Below, piece after piece: positions 1-64,000 of a stretch of DNA of 64,000 nt (the first letter of the stretch is position 1; the number at the start of each line of letters is the position of its first letter). Position numbers and translations under genes: made by a program. The DNA comes from Desulfosporosinus acidiphilus SJ4 (lineage in GTDB: Bacteria; Bacillota; Desulfitobacteriia; Desulfitobacteriales; Desulfitobacteriaceae): positions 2,079,977 through 2,143,976 of the forward strand of contig NC_018068.1 in assembly GCF_000255115.2 (NCBI RefSeq). Direction: 5' to 3'. The notes under the pieces were generated by a model. The model did not search any database and was not told where the DNA came from. It saw only the letters and a list, made by a program, of their open reading frames with translations.

Positions 1-1
1 A

Positions 2-121
2 TTTTGTATATATGAATATAATAACAAATTAAAATATTGTCCAACTTGTGCAAAAGAAATTGAGAAAAGTAACTGGGTGGAAAGAAAAAGGAGACAAAGA
101 AATAAAAATGTCACGAAATAG
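2..121 (+). CDS. C-terminal end of small zinc-binding phage-type protein (partial)
   Basis: An open frame enters from the left edge and stops with TAG at 119-121, giving 39 residues. It contains a CPTC knuckle followed by a lysine/arginine-rich tail (KEIEK...KRRQRNK). A zinc knuckle followed by a basic tail ending in NVTK is common at the C-terminus of small phage-encoded DNA-binding proteins of Firmicutes. The N-terminus lies outside the window, so the family cannot be fixed. It belongs to the AT-rich element that continues to 18.8 kb. Confidence 0.5.
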   Translation, partial: FCIYEYNNKLKYCPTCAKEIEKSNWVERKRRQRNKNVTK

Positions 122-148
122 AAACGCCCTGAAATTCAATTATAGAAA

Positions 149-200
149 GGGTTTGACGATATATAAAACAAAACGTATTAATAATGGTAAAGAAATAACA
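149..200. repeat. 52-bp dispersed repeat, copy 1
   Basis: Starts GGGTTTGACGATATATAAAA and is near-identical to 836-887, sharing a long exact block (AAACGTATTAATAATGGTAA). A further shared string, GTGAAGTTTTAGAA, follows each copy at a different distance. The flanks otherwise diverge. Confidence 0.8.
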
Positions 201-835
201 TAGTATTATCAATGCTTCCAGATTACATTGTACTTTGTTTCTCAATGGTCACTTAGGGAAAGAAATATCAAATGTTAAGAAAGCAGTGAAGTTTTAGAAG
301 ACCCTTATACACCAACCCTTTCAGGATTCATCAAAATCAAGAACATAGCAATATTAGTATTTGTACTTTATTTCTTAATGTCCTATAAGGGAAGAAATAA
401 AATTTAATCGCGTTTTAATCAAAATTATCAAAATTAGTGTAAATCATAAAAATCACACCCTTCAATCCCTTATGTGGCAATGGTTTCAGAAATTAGTTAA
501 ATTGCTGTATATGGGTATATAAGCATTTTTCACGTAATTAGTTAAAGCGGATTCTACAGTCCTACTCGCACAACGGTTTCAGGGCTGTCTATCTTCCTTG
601 TATATGGTATATAAACAAATTCAAAATATTTGCTTATTATGATACTAATAGTAGCCAATCAAATAATATAATCAAATTAAATAATCATTCTAATTATGAA
701 TACTAATAGTTGTCTACCAAATAATATTTACATTTAAAATTACCAATGGCTGGTAAAGTGATAAGTATATTATATTAGTGTTTTTGTACATAAAAAGCGA
801 GAAAATAGAAAACGTCTAAAACTGGCTTGTGACAA

Positions 836-887
836 GGGTTTGATAATACATAAAACAAAACGTATTAATAATGGTAAAGAAATGACA
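836..887. repeat. 52-bp dispersed repeat, copy 2
   Basis: Direct repeat of 149-200, about 690 bp downstream, with only a few substitutions. Neither copy is inside an open frame. Confidence 0.8.
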
Positions 888-1182
888 AATGTGAAGTTTT
901 AGAAAAACCTCTTAACCCATATCCAACAATCATTTCAAGGTTTGTTACAGCCATTCTAATATGGATATAGTTAAAAATCGTGGAAGGAAAACAGAAATCC
1001 TCTGTATCCCCACAGATACAAGCGATTCCAGTCACGCTCTAGCCGTTGTAATGTGGATAGTATTTTAATAAAAAGTAAAAAAAATAAAAATGTTCGAAAA
1101 TAGAAAACGCCTGTAACTACACTCCTGTAATACTTACAGAGGACACATGTATTTTCTTAACTTATGATATATAGTATTATTT

Positions 1183-1201
1183 TTTTTATTTAACTTCTTA
1201 A
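1183..1201 (+). repeat. 19-bp phage intergenic repeat, copy 1
   Basis: TTTTTATTTAACTTCTTAA, one base different from identical copies at 2412-2430 and 4063-4081. The other two copies sit directly before genes and just after hairpin terminators. Confidence 0.6.
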
Positions 1202-1343
1202 TTAACTTTTTAACTCGATTATCCTCCACCTTCAGCAAGTGGATTATAATACATTACTAGTTGAAAAATTTAAGTCATTTTATTCCGTTGCGTCTCGTTG
1301 GGTAGCTAGACCTGACTCCTCCAAAACAAAGGAAAGACGATAA

Positions 1344-1390
1344 GCATAGTGAGTATTCTATGCAAAGGTGCGACCTAGTTGTTGCACCTT
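1344..1390 (+). other. Pair of adjacent hairpins (unidentified structured element)
   Basis: GCATAG/CTATGC (1344-1363) is followed two bases later by AAGGTGC/GCACCTT (1365-1390) and a pyrimidine-rich tract. The preceding 60 bases (1290-1343) have higher GC than their surroundings. The second hairpin could act as a terminator for a small leader RNA. No known riboswitch consensus was recognised. Confidence 0.35.
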
Positions 1391-1738
1391 CTTCTTTATG
1401 TTTAAATATCAATTCTAAGTTTCAAAACACCATCAATTGATGGTAAATTTATACCTATCTTTCTTAGTTGGTATAATTCTATACCCATGATAAAAAAGTA
1501 TAGAAAAATCAATTTAAATGACCTTCTAAGGCGTTACAAAATGATACCCCTTACAATTACCCTACTTAACATTTTAAACTCAATACAGCCGATTTAAAAT
1601 GAAATATTGATTTTTACCATACCCGCAAACCCTTGATATAAGCCATTTTTAAAAATGCCATTTTTTCATCATTAAGGGGATTCCACCCCTCTTTTGATGA
1701 ATTAAATATATCCCAAAAAACGAATGGAGGTGAAACAA

Positions 1739-1873
1739 ATGACAAGTAAAATTGTAAGATTTATAACTATTAATTTTTCATTAAATCCAAAATATTACAT
1801 TGTAAAATATGGTTTGGAAGATATTGCTAAAACAATTGAAGATTTCAGAAACGATTTAAACAAAAGGAGATGA
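1739..1873 (+). CDS. Small hypothetical phage protein, 44 aa
   Basis: ATG follows a strong ribosome-binding site (GGAGGTG at 1726-1732). The 44-residue product begins MTSKIVRF and ends in a charged helix-like stretch (EDIAKTIEDFRNDLNKRR). Its stop region contains the ribosome-binding site (AAAGGAGATG) of the next gene, so the two are probably co-translated. No family is recognised. A good ribosome-binding site and tight packing with the next two genes support it as real. Confidence 0.5.
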   Translation: MTSKIVRFITINFSLNPKYYIVKYGLEDIAKTIEDFRNDLNKRR

Positions 1874-1878
1874 AACAA

Positions 1879-2022
1879 ATGAGATTAATTAGATTTATGA
1901 GACATCCAATAAAAAATGCATTAATAGCAATTCAAGTAGTTGGTTCTATATTGCAGGAATACCCAAAACAAACCTTAATCTTTATTATAGTTTATTGCCT
2001 AGTATATTACTTAAACTATTAA
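1879..2022 (+). CDS. Small hypothetical membrane protein, 47 aa
   Basis: Begins five bases after the preceding gene with ribosome-binding site AGGAGA. The N-terminus is basic (MRLIRFMRHPIK) and the C-terminus is a hydrophobic segment (residues about 32-46, TLIFIIVYCLVYYL) that could span a membrane. It resembles no family I can name. In a phage context it could be a small membrane or lysis-accessory protein, but that is only suggested by the hydrophobic tail. Confidence 0.5.
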   Translation: MRLIRFMRHPIKNALIAIQVVGSILQEYPKQTLIFIIVYCLVYYLNY

Positions 2023-2041
2023 AACGGAGGTGTGACAACAA

Positions 2042-2245
2042 ATGCCAACAGATACACTAAAAACATTTTACATAAAATCAATGCGACTTGCAGGTTTCTT
2101 AATGCAAAGGGGCTTTGTCCTCCATAGCGTGATACCTGATAGATTTGATACTGCTATGCCCAAACGCAATGTATTTACATTTACTAACTGTCCAGAGTTA
2201 ATTGATGCTATAGACGATTATAAACAAATGAGAGGAAGTGTATAA
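2042..2245 (+). CDS. DUF5659-like small phage protein
   Basis: A 67-residue protein preceded by a strong ribosome-binding site (CGGAGGTG). The pattern FYIKSMRLAGFLMQRGFVL, then an aromatic NVFTFTNCPELIDAIDDY segment, fits the short DUF5659 domain (aromatic start, 'LaxFLmxxGF', 'vFxFxdtxeLxxaidxY'), which is frequent in Firmicute phages and has no known function. It sits in a run of tiny genes before the holin and head genes. The domain assignment is from memory of the pattern and not from a search. Confidence 0.55.
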   Translation: MPTDTLKTFYIKSMRLAGFLMQRGFVLHSVIPDRFDTAMPKRNVFTFTNCPELIDAIDDYKQMRGSV

Positions 2246-2247
2246 AA

Positions 2248-2376
2248 ATGGAACAAACATTAAAACAAATAGAAATGCAATTACTCCGTATTGAAGCACA
2301 ACAATTAAATTTCCACCTTCAGATGATGAATATGATCAAATTGATCAATCAAAATTTAGCCAAAATCAAAAAGTAA
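2248..2376 (+). CDS. Small hypothetical helical protein, 42 aa
   Basis: ATG two bases after the previous stop. The ribosome-binding site (AGAGGAAGTG) lies inside the end of the previous gene, so translation is probably coupled. The product is rich in Q, L, I, M and K and is likely a single amphipathic helix (MEQTLKQIEMQLLRIEAQQL...). No family is recognised. The gene is followed at once by a terminator hairpin. Confidence 0.45.
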   Translation: MEQTLKQIEMQLLRIEAQQLNFHLQMMNMIKLINQNLAKIKK

Positions 2377-2380
2377 TCCT

Positions 2381-2403
2381 TTGCTAGAGATAGCAATTTT
2401 TTT
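2381..2403 (+). terminator. Rho-independent terminator
   Basis: Stem TTGCTA/TAGCAA, loop GAGA, then seven T residues. It closes the cluster of small genes at 1739-2376. Confidence 0.75.
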
Positions 2404-2411
2404 ATGCCTAT

Positions 2412-2430
2412 TTTTTATTTAACTTTTTAA
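2412..2430 (+). repeat. 19-bp phage intergenic repeat, copy 2
   Basis: TTTTTATTTAACTTTTTAA, identical to 4063-4081. It lies between a terminator and the holin-like gene, so it may be part of a phage promoter. Confidence 0.65.
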
Positions 2431-2451
2431 AATCTGAAATGAGGTGGTGAA

Positions 2452-2658
2452 ATGGACTTAAATGCAGAGCTAATAAATCAAGTTTTGGGGCAAGGAATAT
2501 TCGCAGTTTTATTTGTTTGGTTGCTTATGTCTGAAAGAAAATCTAGTCAAGCAAGAGAAGATAAGTTGATGCTCCAACTAGAAAAATCTAATGATGTTTA
2601 TACGAACGTCATTGAAGCGGTAGATGCCCTTAAAGATACTATTATGAAACAAAAATAA
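2452..2658 (+). CDS. BhlA/UviB-type holin-like protein
   Basis: A 68-residue protein with ribosome-binding site GAGGTGGTGAA. It has one N-terminal membrane segment (residues about 10-26, VLGQGIFAVLFVWLLM) followed by a highly charged helical tail (SERKSSQAREDKLMLQLEKSN...AVDALKDTI). This layout, including 'QGIFAVLFVWLL', is that of the BhlA/UviB family, small proteins near phage lysis genes or bacteriocins that are thought to permeabilise the membrane. No endolysin is seen in the window. It lies directly before the scaffold gene, an unusual place for a lysis gene. Confidence 0.75.
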   Translation: MDLNAELINQVLGQGIFAVLFVWLLMSERKSSQAREDKLMLQLEKSNDVYTNVIEAVDALKDTIMKQK

Positions 2659-2672
2659 AGGAGAGATAACGA

Positions 2673-3089
2673 ATGGAATTTACACCTGAACAACAAGCCC
2701 ATATTGATGGATTACTTACTGAGCATAAGGAAAAATGGGAAACTGAAATCCTTGCACCTTTACAAACAGAACTAGCAGGATTAAAGCCAGTTGCCAAAAC
2801 AGATAAGGAAAAAGAGATTGAAGCCAAGGAACAAGAACTATGGAATAAAGAAAAATCTTTACATATCAAGGAAAAAGGTCTTAGTGATTTTGCTGAATTC
2901 TTTAATGCTAATACCATTGAAGATTTAGATATTCAAGCGGAAAAACTTAATAAAATCCTAGAAGCCAAAAAACTTAATAATGCTTATGTTCCTAGCGGTC
3001 ATAAAACTGCTGATGCTTATGCACAGGCAGAAAAATCAGGTGATACTCAAACTATGATAGGCAGTAAACTGTCTAAATTATTCTCTTAA
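2673..3089 (+). CDS. Phage capsid scaffold-like protein
   Basis: A 138-residue, very charged, coiled-coil-rich protein (residues about 10-75 rich in K, E and L) with no Cys and a polar tail ending SKLSKLFS. It lies immediately upstream of the major capsid gene, and size, composition and position match phage scaffolding proteins of the DUF4355/GP20-like kind. Scaffolds direct capsid assembly and are lost before maturation. Ribosome-binding site AAAGGAGAG precedes the ATG. No prohead protease gene is seen. Confidence 0.7.
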   Translation: MEFTPEQQAHIDGLLTEHKEKWETEILAPLQTELAGLKPVAKTDKEKEIEAKEQELWNKEKSLHIKEKGLSDFAEFFNANTIEDLDIQAEKLNKILEAKKLNNAYVPSGHKTADAYAQAEKSGDTQTMIGSKLSKLFS

Positions 3090-3130
3090 TTTATAACTAA
3101 TATTAAATAAAAGAAAGAAGGAATTTTATA

Positions 3131-4018
3131 ATGATTACAACTGCTAATTTTACCTCTTTGGAAAATATTAACCTTGCTAAAGAAATAAGTTTGGTAAGTC
3201 CGCTAGATACTCCTTTCAGCACCATGCTTTTAGGTGGAGGTAAATTCGATACCACTACTTCAAAGATTGATACTTGGAGAACAAAATCCCTTGATAATAC
3301 TGCTGATATTTCTCAGGTTGAAGGTTCAGAAACTTCTGTATTCCAAGCAAGCGCAAGAGCAGAAATGTCAAATGTTTGTGAAATTTTTAAAAAGGCAGTT
3401 TCTGTTTCTGGAACTGCATCCGCTTCAGGTATCACAGGCGTTCCTAACTCATTCGCTGAGGAAATCAACGACCGCTTAATCGAAATGAAAGTTTCGATGG
3501 AGAAACAACTTATCAATGGAGTTAAAAATGATGGTTCTGCCACTCCTTTTATTCGCAGAATGGGTGGATTATTTTCCTTTGCATTGGCTGAACAATCTAT
3601 TTCTAATGCTACTGCTGGAACTCTTGCAGAAGCAGACGTAAAAGACACTGTAAAAGCACTTTGGACAGCAGGAATGGCTACAGGTCAATATATTGGCATG
3701 GTTAATGCTGACCTCAAAGAGCGTATTGATGCTTTATATGATGGAAAATACAGCTATATTGCACAAGAAAATTTGTTTGGGCTTGTAGTTTCTAGCATTG
3801 CTACTAATTATGGCACAATCAAACTCTTACTTAATCGTCATATGCCAGTTGATAAAATGGTTGTATTTGACCCTGCATATCTTAAAATTGCTTATCTTCG
3901 TCAACCTCAATTTGAGATGTTAGCAAAGACAGGTGACTACACTCAAGGTCAAGTAATTGCTGAATTGACTTTGAAAGTTATGAATCCTAAAGCAATCTCA
4001 GTTTTAACTTTTGCCTAA
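3131..4018 (+). CDS. Major capsid protein, SU10-like
   Basis: A 295-residue protein with ribosome-binding site AAGAAGGA. The N-terminus (ITTANFTSLENINLAKEISLVSPLDTPFSTML) and later blocks (WRTKSLDN, EGSETSVFQ, NVCEIFKKAVSVSGTA, EINDRLIEMKVSMEKQLINGV) match the SU10/DUF5309 group of HK97-fold capsid proteins, in which an N-terminal arm precedes the 'tPf' motif. The length is normal for this group, which often lacks a cleaved delta domain, in line with the lack of a protease gene. A strong terminator follows directly, as expected for a highly expressed capsid gene. Confidence 0.8.
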   Translation: MITTANFTSLENINLAKEISLVSPLDTPFSTMLLGGGKFDTTTSKIDTWRTKSLDNTADISQVEGSETSVFQASARAEMSNVCEIFKKAVSVSGTASASGITGVPNSFAEEINDRLIEMKVSMEKQLINGVKNDGSATPFIRRMGGLFSFALAEQSISNATAGTLAEADVKDTVKALWTAGMATGQYIGMVNADLKERIDALYDGKYSYIAQENLFGLVVSSIATNYGTIKLLLNRHMPVDKMVVFDPAYLKIAYLRQPQFEMLAKTGDYTQGQVIAELTLKVMNPKAISVLTFA

Positions 4019-4036
4019 AAGGTCAGAGTTGGTCAG

Positions 4037-4067
4037 GAGAGGGTGAAATATCCCTCTCTATATTTTT
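4037..4067 (+). terminator. Rho-independent terminator after capsid gene
   Basis: Stem GAGAGGG/CCCTCTC with loop TGAAATA(T), then a T-rich run. It overlaps the start of the third 19-bp repeat. Confidence 0.75.
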
Positions 4068-4081
4068 ATTTAACTTTTTAA
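4063..4081 (+). repeat. 19-bp phage intergenic repeat, copy 3
   Basis: TTTTTATTTAACTTTTTAA, identical to 2412-2430. Again it lies between a terminator and the next gene. Confidence 0.65.
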
Positions 4082-4110
4082 CAATTTGAAAAATGAAGGA
4101 TGTTTTTAAA

Positions 4111-4302
4111 ATGCTGATGACAGAGGAATTAACGGAGCGACAATATTATACATTTACAAGGAAAATCAAAAAAATTAAACTTCGACAAATTGCTGAGGTA
4201 CTTGGATGTAGTGTGCCACTTCTCTCAATGTGGGAGACAGGCAGGACAGACATAAACGATTATTACGTCAAAAATTACAAGCAATTTATTGATAACAAAT
4301 AA
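4111..4302 (+). CDS. Small XRE-type helix-turn-helix protein
   Basis: A 63-residue protein if the ATG at 4111 is used, which has AAGGA ten bases upstream; an in-frame ATG at 4093 lacks a ribosome-binding site. The core KIKKIKLRQIAEVLGCSVPLLSMWETGR is a helix-turn-helix of the XRE/Cro type (recognition helix SVPLLSMWETG). It likely binds DNA as a regulator of the element. It stands alone between the capsid terminator and the next small frame, so its targets cannot be told. Confidence 0.65.
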   Translation: MLMTEELTERQYYTFTRKIKKIKLRQIAEVLGCSVPLLSMWETGRTDINDYYVKNYKQFIDNK

Positions 4303-4331
4303 CCTATAAACAAATGAAAGGGGTTGTATTA

Positions 4332-4409
4332 ATGTTTGTGGTCGATAAGGGCAACAACGATTGCCTTCTTGATTCTGTAAAAGAGAGGGAGGGTGACATT
4401 GTGATTTAA
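4332..4409 (+). CDS. Possible 25-aa peptide (leader-like)
   Basis: ATG with a good ribosome-binding site (GAAAGGGG) starts a 25-codon frame ending at TAA 4407-4409. The stop codon lies inside a hairpin (4405-4429) that looks like a terminator, so the frame could be a leader peptide whose translation affects that hairpin. It is very short, and only the ribosome-binding site and position support it. Confidence 0.25.
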   Translation: MFVVDKGNNDCLLDSVKEREGDIVI

Positions 4410-4429
4410 CCATAGCATGGTTAAATTTT
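4405..4429 (+). terminator. Hairpin with short T-run
   Basis: Perfect 9-bp stem TTTAACCAT/ATGGTTAAA with loop AGC, followed by four T residues. It overlaps the end of the 25-codon frame. Confidence 0.5.
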
Positions 4430-4465
4430 ACGGTACATTATCAATAGACAAACAACATATTGAAA

Positions 4466-5278
4466 ATGAAATCCAAAATAAAGGAGAGATTTCCGCAATG
4501 GTGTTCTGACAATGAGGACTATGAGTTGATGCTAACGGATGATATAGATAGTTTGGTTAGTTGCGCTTTACTTAAAAAAATTAAAGGTTATGAGACAAAT
4601 TACTATTATGATTTTCAAACTATTTATGAGCTTAAAGAATCAGATGTTCCTGCAATTGCAGTTGATTGTGATTTGGTTAATGGAAGATGTTGGAGTAATC
4701 ATGTAACAATGTTGTCCGCTAAGGACAGTGTCAATAAAAAGAGTGCCAACTTAAACAATATCGGAAAAATATCAAGAGATAATTACTTTCAAAAGTTTTG
4801 TGGTAGCACAGCAATTCAGATATGGAGTTTCTATGATATTCCTCTACCAGAGACAGAAGAAGGTAAGATGGCTTTACTTTGTTTAGATGTTGGATTTAAG
4901 GGACACTACGATTCAAGATTCATTGAGATACATTCGAAATATCTCAAGGCACTTGGATTCCCTGAATTAATTGAGGTGCTAGAACGGCACACTTCAACCG
5001 AATTCTATGATCTGATTAGGAAATATAATATGGCAAGCAAAATAAAACTTAATAAAAATGGTATGCTCACCACTGACATAGACATTGCAAATTTGCAGTG
5101 TCTTTTTAGTTTGGATTTATCTCGCCCTGATAAACCATTCTACATAAGAAGAGAATTTACAAGAGATTGGCCTACATGTTTAGTCAACTATAAGACATAT
5201 ACAAAGGATGATTTTCCTGAGATGTTTAGTGTGGCTCTAATTAACAGAAATAAGGTTTGTTTTACAAAAATTAAATAG
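4466..5278 (+). CDS. Phage protein, possible DHH-type phosphoesterase fold
   Basis: A 270-residue protein of uncertain function. Near the N-terminus, LTDDIDSLVSCALL resembles motif I of DHH/RecJ-type phosphoesterases (D-x-D-x-x-x-S), and AVDCDLVNGRCWSNHV resembles the second, Asp-containing strand, with SNH where DHH would lie. The rest (GSTAIQIWSFYDIPL, CLDVGFKGHYDSRF) gives no clear match. If the fold is right it may act on nucleic-acid ends or on a nucleotide in element replication, next to the helicase. The start has a poor ribosome-binding site; ATG at 4466 was chosen over TTG at 4460. Confidence 0.4.
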   Translation: MKSKIKERFPQWCSDNEDYELMLTDDIDSLVSCALLKKIKGYETNYYYDFQTIYELKESDVPAIAVDCDLVNGRCWSNHVTMLSAKDSVNKKSANLNNIGKISRDNYFQKFCGSTAIQIWSFYDIPLPETEEGKMALLCLDVGFKGHYDSRFIEIHSKYLKALGFPELIEVLERHTSTEFYDLIRKYNMASKIKLNKNGMLTTDIDIANLQCLFSLDLSRPDKPFYIRREFTRDWPTCLVNYKTYTKDDFPEMFSVALINRNKVCFTKIK

Positions 5279-5287
5279 AGTTTTGAA

Positions 5288-5312
5288 AGGACTGGGTAAA
5301 ATACTCAGTCCT
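5288..5312 (+). terminator. Hairpin after 4466-5278 gene
   Basis: Stem AGGACTG/CAGTCCT without a T-run, so only a weak terminator or an RNA-stabilising hairpin. A second, imperfect inverted repeat (CGAACAATTA with TAATTG..GTTCG) lies at about 5328-5365. Confidence 0.4.
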
Positions 5313-5449
5313 AATATTACCAAAAATGTTCGAACAATTATTCTCAAATTAATTGTAATGTTCGGAATTATCATTGACCTTAAAGAAAAACAAGAGTAGA
5401 ATTTTGAAGCGAAGGAAATGAATATTCAAACAAATGAAAGGAAATGCTA

Positions 5450-6946
5450 ATGAGAGTTTCAGATGTGGTTACTATAAAAAAGGTTAAATCTTGGATGCCA
5501 GGCGATGTAATAACAATAAAAGCAGGTACAGGAGTAGGTAAATCATATTTTATAAAAAACAATCTATACGCCTTAGCCAAAAAAGAGGGCAGTAAAATTC
5601 TTTTATTAGTAAATAGAATTAATTGTAAAGATCAATTTGTAGATGAAATTGGTAAGGCAAAAAAGACGGATATTATTGATATTAAAACCTATCAATATAT
5701 CGAAAATAAAGAAGCCAATAAAAATTATTTTGATTTCAGTGAATATGATTATATTGTTTGTGATGAGTTTCATTATTTCATGAGTGATGCGGCATTTAAT
5801 ATCAATACCGATTTATCTTTAAATGCAATTCTTGCCCAAACTTTCCCAGTTAAAATATTTATGAGTGCTACGGGCGATTACATGAAAAATTATATAACTG
5901 GAGTTAGAAAAATAGAAACGATTGATTATGAAGTCCCTATTACATACGATTTTATTAAAAGTTTAACCTTCTTTAATAAAGATGAAACACTAGAAGCATT
6001 CATAGAAGAAGCAATAGCAAAGAATCATAAGGCCATTTTCTTCATCCAATCAGCCACAAAAGCATATGATTTGTACAAAAAATACAAAAAGCATTGTTTA
6101 TTCAATTGTGGTAAAAGTGATAAACATTACAAATATGTGGATAAAGAAAAAATCAAAGAAATGCTAAAGAAGGAAAGATTTGAAGATCAAATTTTAATCA
6201 CTACTACCTGCATGGATACAGGGGTTAATATAAATGACATTGACCTGTATCATATTGTTTGTGATGTTAAAGATATCGGCGTTTTAGTTCAGTGTATAGG
6301 CAGAAAACGCCTAGAAAATAAAGATGATAAAATTTATTTGTACGTTAAAACTATTAATAATCAATCATTAGGGGGCATGGAAACCCAATTAAAGAGAAAA
6401 GTTAATATGGCTGATTATTTGCGAGAACATACCGTAAAAGAATATCTTGAGGAATACAAAAGACAATATGATACCAGTAACATTGTCTATAATGACACGG
6501 TAAAAGAAGATAATAAATCAACACTAAAAGTAAATGAATTAATGTTCTTTAAGGTTAAAACAGATTTGGCTGAATTAAGTTTCATGAAAACTTATGGTGA
6601 TTTTGGTTATTGTAAATATCTTGCGAGTAAATTTGGATTCCGAGATGATAACGGATATTATAATTATCGGACTATTGAAGAAGATTATCAAAAAGATAAG
6701 ATTGTTAATTTTATGGCAAAGGTTGTTGGCAAAAAATTAACAAAAGAAGAACAAAATGAATTGATTGATATAGTTGATTTAAGAGATTCTAGGAATAGAC
6801 AACAAAAATCAATAGGACAATTAAACGAGTATTTTAAAGCAAATAATATAAAATATTTTATTATATCTAAAAAAAGTGGTCCAAAAAGATATTGGGAAGT
6901 AAAAGAAGATAATGCGCAAAACAAAATGGGACAAAATTTGGAATAA
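5450..6946 (+). CDS. SF2-type DNA helicase of the phage element
   Basis: A 498-residue superfamily-2 helicase. Walker A is TIKAGTGVGKSYF (about residues 20-33), the Walker B/DEAH-like motif is IVCDEFHYF (about 103-111), motif III is FMSAT, and the C-terminal RecA-like domain has ITTTCMDTGVNI and CIGRKR (motif VI). It probably unwinds DNA in replication of the element and resembles helicases of phage replication modules. The ATG at 5450 has AAAGGA seven bases upstream; the in-frame ATG at 5444 lies too close to it. It is followed by the long structured intergenic region and then by the packaging genes. Confidence 0.8.
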   Translation: MRVSDVVTIKKVKSWMPGDVITIKAGTGVGKSYFIKNNLYALAKKEGSKILLLVNRINCKDQFVDEIGKAKKTDIIDIKTYQYIENKEANKNYFDFSEYDYIVCDEFHYFMSDAAFNINTDLSLNAILAQTFPVKIFMSATGDYMKNYITGVRKIETIDYEVPITYDFIKSLTFFNKDETLEAFIEEAIAKNHKAIFFIQSATKAYDLYKKYKKHCLFNCGKSDKHYKYVDKEKIKEMLKKERFEDQILITTTCMDTGVNINDIDLYHIVCDVKDIGVLVQCIGRKRLENKDDKIYLYVKTINNQSLGGMETQLKRKVNMADYLREHTVKEYLEEYKRQYDTSNIVYNDTVKEDNKSTLKVNELMFFKVKTDLAELSFMKTYGDFGYCKYLASKFGFRDDNGYYNYRTIEEDYQKDKIVNFMAKVVGKKLTKEEQNELIDIVDLRDSRNRQQKSIGQLNEYFKANNIKYFIISKKSGPKRYWEVKEDNAQNKMGQNLE

Positions 6947-7049
6947 CCTCTATTATAGGTTTATCCATAAATTGTCCCAACTAATTATTATATCATATTG
7001 CAAATATAATTCAAGAGTATTTAATTAAAAATAAATATAAAAAGTATTT

Positions 7050-7326
7050 GGCAGTTGCCCACGGTGGGCAAATGCGAGGTAATAATTTTGATATTTGCTT
7101 GGGTTTTGCGACCTTGGGGCGCGAAACCATAGCAAATTCAAATTATTGCCCAATGCCATAGGCAAAAGTTTAATGTAAATCTTATTTCAATGAATAAGAA
7201 CACAGGGCGCTTACCAGCGGGGTATGTCTGTCGGGTGCAGTGGCTCCCGCCAGCCATAAATATAATTTTAATTGTTTTTATAATTGGTTTCAAGAAAAGG
7301 TACTTCATATTGAGGTGCCTTTTTTT
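7050..7326 (+). ncRNA. Candidate structured RNA between helicase and terminase genes
   Basis: This region has no good gene and has higher GC than its flanks. It folds into successive hairpins: TTGCCCA/TGGGCAA (7055-7071); a 73-base helix at 7078-7150 (GGTAATAATTTTGA..ATTTGCT..GGTTTTGCG paired with CGCGAAACC..AGCAAAT..TCAAATTATTGCC, with a U-G pair and a bulge); CTTATT/AATAAG (about 7179-7200); and a GC-rich block at 7205-7255. It ends in a rho-independent terminator at 7297-7326. It could be an independent small RNA or the DNA packaging (pac/cos) region. Confidence 0.45.
7297..7326 (+). terminator. Rho-independent terminator
   Basis: Stem AAGGTAC/GTGCCTT (one T-G pair) followed by seven T residues, 50 bases before the small terminase gene. 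It would end a transcript crossing the folded region. Confidence 0.75.
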
Positions 7327-7375
7327 GATGTCACTAAGAGTTACCATTACAAAATAATTATAGGAGTTGATACAA

Positions 7376-7768
7376 ATGACTTTAGACGAGCAATTAGCAC
7401 GTACAAATTTAAAATATAAACGATATTTTCGGTGGAAATTCAAACTATCTACAAGAGGTAGAGCATATAAAGAACGTCCGTTGGAAGAAATCATGAAGAT
7501 TGATTTAATAAAAACAAGGGAAACATATTACGCTTGGGAAAAAACGGAGGAATATCAGAACTTAGTCAATTTACTTATTATGTCAAATGCAGGTAATGAT
7601 TTATTAGAAATTTATAATGTCATGCTTGATAAAGCAAAAAAAGGTGATGCAAAGGCAGTTGATACTGTCATTAAACTTCAGAAATCTATTGCATCAAGCA
7701 TTAAACAGAATAGTAAAGATAATAATTCTGCTCCTGTTGAAGATGAAGAAGATGATCTTGAACTATGA
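7376..7768 (+). CDS. Putative terminase small subunit
   Basis: A 130-residue protein starting at ATG 7376 with AGGAG nine bases upstream; an in-frame TTG lies at 7367. The charged helical protein ends in an acidic tail (EDEEDDLEL) and overlaps the large terminase by ATGA (7765-7768), so the two are translationally coupled. Small terminases recognise the packaging site and load the large subunit. The call rests on position and size. The sequence (KYKRYFRWKF..LSTRGRAYKERPLEEIMKIDLIKTRETYYAWEKTEEY) hints at an N-terminal DNA-binding helical domain. Confidence 0.65.
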   Translation: MTLDEQLARTNLKYKRYFRWKFKLSTRGRAYKERPLEEIMKIDLIKTRETYYAWEKTEEYQNLVNLLIMSNAGNDLLEIYNVMLDKAKKGDAKAVDTVIKLQKSIASSIKQNSKDNNSAPVEDEEDDLEL

Positions 7769-9336
7769 CAATGAAAAAGGAAACAAAATTAGAGAAGATT
7801 AATAAGGACTTCTTTTTGTGGGCTAAAAACTTTGTTCAGATTATTGATAATAATGGAGATTTAGTTAAGTTTGTTCCGAATGAGCAACAGGTAGAATTCT
7901 TTAATGGCATGGATAAGTTTAATATCATCGCCAAGAGCAGACAATTAGGTTTTTCAACTTTGATGATGATATATTGCTTGTGGCTTGTTTGTACCAGACC
8001 AAATACTAATACTATGATGGTTTCTTATAATGTTGAGAGTACACAAGCACTATTTGAGAAGTTGAAAATGATTTATGCAACTATTCCTGACAAATATAAG
8101 CCAGCAGAAAAGCGTTCAAATAGAATGGAATTATTTTTGGAGAACGGTTCTAAGGTAATGGTAAAGACCGCAGGTAATAAATCCTTGGGGCGCGGAATGA
8201 ATTTACAGTATATCCACTTGTCAGAGTTTGCTTTTTATCCCGATGACCAACAAAAAGATTCATTAGTGTCATTAGAGCAAGCACTTGCAAAAAATATGGA
8301 TTCAATGATTGTTGTTGAAACTACTTCTAACGGATACAACTATTACCAAAAACTATTTACAAAGTCCTATAAGGATAAATCGAGCAGATATAAAGCATTT
8401 TTCTTTCCTTGGACTTCTAGTGCCACTGTAAGCCAATTCAAACACGAGTTAAACATTGCTGAGGATTGGTTTAAGGCCAATAATCATAATCATAGATTGA
8501 TACCTGAGCAATTAGAGAAGGATGAATTACCTTTATATAATGCTAAAGTTAGTTTGAAGATGATAATGTGGCGTAGATGGAAACTTCAGGACATGGCATT
8601 AGAAGATTTTCAGCAGGAATTTCCCTTTACTCCTGAAGAAAGTTTCAGGGCCACAAGTCGATCAATATTTAATGAGCAAGCAATTAATAATAGTGTTATG
8701 AATCTACTTCCTCCATTGAGGAAAGATGAACTAAATATATCTCTCCCTGATTCCCTTGCTAGTTATTATGGCAGGGGTTTTTATATGTTCAAAAATGTTA
8801 AGCCAGGAGAACGATATTATGCAGGAGTTGATACTGCTTCAGGTAATGGTGGAGATAATTCAACGATTAGTGTTTATAGTTCGGAGGGTGAGCAGGTCGC
8901 AGTGTTTATGGATAATAAAATACCTATCTATAAATTTGCTGATGTTGTTTATGACTTGGGCATGATGTTTAACTATGCCTTTCTTGTAGTGGAGAAAAAT
9001 AGTTTTGGTCAGTCAGTCATTGAGAAGTTAAGGTCTGAACGCCAATATTTAAACATGTACAAGATGAAAACTTTTGATGATAGAGGTAAGAAAAAGTATA
9101 TGGTTGGTTGGATTACTACAGCAGTTTCAAAACCAAGGTTAGTCCAAGATTTTAAAGAGCAATTTGAGAAGAATTTGATTTTGATAAATGATAGCAGCAC
9201 TCTTGATGAAATGAAGATTTATGTTGAAGCCGATGGTAAGACATCAAATAAGCGTGGAGATGATTTTCACGATGATTTAGTAATTGCTTCAGCATTGGCA
9301 GTTCAGGGGCTTAAATGTGGCAAATGGTATTTATAA
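7765..9336 (+). CDS. terL: Phage terminase large subunit
   Basis: A 523-residue ATPase/nuclease that packages DNA into the prohead. The ATPase domain has a Walker A-like AKSRQLGFSTLMM (about residues 52-64) and a Walker B YIHLSEFAF with its catalytic Glu. The C-terminal RNaseH-like nuclease has acidic motifs GVDTASGNGGDNS (about 353-365), VVEKNSFG and DDFHDDLVIA near the end. Length and motif order are normal. Its start overlaps the small subunit and it is followed 16 bp later by the portal gene. In this element the packaging genes come after the capsid genes, which is the reverse of the usual order. Confidence 0.9.
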   Translation: MTMKKETKLEKINKDFFLWAKNFVQIIDNNGDLVKFVPNEQQVEFFNGMDKFNIIAKSRQLGFSTLMMIYCLWLVCTRPNTNTMMVSYNVESTQALFEKLKMIYATIPDKYKPAEKRSNRMELFLENGSKVMVKTAGNKSLGRGMNLQYIHLSEFAFYPDDQQKDSLVSLEQALAKNMDSMIVVETTSNGYNYYQKLFTKSYKDKSSRYKAFFFPWTSSATVSQFKHELNIAEDWFKANNHNHRLIPEQLEKDELPLYNAKVSLKMIMWRRWKLQDMALEDFQQEFPFTPEESFRATSRSIFNEQAINNSVMNLLPPLRKDELNISLPDSLASYYGRGFYMFKNVKPGERYYAGVDTASGNGGDNSTISVYSSEGEQVAVFMDNKIPIYKFADVVYDLGMMFNYAFLVVEKNSFGQSVIEKLRSERQYLNMYKMKTFDDRGKKKYMVGWITTAVSKPRLVQDFKEQFEKNLILINDSSTLDEMKIYVEADGKTSNKRGDDFHDDLVIASALAVQGLKCGKWYL

Positions 9337-9352
9337 GAAAGGGATGAAATAA

Positions 9353-10813
9353 ATGAATCTACAAGAGTATATAAATGCTTATTATGATGGAGATGAGTAT
9401 TGGTTTATACAATTTACCAATTACAGTAATTCTCATGTCAATGTAAGTCAGCAAAATAATGTACCTTATGTATATAGTAATCAGGAACGCATCATGAACA
9501 TTATAAACATTAAAGATTATTTAAGTGGCAAACATGCCATTTTAGATAAATCGGTTGAAATGTGGAATGGGAAAGAATTCCATCCGAGAACTATTGTTTT
9601 GAATTATGCCAAGACGATATTAAACTTCTCGACAAGTTATTTGCTCAAGAATCCTGTCACTATATCAGGAGATGAAGCAAGTGTACCTATAGTCAAGGAT
9701 GTTTATAAAAAAGGCAATTATAATAAGATTGATTGGGACATTTTAGATAAGGTATGTAAATATGGGTCAGTGGCTGAGTATGTTTATATTGACAAAGACA
9801 AAGAGATTAGAAGTAAGTTAATACTGCCAGAGGACAGTTATCCTGTTTACAATGATGAGAATGAATATATTGGATTCGTTGAATACTTTACTTCGATTAT
9901 GAATGTAAGTTACTGGAATGTTTTTACTGAGGATAAGGTATTAAAGTATGATGACTTTGGTGGAGAGATAAGATTAGTAGGTGAGTTTAATAATCCTTCA
10001 GGTTTGCCGATTATTTACAAAAATAAGAATGAGTTAGATGAAACAGCAGGGCGAAGTGATTTGGAGGATTATGTAAATATTGTGGATGCCTTGGAGGATT
10101 TAATTAGTAAATATACGGATTCAATTTATAAGTTCATTAATCCTATACCTGTAGTTGTCGGGCAGAAGTTAGGCATCGGTAAATCAGGTGAGGGTGCTAT
10201 ACCTTCTACATTAGTAGGAACAGGATTACAGTTAGATGATGGTGGACAGTTTAGTTTTGCTAATGGTCAATTAGATTATCAATCCTTTGAATCAGTTTGG
10301 AAGATTTTATATAACTCATTACTTCAGGTTTCTAGTGTTCCGGCTGTATCTATGGGTGTTCAGGACGTTAGCAATTTATCAGAAGTAAGTATTAAGTTAT
10401 TGTTCTCTCTTGCTGATTTAAGAGCAGGTATGAATGAGATGTATATGAGAGAGGGCATAGAACAACGATTTAAGGCGTTTGAAACATTACTTAAAGCAAA
10501 AGGTATAGTGATAGATGCTAATGCTTTAGATGTAGTATTTGAATACGCAAGGCCAATGAATCAGACAGATATAATCAATGATCTAAAGACATTAAGAGAT
10601 ATGGGTGCTATTAGTTTACAGAGTACATTAGAACAGTGTCCTATGACATATGATGTGGCTATGGAGTTAGAGAGGATTAAGAAGGAAGATAAGGCAAAGG
10701 TTAAGAAGCAACAGGCACAACAACAAACATTTGATAATAATGGGAATGTGGTTAGTGGAAGTGATGCTACCAATAACAATATAAATACAGATAATGGTAA
10801 TGTAAATGGTTAA
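9353..10813 (+). CDS. Phage portal protein (SPP1 gp6-like)
   Basis: A 486-residue protein of the SPP1 gp6-type portal family. Features are IKDYLSGKHAILD near the N-terminus, an adaptor-like NPVTISGDE region, YGSVAEYVYIDKDKEI, and a long C-terminal helical part with LSEVSIKLLFSLADLRAGMNEMYMREGIEQRFKAF, followed by an Asn/Gln-rich low-complexity tail. Portals form the dodecameric ring through which DNA enters. Ribosome-binding site AAAGGGATG precedes the start. After it the phage genes break off, and related connector-like genes resume only at 15.7 kb. Confidence 0.85.
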   Translation: MNLQEYINAYYDGDEYWFIQFTNYSNSHVNVSQQNNVPYVYSNQERIMNIINIKDYLSGKHAILDKSVEMWNGKEFHPRTIVLNYAKTILNFSTSYLLKNPVTISGDEASVPIVKDVYKKGNYNKIDWDILDKVCKYGSVAEYVYIDKDKEIRSKLILPEDSYPVYNDENEYIGFVEYFTSIMNVSYWNVFTEDKVLKYDDFGGEIRLVGEFNNPSGLPIIYKNKNELDETAGRSDLEDYVNIVDALEDLISKYTDSIYKFINPIPVVVGQKLGIGKSGEGAIPSTLVGTGLQLDDGGQFSFANGQLDYQSFESVWKILYNSLLQVSSVPAVSMGVQDVSNLSEVSIKLLFSLADLRAGMNEMYMREGIEQRFKAFETLLKAKGIVIDANALDVVFEYARPMNQTDIINDLKTLRDMGAISLQSTLEQCPMTYDVAMELERIKKEDKAKVKKQQAQQQTFDNNGNVVSGSDATNNNINTDNGNVNG

Positions 10814-11384
10814 GTGAGATTAAGTGATACTAGATATAGTGGTTAATTTGTTTTGTTAATACTAGATGTAGTGTTGCATTAAGTTATGGATTATATAAGC
10901 GTTTGATTATGAATGTAATTGTTCTAAAAAATCGCGCGTGTTATAATATCTATATACCCATATGGGGTATAATTACTATAATTTTGCTGTATTCAATATG
11001 TAGGTGGCACTCACTCACTGACATAATAACCAACAAAAAAGCATAGGTGCTTCAAATCAAGAGCATCTATGCTTAGATACATTGTAATTATCAGAATTGT
11101 TTATTGGGTCCGATAATGAACACTATGTAAAGTAAAATATGACACAATAGACATTGTGTAACATTAGGTAAAATGGCTACAATCCGCTTATATCAAGGGA
11201 TGTAGGGTTTGGGGTATTACTTGCCCATTTACTTGTTAAAATCTAATTGATAATGACTAGGGAAATTCCACCACTCATGGACATTTATAGGGTAATTATA
11301 TAGCATCAAATTGAAGTTTTAATGGAAATAGGGGGCTGATTCGATACCCCTTTTCTGAAATGAGTCGCCATAGTTAATCCAATT
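10814..11384. other. 570-bp gap after portal gene
   Basis: No gene is supported. It holds a palindrome-like ATACCCATATGGGGTAT (about 10961-10977) and a minus-strand terminator at 11035-11074. The boundary between head genes and the inserted cargo segment probably lies here, but no terminal repeats were found. Confidence 0.5.
11035..11074 (-). terminator. Rho-independent terminator (minus strand)
   Basis: Minus-strand stem AGCATAGATGCT/AGCACCTATGCT with a ten-base loop, then TTTTTT. It probably ends transcription of the two leftward cargo genes. Confidence 0.65.
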
Positions 11385-11678
11385 TTACACGTTCAAAGTA
11401 AATTTTGAATCCTCAGATTCACTTGGAATAAATTCATACCCACAAAACTCACATTTCTCTGTTCCATAAGGAGAAAACTCCCCACACTTAGGACACTTTT
11501 TTTCATTCCTCGAAATTATTGCAGATATTAAAACCCCAAGGATACTAAAGAAAAATCCTGCAAAAAACCATGCTATAAAAGAACGATGTTTTGCCCATGC
11601 TATTGCTCCACTGATGATTCCGCAGATTATACCAAAAATAAACCATAATGACATAACATCACTTGATGGAGTAATCAA
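11385..11678 (-). CDS. Membrane protein with C-terminal zinc ribbon
   Basis: About 97 residues if translation starts at the TTG at 11678, which has a perfect AAGGAGG at 11687-11693; a further in-frame start at 11708 overlaps this ribosome-binding site and is less likely. Two hydrophobic segments (LWFIFGIICGIISGAIAWA and SFIAWFFAGFFFSILGVLISAII) precede a zinc ribbon CPKCGEF..CEFCGYEF. Function unknown. It lies 36 bp downstream of another leftward small gene, probably in the same transcript, in the cargo segment inside the phage element. Confidence 0.6.
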   Translation of the reverse strand: MITPSSDVMSLWFIFGIICGIISGAIAWAKHRSFIAWFFAGFFFSILGVLISAIISRNEKKCPKCGEFSPYGTEKCEFCGYEFIPSESEDSKFTLNV

Positions 11679-11714
11679 GTTGAATTCCTCCTTACTACTT
11701 AAATACAATTTGAT

Positions 11715-12065
11715 TCAAAACATCCGCTTAATAATTTCTTTATATCTTTTATCATCTATTTCTATTAAACACTTTTTACCATTTTTAAACTGAACAGCTA
11801 AAGTATGGATACCTTTAGATTTAGCAGAAAGACCTGCTAATAATCCAACTGGGCCTAATAAAAATCCTCCAAGCAATCCTCTGCTTATTGCACTTGAAGC
11901 ACTTTTTATGCTTTCCTCCGTAACGATTTCATAGTGTTCCACATTTGATTTACTAATATCTTCAATGTTATATCCCTTTGAATCTTCAATGTATACTAAA
12001 CCAGTCGTCCACCCAATGCGGTAATTAAAATAATCACCAGCAATAACAATGTTTTTTGCACTCAT
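11715..12065 (-). CDS. Hypothetical protein with glycine-rich hydrophobic segment
   Basis: A 116-residue protein with ribosome-binding site GAGGAGTGA. The N-terminal half (residues 1-50) looks like a small beta domain (FNYRIGWTTGLVYIEDSKGY..). A Gly-rich hydrophobic stretch (SRGLLGGFLLGPVGLLAGL, about 62-80) follows, then a strand-rich end (TLAVQFKNGKKCLIEIDDKRYKEI). Similar small proteins with this central segment are common in Firmicutes and their role is unknown. It heads a two-gene leftward unit; its upstream region holds several long inverted repeats. Confidence 0.6.
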   Translation of the reverse strand: MSAKNIVIAGDYFNYRIGWTTGLVYIEDSKGYNIEDISKSNVEHYEIVTEESIKSASSAISRGLLGGFLLGPVGLLAGLSAKSKGIHTLAVQFKNGKKCLIEIDDKRYKEIIKRMF

Positions 12066-12101
12066 CTTAAATCACTCCTCGTATAATTAATTTAGTTCCT
12101 G

Positions 12102-12216
12102 CCCCACGAGTCCAAAAAACTAATGGAACGTGGGGTATTTAAATGACCAAAGAAAACTGGAAATTCAGTTGGTTGGTCATCATCAACAAGATGCGCGCAG
12201 AATAACGCATACCCCA
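12102..12216. repeat. Overlapping inverted repeats upstream of leftward gene
   Basis: CCCCACG (12102-12108) pairs with CGTGGGG (12129-12135). The same TGGGGTAT (12131-12138) can instead pair with ATACCCCA (12209-12216). Inside that loop ATGACCAA..AACTG pairs with CAGTT..TTGGTCAT (12143-12180). The two pairings exclude each other, as in a switching leader or a mobile-element end. Confidence 0.5.
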
Positions 12217-12228
12217 TGCAGTCGTCGT

Positions 12229-12356
12229 GCCTGTGGGCAGTGTGGACAAGTCAACCCCAAAGCACACTTCAAATTCGACTTGTCCAAAGCCTGAGGGAAA
12301 GCTCTTTTAAGATAGACCCATAAGGGCTTTTCCATAGGCTGGCACTGTCCACAGGC
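12229..12356. ncRNA. Candidate three-way-junction RNA (128 nt)
   Basis: The outer 14-bp stem GCCTGTGGGCAGTG/CACTGTCCACAGGC (one G-U pair if read as + strand RNA) encloses a perfect 10-bp hairpin TGGACAAGTC/GACTTGTCCA and a second hairpin AGCCT/AGGCT with inner GGAAAGC/GCTTTTCC. A further stem AAGGAAT/ATTCCTT follows near 12365-12395. It lies between the leftward cargo genes and the IS110-family element. It may be a mobile-element end rather than a functional RNA. Confidence 0.4.
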
Positions 12357-12529
12357 TCAGGATAAGGAATACCTGAGTAATGATTCCTTAAGTCGTTCTT
12401 TGACAACAAAAAAGTATTTAAGTTTGTTGGGGTTTCAGGCAAAATGATACCGTGAGGTTCGTTCTGGTAAGGCCTTTCACTCCTTGAGGCTATGACCTCT
12501 TATTAAGTCTGACTGCCAGCCCACAATTT

Positions 12530-12700
12530 GAACTTTTAACTCGAAGGTTGCACAGCTTAAAGGGAACCCCTCCGATGGTAGCAGATCGGTTGGATCCGAG
12601 GTCTTTTTAAGACAAGTGCTGATTCGGCGAGGTTGTTGACCTGTTGTGGTGCCTGGTCCCAACGTTAATCTTACAAATTCTTCGACTCGGAAAGTGAGGT
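12530..12700 (+). ncRNA. Possible bridge RNA region of the IS110 element
   Basis: The non-coding DNA before the transposase holds successive hairpins (CCGAT/ATCGG near 12572, GTCTT/AAGAC near 12602, AGGTT/ACCT near 12630). IS110-group elements are known to encode a bridge RNA from this position. The call rests on position and foldability only; the target and donor loops were not identified. Confidence 0.35.
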
Positions 12701-12708
12701 GATTTTAC

Positions 12709-13950
12709 TTGAGTTTATTTGTCGGTATAGATGTGAGTTCCAGTGATTTTAAAGTGCGAATCTTAGATGAGCGTGGTAATGAACCAGTTAAAAGGCTAAG
12801 GGTTTTGAATGATCAGCCTGGTTGTGAGCAAGTTGCCCGATATCTCTCTGAAGCCTGTAATAAAGAGAATGAGGACCGGCTGGTTATTGGTTTAGAGGCC
12901 ACTTCCGTGTACAGTTGGCCGTTACAAATGTTCTTAGCGGAAGACCATTGTTTAGCACCTTTACAGCCCCAAATTTATTCCTTTAACCCCAAGGTCGTTG
13001 CTAATTTCAAAAAGGCTTATGTGGACCTTCCGAAGAACGACTGGATTGATGCCTGGGTCATTGCCGAACGTTTACGCTTCGGCCGGCTCCCGGAGGGCTC
13101 TCAGGTCGATTTCCGCTACTTACCGTTACAGCGACTCACTCGCTTTCGTTGTCATCTGATCGAGATGATCTCCAGAGAGAAGAATTATTTCCTCACGAAC
13201 TTGTTCTTAAAGTTTAGCACTCTTGCCCAAGGTACGGTTTTTAGTAATACTTTCAGCGTTACTTCTGAATCCTTGACACTTGAGTTTTTTTCTCCAGAAG
13301 AGGTTGCGGCTCGACCGCTTGATGAACTGATTGATTTCCTCATGGAGAAAGGAAGAAGTCATTTCGAGGATCCGGAAGCCAAAGCCAGAGAGTTGAAGGA
13401 AGCCGCTCGCAAGGCCCATCGACTACGTGGAAGCCTATTGCAACCCATTAACCTTATCCTAGCCACGAGCATCGAAACCATCCACACTTTAGAGAAACAG
13501 GTCAAGAAAATCGATAAGGCGATCGAAGCTGAAATCAGGCATTTCCCTAATACGCTCATTACCATTCCCGGTATTGGCCCTGTGCTTTCAGCTGGTATTA
13601 TTGCTGAGATTGGAGACATCCGCCGTTTTCCGAATGAAGGAGCCTTAGCAAAGTTTATTGGGCTAACCTGGCGTTCTCACCAGTCCGGTGATTTTACAGC
13701 CGATGACACGCCCTTAACTCGAACCGGCAACACCTACTTGCGAAGTTATATCATCCAGGCTGCTAACCTAGTACGCCAAAAGGAACCAGAGTACAAAGCC
13801 TTCTACCAACGTAAATTCTCGGAAAGTAAGACTCACCATCATCGCCGTGCTCTCGTGCTTACTGCACGCAAACTCGTCCGTATGGTTGATGCTCTGCTAC
13901 GCAGCAACCAAATCTATATGCCACATGGCAATAGGGGGATTGCAAACTAA
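12709..13950 (+). CDS. IS110-family transposase (DEDD recombinase)
   Basis: A 413-residue transposase starting with TTG, preceded by GTGAGGTGA. The N-terminal RuvC-like DEDD domain begins FVGIDVSS (Asp8), with EATSVYSWPL and KNDWIDAWVIAERLRFG supplying further acidic residues. The C-terminal Transposase_20 domain has TIPGIGPVLSAGIIAEIGDI (about 284-303), then a catalytic-serine region HQSG (Ser about 326) and RTGNTYLRSYI. All motifs are intact and length is normal, so the gene may be active. Base composition is more GC-rich than the surrounding phage genes, in keeping with recent arrival. Confidence 0.9.
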   Translation: MSLFVGIDVSSSDFKVRILDERGNEPVKRLRVLNDQPGCEQVARYLSEACNKENEDRLVIGLEATSVYSWPLQMFLAEDHCLAPLQPQIYSFNPKVVANFKKAYVDLPKNDWIDAWVIAERLRFGRLPEGSQVDFRYLPLQRLTRFRCHLIEMISREKNYFLTNLFLKFSTLAQGTVFSNTFSVTSESLTLEFFSPEEVAARPLDELIDFLMEKGRSHFEDPEAKARELKEAARKAHRLRGSLLQPINLILATSIETIHTLEKQVKKIDKAIEAEIRHFPNTLITIPGIGPVLSAGIIAEIGDIRRFPNEGALAKFIGLTWRSHQSGDFTADDTPLTRTGNTYLRSYIIQAANLVRQKEPEYKAFYQRKFSESKTHHHRRALVLTARKLVRMVDALLRSNQIYMPHGNRGIAN

Positions 13951-14101
13951 GCATGAACTACGAGAATTGAAGTCCCATTTTTGTAACTTGTTTCCATTTC
14001 ATTTTGGGAATAAGAGGGTTTTTTATTGCCTTTTTTGCCAACGGATAACTAACTTACTGAAAAATTGACTCACTTAGGGTCTTGACATATTACCGAAGGA
14101 C

Positions 14102-14968
14102 TTAATTTTGAACCGCGGTTAATATTCCATTGTCAAAATACAAATAACCTCCGTTATCATATACCCATTGCTCATGTGTACCGTTAGCAGTAACCGTTCT
14201 ATTGACCTCATTTGGTCTTCCCCACGAAGAATCTAAAACCTGTTGTTGAGTCATTCCTATTCTGACACCTTGTGTTTTCGCTAATGCTTTAGCTTTTGCT
14301 TCTTCCTCGGCACGTTTTTGAGCTTCTAACTTGGCTTGAGCATCTGCTTCTGCTTTAGCTTTGGTTTCTGCTTCGGCATTTTGCTTTGCTAATAAATCAT
14401 TGTATTGTTGTCTTCTTTGAAGGAGTTCTTTTTGGACATTCTCATCAAGAAACTTGGTAACGGTTAAGTTTTGAATTTCATTAATTGCCTTTTGATAATC
14501 CTTTGAATTAGCGTACTGGTCAATTTTTGTCATCTCATCTTGAGTATACATTTTCTTACTTTCAGCTTCTTTTGATTGTGCATCTTTATAACGTTTTGTA
14601 TCTTGTGCTGAAACATAACTAAATGACCTATAAGCATCTAAATAATTCTTATCATCAAATTGTTTTAATCCTAAATTATAGTTTTGAAGCGAAAAGCTTA
14701 AATTTTTACTTAACTCCTGCTTATCGACAATAGCTTGATCTGTGCGATATTTTAGGGCATTACTATAAAACGTTTCAGCATCGTTGAATTTTTCATTAGA
14801 GAAACTATCATTTCCCTTTCGAACATTATCATTAAAAAGTTTTGAGTCATAAAGTGCTTTTAGTGAGAGGGGGACTATACAAACGACAAGAATAATGACT
14901 ATAAGAAGAATTGTTTTTCTTTTTTCGGTATTAGATTTTATTAATATTTCTTTTATGGGATTCTCCAT
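14102..14968 (-). CDS. Membrane-anchored protein with helical repeats and SmpA-like end
   Basis: About 288 residues from ATG 14968, with GGGAGG upstream; an in-frame TTG at 14974 is too close to it. One N-terminal membrane segment (about 15-35, TILLIVIILVVCIVPLSL) precedes TPR-like helices (FNDAETFYSNALKYR, YLDAYRSFSYVSAQD, YQKAINEIQNL), then an Ala/Lys/Glu coiled coil. The C-terminal 50 residues (RIGMTQQQVLDSSWGRP..HEQWVYDNGGYLYFDNGILTAVQ) resemble the SmpA/OmlA or DUF2845 beta domain. It is probably extracytoplasmic; function unknown. Cargo of the element. Confidence 0.7.
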   Translation of the reverse strand: MENPIKEILIKSNTEKRKTILLIVIILVVCIVPLSLKALYDSKLFNDNVRKGNDSFSNEKFNDAETFYSNALKYRTDQAIVDKQELSKNLSFSLQNYNLGLKQFDDKNYLDAYRSFSYVSAQDTKRYKDAQSKEAESKKMYTQDEMTKIDQYANSKDYQKAINEIQNLTVTKFLDENVQKELLQRRQQYNDLLAKQNAEAETKAKAEADAQAKLEAQKRAEEEAKAKALAKTQGVRIGMTQQQVLDSSWGRPNEVNRTVTANGTHEQWVYDNGGYLYFDNGILTAVQN

Positions 14969-15155
14969 TTTCAAATACCTCCCAAAATCTATTTATACCA
15001 AAAGTATATACCCGTCCTCGGACATTTTTTTGGTGAATCATGTCTATAGGATTTGTCTTATTACGTAGTATTTGAGAAATTAATAGAACATTCTGAAGTT
15101 TAGCAGGAAAATATCTATCTATGTTGAAAATGGAAGCGAGAAAGAGGTGAATAAG

Positions 15156-15374
15156 GTGATTGAAATCAAGCCAACTCAAAAACAAGTATTGAAAGTTTTA
15201 TTGGAAAATAAGAATACTTGGCTTACTGATATTCAGATAAGAGATAAATCAGGGTTGAATTATTCCCATGTAAAAACTGCCTTGAAGAAGTTTATGGACA
15301 ACGATTATGTTTTCTTTGATGGAAATAAGAGCTTTCAAATTTCACCTGATGGGGAAAGTGCTTATTTAAGTTAA
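15156..15374 (+). CDS. Small winged-helix protein
   Basis: A 72-residue protein from GTG 15156, preceded by GAGGTG six bases upstream; an in-frame GTG at 15147 overlaps that site. The sequence PTQKQVLKVLLENKNTWLTD..IRDKSGLNYSHVKTALKKFMDNDYVFF is a winged-helix domain of the MarR type. It is probably a DNA-binding regulator. It is followed ten bases before the next start region by another small protein of similar design. Confidence 0.6.
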   Translation: MIEIKPTQKQVLKVLLENKNTWLTDIQIRDKSGLNYSHVKTALKKFMDNDYVFFDGNKSFQISPDGESAYLS

Positions 15375-15398
15375 TTATAAAAAATGGAGGGATATTTT

Positions 15399-15659
15399 AT
15401 GACAACTACAAAAGAAGAAGTGATAAAGATTTTGTCTCAAACATATGACGAATGTAAGAAACAAAATTACAGCTATTTTATGAGAGAAAAAATACCTAAC
15501 TTAAACGAATTAATGTTTAAATTGAGATACCTTGAAGATGAAAAACTTATAAAATATTTAGATGCCGATGATGGATTGCCTTATGGAATGTTTAAATTTA
15601 GGATAACTTCTAAAGGTATTGATTTCTATGAAAATGAAATAAAAAAAGTAACCGAATAA
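15399..15659 (+). CDS. Small winged-helix-like protein
   Basis: An 86-residue protein from ATG 15399, with GGAGG upstream at about 15386; an upstream in-frame ATG at 15384 lies within the ribosome-binding site. The pattern MFKLRYLEDEKLIKYLDADDG..FKFRITSKGIDFYENE is the recognition helix and wing of a PadR/MarR-like winged helix. Probably co-transcribed with the previous gene and ended by the terminator at 15673. Function unknown. Confidence 0.55.
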   Translation: MTTTKEEVIKILSQTYDECKKQNYSYFMREKIPNLNELMFKLRYLEDEKLIKYLDADDGLPYGMFKFRITSKGIDFYENEIKKVTE

Positions 15660-15672
15660 TTAATATTCATCT

Positions 15673-15698
15673 AATCCCCTAATTTATGGGGATTTTTT
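15673..15698 (+). terminator. Rho-independent terminator
   Basis: Stem AATCCCC/GGGGATT followed by a run of T residues. It separates the two winged-helix genes from the phage connector genes. Confidence 0.8.
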
Positions 15699-15727
15699 AT
15701 ATCCAAAATTAAAGGAGGAAATCAACC

Positions 15728-16075
15728 ATGACAAATTCAGACCGCTTAATCATGGAAATCAAAGGCATAGACCTTACACCAGATGAATTAAATATATACC
15801 TTGAAGAAAATTTACTTGTTGGTACAACTGAATATATTCCAACTTCAAAAACAAATAAGCGCAATATCTTAAAGGCAGCATTATCAATTCTTGAATCGGT
15901 TGCCAATCAACCTGATTTGATGAAAAATTATAAACAGGATGATATTTCAATTTATCAATTCCATGAGAATCTTGAAAAGAGAATAGATGCACTCACATAT
16001 AAAATCAGACAAATACCTGATGATACTCAAACTTATGCTGATGGGGCTTCATTTTTTTATATGTTTGCTGATTAA
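15728..16075 (+). CDS. Phage head-tail connector-like protein
   Basis: A 115-residue protein with a perfect AAAGGAGGA. It contains DRLIMEIKGIDLTPDELNIYLEENLL and RNILKAALSILESVANQPDLMKNYKQDDISIYQFHENLEKRIDAL, a helical pattern like gp6/YqbG-type head-tail connectors, which cap the portal. It lies directly before another structural-type gene. The family call is from pattern and context. It would normally follow the portal and capsid genes, which here lie 5 kb upstream beyond the IS and cargo. Confidence 0.55.
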   Translation: MTNSDRLIMEIKGIDLTPDELNIYLEENLLVGTTEYIPTSKTNKRNILKAALSILESVANQPDLMKNYKQDDISIYQFHENLEKRIDALTYKIRQIPDDTQTYADGASFFYMFAD

Positions 16076-16091
16076 GAGAGGGGATAAATGA

Positions 16092-17210
16092 ATGGTGAAA
16101 TTATTTGATCCTGATGCTTCAAGCTTTAATTATATGCTTGAGCAAATGGGTAAAGATTTAACTTTGAATGATACCACGCAAATTAGAGCCATATTGTCCT
16201 CCATCCCTGTCAATGCAAATAATCATGATGATAAATATATATCCACCTTATCCCCTCTAAAACAAGGCGATAAGGTGGATTATTTATTGTCTAAATGGCT
16301 TGTAGTTTCTCAGGTTAATGGTCAGAGGATAGTAAAATATAAGGCGATTATGCGAAAATGTAACTATAATGTGAATTTTAATTTTGATGGTTACGTGAAA
16401 AATTTCCCTACTTTTATTGAGGGTAAAATTTTTGATGTTCAAAGTGGTCAATATATTATGTTACCTGTAGGTAAAATCCTTGTCACATTGCAGGAGAATC
16501 CTGATACATTAGCCATCGTGATTAATCAACGTTTTATTTCTATGAATTCCCCTTGGAAGATTACAGGCATTGATAGGACAGTAAAAGGTTTAATTACTTT
16601 ATCCTGTGATTTAGATTTATGGGGAGCAAACGATGATAAAATCAATGAAATTGCTGATGTAGTTACTTATACAGTTGCATTTACTGATGTTTCACCTGTT
16701 TCAGTTGATATTGGCTCAACTTATCAGACAAATATTTCAATGGCAAAAGATGGAGCGAGTGTAACCTTCCCTGTAACATATAGTTCTGATAATGGCAATG
16801 TATCTGTTGATGCTAATGGTTTACTAACCGCATATACTGAGGGTACGTCAATTATCACAGTCACAAAATCAGATAATCCTTATGTAAGTGCAACTTTAGA
16901 AGTGACAGCAAAGGTAAATCATGTTCCTGTTGTTGTTGACCAAATATTACCTAATGTTACTTCTTTACTTCAAACTACGTCTCAGGATTACACGGTTTAC
17001 CAATACGTTGATTCTGTCGCGAATTCCGACACCTTTACTATAACTGCTTCAGGCCCAACAACCACTTATTACACTTTGACAGTTTCAGATGGAAATCATT
17101 TTACTGTGTACAATAAGCAATATATCGCAACAAAATTGGTTATTACCTGCACGAATAATAGAGATGCTTCGCAGGTTCAAATATCCATAGATTTAAGGGG
17201 ATTGTGGTAA
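16092..17210 (+). CDS. Phage structural protein with Ig-like (Big_2) domain
   Basis: A 372-residue protein with GAGAGGGG upstream. The N-terminal 180 residues (KLFDPDASSFNYMLEQMGKDLTLN..AILSSIP) look like a phage head or connector protein. Residues about 195-275 form a bacterial Ig-like domain (VSPVSVDIGSTYQTNI..VTFPVTYSSDNGNVSVDANGLLTAYTEGTSIITVT), and a second beta-rich segment follows. Ig-like domains are common decorations on phage capsid, connector and tail surfaces. It is the last structural gene; no tail genes follow and the next rightward gene is host. Confidence 0.6.
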   Translation: MVKLFDPDASSFNYMLEQMGKDLTLNDTTQIRAILSSIPVNANNHDDKYISTLSPLKQGDKVDYLLSKWLVVSQVNGQRIVKYKAIMRKCNYNVNFNFDGYVKNFPTFIEGKIFDVQSGQYIMLPVGKILVTLQENPDTLAIVINQRFISMNSPWKITGIDRTVKGLITLSCDLDLWGANDDKINEIADVVTYTVAFTDVSPVSVDIGSTYQTNISMAKDGASVTFPVTYSSDNGNVSVDANGLLTAYTEGTSIITVTKSDNPYVSATLEVTAKVNHVPVVVDQILPNVTSLLQTTSQDYTVYQYVDSVANSDTFTITASGPTTTYYTLTVSDGNHFTVYNKQYIATKLVITCTNNRDASQVQISIDLRGLW

Positions 17211-17250
17211 TGGAAAAGGGATGTACTTTAATTACATCCCTTAAATTTAA

Positions 17251-17463
17251 TTACTTGTAGTTACCTTCAATATAACAAAACGCATAGTTTTGACTGTTAT
17301 CATCATCATAAACAAACCATTCTTCTGTCAAATCATTGAACATGAGAGGGTATTCTTTACCTGCTGTCAGACAGAAATTGCTTACTGACGGAATCCAAAC
17401 CTTTGCATTATTGATTCTAATTTCATCTTCAAGAAAATGAGGAAAATTAATTATATTAGCCAT
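17251..17463 (-). CDS. Small hypothetical protein, 70 aa
   Basis: Encoded leftward, with ribosome-binding site AAGGAGTGA. The product (MANIINFPHFLEDEIRI..FNDLTEEWFVYDDDN..FCYIEGNYK) is acidic and strand-rich, with no recognised family. It converges on the structural gene at 16092-17210 and lies downstream of the integrase on the same strand. It may share the integrase transcript. Confidence 0.5.
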   Translation of the reverse strand: MANIINFPHFLEDEIRINNAKVWIPSVSNFCLTAGKEYPLMFNDLTEEWFVYDDDNSQNYAFCYIEGNYK

Positions 17464-17578
17464 GATTTAATCACTCCTTGCAAATCTTTACCCTTTTCAG
17501 TATGCCAATCACAACCTAAAAAGGCAATATTTAGTTTTAGAATGGAATTACATTAGGGGCATTTCAGTATTTGCATGG

Positions 17579-18565
17579 TCAGCAAACACCCCCTTGTAAT
17601 TCCATTTTGTCTAAGGGGTTATATTTTTCAAATTCCTCTAATTTATCATCCGTTGACCAATATAAATACTTTTCAACTGTTTCAATCGTTCTATGTCCTA
17701 ATTGTTCCCTGAGCGATGCGGTAGACCCACCATTTTTGAGGTAATTGATGGCATATGTGTGCCTATACGTGTGAGGTGATACTCTGATTCTAGGGTCAAT
17801 ATTGGCTTGTACTCCATATTCCCTGAAATTTTCCTGAATGGTATTGTCGGCAAGTTTTCCACCATCCTGATTTTGAAACAATATATCAAAAGGTTTGGCA
17901 TTGGGAAGGCATAGGCGAATGAAACGTTGTAATTCAGGTTTAATTTTCTTAGCCATTCCTACAATTCTTGGAGTTCTGTTTTTACTTTCTCGAATGAGAA
18001 TTCTATTATTCTTAAAATCAATATCAGAAATAGTTAAATTAAGACATTCACTAATTCTCATTCCAGTGGATAAAAGCATAAGCATCATGCAATAATCCCT
18101 ATATCCTGCATGTCTGGACTTATCTGGTTGTTTTAACAGGTTTTTAATATCTTCATTTGAAAAAGGGATAATAGGTTTTTGGTCAATTTTGCCCTTTTTA
18201 ATTTTTGCCATTGGATGATCTTGAATGATTTCTTGCTCAATAAGGTAATTGAAAAAAGGGCGAATAGATGCAATTGCTGAATTAATAGTTGCTTGAGTAT
18301 TGTTTTTAGTTTTACGCATGAAATTAAGGAAATCCTTTATATCCCTTTCAGTAATTTCATCAACTAATAATGAGTGTTCATTTTCTTCCAGATACTTCTT
18401 TAAATACCCTAAATAAAAGCGATAACCTTCAATAGAACCTTGAGTTAGATTTCTTTCCTCACAATGAATTAAGTAATCATCAAATTGAATTGAGTAATCG
18501 GTAGGTGCTACTATTTTTCTTGATTTTCTTTTGACAGGGGAAATAACTGCTGATTTTCTAGCCAT
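17579..18565 (-). CDS. Tyrosine recombinase (integrase)
   Basis: A 328-residue XerC/D-like phage integrase with AAAGGG upstream. The N-terminal SAM-like DNA-binding domain (DDYLIHCEERNLTQGSIEGYRFYLGYLKKYL) is followed by the catalytic domain: Arg in GMRISECLNL, HTYRHTYAI (H-x-x-R), LGHRTIETVEKYLYW with His and the nucleophilic Tyr. All catalytic residues are present. It is transcribed away from tRNA-Leu, whose 3' end is 160 bp upstream, the usual layout for an element inserted at a tRNA. Confidence 0.9.
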   Translation of the reverse strand: MARKSAVISPVKRKSRKIVAPTDYSIQFDDYLIHCEERNLTQGSIEGYRFYLGYLKKYLEENEHSLLVDEITERDIKDFLNFMRKTKNNTQATINSAIASIRPFFNYLIEQEIIQDHPMAKIKKGKIDQKPIIPFSNEDIKNLLKQPDKSRHAGYRDYCMMLMLLSTGMRISECLNLTISDIDFKNNRILIRESKNRTPRIVGMAKKIKPELQRFIRLCLPNAKPFDILFQNQDGGKLADNTIQENFREYGVQANIDPRIRVSPHTYRHTYAINYLKNGGSTASLREQLGHRTIETVEKYLYWSTDDKLEEFEKYNPLDKMELQGGVC

Positions 18566-18631
18566 AAAAACAACCCTTTCTTTGTTGTTCCCTTGCTAGA
18601 TTTTTCATAAATTTTGGGTAGTTGTCCTAGA

Positions 18632-18667
18632 AATCTAGTGCGTTTCAGTTTGACGAATCTAGTGCGT
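18632..18667. other. Direct repeats resembling tRNA-Leu core: likely attachment-site region
   Basis: AATCTAGTGCGT occurs at 18632-18643 and 18656-18667. AATCTAGCGCGT, one base different, occurs at 18777-18788 inside the tRNA-Leu gene (anticodon stem side). The spacing and similarity suggest integrase-binding sites at the right end of the element. The second att copy would be at the left end, outside the window. Confidence 0.5.
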
Positions 18668-18673
18668 ACCCGT

Positions 18674-18709
18674 AAAAACAAAAAAGGCAAATTGATTTCT
18701 CAATTTACC
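18674..18709 (-). terminator. Terminator of tRNA-Leu
   Basis: Minus-strand stem GGTAAATTGA/TCAATTTGCC with GAAA tetraloop, followed by TTTTTTGTTTTT. It lies between the tRNA and the integrase gene. Confidence 0.8.
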
Positions 18710-18723
18710 CTTAAACCCTTAAT

Positions 18724-18810
18724 TGGTGCGGTCGAGAGGACTTGAACCTCCATGCCCTTGCGAGCACTAGAACCTGAATCTAGCGCGTCTGCCAGTTCCG
18801 CCACGACCGC
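18724..18810 (-). tRNA. tRNA-Leu (anticodon CAG), CCA encoded
   Basis: The minus strand reads GCGGTCG..CGACCGC-A-CCA with an acceptor stem of 7 bp. The anticodon stem CTAGA/TCTAG encloses loop TTCAGGT, so the anticodon is CAG. A long variable arm (class II) and a TTCAAGT T-loop fit tRNA-Leu. The 3' CCA (18724-18726) is encoded. Confidence 0.95.
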
Positions 18811-19338
18811 GTAACATTGATTATTATAGGAGATTGTATTCATCTTGTCAACATCAAAATTCATCTTGAGCAAATATATCAGGAAATTTAAGATATCAGA
18901 TGATGAGAGATTTTCATGGTTCTAAATTAGTATCTGATACATTTTCATAAAAATTCATAGACCGGGCATTAAAAAATAAACGTATCTCCTTAAATTTATT
19001 CGAACGTTTTAGGAAATAAGGACGTAATGAATTACAGTTGATTCAACTAAAGCAATAGCATCATTTATAAAGGTCAGCGCCAATGGCTTAGTGTACTATT
19101 TTTAATAATGAAACTTTGATATTTTCCGTTTCAGTGATCTATGATACAATTAATGCTATTAAAGAATGAATGGACAAAATTAGTACTTGCATGAATGAAA
19201 GCGTTTTAAAAATCAATGTGTTTTATGGTTTCGGAAGTAATTGAGAAAAAATATATGAGAAAGACATCTAGGCAAGCAGCCCCCGGCATCAAATAAATTT
19301 ATGCCAGGGGTCTTTAATATTGAGGAAAGAGTGTTCTT
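18811..19338. other. 528-bp gap between tRNA-Leu and transporter gene
   Basis: No gene is supported. Just before the transporter, CCCCGGCAT (19281-19289) pairs with ATGCCAGGGG (19301-19310), followed by TCTTTAATATT. This could be an attenuator or a terminator of an upstream leader. The rest is featureless AT-rich DNA with no clear promoter assigned. Confidence 0.5.
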
Positions 19339-20247
19339 ATGAAAAATCAGTCGACGAATGATTTCCCGGAGTGGGTGATCTGGGGAGTTGTTTTAGTTTG
19401 GGGAGCAAACTATGTCGTAGGTAAATGGGGAATGGCTGGATTTGATCCTTTGTCATTTACTGTGCTGCGTTTTGTGGGAGCTTCCCCCCTACTGCTCCTG
19501 CTCTTGTATGCCTTAGAAAGAGATATACGAGTCGAGTTAAAAGACTGTTGGAGTTTAGCTCTAATCGGGTTAGTAGGCGTTACAATTTATCAAACCTTGT
19601 TCATGGCCGCAGTAAAGTATGCTACCGCGACGAATGCTTCCTTAATGTTAGCCGTTTCGCCGGTCTTTACGGCCTTATTCGCATGGATGGCCGGGCAAGA
19701 ACGTTTGGGTTCGAAAGGACAAAGAGGAAGTGCTCTGTCTCTATTGGGAGTAGTTTTTGTTTTGCTTTTTGGAACAAACAAATTAGCACTCGGTTGGGAT
19801 GTCTTGCGAGGAGATCTTATTGCGCTATTGGCTTCCTGCATCTGGGGCTTATATCCAGTACTTGCTAAACGAATGCTATGTAAGTACTCAGCTTTAAAAA
19901 CTATCACCTTTTCATCTCTTTTTGGTACCATATTTCTATTGGTGGTGGGACTTAAAGGTGTAACAGCGTTATCATGGTCATCAATTCCCTATTCAGCATG
20001 GGGTTCAGTGTTGTTTTCCACCCTTCTTGTCACAGTCTACGGGCTTGTGGTTTGGTATTATGCTATAAGCAGGATCGGAGTCAATCGTGTGATGGCTTAT
20101 ATGTATGCCGTTCCCGCAGTAGCCGTTATTATGGCGGCAATCATCCTTAGAGAACAGATTCATATTTTGCAGATCGTGGGGGCGGGAATTATCTTTTGGG
20201 GAATTCGTCTTATTCGCAAGGATAGGATTTCGATTACCGAACATTAG
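19339..20247 (+). CDS. DMT superfamily (EamA) transporter
   Basis: A 302-residue membrane protein with about ten predicted segments in two EamA halves (IWGVVLVWGANYVVGKWGMAG.. and LIALLASCIWGLYPVLAKRML..). The NASLMLAVSPVFTALFAW motif in the first half is typical of DMT metabolite exporters such as YdcZ/RhaT relatives. The substrate is not predictable. Ribosome-binding site GAGGAAAG. It is a stand-alone gene before ubiX and the purine island, so any role in purine or metabolite export is only a guess. Confidence 0.85.
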   Translation: MKNQSTNDFPEWVIWGVVLVWGANYVVGKWGMAGFDPLSFTVLRFVGASPLLLLLLYALERDIRVELKDCWSLALIGLVGVTIYQTLFMAAVKYATATNASLMLAVSPVFTALFAWMAGQERLGSKGQRGSALSLLGVVFVLLFGTNKLALGWDVLRGDLIALLASCIWGLYPVLAKRMLCKYSALKTITFSSLFGTIFLLVVGLKGVTALSWSSIPYSAWGSVLFSTLLVTVYGLVVWYYAISRIGVNRVMAYMYAVPAVAVIMAAIILREQIHILQIVGAGIIFWGIRLIRKDRISITEH

Positions 20248-20347
20248 ATAAAAATCCTTAGAACATTTTGAGAACATTAGCAATATAAACGCTAGGAAAC
20301 ATGAGTTATTAGATTAATAGAGATTATATTATCTTCAGGAGGGCATC

Positions 20348-20908
20348 ATGACCAAACGAATAATTGTAGGCTTAACCGGAGCCAGCGGATCAATCTATAC
20401 ACTCGCTTTAATAAAAGCATTAGCATCACTGGAATGGCAAATTGAATTGGTTATGACACCGACCGGGGAAAAGGTGTTAGCCTTTGAAACCGGAGCTGAG
20501 CGGAAGAGCTTCCCGGAGAATGTTAACATTCATGAAAATACAAATCTGTTTTCTTCGCTTGCCAGCGGCTCTTATCGAACCTCTGGGATGGTGGTCATTC
20601 CATGTTCTATGAATACGTTAGGGTTAATGGCTACCGGAACAGGTGATCATCTCTTGGCGCGAGCTGCTCAGGTAACTTTAAAAGAACGGCGCCCCCTGGT
20701 GGTTGTGCCGCGTGAAATGCCCTACAACATAATTCATCTGGAGAATATGCTGCGACTGGCCAGGGCTGGAGCAACAATCATGCCCGCTTCACCGGGATTT
20801 TATCATCATCCTCAACAAATTCAGGATTTAGTGAATCATGTGGTTGGACGAGTGTTGGATCAGTTTGGAATTGAGCATGCGTTGTTTGAACGTTGGAGCG
20901 GAGTTTAG
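20348..20908 (+). CDS. ubiX: UbiX/Pad1-family flavin prenyltransferase
   Basis: A 186-residue protein with a strong CAGGAGG. The N-terminal GLTGASGSIYTLAL is the FMN-binding loop. Other family marks are PCSMNTLGLMATGTGDHLLARAAQVTLKERRPLVVVPREMPYN and a C-terminal MPASPGFYHHP. UbiX joins dimethylallyl phosphate to FMN to make prenyl-FMN, the cofactor of UbiD-type decarboxylases. No ubiD is seen in the window, so the partner must be elsewhere. Family assignment is firm. Confidence 0.9.
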   Translation: MTKRIIVGLTGASGSIYTLALIKALASLEWQIELVMTPTGEKVLAFETGAERKSFPENVNIHENTNLFSSLASGSYRTSGMVVIPCSMNTLGLMATGTGDHLLARAAQVTLKERRPLVVVPREMPYNIIHLENMLRLARAGATIMPASPGFYHHPQQIQDLVNHVVGRVLDQFGIEHALFERWSGV

Positions 20909-20945
20909 ATAGTTTTTGAGGAAAGAGAGAAAGAGGGACGTAAAA

Positions 20946-21230
20946 TTGCTTCCTATAAAAATAGTTATGGTAATTTATATTCTCTGGAATTGTTATGTTT
21001 TTATTGCAATGGGTAGAGACAAGAAAAGAGCAAAATTAAAGCGCTGGAGAATTTCAGAAGCAACTTTGCTCTGGATGGGAGCTATTTTCGGGGGAGTGGG
21101 GCTGTTTGCCGGGATGAAGTTTTTCCATCATAAAACAGCTCATCCCAGATTTGTTTTTGGCGCTCCTATGTTTATACTTCTCAATGCAGTGGTTTTAGGA
21201 TTTTTGATCTATAAACATGTTATTGTTTAG
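20946..21230 (+). CDS. DUF1294 small membrane protein
   Basis: About 94 residues from TTG 20946 (AGAGGGAC upstream); a TTG at 20916 is an alternative start. Three hydrophobic segments and the diagnostic MGRDKKRAKLKRWRISEATLLWMGAIFGGVGLFAGM..FHHKTAHPRFVFGAP identify DUF1294, whose function is unknown. It follows ubiX by 37 bp on the same strand. Confidence 0.85.
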   Translation: MLPIKIVMVIYILWNCYVFIAMGRDKKRAKLKRWRISEATLLWMGAIFGGVGLFAGMKFFHHKTAHPRFVFGAPMFILLNAVVLGFLIYKHVIV

Positions 21231-21270
21231 AGCCTGATCATGTTTAGAAGAGTGATGGGGTAAAGAGGTA

Positions 21271-21368
21271 ATGTAGAGTAAAGGGGTATTGGAGTAAAAA
21301 GATCTTGGAATAAAAGGATCTTGGAGTAACCAGGTATCTGAGTAACAGAATAATGGGTTAACTAAGTA
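21271..21368. repeat. Degenerate 16-bp tandem repeats
   Basis: Five consecutive 16-base units from 21289 in perfect phase (TTGGAGTAAAAAGATC, TTGGAATAAAAGGATC, TTGGAGTAACCAGGTA, TCTGAGTAACAGAATA, ATGGGTTAACTAAGTA), preceded by an 18-base related unit. They fill the space before the first sigma-54 regulator gene. Confidence 0.75.
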
Positions 21369-21411
21369 AAAGTGGCATAGGGGTCGTAAGGGGCATATGG
21401 GGGTTAATCAC

Positions 21412-23184
21412 ATGGTTGAACTAATTGACGTAAAAGAATATGCTCAGCAGATCGCTGAAGCAATTGCGACGGTTGTGAAAATTGATATAGAAATAGCTGA
21501 TAAACAATTAGTCCGTATTGCAGGAACTGGTCGCTACCATAAAGGGGTTGGTCAATCCATGGATCGGCAGGGGTATGTCTATCGAGAAGTTCTTCGTACC
21601 GGGCATCAATTTGTCATTGAAACGCCGGGTATTCATCCTTTATGCGGTCCCTGCAAGGCTCGCGGTAATTGCTCCGAGAAGTATGAGGTGGTGTCCCCTA
21701 TTAATGTCGATGGCAAAGCGGTAGGGGCGATTGGGATGATTTGCTTCACAGAAGCGCAGGCGAATCTTATAGCTGAGAATCAACACTCCTATCTCATCTT
21801 TTTAACCAAGATGGCAGAGACCATTGCGCTGAAACTTAAGGAGCAAGAGTTTCTGGCGGGACTTGTTTCTGCGAACCATTATTTAAATTCCATTATTGAT
21901 TGCTTGGATGAAGGGTTGATTACGGCAGACCTTGACGGAACTATTCTCCATTTTAATCAGGCGGCTCAACGACTTTTCAGCGCAAATCTGCTTAATCCCA
22001 GCAGCCAAATCAGTTCTCTTTTTGCACCGCAAACCGTAGCGGAGATAATAGCGGTTGGCAAAGGCGCGGAGGAAATTGTTGAACGGGAAGTTTATATTGA
22101 ATCGAAGAAAAACCGCTCCCACATGCTTTTGCGGGCTTTGCCTGTGGAAGATGAGGATGGCGTTAAAAGTATTGCCGTAATTCTTCGGCCCTTTGATGAA
22201 ATAAGCCGGATTGTTAATCGTCTGAATTTGCGAGATCCCGGTTATTCCATTGAAGATATTCTCGGAGAAAGTAAGTGCATGTGCCAGATTCGCGAACGAG
22301 CCAAAGTAGTTGCCGCGGGTAAGTCCACAGTTTTGATTCGCGGGGAGAGTGGAACCGGTAAAGAAATGCTGGCACGATCGATCCACAATCTCAGTCCCAG
22401 GCATCAAGGGATGTTTATGGTCATTAATTGTACGGCGATACCGGAAAATCTCTTGGAAAGTGAACTTTTTGGTTATGAAGACGGGGCTTTTACCGGAGCC
22501 CGCAGAGGCGGAAAGATCGGGAAGATTGAATTAGCCAATAAAGGAACCATATTTTTAGATGAAATCGGGGATATGCCTTTATTTTTGCAAGCTAAGATTT
22601 TGCGTGTTCTTCAAGAACGAAAAATTGAACGGGTTGGCGGCATAACGACGATTCCGGTGGATGTAAGGGTTATAGCGGCAACCCATCGCAATCTAGAAGA
22701 AATGATGACCAAAGGGGAGTTCCGAGAAGATTTATATTATCGGATTAATGTAATTCCCATGCATATCAAGCCCTTAAGAGAACGAAAAGAGGACCTGCCG
22801 ATTTTGTATCAGCATTTTATCGAAGTTTATAATCAACAGTTAAATAAAAAGGTGCGTTCTGTTTCCGAAGGCTTTCAGCGTAAGCTCCAGGAATATTCTT
22901 TTCCCGGCAATGTTCGAGAACTGCAAAACATCATTGAGTATGCCATGAATTTGACGGAGGATTCTGCTCTTACTGAGGATCATTTGCCGGCAAGAATGAC
23001 ACAAGAGAAATTAGAGGCGGAAGGTAGCGAACTCTTCAACTTAGAAAGAATAGAGCGAGAAACCATTTTGAGATGTTACCAAGCCACGGGGGGAGGGGTT
23101 AAAGGGAAGGAAAAAGCAGCTCAGGCCTTGGGGATTGGTTTAGCAACACTTTATCGTAAATTAGCGCGTTACAATATTGAGTGA
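21412..23184 (+). CDS. YgeV-type sigma-54-dependent activator 1
   Basis: About 590 residues from ATG 21412; an ATG at 21397 is also in frame, but alignment with the paralogue at 39935 favours 21412. Domains: N-terminal sensor with conserved CGPCKARGNC (Cys78, 81, 87), a PAS domain (NSIIDCLDEGLITADLDGTILHFN), the sigma-54 AAA+ domain with Walker A GESGTGKE (about 310), GAFTGA (about 357) and VRVIAATHRNLEEM, and a Fis-type HTH at the C-terminus (AAQALGIGLATLYRKLAR). It likely activates the -24/-12 promoters at 23489 and 30851 by binding TTATC-N5-GATAA, perhaps in response to a purine; both points are inferred. Confidence 0.85.
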   Translation: MVELIDVKEYAQQIAEAIATVVKIDIEIADKQLVRIAGTGRYHKGVGQSMDRQGYVYREVLRTGHQFVIETPGIHPLCGPCKARGNCSEKYEVVSPINVDGKAVGAIGMICFTEAQANLIAENQHSYLIFLTKMAETIALKLKEQEFLAGLVSANHYLNSIIDCLDEGLITADLDGTILHFNQAAQRLFSANLLNPSSQISSLFAPQTVAEIIAVGKGAEEIVEREVYIESKKNRSHMLLRALPVEDEDGVKSIAVILRPFDEISRIVNRLNLRDPGYSIEDILGESKCMCQIRERAKVVAAGKSTVLIRGESGTGKEMLARSIHNLSPRHQGMFMVINCTAIPENLLESELFGYEDGAFTGARRGGKIGKIELANKGTIFLDEIGDMPLFLQAKILRVLQERKIERVGGITTIPVDVRVIAATHRNLEEMMTKGEFREDLYYRINVIPMHIKPLRERKEDLPILYQHFIEVYNQQLNKKVRSVSEGFQRKLQEYSFPGNVRELQNIIEYAMNLTEDSALTEDHLPARMTQEKLEAEGSELFNLERIERETILRCYQATGGGVKGKEKAAQALGIGLATLYRKLARYNIE

Positions 23185-23302
23185 TCTTCGAAAAATTCTC
23201 GTTAAAGGGTATTCTTTTAGAGGAATTGAATTTCAGACTTGGAATTTAATCGTTCCGATAAATAAGTTAGGACTTGCGAGATGGGGAGTATAACCACGAA
23301 GA

Positions 23303-23414
23303 TTATCAAAATGATAATTATTTATTAATTTGAGAAATGATGATTAATGATGGACTCTTGGATTTATAGGGTGTGTGGTGGGATGGATCTAAATTATTTC
23401 TATCATTTTGAGAT
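23303..23414. promoter_or_regulatory. Two putative activator sites (TTATC-N5-GATAA family)
   Basis: A perfect inverted repeat TTATCAAAATGATAA at 23303-23317 and a variant CTATCATTTTGAGAT at 23400-23414 lie about 185 and 90 bp upstream of the sigma-54 promoter, the usual enhancer distance. The same motif recurs three times before the promoter at 30851. Confidence 0.65.
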
Positions 23415-23488
23415 AAAAACCGTTTTGCAATTTTATATTGTTTAATGAAAACTCCGTAAAAATGCTATTTTTCGGAGTTTTTCACTAC

Positions 23489-23505
23489 TTGGCATAAATT
23501 TTGCA
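23489..23505 (+). promoter_or_regulatory. Sigma-54 promoter of the xdh-ygfK operon
   Basis: TTGGCATAAATTTTGCA: GG and GC separated by exactly ten bases, close to the TGGCAC-N5-TTGC consensus. It lies about 120 bp before the first gene. Confidence 0.85.
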
Positions 23506-23627
23506 CGGAGAGAATAAAGATGAGTTTTATTTTGCTTTGTCGGTAAAGATACACTATATCAAGGTTTTCCGAAACTGATCTGATGTATTTAGAGTTAAAA
23601 TAAATATTTGGGATGGAGGGATACGAA

Positions 23628-25991
23628 TTGGCTTACAATGTTGTTGGTAAAAGCGTCAATCGAGTTGATGCTGTTGCAAAAGTAACCGGCAAGGCCAAAT
23701 ATACAGATGATTTTTCTGAACGGAATATGTTGGTTGGAAAAATCCTACATAGCCCTTATGCGCATGCCGTTATTAAATCCATTGACGTCAGTGAAGCGAA
23801 AGCTTTGCCGGGAGTTGAGGCTGTTCTAACCTATAAAGATCTGCCGCGGATTAAATTTTCCACGGCCTTACCCGGGGTAGCCAATGATGTGCTGGATGAC
23901 GAACAAGAGGTGGATTTACCCTTGTTTGCCACAGCAGGTCATCCTTATTCTTTAGACCCGGGTCATCGGGATAAAGAGGACCGCTATATTCTGGCTAAGA
24001 AAGCCCGCTATGTAGGAGATGCCATTGCGGCAGTCGTTGCCGAGGATGCAATTATCGCTTCGAAAGCATTGAAATTGATTCGCGTTGAATATGAAGTACT
24101 GGAGGCTTTGACCTCACCTGAAGCAGCCATGCGTGAAGGAGCTCCTTTAATCCACGAGGGAAGTGAAGGAAATATTCTCTCTACCGGCGGCGGTTTTGAA
24201 CGGGGGGACATGGAGGCAGCTCTGCAGGAATCGGATTATGTGATCGAAGGAGAGTATGAGACGAGTATTGTTCAACACTGCCATCTTGAACTTCAGACGT
24301 CTCATGCCTATGTAGATGCCGATGGGCGGATTAATATAGTGACTTCCACTCAGATTCCCCAGATTGTACGGCGTATTGTGGCTCAATCCTTAGGTTTGCC
24401 TTGGGGGAGAGTTCGGGTTATCAAGCCTTATATCGGCGGCGGGTTCGGCAATAAGCAAGATGTTTGCTACGAACCCTTAAATGCGGCTATGACTCTCGCC
24501 GTTGGCGGCCGGCCGGTTAAACTGGAACTTTCCCGGGAGGAAGGAATGGTTGATACACGGACACGTCACGCCTTTAAATTCAAGATCAAAACCGGTGTCA
24601 ACAAAGATGGTACGATGAATGCCATTGAGATTTCGGCGATATCAAATACCGGAGCCTATGCCTCTCATGGAAGTTCTATCGCAGGGAGCGGAGGCAGCAA
24701 GTTTCGTTATCTCTACCCGGTGAAGGCGATGAAATACTCGCCTGTTACGGTCTATACAAACTTGCCCGTTGCCGGTGCTATGCGCGGCTATGGAACTCCC
24801 CAGATCTTTTATGCCTTTGAATCTCATATTGAGGATATCGCAAAGCAATTAAAGCTTGATCCTATCGAAGTACGCAGGAAAAACTTAGTAGATGTGGGTT
24901 ATATTGAACCCCTTAGTAAAAATAAAGTTTTGAGCTGCGGAATTCGCGAATGTATTGACAAAGGTAAAGAACTTATCCGTTGGGATGAGAAGAAGGAACA
25001 CTATAAAAACCAAAACGGAGATATTCGACGCGGTGTGGGGATGGCTTGCTTCAGCTATGCTTCGGGGACGTATCCTGTCGCTTTGGAGTTAGCGGCCGCT
25101 CGAATCGTTCTGAATCAAGACGGGTCAGTCCAGCTTCAGCTTGGAGCTACGGAAATAGGCCAAGGAAGTGACACGGTTTTCGCACAGATGACCGCGGAAA
25201 TTCTAGGACTCCCGCTGTCGATGGTTCATGTGATTTCTCAACAGGATACAGATATTTCGCCTTTTGATACAGGTTCCTATGCCTCGCGTCAAACCTATGT
25301 CAGCGGGATGGCTGTTGAAAAGGCAGCTTTGGAGGTTAAGGGTAAAATCTTAGCATTCGGCCAGAAAATGACTGATATACCTGCTCATATTCTGGATCTT
25401 AAAGATCAGATGATTGTCTATAAACATTCGGGAGAACCAGTTATACCGCTCTGGGAGGTTGCCATGCAGTCCTTCTATGATCGAGTAAACGCCCAGCCGA
25501 TCACCAGCGATGTTTCTAATAATGCCCGTATTAATGCCATGCCCTTTGGTGTAACGTTTGCTGAAGTAGAAGTCGATATTAAGACAGGCAAAATTAAGAT
25601 ATTGGAAATCTACAATGTTCATGATTCGGGGAAAATTATCAATCCTCAACTGGCTGCCGGACAGGTTCATGGCGGTGTGAGCATGGGGATAGGATATGCT
25701 TTGTCGGAACAACTGCTCTTTGATGAAGCCACGGGAAAACCCTTAAATAATAATTTGTTGGATTATAAACTTCCTACCATTATGGATACACCGGACATTG
25801 GCGCTGCCTTTGTGGAAATTGAAGATCCCACCGGACCCTTTGGGGTAAAGGCATTAGGAGAACCTCCGGTTATTTCTCCTGCCCCGGCGATTCGCAATGC
25901 TGTTTTAGATGCGACAGGTGTTGCCTTTAATCGAATACCGATGAATCCCCAACGAGTCTTTGAACATTTGAAAAAAGCTGGATTACTGTAA
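23628..25991 (+). CDS. xdhA: Xanthine dehydrogenase-type molybdenum-binding subunit
   Basis: About 787 residues from TTG 23628 (GGAGGG upstream; the ATG at 23613 lies in that ribosome-binding site). This is the large subunit of a molybdenum hydroxylase. Marks: N-terminal a/b hammerhead (KVTGKAKYTDDF), GGGFGNKQD (about 270), GAMRGYGTPQ (about 383), GATEIGQGSDTVF, and near the end VKALGEPPVISPAP with the catalytic Glu. It forms a trimer with the FAD and Fe-S subunits encoded next. The likely substrate is a purine (xanthine or hypoxanthine), inferred from the cluster. YqeB/YqeC genes in the island suggest a selenium-containing cofactor. Confidence 0.88.
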   Translation: MAYNVVGKSVNRVDAVAKVTGKAKYTDDFSERNMLVGKILHSPYAHAVIKSIDVSEAKALPGVEAVLTYKDLPRIKFSTALPGVANDVLDDEQEVDLPLFATAGHPYSLDPGHRDKEDRYILAKKARYVGDAIAAVVAEDAIIASKALKLIRVEYEVLEALTSPEAAMREGAPLIHEGSEGNILSTGGGFERGDMEAALQESDYVIEGEYETSIVQHCHLELQTSHAYVDADGRINIVTSTQIPQIVRRIVAQSLGLPWGRVRVIKPYIGGGFGNKQDVCYEPLNAAMTLAVGGRPVKLELSREEGMVDTRTRHAFKFKIKTGVNKDGTMNAIEISAISNTGAYASHGSSIAGSGGSKFRYLYPVKAMKYSPVTVYTNLPVAGAMRGYGTPQIFYAFESHIEDIAKQLKLDPIEVRRKNLVDVGYIEPLSKNKVLSCGIRECIDKGKELIRWDEKKEHYKNQNGDIRRGVGMACFSYASGTYPVALELAAARIVLNQDGSVQLQLGATEIGQGSDTVFAQMTAEILGLPLSMVHVISQQDTDISPFDTGSYASRQTYVSGMAVEKAALEVKGKILAFGQKMTDIPAHILDLKDQMIVYKHSGEPVIPLWEVAMQSFYDRVNAQPITSDVSNNARINAMPFGVTFAEVEVDIKTGKIKILEIYNVHDSGKIINPQLAAGQVHGGVSMGIGYALSEQLLFDEATGKPLNNNLLDYKLPTIMDTPDIGAAFVEIEDPTGPFGVKALGEPPVISPAPAIRNAVLDATGVAFNRIPMNPQRVFEHLKKAGLL

Positions 25992-26004
25992 AGGCGGTGA
26001 AATA

Positions 26005-26886
26005 ATGTACGATATTTTAGGATATTACGAAGCGGAAACCCTTCGCGAGGCTTTGGAGCTTTTAGCTGCGAAGCCAAAGCTTAAAATCATTGCCGGCGGC
26101 ACGGATGTCCTTGTCAAAATGCACGGAGGGCAGCTTGAAGAGGCAGAATTATTGAGTATTCGCAAGATCCCTGAATTAACGGATATTCGAAAGTTAGATA
26201 ACGGAACTATTGCCATCGGTCCCATGGCAACCTTTACTCAAGTGTTTAATGACCGGATTATTCGGGAACATGTTCCTATCCTTACGGAAGCGGCAATCTC
26301 TATGGGGGGGCCGCAGATCAGGAACGTTGCCACGATCGGCGGCAATGTTTGCAACGGGGCAACCTCTGCCGACAGTGCCTCCTCCTTGTTTGCCCTGAAT
26401 GCCCGCTTGAGATTGCAGAATCTCGAAGGTGAACGGGTGATTCCCGTTCAGGAATTCTATCTGGGACCCGGCAAGGTGGATTTAAAACCCGGGGAAGTCC
26501 TTACGGCTATTCTTATTAATCCGGAAGATTATCAGGGGTTTGGGGGGCAGTATATAAAGTTTGCCATGCGGGAAGCTATGGATATTGCTACTCTTGGAGT
26601 TGCGGTTCTCTGCAGGCCGGAGTCCGGCAGCTTCCGTGAGATCCGTATCGGACTGGGCGTTGCAGGCCCGACACCTCTGCGTTGTTCGGATGCGGAAGAA
26701 TATGCCCGCGGGAAGAAAATAACTCAGGAAACGATTCGAGAAATCGGCAAGCTCGCTCTTAATTCAACCAAGGCACGAACCTCTTGGAGAGCTTCCAAAG
26801 AGTATCGTGAACATTTGGTGGAGGAACTGGTCCAAAGGGCTTTGCAGACAGCTATTGCCAACGCGGGAGGTGTAGAACTTGTTTAA
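26005..26886 (+). CDS. xdhB: Molybdenum hydroxylase FAD-binding subunit (XdhB/YgfM)
   Basis: A 293-residue FAD subunit of the CO-dehydrogenase/xanthine dehydrogenase type, 13 bp after the Mo subunit gene. FAD-binding motifs are AGGTDVLVKMHGG (about 30) and IRNVATIGGNVCNGATSADS (about 105-124), followed by the CO-DH flavoprotein C-terminal domain. It passes electrons from the Fe-S subunit to NAD or another acceptor. The next gene starts inside its last codons. It could also serve the XdhD-like protein at 47083, which has no FAD gene of its own nearby. Confidence 0.88.
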   Translation: MYDILGYYEAETLREALELLAAKPKLKIIAGGTDVLVKMHGGQLEEAELLSIRKIPELTDIRKLDNGTIAIGPMATFTQVFNDRIIREHVPILTEAAISMGGPQIRNVATIGGNVCNGATSADSASSLFALNARLRLQNLEGERVIPVQEFYLGPGKVDLKPGEVLTAILINPEDYQGFGGQYIKFAMREAMDIATLGVAVLCRPESGSFREIRIGLGVAGPTPLRCSDAEEYARGKKITQETIREIGKLALNSTKARTSWRASKEYREHLVEELVQRALQTAIANAGGVELV

Positions 26887-27406
26887 AAAGATTTCATTTA
26901 CGGTCAATGGAAAATCATATAGCCTGGACGTCGATGTCCGTATGTCTTTGCTGGAACTTTTGAGAAATCAGTTAGGGTATACCGGCGCCAAACAAGGGTG
27001 CGGCGTCGGTGAGTGCGGAGCCTGCAGTGTGTTGATTGACGGAACCCCTTATGATTCTTGTATTTATTTAGCGGTTTGGGCGGACGGCAAAGCTATTACG
27101 ACTATTGAAGGAGTAGCGGCTAAGAACGGGGAGCTCTCTAAAGTCCAAAAAGCATTTATTGAGGAAGGCGCAGTTCAATGCGGGTTCTGCACTCCCGGGC
27201 TTGTTTTGACGACCACAGCCTTGACGGAAAGCGGTAAAGACTACACCCGCGATGAACTCAAACGGGAACTTTCGGGGCATTTATGCCGTTGCACCGGGTA
27301 TCAGAATATCCTTAAAGCTGCTGAAAAGTCTTTGGAAGGACACATTTGTACTTGTGTTGACAGTCCTCATTACAAGCAACAACAAGAAAAAGCTAAGGAG
27401 AGATAA
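26879..27406 (+). CDS. xdhC: Molybdenum hydroxylase 2Fe-2S subunit (XdhC)
   Basis: A 175-residue iron-sulfur subunit starting with TTG, with GGGAGGTG upstream and an 8-bp overlap with the FAD gene. The plant-type 2Fe-2S cluster motif GCGVGECGACSV (about 40) and the C-terminal 2Fe-2S cluster CGFCTPG..CRCTGY (about 101 and 136) are both complete. It has an extra Cys-containing tail (GHICTCVDSPHYKQQQ) not usual in the family. It carries electrons between the Mo and FAD sites. Confidence 0.9.
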   Translation: MFKKISFTVNGKSYSLDVDVRMSLLELLRNQLGYTGAKQGCGVGECGACSVLIDGTPYDSCIYLAVWADGKAITTIEGVAAKNGELSKVQKAFIEEGAVQCGFCTPGLVLTTTALTESGKDYTRDELKRELSGHLCRCTGYQNILKAAEKSLEGHICTCVDSPHYKQQQEKAKER

Positions 27407-27412
27407 TAGACT

Positions 27413-30400
27413 ATGAGCGATAAAATGGCCCTTATCCCCTTTAAACAATTGCTTCATTGGGTAATGGATGAAAACAAGCAGAGCGGAATGGTGTTTGGCA
27501 TTCCCGAAGAGAAGTACTTCCGGAAAGCAAACGATCGCAATATGAAGCTGTTCGGGGAAGCAATCGATACTCCGGTGGGACCGGCTGCAGGACCTCATTC
27601 TCAATTGGCTCAAAACATTATCGCTTCCTATATGAGCGGAAGTCGTTTCTTCGAGCTTAAATCCGTTCAGATCATGGATGAACTGGAAATTGCCAAACCT
27701 TGTATTTCAGCGGAAGACGAGTGCTATAATACGGAATGGTCAACAGAGCTTCCGATTATGGGCGCATTCGAAGAGTATGTCAAAGCATGGTTTTTGCTGT
27801 ACGTTATCCAAAAGGAATTCTTTGCTCAAAGTGAACGGCGCTTTATGTTTAATATGAGTGTTGGTTATGATTTGAAAGGAATTCAATCGCCTAAAGTGGA
27901 CGAATTCATTGAAGGTTTAAAGGACGCTTCCCAGACAAAGATTTTCCAAGAATGTCAGGCTGTGTTGCGGGAAGAGATGGGGCTTTTCCAACATGTGGAT
28001 CAGGCCTTTGTGGATCAGATTTCGCCGAACATTTGCAACTCTATTACCTTATCCACCATGCATGGCTGCCCTCCGGCAGAAATCGAGGCCATTATTCGCT
28101 ATTTGATCAGCGAAAAGAAACTTCATACCTTTGTAAAAATGAATCCCACGCTTTTAGGCTATGACTATGTCCGCAAGACCTTTGACAAAATGGGATACGA
28201 TTATATAGACCTAAAAGAAGCGTCCTTCACCCATGATTTGCAGTTCAGCGACGGCGTGGGAATGTTAAAGCGTTTAAAAGTCTTTGCCTCAGAGCATAAG
28301 AAAAACTTTGGCGTTAAACTTTCCAATACGCTGCCGGTAAAAATCACCCGGAATGAGCTGCCGGGGGAAGAAATGTATATGTCCGGGCGCTCTCTTTATC
28401 CTTTGACTATCAATTTAGCTTATAAACTTGCCTCGGAATACAAGGGGGATCTAAAGATTTCCTATTCCGGCGGGGCAGACGCTTTTAATGTTGACCGAAT
28501 TTTCGCAACAGGAATTCGTCCGATTACAGTAGCCACAACCCTGCTTAAACCGGGTGGCTACCAACGATTTAAGCAATTGGCTGATCTTCTTGATCCGTTG
28601 TTGGATAATCAGGAATCGAGCCGTTTGGATCTGGATAAGCTCAAGGCTTTGGCGGACAGTTCTTTTGAAGATGCTAATCATATCAAAGAGTCCAGGGATA
28701 TGCTTAGCCGCAAAACTTCGCTTAAATTACCCCTCTTGGACTGCTTTATTGCGCCTTGTGAGAATGGCTGTCCAATCGAGCAGGATGTTCCGGAATACCT
28801 GCGTCTTGTGGGAGAAAAGCGCTATGAGGAAGCCTTTGATGTCATTGTCTCTAAGAATCCCCTGCCTTTTATCACGGGGACTATTTGCACCCATACTTGT
28901 ATGACCAAGTGTACGCGTCTCGATTATGACGAATCAGTTCACATCCGTGGACAAAAGCTTGTGGCGGCCGAAAAAGGCTTTGCCGATTATATGCAAAAGA
29001 TTTCTAAAGTCCAGCCTAAGTCAAAAGCTCGTGTGGCTGTTATCGGAGCGGGTCCGGCAGGACTTTCGGCGGCTTACTTTCTAGCTAAGGCAGGTATGAA
29101 TGTTACAGTCTTTGATAAGCGGGAGAAAGCCGGTGGAACGGTTGAATTTGTTATTCCGGACTTCAGAATATCGCGGGAAGCGATTAAGAAGGATATTGAA
29201 CTGATTGAGTCCATGGGAGTTAAATTTGAGTTTGGGGTCACCCCGAAGATTTCGGTGGCCGATTATAAGGCCAAAGGATTTGAGTATGTCTTTTTAGCCA
29301 TTGGTGCAGGCAGGACAAATGCCTTGGAGATTCAAGGAGATACAGAGCGTGTCAAAGGAGCAATTCCGTTCTTAGAAGCCTTTAATACGGATCGGAAGGG
29401 CTTGAACCTGGGCAAAAAGGTTGCTGTGGTCGGAGGCGGTAATTCGGCCATGGATGCAGCTCGAGCTGCCCTACGTGTTGAGGGTGTCAAAGAAGTGTAT
29501 ATTGTCTACCGCCGCACGAAAGATTACATGCCGGCTGACGAGGAAGAATTAGCTTATGCTCAGAAGGATGGCGTGATTTTTAAAGAACTATTGACGCCTG
29601 TGTCTTTGAGCGGCGGGGTTCTTAAGTGCCAAGTCATGGAATTAGGACCGGCGGATGCTTCCGGACGAAGGAGTCCTGTGCCCTGTACAGGGGTTTATGA
29701 AGATCTTCCGGTTGATACGGTGTTGTCGGCTATTGGTGAGCTGATTGATTATGACCTCTTAAAGACTAACGGGATTGAGGTAGGGGAAAAGGGGAAAATC
29801 AAGGTCAATGATGAGACGTTGGAAACGAATGTTGAAAATGTCTATCTTGGCGGAGATGCTCTCGTTGGCCCTTGGACCGTAGTTGGAGCGATTTCCCATG
29901 GAACGAAAGTGGCCAGGGCCATCCTTGAAAAAGAACAACTGGAATTCAAGCAGGAATTTGCCTCTCGGATTACCTTTGATAAGGAAAAACAATTGCTTGA
30001 TGTGCGGACGAAAAAGGCAGTTATGCAGCCGGTTTACGATGATGAGCAGGAAACAGGGCGCTGTCTGGAATGTAATTATCTCTGTAATATTTGTTCCGAG
30101 GTATGCCCGAACCGCGCTAATTTAATGATCCCCGTTGAAGGTGAAGGATTGACGAACCGCAACCAGATTCTCCATGTTGACGGCATGTGTAACGAATGCG
30201 GCAACTGTGAAACCTTCTGCCCTTATGATGATGCGCCCTATAAAGTAAAGATGACGCTCTTTTGGAGTGAAAAGGAGTTTGCAGATTCTGCAAATACCGG
30301 TTTTGTCATTCTCCAAGAAGCCCCAGCACTTATTGTCAAGCTCAGGCTCAAGGGCGAAGTTATGGAAGTGGCTTTTGACCAATCCGGCAATACGAATGCT

Positions 30401-30472
30401 TCCATTGATAGATCTCTAGCTGCCTTTATTTGGACAGTTGTTCAGCAGTATCCTTATCTGTATAAAGTTTAG
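27413..30472 (+). CDS. ygfK: YgfK-type iron-sulfur flavoprotein oxidoreductase
   Basis: A 1019-residue multi-domain protein of the YgfK family ('putative selenate reductase'). The N-terminal part (1-430) resembles a dihydroorotate dehydrogenase barrel. Next come a Cys-rich GltD-like Fe-S domain (CENGCPIEQDVPEYL..TICTHTCMTKC, about 445-505), FAD site VIGAGPAGLSAAYFLAKAG (about 541), NAD(P)H site VAVVGGGNSAMDAA (about 672), and two 4Fe-4S motifs at the end (CLECNYLCNICSEVCP, about 883; CNECGNCETFCP, about 924). In gut purine degraders ygfK, ssnA and xdhD are required for uric-acid use. It probably shuttles electrons between NAD(P)H and purine-ring redox chemistry. Last gene of the sigma-54 operon from 23489. 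Confidence 0.9.
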   Translation: MSDKMALIPFKQLLHWVMDENKQSGMVFGIPEEKYFRKANDRNMKLFGEAIDTPVGPAAGPHSQLAQNIIASYMSGSRFFELKSVQIMDELEIAKPCISAEDECYNTEWSTELPIMGAFEEYVKAWFLLYVIQKEFFAQSERRFMFNMSVGYDLKGIQSPKVDEFIEGLKDASQTKIFQECQAVLREEMGLFQHVDQAFVDQISPNICNSITLSTMHGCPPAEIEAIIRYLISEKKLHTFVKMNPTLLGYDYVRKTFDKMGYDYIDLKEASFTHDLQFSDGVGMLKRLKVFASEHKKNFGVKLSNTLPVKITRNELPGEEMYMSGRSLYPLTINLAYKLASEYKGDLKISYSGGADAFNVDRIFATGIRPITVATTLLKPGGYQRFKQLADLLDPLLDNQESSRLDLDKLKALADSSFEDANHIKESRDMLSRKTSLKLPLLDCFIAPCENGCPIEQDVPEYLRLVGEKRYEEAFDVIVSKNPLPFITGTICTHTCMTKCTRLDYDESVHIRGQKLVAAEKGFADYMQKISKVQPKSKARVAVIGAGPAGLSAAYFLAKAGMNVTVFDKREKAGGTVEFVIPDFRISREAIKKDIELIESMGVKFEFGVTPKISVADYKAKGFEYVFLAIGAGRTNALEIQGDTERVKGAIPFLEAFNTDRKGLNLGKKVAVVGGGNSAMDAARAALRVEGVKEVYIVYRRTKDYMPADEEELAYAQKDGVIFKELLTPVSLSGGVLKCQVMELGPADASGRRSPVPCTGVYEDLPVDTVLSAIGELIDYDLLKTNGIEVGEKGKIKVNDETLETNVENVYLGGDALVGPWTVVGAISHGTKVARAILEKEQLEFKQEFASRITFDKEKQLLDVRTKKAVMQPVYDDEQETGRCLECNYLCNICSEVCPNRANLMIPVEGEGLTNRNQILHVDGMCNECGNCETFCPYDDAPYKVKMTLFWSEKEFADSANTGFVILQEAPALIVKLRLKGEVMEVAFDQSGNTNASIDRSLAAFIWTVVQQYPYLYKV

Positions 30473-30483
30473 TATTGGGGACA

Positions 30484-30523
30484 TATATAAAGAGGTCAAC
30501 ATATTGTTAGGCCTCTTTATATA
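30484..30523 (+). terminator. Hairpin after ygfK
   Basis: Perfect 12-bp stem TATATAAAGAGG/CCTCTTTATATA just after the stop codon. No T-run follows, so it may terminate weakly or protect the mRNA end. Confidence 0.55.
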
Positions 30524-30656
30524 GTTCATGTTTATTAATCCGCCTCCTCTGTAGTGTAAATAATTTTTTTTACACAGATAATATATTGAGATTACTTAAA
30601 TGCCGGTGAAATCTTGTCGGGTAATTGGGTAAAGCCATTGATTAGAAGAGTATTAT

Positions 30657-30787
30657 TTATCAATATGATAAATTCGTATCAATTTGACATTTATAGAATA
30701 CGCTTTATGATCTAGAATTTTGACTAAGAATAAAGATTTTTGTAATAAAATTTAGCTGATAATTCTTAAAACTTATCACTTTGATAA
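30657..30787. promoter_or_regulatory. Three putative activator sites (TTATC-N5-GATAA family)
   Basis: TTATCAATATGATAA (30657-30671), GTATCAATTTGACAT (30676-30690, weaker) and TTATCACTTTGATAA (30773-30787) lie about 65-195 bp upstream of the sigma-54 promoter. The first and third are perfect inverted repeats of the motif seen at 23303. Confidence 0.68.
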
Positions 30788-30850
30788 ACTATTAAAACTG
30801 GAAACTTTCAATGAGAACGATAATGTCGGATAATTCGAGGTATTATCAAA

Positions 30851-30867
30851 TTGGCACGAATTTTGCT
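30851..30867 (+). promoter_or_regulatory. Sigma-54 promoter of the permease operon
   Basis: TTGGCACGAATTTTGCT: GG-N10-GC, with the full TGGCACG -24 element. About 140 bp before the permease start. Confidence 0.87.
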
Positions 30868-31005
30868 AATTTTATAACTCTGAAGAATCACAAAAGAAAG
30901 AATGCCTTGAATTTTATGAAGGCAGGAAGATTCGGGGCTTTGATGGGATGGAGGTGCTGATTTTTAGTTAGCGATATCCTGCTGCAAACAATGAGGAGGA
31001 ATATA

Positions 31006-32358
31006 ATGGCCAACACACAACATTCCGTTGCACCTGTTGACGAGATGATGCCGGCAGTCAAACTATTTATTTTTGGATTACAGCATGTTCTGGCAATGTA
31101 TGCCGGGGCAGTGGCGGTGCCTTTGATTATTGCGGGTGCAGCCGGTTTAACGAAAGCACAAACGGCTTTTTTGATTAATGCTGATCTGTTCACATGTGGG
31201 ATTGCTACCTTGCTGCAAACCTTAGGAATTTTGAAAATTGGCATCAAGATTCCTGTTATCCAGGGCGTTACCTTTGCTGCCGTGACTCCGATGATCATTA
31301 TTGCTAAAACCGGAGGCATGGAGACCATTTACGGAGCAATCATCGTAGCGGGTTTATGTACCTTTCTCTTAGCGCCTTATTTTAGTAAACTGATCCGCTT
31401 CTTTCCTCCTATTGTTACTGGGAGTGTTATCACAGTCATTGGTATTTCTCTCTTGCCGGTGGGTATTGCTTGGGCTGCCGGCGGCACCGGAAACCCGAAC
31501 TATGGAAATCTCACCTACATTGGAGTTGCCGGTATAGTTCTTATTGCCATTCTTTTAATCAATAAGTTCTTCCGGGGTTTTATTGCTCATATTTCGGTGT
31601 TGTTGGGATTAATTATCGGTCTTATTATTGCTATGCCTTTAGGGCTTGTGAATTTTTCAGGAGTATCCTCGGCTGCTTGGTTAGGAATCGATTATCCTTT
31701 TGCCTTTGGGATGCCGAAGTTTGATATCGGAGCAATTATTGCCATGATTATCGTGATGCTGGTGGTTATGGTGGAGTCAACCGGGGATTTCTTGGCTATC
31801 GGTGTGATGGTTGGAAAACCTATTGGTGAAAAGGAACTTACGGCCGGATTACGGGCAGACGGATTAGCTACGACCTTGGGCGGGATTTTAAACGCCTTCC
31901 CATATACTGCCTTTGCTCAGAATGTTGGACTAGTTGGCCTGACAGGGGTGAAAAGTCGTTTTGTAGTAGCTACTTCCGGAGCAATTTTAGTGGTTATGGG
32001 TTTCTTCCCGAAGTTAGCGACGATTATTGCTTCCTTGCCGAACGCAGTACTGGGCGGAGCGGGAATTGCAATGTTTGGCATCGTTGCTGCCAATGGAATC
32101 AAAACCCTGTCCAAAGTTGATTACGATAAAAACCCCAATAACATTTTTATTGTGGCTATTAGTATTGGCTTGGGTGTTATCCCCGTCGTAGACCCAAATT
32201 TCTTTAAGTTATTCCCTGACTGGAGTCAGACAATTCTGCACAGTGGTATTACCTTAGGTTCCATGGCGGCCGTTATTCTCAATGCTCTGTTTAACGGGAG
32301 CAAGGGTGGAGAAGAGACCCAAAAAGAATTAGCTGAGAATGCAGGTATGAACGCATAA
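31006..32358 (+). CDS. NCS2-family purine permease (xanthine/urate type)
   Basis: A 450-residue nucleobase:cation symporter-2 protein from ATG 31006 (GAGGAGG upstream; the ATG at 30991 overlaps it). Marks: QHVLAMYAGAVAVPLIIAGAAG (QH motif in TM1), IPVIQGVTFAAVTPM, a VVMVESTGDFLAIG motif (the usual Glu of TM8) and GILNAFPYTAFAQNVGLVGLTGVKSRFV, with the Asn/Gly block of TM10. It resembles the bacterial xanthine and uric acid permeases XanP/XanQ/UacT/PucJ rather than uracil permease. It probably imports xanthine or urate using H+ or Na+. First gene of a sigma-54-driven operon. Confidence 0.85.
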   Translation: MANTQHSVAPVDEMMPAVKLFIFGLQHVLAMYAGAVAVPLIIAGAAGLTKAQTAFLINADLFTCGIATLLQTLGILKIGIKIPVIQGVTFAAVTPMIIIAKTGGMETIYGAIIVAGLCTFLLAPYFSKLIRFFPPIVTGSVITVIGISLLPVGIAWAAGGTGNPNYGNLTYIGVAGIVLIAILLINKFFRGFIAHISVLLGLIIGLIIAMPLGLVNFSGVSSAAWLGIDYPFAFGMPKFDIGAIIAMIIVMLVVMVESTGDFLAIGVMVGKPIGEKELTAGLRADGLATTLGGILNAFPYTAFAQNVGLVGLTGVKSRFVVATSGAILVVMGFFPKLATIIASLPNAVLGGAGIAMFGIVAANGIKTLSKVDYDKNPNNIFIVAISIGLGVIPVVDPNFFKLFPDWSQTILHSGITLGSMAAVILNALFNGSKGGEETQKELAENAGMNA

Positions 32359-32372
32359 AACGCTTATAACAC

Positions 32373-32405
32373 CAGGTGGGAAAGTAGACGTTGCTTTCCC
32401 GCCTG
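32373..32405 (+). other. Intercistronic hairpin
   Basis: CAGGTGGGAAAG/CTTTCCCGCCTG (one G-T pair), 12-bp stem with a nine-base loop and no T-run, between the permease and the PreA-like gene. Perhaps it partly reduces expression of downstream genes or protects the permease mRNA. Confidence 0.5.
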
Positions 32406-32448
32406 CGAAACTCAGGAATAATAATGGGTGTTAGAAGGGGAATTTAAA

Positions 32449-33657
32449 ATGTCGGTTGATTTAACAGTGGACTTTTGCGGATTTCAACTAGAAAACCCCT
32501 TTGTTTTAGCCCCTTCGCCAAGTACGGACAAAGTAGATCAGTTAACACAAGCTTTTGAAGCCGGTTGGGCGGGGGCGGTGTTAAAAACTGTCAGTGTTGA
32601 TTCCAATGTTGTTCGGCGTGTATTCCCCTTAGTCATGAGGGTGGAACATCTTAAAGATTTTATCGGACTGCAAAATATCGACTTGATTTCTGAGCATTCT
32701 GTTGAGCAGATTGAAGAAAATATTCGTCTTTTGAAACGTCTTTTTCCGACTAAGGCAGTAATTCCTAGCATCATCGCCAACCGAAAAGAAGAATGGCAAA
32801 TGTTAGCTTACCGAATGGCTGAGGCGGGAGCGGATTTGCTGGAATGCAGCATTTCTTTTCCTCATGGTGCGGAATGGGGTTTAGGTTCAAAAATTCAAGA
32901 ACCTTCAAGCACTGAGGAGATTGTTCGTTGGGTCAAGGAGGCTGCAGGAAAGGTTCCTGTCGTTGTGAAGTTATCTGCACAAGATTCGGATATCATAGCG
33001 ACTGCAACCGCGGTTGAACGCGGTGGAGCAGAAGGCGTCTGTGCTTTAAATACTTTGAAAAGTATTATCGGAGTGGACTTGGATACACTCATCCCCTATC
33101 CCAATATTGCGGGACTTTCTACATATGGAGGACTTTCTGGACCAGCCTTAAAACCCATTGCTTTGCGCTGCACTGCTGAAATTGCTCAAAAGTTGAATCT
33201 TGACATTGCAGCGAGCGGTGGAATTACCACTTGGCAGGATGGCGCAGAATTTCTTCTTCTCGGGGCGAGTTCTCTGCAGCTCTGTACAGCAGTTTTACGT
33301 TTTGGTTTTGGCATTATTCGTGAGTTGATCTCGGGATTAAAGGGGTGGATGGAGGAAAAATCATTTCAAAATTTGACAGATGTCATTGGACGCTCCTTGC
33401 CTTATCTGGTTGGACATTCTCATCTTCCACGGGGAATTCAAGTAGTTTCCAATATTCAAGTTGATTTATGCAATCAGTGCGGTGGTTGTTATCGTGTTTG
33501 CAGGACAGGAGGTCATGATGCTATTTTCTGGAATGAGGGATTCCCTCAGGTTGATCTGAAAAAATGCATTGGCTGCGGTCTTTGCCAGGCAATATGTTCA
33601 TGTAAGGCGATTTCTCTAAGCAAGCTAGCAGGTGAGCGTACTATTCTCACGGGGTGA
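32449..33657 (+). CDS. PreA-like dihydropyrimidine dehydrogenase subunit
   Basis: A 402-residue flavoprotein from ATG 32449 (GAAGGGG upstream). Residues about 1-300 are a dihydroorotate/dihydropyrimidine dehydrogenase barrel (FCGFQLENPFVLAPSPSTDK, VKLSAQD, AASGGITTWQDGAEFLLLGASSLQLCTAVL). The C-terminus has two 4Fe-4S motifs (CNQCGGCYRVC about 341, CIGCGLCQAIC about 373). The E. coli PreA partner PreT is missing here, but YgfK has a PreT-like region and could supply electrons. It may reduce or oxidise a purine- or pyrimidine-derived ring intermediate; the substrate is not known. Confidence 0.8.
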   Translation: MSVDLTVDFCGFQLENPFVLAPSPSTDKVDQLTQAFEAGWAGAVLKTVSVDSNVVRRVFPLVMRVEHLKDFIGLQNIDLISEHSVEQIEENIRLLKRLFPTKAVIPSIIANRKEEWQMLAYRMAEAGADLLECSISFPHGAEWGLGSKIQEPSSTEEIVRWVKEAAGKVPVVVKLSAQDSDIIATATAVERGGAEGVCALNTLKSIIGVDLDTLIPYPNIAGLSTYGGLSGPALKPIALRCTAEIAQKLNLDIAASGGITTWQDGAEFLLLGASSLQLCTAVLRFGFGIIRELISGLKGWMEEKSFQNLTDVIGRSLPYLVGHSHLPRGIQVVSNIQVDLCNQCGGCYRVCRTGGHDAIFWNEGFPQVDLKKCIGCGLCQAICSCKAISLSKLAGERTILTG

Positions 33658-33691
33658 GATAGTCTACTTTATAAATGAGAGGATGAATTAA

Positions 33692-35023
33692 GTGATGCTT
33701 TTAATTGGCAATGGGACAGTATTAACCTTAGGGAAAAGTAATCGAGTCCTTCCGGTAGGCGGTGTGCTGATTCAGGACAATAGAATCCTCGAGATTGGGG
33801 ACTCTCAAGAGCTGCAGGCTCGATTCCCGGAAGCTCGGTTTATCGATTCCCATGGAAAATTGATTATGCCGGGTTTAATAAATACTCATATGCATCTCTA
33901 TAGTACCTTTGCCAGGGGCATGGATGCCAAAAGTAAACCGCCGCGTTCTTTTAGTGATATTTTGGAAGGCCTTTGGTGGAAACTGGATAAGTTATTGTCC
34001 ATGGAAGATGTTTACTATAGCGCATTAACTCCGCTCATCGAGTGTATAAAAACGGGTACCACAACTATTGTTGATCATCATGCCAGTCCACATGCGGTGA
34101 CAGGCAGCTTGTCAACCTTGGCAAAGGCCGCCAGAGAAATGGGAGTGCGTGCTGCGTTCTGCTACGAGGTTTCAGACCGTGACGGCGAATCGATTGCCCA
34201 AGAGGGGATAAGGGAAAATGCCGATTTTATTGCCGCTTGTCAGGCAAAACCTGATGCAATGGTTGCTGGATTGTTTGGACTCCATGCATCTTTGACACTG
34301 TCGGACAAAACTTTAAATCAGTGCCATGAAGAAGCCAAGAGATTGAGAGCGGGGTTTCATGTTCACGTCGCCGAAGGAATTGAGGACGTGGAGGATTGCG
34401 TGAAGAATCATGGCATGAGAGTCGTAGAACGTTTCCATAAGTACGGAATCCTTGGGCCAAAAACCATTGCCGCTCACTGTGTACACGTCAATGATCAGGA
34501 GATTGAGCTGCTTAGGTCTACCAATACTCAAGTAGTCCATAATCCCGAGTCAAATATGGGGAATGCGGTGGGCGTGACTCCGGTTCTGAAAATGCTGGAG
34601 AAGGGAGTTCGTGTTGGCTTAGGTACTGATGGGTATACCTGTGATATGTTTGAGAGCGCCAAAGTGGAAAATGTCCTGCAAAAACATGCTGCGGCTAATC
34701 CAAGTGTGGCTTGGGCTGAAGTTCCCCAAATGCTTTATGGCAACAACCCTTTGATCGCTTCTGATTTATTTGGCGGAACCTTTGGCGAACTCACTCCGGG
34801 AGCCTGGGCAGATGTGATTGTTGTGGATTATGTCCCGCCAACCCCCTTGGCTGAAACTAACTGGAGCGGGCACCTTCTTTTTGGTGTTTCTGGGCATCAA
34901 GTGGAAACAACGATTATCAACGGCAAATTGCGTATGCTCGACAGAGTCCTTGTGGATATTGATGAGCAAGCCATTTGTGCTCGTTCACGAGAGCTGGCAC
35001 AGGCAATTTGGAATAGGATTTGA
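33692..35023 (+). CDS. ssnA: SsnA-type amidohydrolase
   Basis: A 443-residue metal-dependent amidohydrolase, the same length as E. coli SsnA, starting GTG 33692 or ATG 33695 after AGAGGA. Metal-site motifs: PGLINTHMHLYSTFARGM (about 58-75), HVHVAEG (about 223), AHCVHV (about 260), GTDGYTCDM (about 311). In uric-acid-degrading gut bacteria ssnA is one of the essential cluster genes. It probably performs a hydrolytic deamination or ring-opening step on a purine-derived intermediate. It is co-transcribed with the PreA-like gene and followed 10 bp later by a PLP enzyme gene. Confidence 0.87.
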   Translation: MMLLIGNGTVLTLGKSNRVLPVGGVLIQDNRILEIGDSQELQARFPEARFIDSHGKLIMPGLINTHMHLYSTFARGMDAKSKPPRSFSDILEGLWWKLDKLLSMEDVYYSALTPLIECIKTGTTTIVDHHASPHAVTGSLSTLAKAAREMGVRAAFCYEVSDRDGESIAQEGIRENADFIAACQAKPDAMVAGLFGLHASLTLSDKTLNQCHEEAKRLRAGFHVHVAEGIEDVEDCVKNHGMRVVERFHKYGILGPKTIAAHCVHVNDQEIELLRSTNTQVVHNPESNMGNAVGVTPVLKMLEKGVRVGLGTDGYTCDMFESAKVENVLQKHAAANPSVAWAEVPQMLYGNNPLIASDLFGGTFGELTPGAWADVIVVDYVPPTPLAETNWSGHLLFGVSGHQVETTIINGKLRMLDRVLVDIDEQAICARSRELAQAIWNRI

Positions 35024-35033
35024 GGTGACTGTC

Positions 35034-36263
35034 ATGGAGAATGTGTTGGGATTGCGCTGTATTCAGTGCGGTAAGGAACTGGCGGCTGAACCGGGAGTTT
35101 ATACCTGCCCGACCTGCGGTTCGAAGGCAGGAATTATGGATGTTATCTATGATTATTCAGCTATAAACCGGCAAACAACCCGGGAAAAATTATCTCAATC
35201 TAAAGATTACTCAATCTTTCGCTATTTGCCCTTTCTTCCCATTCGCTCGGAAACTCCCCGGCCCCATCTGAGGGTGGGCTGGAGCCCTTTGTATAAGCCT
35301 CCCGGTCTAGGCAAGCATTTAGGGATGAGCAACCTGTATATCAAAGATGATGGGCAGAATCCGACAGCGTCATTAAAGGACCGGGCTTCCATTATAGCTG
35401 TTGTCAAGGCAGTGGAGGAAAACGCAGCCACCGTGGCTTGTTCTTCCACGGGGAATGCCGCTTCATCCTTAGCCGGAAGTGCCGCGGCCATGGGCTTGAA
35501 AAGTGTAATTTTTGTACCCAGCCGCGCTCCCCAGGGGAAAGTGGCTCAATTGTTGATCTTTGGGGCAAAGGTAATTAGTGTTCATGGTTCTTATGAGGAT
35601 ACCTTCATGCTGTCCGCCGAAGCTATCAAGCGTTTTGGTTGGTATAACCGCAATGCGGCCATAAACCCTTATCTGGTGGAAGGTAAAAAAACGGTAGCCC
35701 TGGAAATCGCCGAGCAGTTTCAGTGGGATGTCCCGGATTGGGTTGTGCTTTCCGTCGGTGATGGATGCACCATTGCCGGGGTATGGAAGGGCTTCAAAGA
35801 TTTATACCAAGCCGGATGGATTGAACGTTTGCCCAAGATCGTCGGGGTTCAATCGACAGGATGCTGCCCTCTCGTTGATGCCTTCCTGGAAAACCGTCCC
35901 TGGAAGCCGGCGGAAGAGAACACCTTAGCTGACAGTATTGCTGTTGGTGTGCCTCGAAACCCGGATAAAGCGTTGCGGGCGGTGCGGGAATCAGGAGGAA
36001 CTATGATTGCCGTACCTGACGAGGAAATCCTGGAAGCTATGCGTGAACTGGGCAGGACCAGCGGGATTTTCGGTGAACCGGCAGGGGTAACGGGAATGGC
36101 AGGACTTAAAGCTCTGGTTAAACGGGGGGTCATTGGAGCCGACGATAAGGTCGTAGCAATCGTCACGGGAAATGGCTTAAAAGATGTGAAAAACGCTATT
36201 GCGGCAGTGGGTGAACCTATAAAAGTGGAGCCTTCTATCGAAGAACTTATGGGGAAACTATAG
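35034..36263 (+). CDS. Threonine synthase-like PLP enzyme with N-terminal zinc ribbon
   Basis: A 409-residue fold-type-II PLP enzyme from ATG 35034 (GAGGTGA upstream); the longer frame runs into ssnA and is not the start. An N-terminal zinc ribbon (Cys9, 12, 25, 28) precedes the catalytic domain. The PLP lysine is Lys115 in PTASLKDRAS, followed by CSSTGNAASSLAG (phosphate/cofactor contact) and SVGDGCTIAG. The N-terminal zinc ribbon is seen in archaeal-type threonine synthases. Its place between ssnA and two other PLP genes in a purine operon argues for another substrate, perhaps a diaminopropionate-type or ureido amino acid. Function open. Confidence 0.75.
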   Translation: MENVLGLRCIQCGKELAAEPGVYTCPTCGSKAGIMDVIYDYSAINRQTTREKLSQSKDYSIFRYLPFLPIRSETPRPHLRVGWSPLYKPPGLGKHLGMSNLYIKDDGQNPTASLKDRASIIAVVKAVEENAATVACSSTGNAASSLAGSAAAMGLKSVIFVPSRAPQGKVAQLLIFGAKVISVHGSYEDTFMLSAEAIKRFGWYNRNAAINPYLVEGKKTVALEIAEQFQWDVPDWVVLSVGDGCTIAGVWKGFKDLYQAGWIERLPKIVGVQSTGCCPLVDAFLENRPWKPAEENTLADSIAVGVPRNPDKALRAVRESGGTMIAVPDEEILEAMRELGRTSGIFGEPAGVTGMAGLKALVKRGVIGADDKVVAIVTGNGLKDVKNAIAAVGEPIKVEPSIEELMGKL

Positions 36264-36458
36264 CCGGATTTTCAGGATTATAACTGTTACAATAGGTTAA
36301 AAACTATGATATTACGGAATAATGGAAGTTGCAGTGCTGTGACGATATAGAATTATGACGTTGTAGAAGCATTACAGTATTGAATCGTTACATTTATAGA
36401 CCCAACCAGAAAAATCCATGGCAAAGGTTCTAATTCGCTACCATAAAGGAGGAAAAAC

Positions 36459-37940
36459 ATGAAAAACTTGATTGATTTAACGGTTAATGAGGAGCAGCTT
36501 GCCAAAACAGCCCAGAGTGTAAAAGAAAGAAACATTTTGATTCCGACCTTGGCTCAGATGAAAGACCCCAATAAAGTTCCGGCTAAGGTTAAAGAAAAGC
36601 TGAAAAAGACTGGATTATGGGATGTTGACCCAATTAACTTGTTTCGAATTTCCTGGAAAAATGAGCCTGTCAAAGAAGGCGGACTTTATAATTCTCTCCC
36701 AAACTATTTGGAAATTCCCTCAGCAATTTCTGGGGTCAAAGCAAGAGTTATCGCTATGGCAGGCAAATATTTTCCCACGGGAGCACATAAGGTTGGGGCG
36801 AGCTTTGCCTGTTTAGTTCCGCGCTTAGTAACGGGTCAATTTGATCCGAAATATCATGAAGCTGTCTGGCCATCTACCGGGAACTATTGCCGCGGCGGGG
36901 CCTATAATTCAGCTCTGTTGGGATGCAAGTCCATCGCCATTTTGCCGGAGAACATGAGCAGAGAGCGTTTTGAATGGCTGAAAACAGTAGCCGGTGAAAT
37001 CATTGCTACTCCTGGCTGCGAAAGCAATGTTAAGGAAATCTATGACAAGACATGGGAACTGAGAAGGACCCGTGATAATGTAGTGATTTTCAACCAGTTT
37101 GGAGAATTGGGCAATCATCTCTGGCACTATGAAGTCACCGGAAACGCCATGCAGGAGATTATTAAAGCTGAGTCCGGTTCCAGAGGTAGACTCGCCGGAG
37201 TATGTTTAACATCCGGTTCGGCAGGGACCTTGGGCTGCGGGGATTACTTGAAAGACCAGTATCCGAAGGCCAAGTTGGCTGTCGGGGAAGCTCTTCAGTG
37301 CCCGACCTTACTTAATAATGGCTTTGGTGATCACAGAATTGAAGGAATCGGGGATAAACATATTCCTTGGATTCATAATGTTAAGAATACGGATATGGTA
37401 ATTGCCATCGATGATAATGACAGTTTGGGATTGTTCCGGCTCTTTAACGAACCTGCCGGACAATCATATTTGAAAGAGCAAGGTGTCTCCGAAGAAGTGA
37501 TTGCTAAACTTCCTTGGGTTGGAATTTCCGGGGCGGCTAATATCTTATCGGCCATCAAATTCGCAAAATACTACGAATTAACCGAAGACGATATTGTCAT
37601 GACCGTCCTGACCGACTCGGCTGAGATGTATCAATCTCGCTTAAAAGAAATGGAAGAAGAACGGGGCCAAGAATACAGCCTGATTCACGCAGCTATCGAC
37701 CATAATCGCAATGTCCTGGGTGTCAGAACAGACAGTATGGAGGAATTAACCTACCAAAGCAAAAAACGTATCCACAACCTCAAATACTACACTTGGATTG
37801 AGCAACAAATGTATGATTTAGATGAACTGAATGCCCAATGGTACGACTATGATAATTATTGGGGCAGACTGCATCAAATGGGACCTGAATTAGACAAACT
37901 CATCGAACAATTTAACGAAAGAACCGGCCTGGCCGAATAA
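36459..37940 (+). CDS. TrpB-like PLP-dependent enzyme of unknown substrate
   Basis: A 493-residue fold-type-II PLP enzyme with a perfect AAAGGAGGA. The PLP lysine is Lys111 in TGAHKVGASF, resembling the GAHK of tryptophan synthase beta. TGNYCRGGAYNSALLGCKSIAILPENMSRERFEW and CLTSGSAGTLGCGDYL are cofactor-contact loops. It is about 90 residues longer than TrpB, and no TrpA or tryptophan genes are near. It lies between a threonine-synthase-like gene and ygeX, so it may perform a lyase or substitution reaction on a beta-amino-substituted amino acid. It ends at the strong terminator at 38067. Confidence 0.75.
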   Translation: MKNLIDLTVNEEQLAKTAQSVKERNILIPTLAQMKDPNKVPAKVKEKLKKTGLWDVDPINLFRISWKNEPVKEGGLYNSLPNYLEIPSAISGVKARVIAMAGKYFPTGAHKVGASFACLVPRLVTGQFDPKYHEAVWPSTGNYCRGGAYNSALLGCKSIAILPENMSRERFEWLKTVAGEIIATPGCESNVKEIYDKTWELRRTRDNVVIFNQFGELGNHLWHYEVTGNAMQEIIKAESGSRGRLAGVCLTSGSAGTLGCGDYLKDQYPKAKLAVGEALQCPTLLNNGFGDHRIEGIGDKHIPWIHNVKNTDMVIAIDDNDSLGLFRLFNEPAGQSYLKEQGVSEEVIAKLPWVGISGAANILSAIKFAKYYELTEDDIVMTVLTDSAEMYQSRLKEMEEERGQEYSLIHAAIDHNRNVLGVRTDSMEELTYQSKKRIHNLKYYTWIEQQMYDLDELNAQWYDYDNYWGRLHQMGPELDKLIEQFNERTGLAE

Positions 37941-37945
37941 CCAGG

Positions 37946-38238
37946 GTGTGTCAGGGGGACGGTCCTTCTGACACACTTTCTGACTCTCTTCCGAGGCGTC
38001 CCCTCAGCACGTCTGCGGTAGGACCTTCCCTCCGGCCCTGTCAGCGCACGATTTCCAAGCCTTTGTTTTGGTGATATTATCAAAAAAGATAATATCACCA
38101 AATTTTTTTTCAGGAGGATGGAACTTTTAGGTCTTTGGCAGCATCTTTAAGGTGGCATAATGTGTCAAGAAGACCGTCCCTTTTGCACTCTCCTTTGTGC
38201 ACTTAAAAAAATGTGTCAAAAGGACCGTCCCCCTGACA
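37946..38238. repeat. Three copies of a GGGACGGTCC-type hairpin repeat
   Basis: Copy 1 at 37946-37976 (stem GTGTGTCAG/CTGACACAC around GGGGACGGTCC); copy 2 at 38161-38188 (TGTGTCAAGAAGACCGTCCC..); copy 3 at 38212-38238 (TGTGTCAAAAGGACCGTCCC..CTGACA) in opposite orientation to copy 1. This is a dispersed, REP-like intergenic motif. Copy 3 ends eight bases before the ygeX sigma-54 promoter. Confidence 0.75.
38067..38110 (+). terminator. Strong rho-independent terminator
   Basis: Perfect 15-bp stem TTTGGTGATATTATC/GATAATATCACCAAA with A6 loop and eight T residues. It ends the operon of the TrpB-like gene before ygeX. Confidence 0.88.
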
Positions 38239-38245
38239 TCGTTGG

Positions 38246-38262
38246 TTGGCATGATAATTGCA
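38246..38262 (+). promoter_or_regulatory. Sigma-54 promoter of ygeX
   Basis: TTGGCATGATAATTGCA, GG-N10-GC, 46 bp before the ygeX start. No clear copy of either operator family was found within 200 bp upstream, apart from a TTATC-A6-GATAA inside the terminator. Confidence 0.83.
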
Positions 38263-38307
38263 TGAGATATTTCTGGTTTTAAATCAATTTAAATAGGAGC
38301 GATAGTA

Positions 38308-39531
38308 ATGAGTGACGAAATTAAATGGGTAAAAAATAATATGTTAAAAGCTTTTAAGCAAGGTGCTTCAACTGATCTCTTCAGCAAAGATGAAATAGAT
38401 AAAGCGAGAAAATTTCATGCGACGTTTCCGGATTATCAGGCTACACCGCTGCGCTCGTTAAAAAATTTGGCTTCAAATTATGGGGTTAGGGGCATTTATG
38501 TTAAGGACGAATCGTTTCGATTTGGGTTAAATGCTTTTAAGGCTTTGGGTGGCTCTTATGCTATTGGGAGGTATCTGGCCCAAAGGCTCAATAAAGATAT
38601 CAGCGAACTTCCTTATAAAGTTCTCACTTCTCCGGAAATTAAGAAACAATTGGGCGACATAACGTTTGCAACGACGACGGATGGAAATCATGGGCGGGGA
38701 ATTGCCTGGACCGCTCGTCAATTAGGACAAAAGTCTGTAGTCTATATGCCGAAGGGATCTTCGCAGTTTCGTTTAGAAAAAATCAGAGAAGAGGGTGCGG
38801 AAGCCTCCATCACGGATTTGAATTATGATGATGCGGTACGCATGACGGCTGAAAAAGCAGAAAAAAATGGCTGGGTGGTTGTGCAGGATACATCGTGGGA
38901 AGGTTATGAGGAAATCCCAAGCTGGATCATGCAGGGCTATGGCACAATGTCGGCGGAAGCGCTGGAAGAGCTAAATAACCTAGGTGTCGAGAAACCCACT
39001 CATATTTTCGTGCAAGCAGGAGTTGGAGCTTTGGCCGGATCTGTACAGGGATATTTTGCCTCTCTGTTTCAGGAGGAGCGCCCCAAGACAGTCGTGGTTG
39101 AAGCAAATAAAGCGGATTGTCTCTATAAATCAGCTCTGGCCGGAGATGGCCGGCCAAGAGTCGTGGGCGGAGACATGTCGACGATTATGGCGGGACTGGC
39201 CTGTGGTGAACCCAATCTCATTGGCTGGAATATTTTAAAAGATTACAGCCAGTTGTTTGTTTCTGCTCCGGACTGGGTTGCGGCACGGGGAATGCGCGTT
39301 TTGGCCAATCCTTTGCTGGGAGACCCCAGGGTTATTTCGGGAGAGTCAGGCGCGGTGACTGCAGGACTGTTAAACTCATTTTTAAAGGACAAAGCCTTTA
39401 AATCTGCCCGGGAACAGTTAAACATCAATGATCAATCACAAATTCTTATCTTTAATACGGAAGGAAATACCGATCCTTATAAGTATCTCAGCATTGTCTG
39501 GGATGGAGAACTGCCTTCAACGGGGCGCTAA
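38308..39531 (+). CDS. ygeX: 2,3-Diaminopropionate ammonia-lyase
   Basis: A 407-residue PLP enzyme, close to the E. coli YgeX length (398). The PLP lysine is Lys78 in LNAFKALGGSYA, matching Lys77 of the E. coli enzyme. TTDGNHGRGIAWTARQLGQKSVVYMPKGS is the phosphate-binding region, and QAGVGALAGSVQGYF the second Gly-rich loop. It converts 2,3-diaminopropionate to pyruvate and two ammonia. In the anaerobic purine pathway it would be the last carbon step, feeding pyruvate to central metabolism. Single-gene unit with its own sigma-54 promoter and terminator. Confidence 0.93.
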   Translation: MSDEIKWVKNNMLKAFKQGASTDLFSKDEIDKARKFHATFPDYQATPLRSLKNLASNYGVRGIYVKDESFRFGLNAFKALGGSYAIGRYLAQRLNKDISELPYKVLTSPEIKKQLGDITFATTTDGNHGRGIAWTARQLGQKSVVYMPKGSSQFRLEKIREEGAEASITDLNYDDAVRMTAEKAEKNGWVVVQDTSWEGYEEIPSWIMQGYGTMSAEALEELNNLGVEKPTHIFVQAGVGALAGSVQGYFASLFQEERPKTVVVEANKADCLYKSALAGDGRPRVVGGDMSTIMAGLACGEPNLIGWNILKDYSQLFVSAPDWVAARGMRVLANPLLGDPRVISGESGAVTAGLLNSFLKDKAFKSAREQLNINDQSQILIFNTEGNTDPYKYLSIVWDGELPSTGR

Positions 39532-39561
39532 CCCATTCTCAAGTATGAGTTCATAAAAATC

Positions 39562-39604
39562 GGGAGCACAAGGGAAGATGAAAGTGTGCTCCCTTCTTTA
39601 GTTT
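39562..39604 (+). terminator. Rho-independent terminator of ygeX
   Basis: Stem GGGAGCACA/TGTGCTCCC followed by TTCTTTAGTTT. Confidence 0.8.
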
Positions 39605-39860
39605 CAGGGTAATTCTTAAAGTATACTCAAAGTTTATTGAAGGTTAGTTTGGGTAATTATTGGTAATTATAAATTTGCTCCATCTAACAAAGAGTCAAAT
39701 TCAAAAAGTGGTGATAACTTTCTTTGGTGAGATTAGAGTTCCCAAATGAATTCCCTAGGTTCAGCTTTTGTTGAACAAATTCGCTATAAACTCATATGCT
39801 TTGATGAATAATATTAAAATCGATTGCTATAAAGTCTTATTTTGAGCCATTTATCGTCAA
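39605..39860. other. Gap before regulator 2
   Basis: AT-rich DNA between the ygeX terminator and the regulator-2 promoter region. No gene and no recognised site in it; the regulatory signals start at 39861. Confidence 0.5.
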
Positions 39861-39892
39861 GTCTCGAAATGAGACAAAAACTCGTATATAAT
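39861..39892 (+). promoter_or_regulatory. Putative sigma-70 promoter with overlapping GTCTC-N5-GAGAC operator
   Basis: A perfect inverted repeat GTCTCGAAATGAGAC (39861-39875) covers the position where the -35 box of a TATAAT -10 element (39887-39892) would lie. The same motif occurs three times before ygeY. This layout predicts that regulator 2 represses its own gene. Inferred from spacing only. Confidence 0.6.
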
Positions 39893-39934
39893 ATAAGTGG
39901 CAGATAATTTGTGAATAATTATTGAGGTGTTAAG

Positions 39935-41698
39935 ATGTATCACCTGAGTGACATAAAAACAACAGTACAGCAAACGGCAGACGCCATTGCTGCAGCTTTA
40001 AAAATTGAGGTCGAAATTGCTGATTTTGACCTTATCCGGGTAGCCGGAACAGGGAAGTATAAGGCGCGCTCCGGGAGTCCTATGAATGATGGCTTTGTTT
40101 ACCGCCATGTTATGAAGACCGGAGAACCCGTGATTATTGACAATCCCGGTTACAATGAACTTTGCAAGCCTTGTCCTTGCCGGGGGAATTGTCTTGAGTT
40201 TGCCGAAGTTGCCATTCCTATCCGCGCTGATGAGCAAATCATTGGCGTAATAGGGCTGGTGAGTTTCGATGAGGAGCAAACGAAGCGTCTCATAGATAAT
40301 AAACAATCACTTTTGCGTTTTTTGGAAAAAATGTCGGAGCTTCTTGTTGGGAAAGTGGTTGAAAGTCATCAAAACCGTGAGCGTGAGCTATTGACAAGTC
40401 AGTTGCTTACCGTTCTAAATTTGCTGCCTGACGGAATTTTATTGATCAACGATCAAAAGCAGGTCACTCATTTTAATACCCATGCTGGAAAGTTATTGGA
40501 TATTGATGCGAACCAGGAAATAGAGCTGTACCAGTTATTAGAAGATAAGAAATTGTGGCTGGCAGTGGAACGGGGCGAACAGTTTTCCGGTCCAATAAGA
40601 GGGAAGCGTGTTGCCACTCAGCTTTATTGTGATGCTGTTCCCATTAAGAATAATGATGCCATTGAAGGTGCCGTTATCACCATTAAGGATATTCAGCAAA
40701 TCAAGAAGTTAGTTAAAGAGGCCACCGTGAGTGAAATCGAAACTCATTTTTCCCAGATTATTGGCAACTCAGAGAAGATGAATGAACTTAAGACCATGGC
40801 GTTGCATGTAGCTCCCAGTAAGGCTACCTTACTGATTCAAGGGGAAAGTGGGACTGGGAAAGAATTGTTGGCCCGAGCCATTCACCAGAGCAGTAATCGA
40901 AAAGCGCACTCTTTTATTGCCATTAATTGCGGAGCAATTCCCGAAAACTTATTGGAAAGCGAATTATTCGGCTATGAAGAAGGTTCCTTTACCGGTGCAC
41001 GACGGGGCGGCAAGATGGGTAAGTTCGAATTGGCCCATAATGGAACTATTTTTTTAGATGAAATCGGCGACATGCCTTTGCACTTACAGGTCAAGATTCT
41101 AAGAGTCTTACAGGAACGCAGAGTTGAACGAATCGGAAGTACACGCTCTATTCCCTTAGATGTACGAGTAATCGCCGCAACTCACCGTGATCTGGACGAA
41201 ATGGTGAAAACCGGAGAATTCCGAGAAGATCTCTATTATCGGCTTAATGTTATTCCCTTGATGATTCCTCCTCTGCGGGAACGAGAAGAGGATATTCCGG
41301 TTTTGATTCAATTTTATTTAGATTATTACTCGTCGGTTACGGAAAAAGCGGTGAAAGGCATAACTCCTGAAGTTATGACAAAATTAACCCAGTATGCTTG
41401 GCCAGGCAATGTCCGGGAATTGGGTAACGTGATAGAATATTGCGTTACCATGGTTGTGGGAGACATGATTACCATCGAAAATCTGCCCCAACGGATCAAG
41501 GAAGGCTTCAGATCTGAACCCAAAAGTGTCTCCTTGAACTTAAAGCAACTTGAGAGGGAGTCTATTACGAAAGCCTTGACTATCGCCGAAAAAGCAGGCC
41601 ATAAAGAAGATGCCGCCAATTTACTGGGGATCAGCAGGGCTACCCTCTATCGAAAGATCAAGGAGTATCAAATCGGAGAAAATAAAACCTTTTATTAA
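39935..41698 (+). CDS. YgeV-type sigma-54-dependent activator 2
   Basis: A 587-residue paralogue of the regulator at 21412, with GAGGTG upstream. Same layout: N-terminal sensor with CKPCPCRGNC (Cys77, 80, 86 align with the other protein), PAS-like domain (LLTVLNLLPDGILLINDQKQVTHFN), AAA+ domain with GESGTGKE (about 302), GSFTGA (about 350) and VRVIAATHRDLDEM, and Fis-type HTH (AANLLGISRATLYRKIKEY). The HTH differs from that of regulator 1, in line with the different operator sequence beside it. It sits between ygeX and ygeY-ygeW-arcC and likely activates the promoter at 41938. Confidence 0.87.
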   Translation: MYHLSDIKTTVQQTADAIAAALKIEVEIADFDLIRVAGTGKYKARSGSPMNDGFVYRHVMKTGEPVIIDNPGYNELCKPCPCRGNCLEFAEVAIPIRADEQIIGVIGLVSFDEEQTKRLIDNKQSLLRFLEKMSELLVGKVVESHQNRERELLTSQLLTVLNLLPDGILLINDQKQVTHFNTHAGKLLDIDANQEIELYQLLEDKKLWLAVERGEQFSGPIRGKRVATQLYCDAVPIKNNDAIEGAVITIKDIQQIKKLVKEATVSEIETHFSQIIGNSEKMNELKTMALHVAPSKATLLIQGESGTGKELLARAIHQSSNRKAHSFIAINCGAIPENLLESELFGYEEGSFTGARRGGKMGKFELAHNGTIFLDEIGDMPLHLQVKILRVLQERRVERIGSTRSIPLDVRVIAATHRDLDEMVKTGEFREDLYYRLNVIPLMIPPLREREEDIPVLIQFYLDYYSSVTEKAVKGITPEVMTKLTQYAWPGNVRELGNVIEYCVTMVVGDMITIENLPQRIKEGFRSEPKSVSLNLKQLERESITKALTIAEKAGHKEDAANLLGISRATLYRKIKEYQIGENKTFY

Positions 41699-41742
41699 GT
41701 TCGGTGGCAGTATGTTGCAGCATGTTATGGAAGTCATGAAGT

Positions 41743-41857
41743 GTCTCAATCTTTGACGTTTGTATCAAAATGAGACATAAAGTCTGAACTCCGCTTACGA
41801 CAACCTTCGAGAGATTTCGAAAGAGTAACCTATTAATTGTAAGTCTCATCTTGAGAA
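41743..41857. promoter_or_regulatory. Three putative activator sites (GTCTC-N5-GAGAC family)
   Basis: GTCTCAATCTTTGAC (41743-41757), GTATCAAAATGAGAC (41762-41776) and GTCTCATCTTGAGAA (41843-41857) lie 80-195 bp upstream of the sigma-54 promoter at 41938. Each deviates from the perfect repeat at 39861 by one or two bases. The first two are 19 bp apart, nearly two helix turns. Confidence 0.68.
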
Positions 41858-41937
41858 TCTGCCTGAGCAGACCTTTTGGATGTTTCCATGATGATCAAAA
41901 TTATAGCCAAAACTTAAACTGGATAAGACAACAATCT

Positions 41938-41954
41938 TTGGCATGATTCTTGCA
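41938..41954 (+). promoter_or_regulatory. Sigma-54 promoter of ygeY-ygeW-arcC
   Basis: TTGGCATGATTCTTGCA, GG-N10-GC, 80 bp before the ygeY start. Confidence 0.87.
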
Positions 41955-42033
41955 TTAATCCCTATAGGAACGATCATAATATCCATATGATGATCGAAAA
42001 TCACCAATCCAAACGTCGAAAGGGGAATTTATT

Positions 42034-43281
42034 TTGGATACCGATTTTGCAAAAGTTCTGGAATTGGCCAAAAAGTATGAACCTGAAATGAGCCGTTTCT
42101 TACGTGATCTTATCGCTATACCAAGCGAGAGCTGTCAAGAAAAAGATGTCGTTTTAAGAATTAAGGAAGAAATGGTTAAAGTAGGGTTTGATCGAGTAGA
42201 TATTGACCCGATGGGTAATGTTCTTGGTTATATCGGCCATGGCAAGCACCTGATTGCTATGGATGCACACATTGATACTGTAGGCGTTGGTGATCCCGGA
42301 CTTTGGAAATATGATCCTTATCAAGGATATGAAGATGAAGAAATCATTATCGGCCGTGGGGCTTCGGACCAAACCGGCGGTATGGCCTCGATGGTTTATG
42401 CCGGTAAGATCATCAAAGATCTTGGTTTGGAAGATGAATTTACTTTAGTGGTCGTGGGCTCCGTACAGGAAGAAGACTGTGACGGGTTATGCTGGCAGTA
42501 TATTATTAAGGAAGATAAGGTTGTCCCCGAATTCGTGGTAATAACAGAACCAACCGATGGCAAGATTTATCGCGGGCACCGTGGCCGGATGGAAATTAAA
42601 GTCATGACGAAAGGCGTCAGCTGCCATGGGTCGGCTCCAGAACGAGGAGATAATGCTATTTATAAAATGGCTCCGATTCTAATTGAGCTGCGCAGTTTAC
42701 ATGAGAACTTGCAAGATCATCCTTTCTTAGGAAAGGGCAGTTTAACGGTTTCGGAAATCTTCCATACCTCACCTTCACGCTGTGCCGTAGCCGATAGCTG
42801 TTGGATATCTGTAGACCGTCGCTTAACCGCCGGAGAATCTTGGGAATTTGCTCTGCAACAAATCAGAAATCTCCCTTCCGTTAAAGCAGCTAATGCCGAA
42901 GTGAGTATGTATACTTATGAAAGACCGTCCTATACCAATCTCGTTTATCCGACAGAATCCTATTTCCCAACCTGGTTAATCGAAGCCGGACATCCGGTGA
43001 GCGCTACTTTGGAAGACTCTTATAAAGGATTATTTGGCAAAGATCCTGTGGTTGATAAATGGACCTTCTCTACTAACGGTGTGTCCATCATGGGTCGTTA
43101 TGGAATTCCTTGCATTGGATTCGGGCCTGGTCATGAGGACCAAGCTCATGCCCCGAATGAACGCACTTGGAAAAAAGAACTTGTAGATTGCGCTGCTATG
43201 TATGCTGTCATTCCAAGCCTCTATATCCGGAAGTATGTTGATTCCATGCCGAGTGCGACAGAAAATTTAATGAAACTATAA
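42034..43281 (+). CDS. ygeY: YgeY-type M20 metallohydrolase
   Basis: A 415-residue M20 peptidase/deacetylase-family protein starting with TTG after AAAGGGG. Metal and catalytic motifs: [13 protein letters not shown] (His/Asp, about 75), [12 protein letters not shown] (bridging Asp), [10 protein letters not shown] (catalytic Glu pair), [11 protein letters not shown], and [15 protein letters not shown] (last metal His). In the anaerobic purine pathway it is thought to act on an acyl/ureido amino acid after ring opening, before diaminopropionate is formed; the exact substrate is not shown by sequence. First gene of a three-gene operon with ygeW and arcC. Confidence 0.9.
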
Positions 43282-43373
43282 TTTAGTATCGTACTAATGT
43301 AACAATTCCTGGCAGGAACTTCTTAACCCATACCTTTTCATAAATGAAGTAAATATTAGGAGGAAGCAAAACT

Positions 43374-44378
43374 ATGAACACGGTATTCAGAGGAAGACAT
43401 TTCATTAACTTAGAGGACTTTACAAGAGAAGAAATTGACACCATGCTTGAAGTCTCGATGGACCTTAAGCGGAAATTTGCCATGGGTGAAGATACCCCTT
43501 ATCTTACCAATAAAACCGGTTTCTTAATGTTCTTTGAACAATCCACTCGGACCCGAAACTCCATGGAAGCTGGGATGGCTCAATTAGGCGGACATGCCGG
43601 TTTCTTAGATTCCAGTACCATGCAGGTTGCTCATGGTGAGACAGCAAAAGATACGGCAATTATTCTCTCACGCTTTGGACATATGATTGCCTGCCGTTAC
43701 TGCAACTGGGGCAGAGGAAATGCCTATTTGAACGAAATGGCTCGCTGGTCTTCCGCGCCCATTATGAACTTGCAATGTGACCTCTATCATCCTTTCCAAG
43801 GTCTGGCTGACTTGATGACTATTAAAGAGAAACTTCCAGATTTACGCCGCAAAAAGATTTCTATTATTTGGGCTTATGCTGAAAGTCATAAAAAACCCAT
43901 TTCCGTACCTGTTACTCAAGTCCTCCTCTTCCCGCGTTATGGTATGGATGTTTGGTTGGCTTATCCTAAGGGTTGGGAACTACCTGAATGGGTTATTGAA
44001 CAAGCCAGAGCTAACGCTGAGAAGCATGGCGGCACTTTGACAATTACTCACGATGAGGCAGCCGCCTATAAAGATGCCGATATTGTGATTCCTAAGAGCT
44101 GGGGAAACTGGGTTACCGACCAAACAGGTGCTACGGAAACCGGTGCCAGCAAGGTTATTGATGATGCTTTAATTGCCAATAAGAGCTGGAAGTGCACGGA
44201 AGCTAAAATGGCAACTGCTAGCAAAGATGTTATGTATATGCATGCTCTGCCGGCTGACCGCAATAACGAAGTGGAAGACTCAGTCATTGACGGACCTCAC
44301 TCCATTGCTTACGATGCTGCTGAGAACCGCTTGCATACAGCAAAAGCAGTGATGACCTTGTTGGTAGGTGGCAAATAA
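43374..44378 (+). CDS. ygeW: YgeW-type carbamoyltransferase
   Basis: A 334-residue member of the aspartate/ornithine carbamoyltransferase fold, with AGGAGG upstream. The carbamoyl-phosphate site is EQSTRTRNSMEAGM (about 56-69), with HPFQGLADLMTI and MHALPADRNNEVEDSV (HxLP motif). It resembles the YgeW/UTC-like group with unknown acceptor rather than classical OTC. With carbamate kinase next to it, it likely runs in the catabolic direction, phosphorolysing a ureido or carbamoyl intermediate to carbamoyl phosphate. Ends two bases before arcC. Confidence 0.9.
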   Translation: MNTVFRGRHFINLEDFTREEIDTMLEVSMDLKRKFAMGEDTPYLTNKTGFLMFFEQSTRTRNSMEAGMAQLGGHAGFLDSSTMQVAHGETAKDTAIILSRFGHMIACRYCNWGRGNAYLNEMARWSSAPIMNLQCDLYHPFQGLADLMTIKEKLPDLRRKKISIIWAYAESHKKPISVPVTQVLLFPRYGMDVWLAYPKGWELPEWVIEQARANAEKHGGTLTITHDEAAAYKDADIVIPKSWGNWVTDQTGATETGASKVIDDALIANKSWKCTEAKMATASKDVMYMHALPADRNNEVEDSVIDGPHSIAYDAAENRLHTAKAVMTLLVGGK

Positions 44379-44380
44379 AC

Positions 44381-45331
44381 GTGAGTACATTAGCTGTTGT
44401 TGCTATCGGTGGAAATTCTCTGATTCGGGACAAAGGACATGAATCCGTTGAGGATCAATATCAAGCAGTCTGTGAAACAGCTAAGCACATTGCGGGTATG
44501 ATCGAGCAAGGATACGAAGTGATCATTACTCATGGCAATGGCCCCCAAGTTGGATTTATTCTGAGAAGATCAGAAATAGCTACGGATGTTGCTGCAATGC
44601 ATCAGGTGCCCTTAGTGAGCTGCGGCGCGGACACTCAAGGTGCCATTGGCTATCAAATTCAACAGGCAATGGATAACGAGTTTAAAAAGAGAGGCATTAA
44701 GAAATCGGCAGTGACCCTTGTGACTCAGGTGGTGGTTTCGCCCGATGATCCTGCTTTTCAAAAACCGGCAAAACCTATTGGTTCCTTCTATTCCAAAGAG
44801 CAGGCTGAAATGATTAAAAAATCAAACCCTTCCTGGGTGTTGGTTGAGGATGCCGGAAGAGGATATCGCAGAGTTGTGCCGTCTCCTCTTCCCCAAGAAA
44901 TTGTGGAAAAGGATGTTATTAATCAACTCGCTCGTGCCGGCTATTGTGTTGTGAGCGTGGGAGGCGGCGGAATCCCGGTTATGAAACGAGAGGATAATTC
45001 TTTTCAGGGTGTCGATGCCGTTATTGACAAAGATTTTGCTTCAAGCCTTCTGGCCTCAGACATTAATGCGGATCTCTTAATTATTTCAACCGGAGTGCCG
45101 ACGGTTTATCTCAACTACGGTAAACCTGAGGAAAAAGCTTTAACGAAGGTTTCTCTGGCTGAACTGAAGCAATATATGGCTGAAAATCACTTTGCTCCCG
45201 GCAGCATGCTGCCGAAAGTTCAGGCAGTGATTAAATTCCTGGAGAATGGCGGAAAAGAAGCGATCATCACGAATCCTGAATCTCTGGAAGATGCTGTAGC
45301 CGGAAAGACCGGCACTCATGTTTATCCGTAA
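44381..45331 (+). CDS. arcC: Carbamate kinase
   Basis: A 316-residue carbamate kinase (YqeA/ArcC) starting with GTG, two bases after ygeW. Motifs: VVAIGGNSLIRD at the N-terminus, ITHGNGPQVGFILRRSE (about 47-63), VVSVGGGGIPVM (about 188) and DKDFASSLLASDINADLLIISTGVPTVYLNYG. It converts carbamoyl phosphate and ADP to ATP, ammonia and CO2, the substrate-level phosphorylation step of the pathway. Last gene of the ygeY operon. Confidence 0.93.
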   Translation: MSTLAVVAIGGNSLIRDKGHESVEDQYQAVCETAKHIAGMIEQGYEVIITHGNGPQVGFILRRSEIATDVAAMHQVPLVSCGADTQGAIGYQIQQAMDNEFKKRGIKKSAVTLVTQVVVSPDDPAFQKPAKPIGSFYSKEQAEMIKKSNPSWVLVEDAGRGYRRVVPSPLPQEIVEKDVINQLARAGYCVVSVGGGGIPVMKREDNSFQGVDAVIDKDFASSLLASDINADLLIISTGVPTVYLNYGKPEEKALTKVSLAELKQYMAENHFAPGSMLPKVQAVIKFLENGGKEAIITNPESLEDAVAGKTGTHVYP

Positions 45332-45695
45332 TTTTATCTCATCAATTTTGGAATTAAGTAACATTAGTTTAGGTATCAACAATTCAAATGTAAGATTTTA
45401 AGTATCAATTTCTCAAATATAACTGTTCAGGTTCTTCGGTATTAGGCAACACCCATGGCTCAACCTAATCAGAGTGCTTTCCGCGGAAAGCACTCTGTCT
45501 CAAAATTCAAGAATCCTCTGAAAGTTAAATGAATCATCACTCTACACCCAGCGAAGAAATCAAGGATTAGCCCCAACTTATAGAAGTAGAGCCTTAGATA
45601 GGGTTTAATATAGGTTTTTAGTTAAGGTAAAGATAGAATGAAGGACCTCAAGTACCACATACGAATTTCTAAATAAGCCTTAAGGAGATTATGGA
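45332..45695. promoter_or_regulatory. Gap with perfect 26-bp palindrome before hyuA
   Basis: A perfect palindrome at 45471-45496 (half-site AGAGTGCTTTCCG, no loop) without a following T-run is directly followed by GTCTC. It could be a terminator-like cruciform or an operator. No sigma-54 promoter was found before hyuA. The rest is AT-rich with no gene. Confidence 0.5.
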
Positions 45696-47099
45696 ATGGG
45701 TATTGTATTAAATGGCGGGACTGTAGTAACAGCTGCCGACGTTTATCAAGCAGACGTCCGGATTGAAGGCGAGAGGATTGCGGCTCTTGGTTTTGAGATC
45801 GAGCAACCTGGTGATCAGGTCATCAATGTGGACGGCTGCTTTATAGTTCCGGGCGGTATTGACCCCCATACCCACTTTGACCTCCCCGCAGGAGATATTA
45901 CGACTTCCGATGATTTTTATTCGGGGACTAGAGCCGCTTTATTGGGGGGCACTACCACGATTATAGATTATGCCACTCAATTTAAAGGGGAAAGTCTCAA
46001 AACAGGCTTGGAAAACTGGCATAAAAAAGCTGACGGTAAATGTTTTGTGGATTATGGTTTTCACATGGCGATTACTGATTGGAATGATTCTGTCGCTCAG
46101 GAAATGACAACAATGGTTCACCAAGAAGGTGTGCCTTCTTTTAAACTGTATATGGCTTATAAAAATGTCCTGCAAGTCGATGATGCCGCTCTCTTACAGG
46201 CCCTGCGCCGGGCCGGAGAATGTGAAGCACTGGTTTGTGTCCATTGTGAAAACGGAGATGTGGTTTATGATCTTGTGCAAAAGGCCCGTCAGGTAGGGAA
46301 AATTGCTCCTAAATATCATCCATTGACCCGGCCTCCCGAGGCAGAAGCCGAAGCTGCTTCACGGGTGATTGCTCTTGCTCAGATGGCCGATGCGCCTGTT
46401 TATATTGTTCATCTTACCTGCAGTGGAGCCCTTCAGGCTGTAATTGACGCCAAATTACAAGGTCGAGAGGTCTATGCGGAAACTTGCCCGCAATACCTCT
46501 TGCTCGATGAAAGTTATTACGACTCTGAAGGTTTTAATGGTGCCAAATATGTTATATCCCCGCCCTTGCGTCCGATTCAAAATCAAGCTGCGCTTTGGAC
46601 GGGTTTGCAAACGGGGATTTTGGAGACGATGGCCACCGACCATTGTGCGTTTAATTATAAAGGCCAGAAAGAACTAGGTCTGGAAGACTTCAGTAAGATT
46701 CCCAACGGAGCACCCGGTGTGGAAACCAGAATGGGGTTGCTCTATACCTATGGTGTGCAAACAGGGAAATTGAATCTTAATGAGTTTGTCGCTTTGACAT
46801 CTACCAATGCCGCGAAACTGTTTGGCTTATTTCCCCGCAAAGGCACTATAGCGCCTGGCAGTGATGCTGATCTGGTAGTATGGGACCCGAGAAGTTCGTC
46901 TGAAATCTCAGTCGACAGACTGCACCAGCAAGTGGACTATACTCCTTTTGAGGGCTTCCGACAACAGGGAAAAGCCATTAAGGTATTTTTACGCGGCAAA
47001 CTGGTCTGTCAAGATGGAGAATTAATTCAAGAGTTACCTGCAGGAAAGTATTTGTTCCGGAATCCATTTCTGAGGAGAAAGGATGGGAAACATGTTTAA
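45696..47099 (+). CDS. hyuA: HyuA-type dihydropyrimidinase/hydantoinase
   Basis: A 467-residue cyclic amidohydrolase with AAGGAG upstream. Metal-site motifs: VPGGIDPHTHFDLPAG (about 50), SFKLYMAYKN with the carboxylated Lys (about 149), VCVHCENGDVV, VYIVHLTC and TDHCAFNY. The family hydrolyses six- or five-membered cyclic ureides. In the E. coli region (hyuA/ygeZ) and in gut purine clusters it is linked to purine breakdown, so it probably opens a ring derived from the purine. Its last 17 bases overlap the xdhD-like gene, showing one transcript. Confidence 0.9.
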   Translation: MGIVLNGGTVVTAADVYQADVRIEGERIAALGFEIEQPGDQVINVDGCFIVPGGIDPHTHFDLPAGDITTSDDFYSGTRAALLGGTTTIIDYATQFKGESLKTGLENWHKKADGKCFVDYGFHMAITDWNDSVAQEMTTMVHQEGVPSFKLYMAYKNVLQVDDAALLQALRRAGECEALVCVHCENGDVVYDLVQKARQVGKIAPKYHPLTRPPEAEAEAASRVIALAQMADAPVYIVHLTCSGALQAVIDAKLQGREVYAETCPQYLLLDESYYDSEGFNGAKYVISPPLRPIQNQAALWTGLQTGILETMATDHCAFNYKGQKELGLEDFSKIPNGAPGVETRMGLLYTYGVQTGKLNLNEFVALTSTNAAKLFGLFPRKGTIAPGSDADLVVWDPRSSSEISVDRLHQQVDYTPFEGFRQQGKAIKVFLRGKLVCQDGELIQELPAGKYLFRNPFLRRKDGKHV

Positions 47100-49647
47100 G
47101 ATTAATGTCAATGGAACAGAGTATTCTTGCCAGGACGATATGAACCTTATGGAATATTTGAGGGACGTTTTGCAGATCACATCCTTAAAAAACGGCTGCG
47201 GAGAAGGGGTGTGCGGTGCTTGTACAGTACTTGTGGATGACAAGAAAGTGCGGGCTTGTACGCAAACCCTGGCCAAAGTGGCGGGAAAGAATGTCCTGAC
47301 CGTGGATGGGCTGTCTGAAAGAGAAAAAGAAGCCTATACCTGGGCCTTCGCGGAAGCCGGTGCCGTTCAGTGCGGATTTTGTATTCCCGGGATGATCGTC
47401 AGTGCTAAAGCTTTAATTGACAAGTCTCCCAATCCTACCCCTAAAGAAATTAAAGAGGCGATCCGCGGCAATATCTGTCGCTGCACGGGTTATGTAAAAA
47501 TAGAACAAGGAATTATGTTAGCGGCTAAAGTGTTGCGCGGTGAAATGCAGACCAATGCTGCGGCGCTTTCGGGAGCCGGAGTGGGGACAAGTATTCAGCG
47601 CCTGGATGCTCGGGAAAAAGTCCTGGGAACCGGTCAATATGTAGACGATTTGTTCGTTGAGAATATGCTTCATGCCGCAGTCCTGCGCACAAGCTATCCC
47701 CGAGCTCTTGTCAAGGGGATCGATACCTCGGCTGCTCGGGTTTATCCCGGGGTTGAGGCAGTTTTGACAGCAGAAGATATTCCCGGGACTAATGAGCATG
47801 GTCATATATTTCACGATTGGCCGACCTTGATTGCCGTTGGGCAAGAAACCCGCTATGTTGGGGATGCCGTTGCTCTAATTGCAGCTCAAACAAAAAAGCA
47901 AGCCCGGGAGGCTTTAGCATTAATCAAAGTTGATTACGAAGAACTCAAACCCATTCTCAGTCCTACGGAGGCTCTGGCCGACGATGCTCCGAAAATTCAC
48001 GAGCAAGGAAATTTGTTAAGCACCACCATCATCAAGCGGGGAAATGTAGAAGAAGCCTTAGCAAAATCAGCTCATGTGATAACTCAACGATATTCAACCC
48101 CGCCCACGGAACATGCATTTATGGAGCCGGAAAGCGCTTTGGCCATTCCACAGGAAGACGGAGGGATTTTAGTCTATGTCGGTGATCAGAGCGTTTACGA
48201 TGACCAACATGGCATTATGGGGATATTGGGGCTTCCGGCTGAAAAAGTCAGGATCGTCAGTAAACTCGTCGGCGGTGGTTTTGGAGGAAAAGAGGACTTA
48301 AGCGTACAGCATCATGCGGCTCTTTTGGCTTATAAAACTCAAAAACCTGTCAAGCTCACCCTTTCGCGCAAGGAGAGTATCCTTGTCCATCCTAAACGGC
48401 ACGCCATGGAATTGGAAGTCACCACCGGGTGTGATGCTGGGGGAAAACTAACGGCCCTGACCGCTAAAATTGTTGCGGACACCGGGGCTTATGCCTCCTT
48501 GGGAACCGCTGTACTGCAGAGAGCCTGTACCCATGTGGGGGGACCATATCAAATTGCGAACGTTGATATTACCGGACTTTGTGTTTATACCAATAATCCT
48601 CCGGCCGGAGCCTTTAGGGGCTTTGGTGTCCCTCAGGCGGCTTTTGCCTCTGAAACAAATCTTGATCTCTTAGCTGAAAAAGTGGGGATTTCTCCTTGGG
48701 AAATTCGCTACCGCAATGCCCTGGAGCCTGGCATGATTAATCCTACAGGCCAGATCACCGATGAGGGGACAGCTGTTAAGGAAACACTTTTGGCAGTTCG
48801 AGAGGTGTACGAATCTAATCCTTATGCAGGAATTGCCTGTGTTATGAAGAATACTGGAATAGGTGTCGGTTTGCCGGATACCGGACGGGTCAAACTGCAA
48901 GTATGCGACGGAAAAGTATTAGTCTTGACAAGTGCCGCTTGTATTGGACAAGGATTAGCCACGGTGACAAGTCAAATTGTCAATGAGGCGACAGGTCTGC
49001 CTTTGGAGCGTATTTCTTTTGGTGTGCCCGATACTTTTGTCACTCCGGATTCGGGAACAACGACCGCCTCGCGTCAAACGCTATTTACAGGGGAAGCTGT
49101 CCGGCAAGCATCGCTGAAACTTCAGCAAGCCTTATATAAATGCTCTCTGGAAGAGTTAGAGGGCATGGAGTTTTATGGGGAATATTTCGGTAAGACAGAT
49201 CCCATTAATTCCGATAAAACGAATCCGGTCAGTCATGTTGCTTACAGTTATGCTACTCAAGTAGTGATTCTCGATGAGCAGGGCCTCGTGAAAAAGGTTG
49301 TGGCTGCTCACGACGTAGGACGGGCCATTAATCCTAAAGCCGTAGAAGGACAGATTGAGGGCGGAGTAGTCATGGGGTTAGGTTACGCCTTGAAAGAAGA
49401 TTTCCCGCTGCAAAACGGTGTTCCCACGGCCAAATTTGGTACCTTAGGTCTCTTGAGATCGACGGATGTTCCGGAAATTGAATCAATTATCATTGAGAAG
49501 AATTCTTCACCATTAGCCTATGGGGCTAAAGGAATCGGGGAAATCTCGTCAATTCCAGCAGCACCCGCCGTAGCTTCGGCTTATCATAAGTTTGACGGTA
49601 AAGTGCGCACTTCACTCCCGCTGCGTGAGACACCATACAAAAAGTGA
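47083..49647 (+). CDS. xdhD: XdhD-like fused 2Fe-2S/molybdenum hydroxylase
   Basis: An 854-residue protein in which the 2Fe-2S subunit (GCGEGVCGAC about 39, CGFCIPG about 97, CRCTGY about 132) is fused to the Mo-binding subunit (from about 170). Mo-site motifs are GGGFGGKED (about 396), GAFRGFGVPQ (about 508), a GQGLATVTSQI block and GAKGIGEISSIPAAP (about 813, catalytic Glu). This is the domain order of E. coli XdhD. No FAD subunit is encoded beside it, so electrons may go to YgfK or to an FAD subunit encoded elsewhere in the island. ATG 47083 was kept; ATG 47092 is possible. Confidence 0.9.
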   Translation: MGNMFKINVNGTEYSCQDDMNLMEYLRDVLQITSLKNGCGEGVCGACTVLVDDKKVRACTQTLAKVAGKNVLTVDGLSEREKEAYTWAFAEAGAVQCGFCIPGMIVSAKALIDKSPNPTPKEIKEAIRGNICRCTGYVKIEQGIMLAAKVLRGEMQTNAAALSGAGVGTSIQRLDAREKVLGTGQYVDDLFVENMLHAAVLRTSYPRALVKGIDTSAARVYPGVEAVLTAEDIPGTNEHGHIFHDWPTLIAVGQETRYVGDAVALIAAQTKKQAREALALIKVDYEELKPILSPTEALADDAPKIHEQGNLLSTTIIKRGNVEEALAKSAHVITQRYSTPPTEHAFMEPESALAIPQEDGGILVYVGDQSVYDDQHGIMGILGLPAEKVRIVSKLVGGGFGGKEDLSVQHHAALLAYKTQKPVKLTLSRKESILVHPKRHAMELEVTTGCDAGGKLTALTAKIVADTGAYASLGTAVLQRACTHVGGPYQIANVDITGLCVYTNNPPAGAFRGFGVPQAAFASETNLDLLAEKVGISPWEIRYRNALEPGMINPTGQITDEGTAVKETLLAVREVYESNPYAGIACVMKNTGIGVGLPDTGRVKLQVCDGKVLVLTSAACIGQGLATVTSQIVNEATGLPLERISFGVPDTFVTPDSGTTTASRQTLFTGEAVRQASLKLQQALYKCSLEELEGMEFYGEYFGKTDPINSDKTNPVSHVAYSYATQVVILDEQGLVKKVVAAHDVGRAINPKAVEGQIEGGVVMGLGYALKEDFPLQNGVPTAKFGTLGLLRSTDVPEIESIIIEKNSSPLAYGAKGIGEISSIPAAPAVASAYHKFDGKVRTSLPLRETPYKK

Positions 49648-49732
49648 TCTCGTTCAGCTAAAGCAAAACAAAGCAAAATGAAGCTTAAGCAAAGTTAAAT
49701 TGAATAAATTAAATTAAATAAAGCTAAAGTGG

Positions 49733-49837
49733 TTCTGGAGCTGAAACCGAAGCTTAAGCTGAAGCTGAAACTGAAGCTGGAAACTAAAGCTAAAACTAAA
49801 GCTAAAACTAAAACTAAAACTAAAACTAAAACTAAAT
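49733..49837. repeat. Hexanucleotide tandem repeats (GAAGCT/ACTAAA type)
   Basis: From 49733 a 6-base period runs first as GCTGAA-like units, then as CTAAAA-like units with about nine near-perfect copies at 49783-49837. Related AAGC(T)AAA-type units extend weakly back to 49660. No stop-free frame spans it in either direction. It lies between xdhD and yqeC. Confidence 0.85.
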
Positions 49838-49856
49838 CCGAGCCTGAACCTTGGGG

Positions 49857-49887
49857 CTACGTTGGGGGGGGCTTTCCCCCGACGTAG
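49857..49887. other. GC-rich hairpin upstream of yqeC
   Basis: CTACGTTGGGGG pairs with CCCCCGACGTAG (one mismatch) around a short loop. No T-run follows, so it is probably not a normal terminator. A smaller hairpin (CCACT..AGTGG) follows near 49903-49921. Confidence 0.55.
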
Positions 49888-50004
49888 TAAATAAAAGAGT
49901 ACTCCACTCTTAGCGAAGTGGGGGTCTTAGCTGGGAATAAAGCCGATTAATGAGCTGTAATATTATCTCATAACATTATGGATGAATGAGTGCAGGGAAC
50001 AAAT

Positions 50005-50898
50005 ATGGCGAAATTAAGTAATGATTCACAAATTAATTGGGCGGGGGGAAGTCTTTGGGAAATGACAAAGCAGGCACGAGTCATTACCTTGATCGGGGCT
50101 GGTGGAAAGACCACTTGCCTCCAGACTTTAACCCAAGAAATTCATGCTGCGGGGTTTCCGGTAATTGCCACAACAACGACAAAAGTGTACCCGGAGAGAC
50201 ATCTCAAGCCTTGGCTCCATTCCATGCCGCCGCCCTTCGCATCCAAAACTGCTTATTTTTGGTATTCTGGAGCAGAAGAGAGAAGCGGAAAATGGTTAGG
50301 TCATTCTCTCTCCGCAGTGGATGACGCGGTATTAGGGGATGTAGACGGCCCCATTACCCATAGTAATGACCATCCGGGCCGGCGCCATTGGATTATCGAA
50401 GGTGATGGAGCAAGAGAGCGCCGTTTAAAATGTTGGGCCGGTCATGAGCCTCAAATTCCGCTGCAATCGGATTGTGGAGTATTAGTCGTAGATGGAAGAT
50501 TGTGGGGACAGGAGCTGAAACCTGAAGATGTCCATCGGGCCGAATGCTGTCCTGATCTGTTTAATAACCAGTGGACGGAGGAAAGCGCCTGGCGGTACTT
50601 TAGGAAGTCTCCGGTATTTTACCCCCAGTATCAGCACTTAGCGTGGGTCATTTTGCTTAATATTCACGACCAGCCTGATCCTATAAAAATAAAGTCTTTT
50701 GAGGAATCGATTTTCCCTGAAATGGAAAATCAAGCCGGTTTGCCTGAGCTTAAGGACCTTGTTGTTCTTTTGGAAGCTCTTTACCGCAGAGGGGTGGAAG
50801 AGGTGTTCTCCAAAGCTCCGGAAACAAAGCCGCGAAGCTTAAGAATAGCTGCGGGAGATGCCAAAGGGGGAAAGCTGCTATGGTTCGACTTGTGGTAA
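50005..50898 (+). CDS. yqeC: YqeC family: selenium-dependent hydroxylase accessory protein
   Basis: About 297 residues from ATG 50005 (AGGGA upstream). A P-loop VITLIGAGGKTTCLQTL (about 25-41) and VIATTTTKVYPE mark the YqeC family, which is found with YqeB and selD in genomes that make selenium-dependent molybdenum hydroxylases. Its exact step (insertion or maturation of the labile selenium cofactor) is unknown. It overlaps the mocA-like gene by 19 bp, so the two are translationally coupled. Its presence suggests that at least one of the three hydroxylases in the island carries selenium. Confidence 0.85.
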   Translation: MAKLSNDSQINWAGGSLWEMTKQARVITLIGAGGKTTCLQTLTQEIHAAGFPVIATTTTKVYPERHLKPWLHSMPPPFASKTAYFWYSGAEERSGKWLGHSLSAVDDAVLGDVDGPITHSNDHPGRRHWIIEGDGARERRLKCWAGHEPQIPLQSDCGVLVVDGRLWGQELKPEDVHRAECCPDLFNNQWTEESAWRYFRKSPVFYPQYQHLAWVILLNIHDQPDPIKIKSFEESIFPEMENQAGLPELKDLVVLLEALYRRGVEEVFSKAPETKPRSLRIAAGDAKGGKLLWFDLW

Positions 50899-51596
50899 TG
50901 GCAGCCGGGCAAGCAACACGAATGGGCCGAGACAAACTGGCTTTACCTTACATACATACAACTGTTCTCGGTCACGTGACTCAGACTGTTTTGGAAGGGA
51001 TTCGATTAATACAAAAACCGTCTCAAAAAGCGTCTCAGAAGTTATCTCAAGAATTATCTCAGGAATCGTCTGCGGGGATCAAAACTCCTTCAGAATCGAT
51101 ACAAATTCGTGTGGTTACACGGCGTCCGCCGGAGGAATATCTAACTGAGGAAATCCAGCGTTCTTTTCGAGAAGCGGGTGGAAATTGGCTGCAAGTACCT
51201 GAAGTAATCCCCCTTTCCGAAACTCTTCGTTTAGGGCTTAGAGATTTGGAGGAAACCACACAGATGGTAGGCTTTTTACCAGGTGATCAGGTAGGAGTCA
51301 CCTCCCAGGAATTAGCCCTTTGTTTTGAGCAGGCTTTGAGAGTGGCTCCGGATTTTTTAGTGCCCATATCCGATGCTGGAGTTGGCTCTCCGGTATTTTT
51401 TCACCGGAGGTATGTTTCGGAACTCAGCGAGCTACAAGGGGAAGAAGGAGGTAGGAAGGTCTTATACCGCTATCCTGAACGATGGACTAGGTGCAGGGTA
51501 AGAGAGACATTCCTGCAGGATGTGGATACACCTGAAGAATATCAGGCCTGGCTGGAATATTGCCAAAGAAGGGATCAAACTACAATCCAAACTTGA
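50880..51596 (+). CDS. mocA: MocA/YgfJ-type molybdenum cofactor cytidylyltransferase with Ser-Gln repeat
   Basis: A 238-residue nucleotidyltransferase. The N-terminal VVMAAGQATRMGRDKLAL is the NTP-binding motif, and FLPGDQVGVTSQ and VPISDAGVGSPVFFHRRY match the family (usual LGDQP and GHP motifs are altered). MocA adds CMP to molybdopterin to make the cytosine dinucleotide cofactor. An unusual insertion at about residues 41-60 consists of SQK/SQE units (QKPSQKASQKLSQELSQESS), encoded by 12-base tandem repeats near 51015-51075. The function is likely kept, but altered motifs leave some doubt. Confidence 0.8.
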   Translation: MVRLVVMAAGQATRMGRDKLALPYIHTTVLGHVTQTVLEGIRLIQKPSQKASQKLSQELSQESSAGIKTPSESIQIRVVTRRPPEEYLTEEIQRSFREAGGNWLQVPEVIPLSETLRLGLRDLEETTQMVGFLPGDQVGVTSQELALCFEQALRVAPDFLVPISDAGVGSPVFFHRRYVSELSELQGEEGGRKVLYRYPERWTRCRVRETFLQDVDTPEEYQAWLEYCQRRDQTTIQT

Positions 51597-51619
51597 ATAA
51601 AGTAAGGAGGATGAGGACT

Positions 51620-52477
51620 ATGGAAAAGAAACTCGAATTGCATGGACCTGTGGTACTGGTTCGAGGTGCCGGAGAACAAGCTACAGGGGTAGGGTGGGCT
51701 CTAGCGAAAGCAGGATTCCGGGTGGTAATGACAGAAGTGCCCAAGCCCTTGATGGTTCGCTGGCCGGTATGCTTTGGTACGGCCGTTGTTAAGGGGAACT
51801 GGCAAGTTGAGGAGATTTCGGCAAGTCTTGTTGCTGATTCAGAGTCCTGCGGACCTGCTTGGGAAACCGGTATTGTTCCCATTTTGATTGACCCCGAACT
51901 TCATTGTATAGCAAGTCTTAAGCCGACATTCTTAGTCGATGCCATTTTGGCCAAACGGAACATAGGTACCCGCCGGGATATGGCTGCTTTCACCATCGGA
52001 TTGGGCCCTGGTTTTACGGCCGGTGCCGATGTTGACTTGGTCGTTGAAACGAATCGAGGTCACAACTTAGGCCGGCTGATCTATACCGGTTCCGCCGAGC
52101 CTAATACAGGAATCCCAGGCAATATTGGCGGATATACCAAAGAACGCGTTCTTTATTCTTCTAAAGCAGGGATCTTTAAAGCGCAAAAGGACATTGGCGA
52201 AAAGGTTCAGGCGGGTGATTGTGTTGGTTTAATCGAGGACGGGACTGACTCACAAAGAATCTGTGCCGGAATTGATGGTGTCCTGCGAGGATTATTAATG
52301 GATAATACCCCCATTGACCCTGCGGTTAAAGTGGGTGATATTGATCCGCGCGGGAATAAAGAGTATTGTTATACCATTTCAGAAAAAGCACGGGCTATTG
52401 GTTCTGCTGTTCTTCTGGGAATGATGGAAAGTAAATTATTACATTCGCCTCGTTTGAAAAACGAACATTCTAATTAA
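51620..52477 (+). CDS. yqeB: YqeB family: selenium-dependent molybdenum hydroxylase maturation protein
   Basis: A 285-residue protein from ATG 51620 (AAGGAGG upstream; the frame extends further upstream into mocA). VVLVRGAGEQATGVGWALAKAGFRVVMTEVPKPLMVRWPVCF is the Rossmann-like start typical of the YqeB/EF2563 family, followed by VDAILAKRNIGT and GLGPGFTAGADVDLVVETNRGHNLGR. It is a marker for the selenium trait of molybdenum hydroxylases. The chemistry is not established. Last gene of the yqeC-mocA-yqeB unit. Confidence 0.88.
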   Translation: MEKKLELHGPVVLVRGAGEQATGVGWALAKAGFRVVMTEVPKPLMVRWPVCFGTAVVKGNWQVEEISASLVADSESCGPAWETGIVPILIDPELHCIASLKPTFLVDAILAKRNIGTRRDMAAFTIGLGPGFTAGADVDLVVETNRGHNLGRLIYTGSAEPNTGIPGNIGGYTKERVLYSSKAGIFKAQKDIGEKVQAGDCVGLIEDGTDSQRICAGIDGVLRGLLMDNTPIDPAVKVGDIDPRGNKEYCYTISEKARAIGSAVLLGMMESKLLHSPRLKNEHSN

Positions 52478-52790
52478 AGCAACAATCAGATCTTGATCGA
52501 AGCAACTAATTTTATGTAATATTGCTTTTTAGGGCAGACCACATGTCTGTAAAGTGGCAGCGCCAGTTTATGGTAAGTGTCATTTACGTGGTAGTGTGAG
52601 AAAATAATAACATGTATAGGAACTGCGTAATTTCCTTATCCTCTCAAAATAGGGATAGTCACCTATATCTGCCATATTTTTTTGGATTATCATAAGATAC
52701 GAAACAAAATTTTTAAAATTTTAAGTAGGAATTCCAATAAATTTGACGAATATAACTATAGTGAGAAAAAACAAAATAGTGTAATTATAA

Positions 52791-52855
52791 CTCATATATC
52801 CTTGATAATTGGGTCGAGGGTGTCTACGAGGCAACCGTAATTGCTTCTCTATGAG
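52791..52855 (+). promoter_or_regulatory. Purine riboswitch aptamer (C74 type, variant core)
   Basis: P1 CTCATA/TATGAG (52791-52796, 52850-52855); P2 CCTTGA/TCGAGG; L2 TAATTGGG; J2/3 GTGTCTAC; P3 GAGGCA/TGCTTC; L3 ACCGTAA; J3/1 is TC. The L2 GG and L3 CC needed for the loop-loop contact are present. The specificity base (position 74) is C, the guanine/hypoxanthine/xanthine class rather than adenine. The base before it is T where A is usual, and J2/3 has G where U is usual. Confidence 0.85.
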
Positions 52856-52900
52856 CCGGAATGGTTTATGGAGAAATAATTATGGTTGCTTTTTCTTTTT
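52831..52900 (+). terminator. Riboswitch expression platform: terminator built from P3
   Basis: GCAACCGTAATTGCTTCTC (52831-52849), which is mostly P3/L3 of the aptamer, pairs at 16 of 19 positions with 52871-52889, followed by TTTTTCTTTTT (52890-52900). Aptamer and terminator exclude each other, so ligand binding should allow read-through (ON switch). Confidence 0.8.
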
Positions 52901-52941
52901 ATAAAATCTTTAAACGGCGTTAAGCAAGAGGGGGACATTCT

Positions 52942-53784
52942 ATGAAGTATTATCGGCCGCAAAGTGTCAAAGAAGCAATAGATATAGCACATTCAGCCCA
53001 AGGAATGTTTTTGGCCGGAGGAACAGATCTTGTACTTCAAATGCAGAAAGGAAAGATCTTACCGGAAGTATTGATTGATCTTGGCAAGATCTCAGAACTC
53101 CGAGAAATTAGGGAAACAAACGAGTCCGTAGAAATTGGCAGTATGGCAACTTTCACAGATATGGGCAAAAGCGAACTTGTTGCAAAGAAGGCTTCGGCTC
53201 TCTGGTTAGCCTGCCAAACGATGGGTTCACCGCAGATTCGCAATCAGGCGACTCTTGGCGGAAATCTTGGGAACTGTTCTCCGGCAGCCGATGGTTTGCC
53301 TCCGCTCTTAGCCCTGGGGGCTGATGTTGTTTTGCTTTCCGTTGAAGGAGTGAAGCAATTGCCGCTGGCTAACTTATTAGAACAGACACCTTTGCTTTCT
53401 CCAGGTACCCTTATCGGCGGATTTAAAATCCCTAAAAGACATCAGTTTACCGGATTTGCCAAATTGGGGAGACGGGAAGCCTTAGCTATTGCTCGCTTAA
53501 GTGTCGCAGTGGCCTTAGAGCTTGAGGGTTCAAAGATTGGAAATGTTCGGGTCGCTTTAGGTGCCGTTGGAAGACGAGCGTTTCTCAGTGAGCCTCTGGC
53601 CCAGTCATTGAGTCATCAGGAGTTTAATGAATCGTGGCTGAAATTGGGGATCCGTCAAGTTCAAGGTGTTGTGCGCGAAGCCTTGGGTGAAAGAGCTTCA
53701 GCTCCTTATAAACGGGTTGCCGTGGCCGGCGTTTTTCGGGAAGCGGTTGCTTCGTTAAGGCTGCAAGGAGGGTTGGATAAATGA
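52942..53784 (+). CDS. FAD subunit of four-subunit molybdenum hydroxylase (NdhF-like)
   Basis: A 280-residue FAD-binding subunit with AGAGGGGG upstream. FAD motifs: LAGGTDLVLQMQKG (about 26-39) and IRNQATLGGNLGNCSPAADG (about 100-119). First gene after the purine riboswitch. Gene order FAD, 2Fe-2S, large Mo, small Mo is the order of ndhFSLM of nicotinate dehydrogenase of Eubacterium barkeri and of related purine hydroxylases. The riboswitch and location favour a purine substrate. Its stop overlaps the next start. Confidence 0.87.
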   Translation: MKYYRPQSVKEAIDIAHSAQGMFLAGGTDLVLQMQKGKILPEVLIDLGKISELREIRETNESVEIGSMATFTDMGKSELVAKKASALWLACQTMGSPQIRNQATLGGNLGNCSPAADGLPPLLALGADVVLLSVEGVKQLPLANLLEQTPLLSPGTLIGGFKIPKRHQFTGFAKLGRREALAIARLSVAVALELEGSKIGNVRVALGAVGRRAFLSEPLAQSLSHQEFNESWLKLGIRQVQGVVREALGERASAPYKRVAVAGVFREAVASLRLQGGLDK

Positions 53785-54245
53785 TGACTATCGAATTGAT
53801 CGTAAATGATAAAAAGTACGTTTTAGAGGTGGACCCGCAAGAACGATTGCTGGATGTACTGCGTAATCGCTTAGGTTTGATGGGAACAAAAGAAGGATGC
53901 GGAGAAGGAGAATGTGGAGCCTGCACCGTGATTTTAGACGGAAAAACCGTCAACGCCTGTCTCGTGCTGGCAGGGCAGGCACAAAACTCTGCGATTACAA
54001 CCATTGAAGGCGTTGGGAATCGGCAAAAACCTCATCCTGTTCAGAAAGCTTTTGTAGAAGTTGGGGCAGTACAATGTGGTTTTTGTACTCCGGGGATGGT
54101 TCTCTCCGCTAAAAATTTACTGGATAAGAATCCTCATCCCAGCGATGAGGAAATTGGAGTGGCTTTATCGGGAAACCTCTGCCGCTGTACGGGCTATGAT
54201 AAGATTCTGCGTGCCGTCAAGCGGGCTGCCGAGGAGGAAAAATAA
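53781..54245 (+). CDS. 2Fe-2S subunit of four-subunit molybdenum hydroxylase (NdhS-like)
   Basis: A 154-residue protein with both 2Fe-2S cluster motifs complete: GCGEGECGACTVIL (about 40-53) and CGFCTPGM..CRCTGYDK (about 99 and 137). Length is normal for the small subunit. It overlaps the FAD gene by ATGA and the next gene by TAATG, so the operon is translationally coupled. It links the Mo centre to the FAD subunit. Confidence 0.92.
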   Translation: MMTIELIVNDKKYVLEVDPQERLLDVLRNRLGLMGTKEGCGEGECGACTVILDGKTVNACLVLAGQAQNSAITTIEGVGNRQKPHPVQKAFVEVGAVQCGFCTPGMVLSAKNLLDKNPHPSDEEIGVALSGNLCRCTGYDKILRAVKRAAEEEK

Positions 54246-55510
54246 TGAAAACTGAAGTAGTAGGGTCTCGTGTCCTGAGGGAAGATTCTTGGGGAAAGGT
54301 TTTTGGTCAAACAAAGTTTCCGGCCGATGTCAATCTTCCTAATCAATTATACGGGGTTGTTCTGCGCAGTCCTCATCCTCATGCTCGGGTTCTGAATATT
54401 AACAGCGAAGAAGCTAAGAAGATCGCAGGTGTTGTGACAGTCCTGACCGCTAAAGATGTACCTCATAATTCACATGGCGTTCTGTTCCGTGATCAGCCGG
54501 TCATCGCCGACTATGTACGCATGGTGGGGGACCCGGTGGCCGTTGTGGGAGCCGAAACCATGGAGATAGCCCGCCAAGCCGCGGAGCGAATACAGGTGAA
54601 CTATGAAATTCTGCCGGCCATTTTTGAACCCGAAGAGGCCATGAAGCCAGAGGTTCCGCCTTTGCACCCGGAACTTCAGCCTACAAATATCCTGTACCAC
54701 CTGCCCATTCGCAGGGGATCGATGGAGGAAGGCTGGGCTAAAGCGGATGTTGTGGTCGAACAAGTTTATAAGACACAGCATGTAGATCATGCTTTTTTGC
54801 AGCCAGAAGCTGTTCTCGCTTATTTGGATGAACGGGGGCATATGGTGGTTCAAACTGCAACTCAATATGCTCACTATGATCGAGGGGAAATTGCTCATGC
54901 CCTGGGGTTTCGCTACAGTCAAGTTCAAGTGAAGACTTTGGCAGTTGGCGGTGCTTTCGGCGGGCGAGAAGATATCTCTCTGCAAATTATAGCGGCCTTA
55001 CTGGCCTTGAAGACCCAGAGGCCCGTCAAAATGGAGAATACAAGGGAAGAGTCTTTTTATTCCCACAGCAAACGTCATCCAATGACTATGTATTACAAGA
55101 CTGGAGCTGCGAAGGATGGCAAGCTTGTAGCCATGCAGGCCAAGATCATAGGTGATGCAGGAGCCTATGCTTCATGGAGTGTCAATGTTTTGCGCAAATC
55201 TGCTGTTCATGCCACAGGGCCCTATGAGATACCCAACGTGGAGATTGACAGTTATGCAGTTTTTACGAATAATCCTTTTACTGGAGCAATGCGGGGCTTC
55301 GGTGCAGCTCAAACGGTCTTGGCTTATGAAAGTCAAATGGATCTTCTGGCTAAGAAGTTGGGGATATCACCTTTAGAAATTCGTTTGCGCAATTGTTTCC
55401 AAGTGGGAAGTATCACGGCAACGGGACAAGAGCTGACCAGCAGTGTTCCTTTAGATCAATGTTTAGCCAAGATCGCCCCATATTTCAGAAGAGAGGTGGA
55501 AACTCCATGA
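54245..55510 (+). CDS. N-terminal part of split molybdenum subunit (NdhL-like)
   Basis: A 421-residue protein covering the first half of a Mo-binding subunit: hammerhead domain (SWGKVFGQTKFPADVNLPNQLYG), GGAFGGREDIS (about 234) and GAMRGFGAAQ (about 348), ending after a CFQVGSITATGQEL block typical of the family. The second half follows as a separate gene with ATGA overlap and its own ribosome-binding site. The 46-kDa/36-kDa split matches the NdhL/NdhM division of nicotinate dehydrogenase, so it is a true two-subunit arrangement rather than a frameshift. Confidence 0.88.
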   Translation: MKTEVVGSRVLREDSWGKVFGQTKFPADVNLPNQLYGVVLRSPHPHARVLNINSEEAKKIAGVVTVLTAKDVPHNSHGVLFRDQPVIADYVRMVGDPVAVVGAETMEIARQAAERIQVNYEILPAIFEPEEAMKPEVPPLHPELQPTNILYHLPIRRGSMEEGWAKADVVVEQVYKTQHVDHAFLQPEAVLAYLDERGHMVVQTATQYAHYDRGEIAHALGFRYSQVQVKTLAVGGAFGGREDISLQIIAALLALKTQRPVKMENTREESFYSHSKRHPMTMYYKTGAAKDGKLVAMQAKIIGDAGAYASWSVNVLRKSAVHATGPYEIPNVEIDSYAVFTNNPFTGAMRGFGAAQTVLAYESQMDLLAKKLGISPLEIRLRNCFQVGSITATGQELTSSVPLDQCLAKIAPYFRREVETP

Positions 55511-56508
55511 AAAAACGGGGAATAGGTTTGGGTTGTGCCTGGTATGGAACTGGGTATGGCAATGGTTTTCCGGATGTTTCGAGTGCTTTTGTGGAAATTC
55601 ATGACGATGGTTCGGCAACGGTTTTGACCGGGGCCGTGGATGTGGGACAGGGAAGCAGTTCGATTTTTGCCCAAATTGCTGCCGAAGAATTGGGGCTTAG
55701 GGCAGAGGATATTTGTGTTAATACGGCTGATACAGATGTAACTCCCGATTCGGGAACTTCTGCCGCAACCCGCCAAACTTACAATACCGGCAACGCAGTT
55801 CTTAAAGCAGTGCGGCAAGCTAAATCTCGTTTGCTGACCTACGCTGCCCGTGAGTTTTCCTGCCCGACAGCAGAGGGCATTGAGCTTAAGTCAGGATATA
55901 TTGGAGTCAAGGGTGATCCGTTCCGGCGGATGCCTCTGGAAGACATGGTTTTTAAAGCTCGTTTGAATGGGGAGCGCTTTATCAGCGCGGAAAGTTCTAC
56001 AGCCCGTTCGACTCCCGTGGATCTCACCACCGGGCAGGGAGCTCCTTACTGGCCTTATTCCTTTGGTTGTCAAGCTGCAGAGGTAGAAGTGGATACGGAA
56101 ACAGGCAAAGTGAAAGTTCTCAAAGTTATTGCCGTTCATGATGTGGGGAAGGCTTTAAATCCCTCACAAGTCGAGGGGCAAATAGCAGGGGGAGTGACCC
56201 AGGGGATCGGCTATGCTCTGCTGGAAGAACTTGAACTGCAAAAAGGAACGATTAAGAACCCGGCATTTTCCAGTTATTTGATTCCCACAGCACTCGATGT
56301 GCCTAATATAGAAGCATTTTTTATCGAAGAAGCTGAGGACAGCGGCCCTTATGGCGCCAAGGGTCTCGGTGAACCAGCGATGCTTCCAACGGTTGCTGCC
56401 GTCATCAATGCCATTGATGACGCTGTGGGGGTAAGAATCACCTCGTTGCCGGCAACACCGGAAAAAATACTGCAGGCATTAGCAGAGAAAAAGGAGGAAT
56501 TGGGGTAA
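55507..56508 (+). CDS. C-terminal part of split molybdenum subunit (NdhM-like)
   Basis: A 333-residue protein from ATG 55507, which shares ATGA with the previous stop and has GAGAGGTGG upstream. An open frame continues upstream to 55393 but that part has no homologous features. It holds the second half of the Mo domain: VDVGQGSSSIFAQIAAEELG (about 44), DTDVTPDSGTSAATRQTY, HDVGKALNPSQVEGQI and GPYGAKGLGEPAM with the catalytic Glu (about 287). It must assemble with the NdhL-like chain to form the active site. Confidence 0.88.
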   Translation: MKKRGIGLGCAWYGTGYGNGFPDVSSAFVEIHDDGSATVLTGAVDVGQGSSSIFAQIAAEELGLRAEDICVNTADTDVTPDSGTSAATRQTYNTGNAVLKAVRQAKSRLLTYAAREFSCPTAEGIELKSGYIGVKGDPFRRMPLEDMVFKARLNGERFISAESSTARSTPVDLTTGQGAPYWPYSFGCQAAEVEVDTETGKVKVLKVIAVHDVGKALNPSQVEGQIAGGVTQGIGYALLEELELQKGTIKNPAFSSYLIPTALDVPNIEAFFIEEAEDSGPYGAKGLGEPAMLPTVAAVINAIDDAVGVRITSLPATPEKILQALAEKKEELG

Positions 56509-56598
56509 ACTATAAAAAACAATAAGGCTCTAGATTTATGTTTTGGCATCAAGGTCAGTCAGAATGAGGCATTATGTCGATTTTAGGGAGGGCTGTTC

Positions 56599-57960
56599 AT
56601 GTCAAGCGTGTCAAAAAATTCTCCGCCTACGGCCGGTCAAGGCTTTCTCGATGGCTTTTTTCATCTCTCCGAATTGGGTACCAATGTAAGGACCGAAATT
56701 CTCGCAGGAGTGACAACCTTTGTCACTATGGCCTATATCTTGTTCGTTAATCCCAATATTTTAAAAGACGCGGGAATGCCCATGAATGCGACCTTTGCAG
56801 CGACTGCGATCGCCGCTGCAGTAGCAACCTTAATTATGGGTGTGTATGCTAACTATCCTATTGCCATGGCTCCCGGGATGGGTCTTAATGCCTTCTTTAC
56901 CTATTCCGTGGTCATCGGTATGAAACTTCCCTGGCAAACTGCTCTCGGGGCGGTGTTTATTTCCGGATTTATCTTCTTTCTCTTAACGGTCACCAGAGTT
57001 CGGGAATGGATTATGGAAGGAGTTCCCACAGTTTTACGCCTCTCTATTGGCGTCGGTATTGGACTGTTTATTGCATTTATTGGCTTGCAAGATGGCGGCC
57101 TTGTGGTAGCGAATAAAGATACTCTTGTTCAATTAGGCAATATGAAGTCTCCTAGTGTCATTGTGACAGTATTTGGGTTAATTGTGACCGGATTTTTTAT
57201 GGCTAAACGAATTAAAGGCGGTCTATTGTTCGGAATTCTCCTGACAACAATTTTCAGTATGTTTATGGGCATTAAGCAGTTCCCAACGGGTGTATCGAGT
57301 TTTGTTGCCTTCTCCAATCCTTTCCATGCTGTAGCACCGGTTATGGGGAAACTTGACATTATGGGTGTCTTTAATTATGGTTTAATCTCGATTCTCTTTG
57401 CCTTCACCTTTGTTGATCTGTTTGACAATATTGGAACACTATTGGGAATTTCTCGCAAAGCCGGTCTTTTGGATGAAAAAGGAAATCTGCCAAGAGTCGG
57501 CAGAGCATTAATGTCCGATTCGATTGGTACGATGTTTGGTTCCATCATGGGTACTCCAACGGTAACGTCCTACATTGAAAGTACAGCTGGCGTAGCTGAG
57601 GGCGGAAAAAGCGGTTTAACCGCAGTGACCGTTGCAGTTCTTTTCATTTTTTCGATCATTTTTGCTCCCCTTGTTGGCTTAATCCCAGGGCAAGCGACGG
57701 CACCTGTTCTTATTATTGTAGGTGTTTTAATGATGAGCGAAGTAGTTCATATTAATTTTGAAGATTTTACGGAAGCATTTCCGGCCTTTATCACCATCGT
57801 TATGATGCCCTTAACTTATTCTATTGCCCAGGGTTTGGCCTTTGGCTTCATGTCTTATACAATTATTAAATTAGTTACTGGAAGACACAAAGAGAATAAT
57901 GCCGTTACCTATATTTTGACCATCTTATTCATTGTTCACTTTGTCCTTGGCGGGGGCTAA
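56599..57960 (+). CDS. AzgA/PbuG-type adenine/guanine/hypoxanthine permease
   Basis: A 453-residue NCS2 permease of the AzgA subgroup, with AGGGAGGG upstream. Marks: GVTTFVTMAYILFVNPNIL (TM1), AMAPGMGLNAFFTYSVV (TM3), FVDLFDNIGTLLGISRKAGL (TM8 with the key Asp), MGTPTVTSYIESTAGVAEGGKSGLTAV (TM10 motif with Glu), and about 12-14 membrane segments. This group takes up adenine, guanine and hypoxanthine. Together with the XanP-like permease and the deaminases it extends the range of purines that enter the pathway. Confidence 0.9.
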   Translation: MSSVSKNSPPTAGQGFLDGFFHLSELGTNVRTEILAGVTTFVTMAYILFVNPNILKDAGMPMNATFAATAIAAAVATLIMGVYANYPIAMAPGMGLNAFFTYSVVIGMKLPWQTALGAVFISGFIFFLLTVTRVREWIMEGVPTVLRLSIGVGIGLFIAFIGLQDGGLVVANKDTLVQLGNMKSPSVIVTVFGLIVTGFFMAKRIKGGLLFGILLTTIFSMFMGIKQFPTGVSSFVAFSNPFHAVAPVMGKLDIMGVFNYGLISILFAFTFVDLFDNIGTLLGISRKAGLLDEKGNLPRVGRALMSDSIGTMFGSIMGTPTVTSYIESTAGVAEGGKSGLTAVTVAVLFIFSIIFAPLVGLIPGQATAPVLIIVGVLMMSEVVHINFEDFTEAFPAFITIVMMPLTYSIAQGLAFGFMSYTIIKLVTGRHKENNAVTYILTILFIVHFVLGGG

Positions 57961-57977
57961 TAAGTCACGGGGATTAT

Positions 57978-58013
57978 GGAGAGATGTGTTTTTAAAGTTC
58001 AGCACATCTCTCC
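57978..58013 (+). terminator. Hairpin after permease gene
   Basis: Perfect 11-bp stem GGAGAGATGTG/CACATCTCTCC; a T6 run follows only 12 bases later. Likely a terminator or partial terminator before the deaminase gene. Confidence 0.6.
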
Positions 58014-58073
58014 CGATTCCAGGTTTTTTGAGGAAATAATTCTCTTCGGATGAGGAGAAAGGTGGAATTTAGC

Positions 58074-59405
58074 ATGCGTGTACTATTTAAAAACGCGACC
58101 ATTGTGACCATGAATGCTCAGCGTGATGTGATCAAGGGCGATCTGTTAGTCGATGGCTCAAGGATTGCAGCGGTGGGGGAGGTTAAGGAGTCTTCTGCCG
58201 ATCAAGTGTTTGATCTGAACGGTGACTTGCTCATTCCCGGCTTGATTCAAACTCATATCCATCTTTGTCAGACCTTGTTTCGGGGTCAGGCTGATGATTT
58301 GGAACTTTTGGACTGGCTGAAATTAAGAATATGGCCTTTAGAAGGCGGACACGATCCTGAATCCATCTATGATTCCGCATTGCTTGGTATTGGAGAACTC
58401 TTTTTAGGTGGAACGACAACAATCGTAGATATGGAAACAGTGCATCATACAGAACATGCTTTCAAAGCTATATTGTCCAGCGGAATGAGAGCACTGGCCG
58501 GGAAAGTCATGATGGATGATCCCAGCGGAGATGTGCCTCTTTCCTTGCAGGAAACCACAGAGGCTTCTTTACAAGAAAGTGTGGACTTATTTGAGAAATT
58601 TAACGGGCAAGGAAACGGACGATTAGAAGTAGCTTTTACACCTCGCTTTGTCATTTCTTGTACCGATACCTTATTAAAGGAAGTATCGCGTCTGGCAAGA
58701 GAAAAGAAGGCTTTTGTGCATACCCATGCTTCTGAAAACCGAGGCGAAATTCAAGTTGTGGAAAGTACCCGGGGAATGCGCAATGTCGTCTATTTAGATA
58801 AGGTCGGCTTAACAGGCCCGAAGTTAATTCTCGCTCACTGCATCTGGCTGGATGAGACCGAAAAGGATATTCTGGTTCGGACTAAAACGCGGATTTCCCA
58901 TTGTCCATCATCGAATCTGAAGCTGGCTTCGGGGATAGCCGCCATTACCGAGCTCTTGGGGCGAGGTGCCGAAGTCTCCCTCAGTTCTGATGGAGCACCC
59001 TGCAGTAATAATCTGGATGGTTTCCGGGAAATGCGTCACGCGGCTCTCATCCAAAAACCTTTACATGGCCCAACTGCCATGCCGGCCCAAAAAGTATTTG
59101 AACTTGCAACCATCGCCGGAGCACGTGCTTTGGGACGCGAAGCAGATCTTGGGAGCCTGGAAGCCGGTAAAAAGGCAGATTTAGCCGTTGTAAGCCTTCA
59201 GGGATTACACACCTGGCCCAACCAACATGTGGACGTATACTCTCAGTTGGTTTATCAGGCTTATCCCTCTGATGTCCGCCTTACTATGGTTGATGGGCAA
59301 ATTGTCATGAGAGATCGCAAGTTGCTGACCATCGACGTTCCCGAACTTAAAAAACGTTCGACTCAAAGCTTGAATCGTGTTATGAAACGGGTAGGAATGA
59401 TTTAA
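58074..59405 (+). CDS. Amidohydrolase, purine deaminase-like (MtaD/TrzN/guanine-deaminase group)
   Basis: A 443-residue enzyme from ATG 58074 (AAAGGTGG upstream; the frame extends eight codons further). Metal motifs: PGLIQTHIHLCQTLFRGQADD (about 60-80), VHTHASEN (about 220), LAHCIWLDE (about 258), SLSSDGAPCSNNLDGF (about 304). This subgroup includes 8-oxoguanine, 5'-deoxyadenosine and guanine deaminases. Placement between a guanine/adenine permease and adenine deaminase suggests guanine or 8-oxopurine deamination, but the substrate cannot be fixed. It is a distant paralogue of SsnA at 33692. Confidence 0.8.
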   Translation: MRVLFKNATIVTMNAQRDVIKGDLLVDGSRIAAVGEVKESSADQVFDLNGDLLIPGLIQTHIHLCQTLFRGQADDLELLDWLKLRIWPLEGGHDPESIYDSALLGIGELFLGGTTTIVDMETVHHTEHAFKAILSSGMRALAGKVMMDDPSGDVPLSLQETTEASLQESVDLFEKFNGQGNGRLEVAFTPRFVISCTDTLLKEVSRLAREKKAFVHTHASENRGEIQVVESTRGMRNVVYLDKVGLTGPKLILAHCIWLDETEKDILVRTKTRISHCPSSNLKLASGIAAITELLGRGAEVSLSSDGAPCSNNLDGFREMRHAALIQKPLHGPTAMPAQKVFELATIAGARALGREADLGSLEAGKKADLAVVSLQGLHTWPNQHVDVYSQLVYQAYPSDVRLTMVDGQIVMRDRKLLTIDVPELKKRSTQSLNRVMKRVGMI

Positions 59406-59473
59406 AAGGTTTCTCAAACGGAGAATAGAACAGCTTCCTAGGTGCTTGATTTTGCAGAAAGGAGGGGTGGCTG

Positions 59474-61198
59474 ATGTCTAACTTTAGGCAAAGAATGGAT
59501 GAATCGAGAGGACTTGCACGTCTTGATCTTGTCCTGAAAAGAGCCAAGTTGGTCAATGTTTTCTCCGGAGAAATCCATGAGACAGATATTGGCATCCATC
59601 AGGGGCAGTTTGTGGGCATAGGAACTTTTGAGAATGCGGAAAAAGTTTTGGATTTAGACGGAAATTATATCGTTCCCGGACTCATTGACGGTCATGTTCA
59701 TATTGAAAGCTCACATCTTTGCCCGGAAGAATTTTGCTCTCTTCTTCTTTCTCACGGTGTTACGACAGCCGTTGTTGATCCCCATGAAATTGCCAATGTA
59801 TTAGGTGTTCAAGGAATTCGCTATATCTTGGATAGTATTCAGGATTTGCCTTTTAATGGTTTTGTTGCTCTGCCTTCTTGTGTTCCGGCAACGGAATTGG
59901 AAACTTCCGGGGCCCGTCTCAGGGCGGCTGATCTCAAGGGATTTCTAGATCATCCAAACGTCATCGGACTTGGGGAAGTCATGGATTATCCGGGAGTTTT
60001 GGCGGCTAAGGCAGAGATGGTGGAAAAGCTAGAACTCCCGGTGAGGTTTAAAGATGGTCATGCTCCCGGAATATCTCCTCAGGATCTTAATGCCTATTAC
60101 CGGGCGGGAATTCATACGGAACATGAGTGTTCTACGGTTGAAGAGGTCAGAGAAAGGCTCCGCAGGGGTTTTTATGTCATGTTAAGAGAAGGGAGCGCTG
60201 CTAATAATCTGCGGGATCTGTTACCAGCGGTTACCCCCGAAAACTCAAGTCAATGTCTGCTTGTCACCGATGACCGGCATCCGAGAGACTTAATTCAGGA
60301 AGGTTCCATCGACCATCTGGTTCGCTTGGCAATCCAAGAGGGTGTGAACCCAATTAGGGTTATCCAGATGGCTACCATTAATACTGCGCGCGCCATCGGG
60401 CTCTTAGGACTTGGAGCAGTGGCACCAGGATATCAAGCAGATTTTGTGATCCTCAAAGATCTTAACCGTTTTGAGATCGAGGAAGTATACTGGCGGGGGA
60501 AACGTCTAAGCTGCCGAGGTGAACGCCCTCATTTTCCCAAGTCAAGCATTATGGGAATGACGGAAAGTGTACATCTAGAGAATAGGTCCCCCAACAGACT
60601 GAAGTTGAATATAACGAGTGCTGGAGCTCTCTCTGCAAGAATGCGTGTCATTGGTGTCCAGGGACATTCGCTGGTCACCTCAGAAATTATTCGAGAATTG
60701 CCCGTCGTTAATCATTGTGTAGTGGCTGATCCTGCTCAAAAAATAGCCAAAATCGCGGTTCTTGAGCGTCACCATAAGACTGGAAATGTCGGCGTAGGTT
60801 TTGTGGAAGGATTAGGTTTGACAAAAGGAGCCATCGCTTCTACGGTGGCCCACGATTCCCACAATCTTGTGGTCGTGGGAATGAGTGATGAGGAGATGAA
60901 TCTGGCCATTGATACTTGTGCCGAAATGGGAGGCGGGCTTTGCCTGGTACGTGGAGATCAAGTGCTTGGTAAGCTGCCATTACCCATTGCCGGACTGATG
61001 TCCAATCTGGATGCCGAGTTAATTGCTCAGACTCTCAGTGAAATTCATGCTCAAGCCCGAAATTTAGGAATTTATGAAACCATTGATCCTTTTATGACCC
61101 TAGCCTTTCTATCTCTCCCTGTAATACCAGAAATTAAACTCACTGATTTAGGGTTAGTTGACGTGTCAAAGTTTCAATTGACAAACGTTATTCTGTAA
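59474..61198 (+). CDS. ade: Adenine deaminase
   Basis: A 574-residue protein with AAAGGAGGGG upstream. It has the AdeC/Ade layout: PGLIDGHVHIESSHLCPEEF (about 72-91), DPHEIANVLG, HTEHECSTVEEVRERLRRGFYVMLREGSA, TDDRHPRDL, and a C-terminal domain with VAHDSHNLVVVGMSDEEM. The enzyme converts adenine to hypoxanthine and ammonia, feeding the molybdenum hydroxylases. Length is normal. It ends at the strong terminator at 61232 and probably shares a transcript with the previous amidohydrolase. Confidence 0.93.
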   Translation: MSNFRQRMDESRGLARLDLVLKRAKLVNVFSGEIHETDIGIHQGQFVGIGTFENAEKVLDLDGNYIVPGLIDGHVHIESSHLCPEEFCSLLLSHGVTTAVVDPHEIANVLGVQGIRYILDSIQDLPFNGFVALPSCVPATELETSGARLRAADLKGFLDHPNVIGLGEVMDYPGVLAAKAEMVEKLELPVRFKDGHAPGISPQDLNAYYRAGIHTEHECSTVEEVRERLRRGFYVMLREGSAANNLRDLLPAVTPENSSQCLLVTDDRHPRDLIQEGSIDHLVRLAIQEGVNPIRVIQMATINTARAIGLLGLGAVAPGYQADFVILKDLNRFEIEEVYWRGKRLSCRGERPHFPKSSIMGMTESVHLENRSPNRLKLNITSAGALSARMRVIGVQGHSLVTSEIIRELPVVNHCVVADPAQKIAKIAVLERHHKTGNVGVGFVEGLGLTKGAIASTVAHDSHNLVVVGMSDEEMNLAIDTCAEMGGGLCLVRGDQVLGKLPLPIAGLMSNLDAELIAQTLSEIHAQARNLGIYETIDPFMTLAFLSLPVIPEIKLTDLGLVDVSKFQLTNVIL

Positions 61199-61231
61199 AA
61201 TAGGTTAATTTATACATTTAAGTTTCTAGAA

Positions 61232-61297
61232 AAGCTTGCTTTGGGATGAACTTGGTAAGAAGAAATGAGTTCATCGCGTAAGAGCGAGCTTATTTTT
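61232..61297 (+). terminator. Rho-independent terminator of ade
   Basis: Long stem AAGCTTGCT..GATGAACT paired with AGTTCATC..AGCGAGCTT, followed by TTATTTTTG. It marks the right end of the purine island. A TATAAT (61314-61319) directly after may be the -10 box of the next gene. Confidence 0.8.
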
Positions 61298-61400
61298 GTT
61301 GGGCGAATACGGTTATAATGGCTCATATGTAGTAGGATAGAAGGAATCCGTACATAATATGTCGAATAAACAAGTTTCACGAAAGAATGGAGGGCAGATT

Positions 61401-62768
61401 TTGAAACAAGAATCACAGAATAAAAGAGAAGGATTTTCAAGCAGTATCGGAGTCATAGCAGCAGTACTGGGTTCAGCTGTTGGACTCGGTAATATATGGA
61501 AGTTCCCTTATGTAACCGGTGCTAATGGTGGGGCAGCTTTTATTCTGGTTTATTTAGTATGCCTGGCATTAGTCGGTTTGCCTGTAATGTTGTCAGAACA
61601 TCTCATAGGACGGGCAACAAAATCTAACGCAGTAGGTGCTTTTAAGAAACTACAGCCAAGACGGCCTTGGTTTTTAGTTGGTGGAGCAGGGGTAATAAGC
61701 GCCTTTTTAATTATGGCTTTCTATACCACTGTGGTCGGTTGGGTTTATGCCTATATTTTCAAATCGGCGAGTGGTGCGCTTCTAACGAATAAACCGCAGC
61801 AAACAACACAAGTCTTTAACTCTTTGATCTCAGGAGTCGCTGAACCTTTATTTTGGCAAGTGCTGGTTTTAATTGTAATCGGCATTATCATCATGGCAGG
61901 TGTTACGAAAGGAATTGAGAGAGTCACCAAATTCCTGATGCCCATGCTTTTTATTTTGCTGGTTATTATTGATATCAGGTCCTTAAGCCTGCCCGGTGCT
62001 TCTTCAGGCTTAGCGTTCTTATTTAAACCGGACTTTTCTAAGATCACTGTAAGTGCTATACTGGCTGCGTTAGGTTTGGCATTTTTTAAGCTAAGTGTCG
62101 GCATGGGAGCTATGATTACTTATGGCAGTTATGTAGACAAACAGGAAAACCTGCCAAAGATGGCAGTAAAAGTAGCACTCTCTGACACGTTAGTTTCTCT
62201 GATGGCGGGCATTGCTATTTTTCCGGCAGTATTTGCTTTTGGATTTGAACCTAAAGCCGGTCCACCCTTACTATTTATCATTATTCCGACGGTGTTCAAT
62301 TCCATGCCCTTAGGCAGAATTTTTATGGTTTTATTCTTCTTGCTGACCGCTTTTGCTGCAACCGGTGCTATGTTGTCTCTCTTGGAAGTTCCGATTGCCT
62401 ACTTCACTGAGGAGTATCAATGGTCGAGGCGGAAAGCCACGCTCATAACGATTGTTGGCATAGGTTTGCTGGGTTCAACGGCTACGTTGTCTAATAGTGT
62501 GTTGTCCAATGTTTTGATATTTGGTAAAACTTTTTTCGATTTCTTCGACTTTGCAACATCGAATGTCCTCTTACCTTTGGGTGGAATCTTCATTGCCTTG
62601 TTTGCGGGTTGGCAATGGGGATATGCTAATGTGAAGCGTGAGATGACTAATGAGGGTCAATTACGCAATGAAGGCTTGTTTAAAGTCTATATAGTTTTAG
62701 TTAGATATTTAGTTCCAATTGCCATTGCTATTATTCTGTTAACTGGATTGAATATTATTCATATCTAA
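61401..62768 (+). CDS. NSS-family sodium-dependent symporter
   Basis: About 455 residues from TTG 61401 (GGAGGG upstream); the frame could also begin at ATG 61359. GVIAAVLGSAVGLGNIWKFPYVTGANGGAAF is the TM1 motif of neurotransmitter:sodium symporters (LeuT/TnaT type). There are 11-12 membrane segments, with ATGAMLSLLEVPIAYFTEE near TM8. It probably imports an amino acid with Na+; the substrate is unknown. Separated from the purine genes by the terminator at 61232, so it need not belong to the pathway. Confidence 0.87.
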   Translation: MKQESQNKREGFSSSIGVIAAVLGSAVGLGNIWKFPYVTGANGGAAFILVYLVCLALVGLPVMLSEHLIGRATKSNAVGAFKKLQPRRPWFLVGGAGVISAFLIMAFYTTVVGWVYAYIFKSASGALLTNKPQQTTQVFNSLISGVAEPLFWQVLVLIVIGIIIMAGVTKGIERVTKFLMPMLFILLVIIDIRSLSLPGASSGLAFLFKPDFSKITVSAILAALGLAFFKLSVGMGAMITYGSYVDKQENLPKMAVKVALSDTLVSLMAGIAIFPAVFAFGFEPKAGPPLLFIIIPTVFNSMPLGRIFMVLFFLLTAFAATGAMLSLLEVPIAYFTEEYQWSRRKATLITIVGIGLLGSTATLSNSVLSNVLIFGKTFFDFFDFATSNVLLPLGGIFIALFAGWQWGYANVKREMTNEGQLRNEGLFKVYIVLVRYLVPIAIAIILLTGLNIIHI

Positions 62769-62939
62769 AATATCGGCGATAGTGAAACAGCGGGTAGGAC
62801 TTAAGGGAAAATGAATTGTGACCAAAGGGAAAATTATATTATGTCAACTCGTATAAAGAGGTAAATTCATATATTTTGACGAAGTGTTATGTTTAGGAGA
62901 GATAGTAACTAAAACCAATCGAATAGGGTGAAAATATTA

Positions 62940-64000
62940 ATGCGCTTGGTGAACACGCGTTTTGTCAAGGAAGGATCTGTTCTGGCTCGTCCTGTGATCA
63001 ACCCTTCCGGCAGTATTTTATTGCAATCTGGGGTTTGTCTGACGGCGTTATTTATTAAACGATTAAAAGCAATGGGTTACGATGTTTTATTTATTGAAGA
63101 TAATCGGTTGGATGATGTTGAATTAAATATTACAATTTCTGCGCGAACACGCGAAGTGGCCTATAAGACAATACAAGAAATCTGTAAATATATTGAAAAG
63201 GATTCCGAAGATTCATTGCCTTCGGCAAGAGTTCGCGTGACTATCCAAGAAATGATTAATGACCTTTTGTCAAGTAAAGATATTTTATGTAATCTAACCA
63301 ATATTCATGGATATGACGAATACACATTTCATCATTCCATTAATACGACGATCATAGCCTTAACTCTGGCAATTGCCTCCGGATTTAATGAACAACGCTT
63401 AATTGAATTCGGGATGGGTGTTCTTATGCATGATATCGGCAAAATAAAGATACCGGAGGGCATTCTCAATAAGAAAACGCCTCTTACTCACGAAGAATTT
63501 GCCGAAATTAAGAAGCATACGACACTTGGCTTTGATATTCTGCGCAAAAACGATGATTTTAGTTTGCTTTCAGCTCATATAGCATACCAACATCAGGAAA
63601 TGTGGGACGGTTCGGGATATCCTCGAAACCTGAAGGGTTTAGAGATCCACGAATACGGCAGACTGGCTGCAGTTGCTGATGTCTATGAGGCATTAACGAG
63701 CCGCCGGGTTTATCGTAAGGCTTTAGAACCTAATGAGGCCTATGAAATCATCATTGCTCAATCAAATACCCATTTTGACCCTAAAATTTTGGATGTATTT
63801 AGAAAGCACATTGCTGTTTATCCATCTGGTTCGGGTATTTTGTTAAGTAATGGACAAAGAGGAAATGTAGTAAAACAGAACCCGTCATTTCCCAACCGTC
63901 CTTATGTGCGAGTATTTTACCAAGGGGACGTAGAGCTTACTGAGCCCATAGATTATAACTTGGCAAATTTCCCTTCCATAATGATTGTGGCGGTGGATAA
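62940..64000 (+). CDS. HD-GYP domain protein (partial, runs off window)
   Basis: ATG 62940 (AGGGTG upstream) opens a frame that continues to the end of the window, 353 codons so far. The N-terminal part (VKEGSVLARPVINPSG..LLQSGVCLTALFIKRLKAMGYDVLFIED) is the usual leader of such proteins. The HD-GYP domain has HHSINTTIIALTLAI, MHDIGKIKIPEGILNKKTPLT (HD about 163), QHQEMWDGSGYP (GYP about 224; the usual HHE is HQE) and DVYEALTSRRVYRKAL. HD-GYP proteins hydrolyse cyclic di-GMP. Confidence 0.87.
   Translation, partial: MRLVNTRFVKEGSVLARPVINPSGSILLQSGVCLTALFIKRLKAMGYDVLFIEDNRLDDVELNITISARTREVAYKTIQEICKYIEKDSEDSLPSARVRVTIQEMINDLLSSKDILCNLTNIHGYDEYTFHHSINTTIIALTLAIASGFNEQRLIEFGMGVLMHDIGKIKIPEGILNKKTPLTHEEFAEIKKHTTLGFDILRKNDDFSLLSAHIAYQHQEMWDGSGYPRNLKGLEIHEYGRLAAVADVYEALTSRRVYRKALEPNEAYEIIIAQSNTHFDPKILDVFRKHIAVYPSGSGILLSNGQRGNVVKQNPSFPNRPYVRVFYQGDVELTEPIDYNLANFPSIMIVAVD

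Follow-up and report, generated by a model that had tools for sequence, protein, structure and literature searches.

A guanine-type purine riboswitch with an altered core and a predicted ON layout ahead of a purine-catabolic operon in Desulfosporosinus

A purine riboswitch whose junction departs from the usual core lies before a molybdenum hydroxylase operon in Desulfosporosinus, which raises the questions of what it senses and whether ligand binding would switch the operon on or off. We analysed it within a stretch of DNA of 64,000 nucleotides (the window, to which all coordinates refer unless a locus is named). A cmscan search matched RF00167 at 52772-52871 on the + strand (65.1 bits, E 1.1e-10, gathering threshold 37) with all three helices formed, in agreement with the initial annotation, which had described a three-helix purine aptamer with C at the specificity position (C74 = 52849). 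Core positions were read directly in xpt numbering, giving the following layout.

52791-52855, + strand: purine riboswitch aptamer P1-P2-P3, guanine-type (U22, U47, U51, C74; U73, U48G, G54-C72), from RF00167, direct reading and conservation in the genus
52791-52796/52850-52855, + strand: P1, direct reading
52795-52799, + strand: J1/2, U20-A-U22-A-U24 (UAUAU), with U20 and A21 also paired in P1
52800-52806/52813-52819, + strand: P2, direct reading
52807-52812, + strand: L2, AAUUGG, direct reading
52820-52827, + strand: J2/3, GUGUCUAC, G46-U47-G48-U49-C50-U51-A52-C53, 8 nt, from the RF00167 alignment; U48G, with U47 and U51 intact
52828-52834/52841-52847, + strand: P3, direct reading
52835-52840, + strand: L3, CCGUAA, direct reading
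52848-52849, + strand: J3/1, U73 C74, 2 nt, from the RF00167 alignment and direct reading

The bases that contact the ligand are intact: U22 lies at 52797, U47 at 52821, U51 at 52825 and C74 in J3/1. The two core changes that had been reported before, J3/1 = UC (A73U) and U48G in J2/3, are both real by alignment and direct reading; position 73 is U at 52848 in place of the A that is common, if not strict, in the guanine-I class. Two further changes had been overlooked, namely that the first pair of P3 is G54-C72 as opposed to C54-G72, and that, relative to the Rfam consensus, L2 and L3 both lack one base.

The terminator and the predicted direction of the response

Folding of the sequence that follows identified an intrinsic terminator which overlaps the aptamer.

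52831-52899, + strand: intrinsic terminator, hairpin 52831-52889 followed by the U-tract 52890-52899; excludes P3 and P1

The hairpin has a folding energy of -35.7 kcal/mol (z = -9.7), and none of 200 shuffled sequences was equally stable. Since its 5' arm takes 27 of the 28 nucleotides between the start of P3 and the end of P1' (P3, J3/1 and the 3' strand of P1), the aptamer and the terminator are mutually exclusive, and an ON switch is therefore predicted. An arm drawn from P3, J3/1 and P1' is also the distinguishing feature of the pbuE-type ON switch, and we found the ON layout in every UC orthologue that was classified. The ON design put forward in the initial annotation is thus upheld by the predicted folds and is kept across the genus, and ligand binding should turn transcription on.

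In single-sequence minimum-energy folds, which favour pairing, position 73 was paired within the predicted terminator in all 32 elements of the family (U-A in 18, U-G in 8, A-U in 5 and G-C in 1), as was position 74, always as C-G, while position 54 formed G-U or C-G and position 72 mostly C-G or G-C. The terminator pairs showed compensatory changes between clades. Pairing was scored sequence by sequence because in a MAFFT alignment the terminator arm came out 1-2 columns off in the sister genera.

The mechanism and its kinetics may resemble those of pbuE, for which a toehold stem beyond P1' has been described, together with strand exchange and gating of the junction by the ligand (PMC7707468). 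Without ligand, the terminator strand would nucleate on a CC/GG stem-loop just beyond P1' and then invade P1', J3/1 and P3, and the completed terminator would halt transcription ahead of the first gene. A bound purine would instead lock the three-way junction and block strand invasion, so that the polymerase could continue into the genes for the hydroxylase, the permease and the deaminases. In pbuE, an over-stable L2-L3 contact blocks strand exchange (PMC7707468), and the shortened L2 and L3 seen here may likewise serve strand exchange.

The operon and its surroundings

The genes behind the switch, together with a putative promoter, are as follows.

52727-52751, + strand: putative sigma-H-like promoter, AGGAATT-11-GACGAAT, from reading, conservation and likeness to the sigma-H consensus
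52942-53784, + strand: first gene, molybdenum hydroxylase FAD subunit (XdhB/NdhF-like)
53781-54245, + strand: molybdenum hydroxylase 2Fe-2S subunit (XdhC/NdhS-like)
54245-55510, + strand: molybdopterin large subunit, best solved relative NdhL of nicotinate dehydrogenase (3hrd_A, E 3.7e-105)
55507-56508, + strand: molybdopterin medium subunit, best solved relative NdhM (3hrd_B, E 3.8e-89)
56599-57960, + strand: purine permease of the xanthine/uracil permease family (PF00860), AzgA/PbuG-like by inspection
58050-59405, + strand: amidohydrolase, 5'-deoxyadenosine deaminase in NCBIfam, related to 8-oxoguanine and guanine deaminases
59474-61198, + strand: adenine deaminase (TIGR01178 above cut-off)
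61359-62768, + strand: sodium-dependent (NSS-type) transporter (NF037979 above cut-off)

The molybdopterin subunit is split into two genes (54245-56508) whose start and stop overlap in ATGA, as for NdhL and NdhM of nicotinate dehydrogenase, and both parts occur in relatives across the family. The molybdenum hydroxylase operon originally proposed to be under the switch was confirmed; it is a purine-catabolic one that is conserved across the genus. Several species have lost the hydroxylase genes or keep only remnants of them, and there the switch lies directly before the permease or the deaminase (L034, L038, L041-L043, L057, L058 and L070). Since the switch is kept after loss of the hydroxylase, it tracks purine catabolism as a whole and not the hydroxylase alone.

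The promoter motif at 52727-52751 resembles the sigma-H consensus, and a similar 24-28 bp AGGR..CGAAT motif lies upstream in 20 of 32 relatives; taken in this window alone, the match does not rise above chance. A sigma-70 promoter scan of the + strand found no promoter. The operon may be under stationary-phase control.

The region upstream of the switch (27413-52477) holds a nearly complete reductive urate degradation cluster comprising ygfK, pbuX, diaminopropionate ammonia-lyase, ygeY, carbamoyltransferase, carbamate kinase, dihydropyrimidinase, selenium-dependent xanthine dehydrogenase and yqeB, with a sigma-54 regulator gene among them. The set agrees with the reductive urate pathway described in PMC12507026.

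Core variation and the probable ligand

We scanned 46 genomes of the family and inspected the loci retrieved. The UC element, at loci whose collection records bear the name Desulfosporosinus, was present in 26 of the 30 genomes of the genus; fragmented or incomplete assemblies are among the four that lack it. All 26 orthologues share U73-C74 and G54-C72, whereas U48G occurs in only four (L041, L062, L063 and L065), which rules it out as a functional signature. In sister genera (L035, L048, L056, L071 and L072) the same operon lies behind ON-type elements with A73 (J3/1 = AC) and C54-G72, and one sister-genus element (L044) carries G73. Because A73 forms the A73.(A52-U22) triple (PMC6817744) and A73 and C54-G72 enclose A24 in a stack (PMC9588036), the changes at 54, 72 and 73 fall within one layer adjoining that of the ligand, and loss of the triple could change affinity or selectivity.

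The genome of the window contains three purine riboswitches, the other two of which are canonical and score 84 and 87 bits. One element of this genome (L074, C3:1074200-1077200), with J3/1 = AC, precedes another molybdenum hydroxylase gene set, and its strong terminator well downstream of the aptamer suggests OFF control.

To place the altered core in a wider context, the genome collection was scanned for otherwise standard cores with J3/1 = UC, yielding 86 stretches, most of them true aptamers by their flanking structure. About 70 stretches, drawn from several phyla, carry A73U; among the genes behind such elements are guaA (Lysinibacillus), xpt (Pelosinus), purE and purL (Clostridium), guaB (Alkaliphilus) and permeases, with gene names assigned by inspection of N-termini. 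The elements before guaA, xpt, purE, purL and guaB mostly have downstream-only (OFF-type) terminators, some single calls being ambiguous; automatic ON/OFF sorting of all aptamers was too noisy for a rate, and none was derived. A neutral sample of the phylum (398 genomes) gave 96 aptamers, with A at position 73 in 79, G in 13 and U in 4. C54-G72 was present in 77 of the 79 A73 aptamers compared to only 7 of the 17 others (Fisher p about 1e-7, uncorrected for kinship), and in two related genomes (G425 and G296) the matched stretch differs only at position 73.

Position 73 and the 54-72 pair thus drift together in ordinary guanine switches, which is a caution for variant hunting: a change in J3/1 alone is no sign of a new ligand class. 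Judged from these alignments, A73U is drift that guanine switches tolerate, and together with C54G/G72C it is a change of this lineage to the layer stacked above the ligand; U48G is incidental. Within the genus, elements with J3/1 = UC accompany this operon or, where the hydroxylase was lost, its permease or deaminase; elsewhere they also lie before guaA, xpt, purE and guaB. A new ligand read from A73U is accordingly set aside as the default, and the initial view that the core changes may mean a different ligand is not supported, given the unchanged contact bases, the rarity of U48G, A73U before guanine-repressed genes and the AC of the sister genera.

The same scan returned UC aptamers in several other settings. 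One in Synergistaceae (L119:6003-7415) precedes a guanine deaminase-like gene and has a terminator that invades P3 in an ON layout, while another before a guanine deaminase-like gene, in a planctomycete MAG (L155:5655-7108), has a less clear ON layout. Two in Paenibacillus (L107:505-2033 and L145:2090-3628) have ON-type terminators and lie before an FAD-dependent protein. In Cytobacillus/Bacillus (L110 and L172) a UC element precedes an XdhC-like subunit and was classified as ON, yet P3 stays intact in the P3-to-tract fold. Guanine-type UC aptamers in Bdellovibrio, Oligoflexales and related MAGs (L094, L105, L113, L118, L130, L133 and L157) lie a few bases before start codons of genes for short or secreted-looking proteins, including endonuclease I (L133) and S1/P1 nuclease (L105).

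We also observed, in three genomes of the genus (L039:571-760, L040 and L047), elements with U51G, extra J3/1 bases and an ON-type terminator. They precede a different xanthine dehydrogenase, with about 32% identity to the one here, and match the published marks of xanthine-II; we regard them as xanthine-II-like elements from beyond the groups that PMC9295807 names. The genus thus does show the change that xanthine sensing would call for, but the element studied here lacks it.

Taken together, these data point to a guanine-class transcriptional ON riboswitch that probably induces the purine-catabolic operon, with guanine as its most likely ligand and hypoxanthine or xanthine as possible physiological co-ligands. 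The guanine aptamer discriminates against hypoxanthine and xanthine only about 10-fold (PMC9295807). Two points count against guanine induction: the guanine-I switches of the cited literature are OFF switches, and the genes of the operon are directed at hypoxanthine-like purines no less than at guanine. Moreover, intact contact bases are no proof of selectivity for guanine, since the C. difficile C74 switch CD2704 has been reported to respond specifically to xanthine (PMC11477304).

The fixed 54-72/73 layer and the shortened kissing loops might, with the contact bases kept, have redirected it from guanine to a catabolic purine (hypoxanthine, xanthine or a further oxopurine) by a second-shell change in specificity, which we consider unlikely. 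A shift of preference within the oxopurines, to hypoxanthine or xanthine over guanine, through the same layer and the kissing loops would fit with U73 and G54-C72 being fixed throughout the genus, with a hydroxylase and permease operon that adjoins the urate cluster, and with the xanthine-specific switch of C. difficile. It is nonetheless quite improbable: every contact base is unchanged, A73U elsewhere accompanies ordinary guanine-regulated genes, sister genera keep A73 before the same operon, and xanthine sensing in the genus would be expected of the U51G elements. We give little credence to a new ligand class (urate, 8-oxoguanine, 2,8-dioxopurine or a nucleoside), for which the neighbouring urate-degradation genes and the relationship of the operon's deaminase to 8-oxoguanine deaminase would speak, because known changes of class involve either another base in place of U51 (2'-dG, xanthine-II) or insertions in J2/3 and J3/1 (PMC9295807, PMC8872408), neither of which is found here, and A73U has no specificity for this gene context. 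Finally, a degenerate aptamer with a terminator that is constitutive or under another factor is scarcely credible. The element does score less than the canonical ones of its genome (65 bits against 84 and 87), yet 26 of 30 genomes retain its contact bases, its helices and the terminator alternatives, with compensatory changes, and it persists where the hydroxylase genes have been lost.

We therefore favour the guanine reading and regard the element, on comparative grounds, as a real and well-conserved guanine-type ON purine riboswitch, whose altered core appears to be a lineage trait that offers no good evidence of a new ligand.

Comparison with known riboswitch classes

NMT1/xanthine-I (RF03054) shares an association with purine-oxidation genes, but its fold is entirely different; RF03054 had no match in the genome of the window, and as the control genomes also gave none, its absence is not established. 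The 2'-dG-I and 2'-dG-II classes, marked by C at position 51 (PMC8872408), were rejected because U51 is present. Guanine-II (PMC9295807) likewise retains the guanine pocket and is predicted to be ON, but J2/3 here has the 8 nt of guanine-I without the one-nucleotide insertion, and guanine-II genes encode phosphoribosyltransferases. Xanthine-II, a U51G variant of the guanine riboswitch (PMC9295807), shares ON control and purine-degradation genes including xanthine dehydrogenase; it was excluded because position 51 (52825) is U and because J2/3 (8 nt) and J3/1 (2 nt) lack its insertions, that in J2/3 being of two nucleotides.

The closest mechanistic likeness is to the adenine riboswitch pbuE of B. 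subtilis, an ON switch in which a short toehold stem lets the terminator invade P1', J3/1 and P3 (PMC7707468). The adenine class itself was ruled out by the guanine-type C, not U, at position 74, and the regulated genes are different. With guanine-I (RF00167, B. subtilis xpt) the element shares the three-helix junction, the GG/CC kissing loops, U22, U47, U51, C74 and the J2/3 pattern; it differs in J3/1 (UC, not AC), in G54-C72 in place of C54-G72, in its shorter L2 and L3, in its predicted ON as opposed to OFF control, and in its catabolic operon. Judging by the independent ON-type layouts elsewhere, guanine-type ON control of purine breakdown may have evolved on more than one occasion. Guanine switches usually turn genes OFF, and a guanine-core ON switch that induces purine catabolism would invert that arrangement throughout a genus whose genomes have canonical guanine elements as well, before purE and before another molybdenum hydroxylase.
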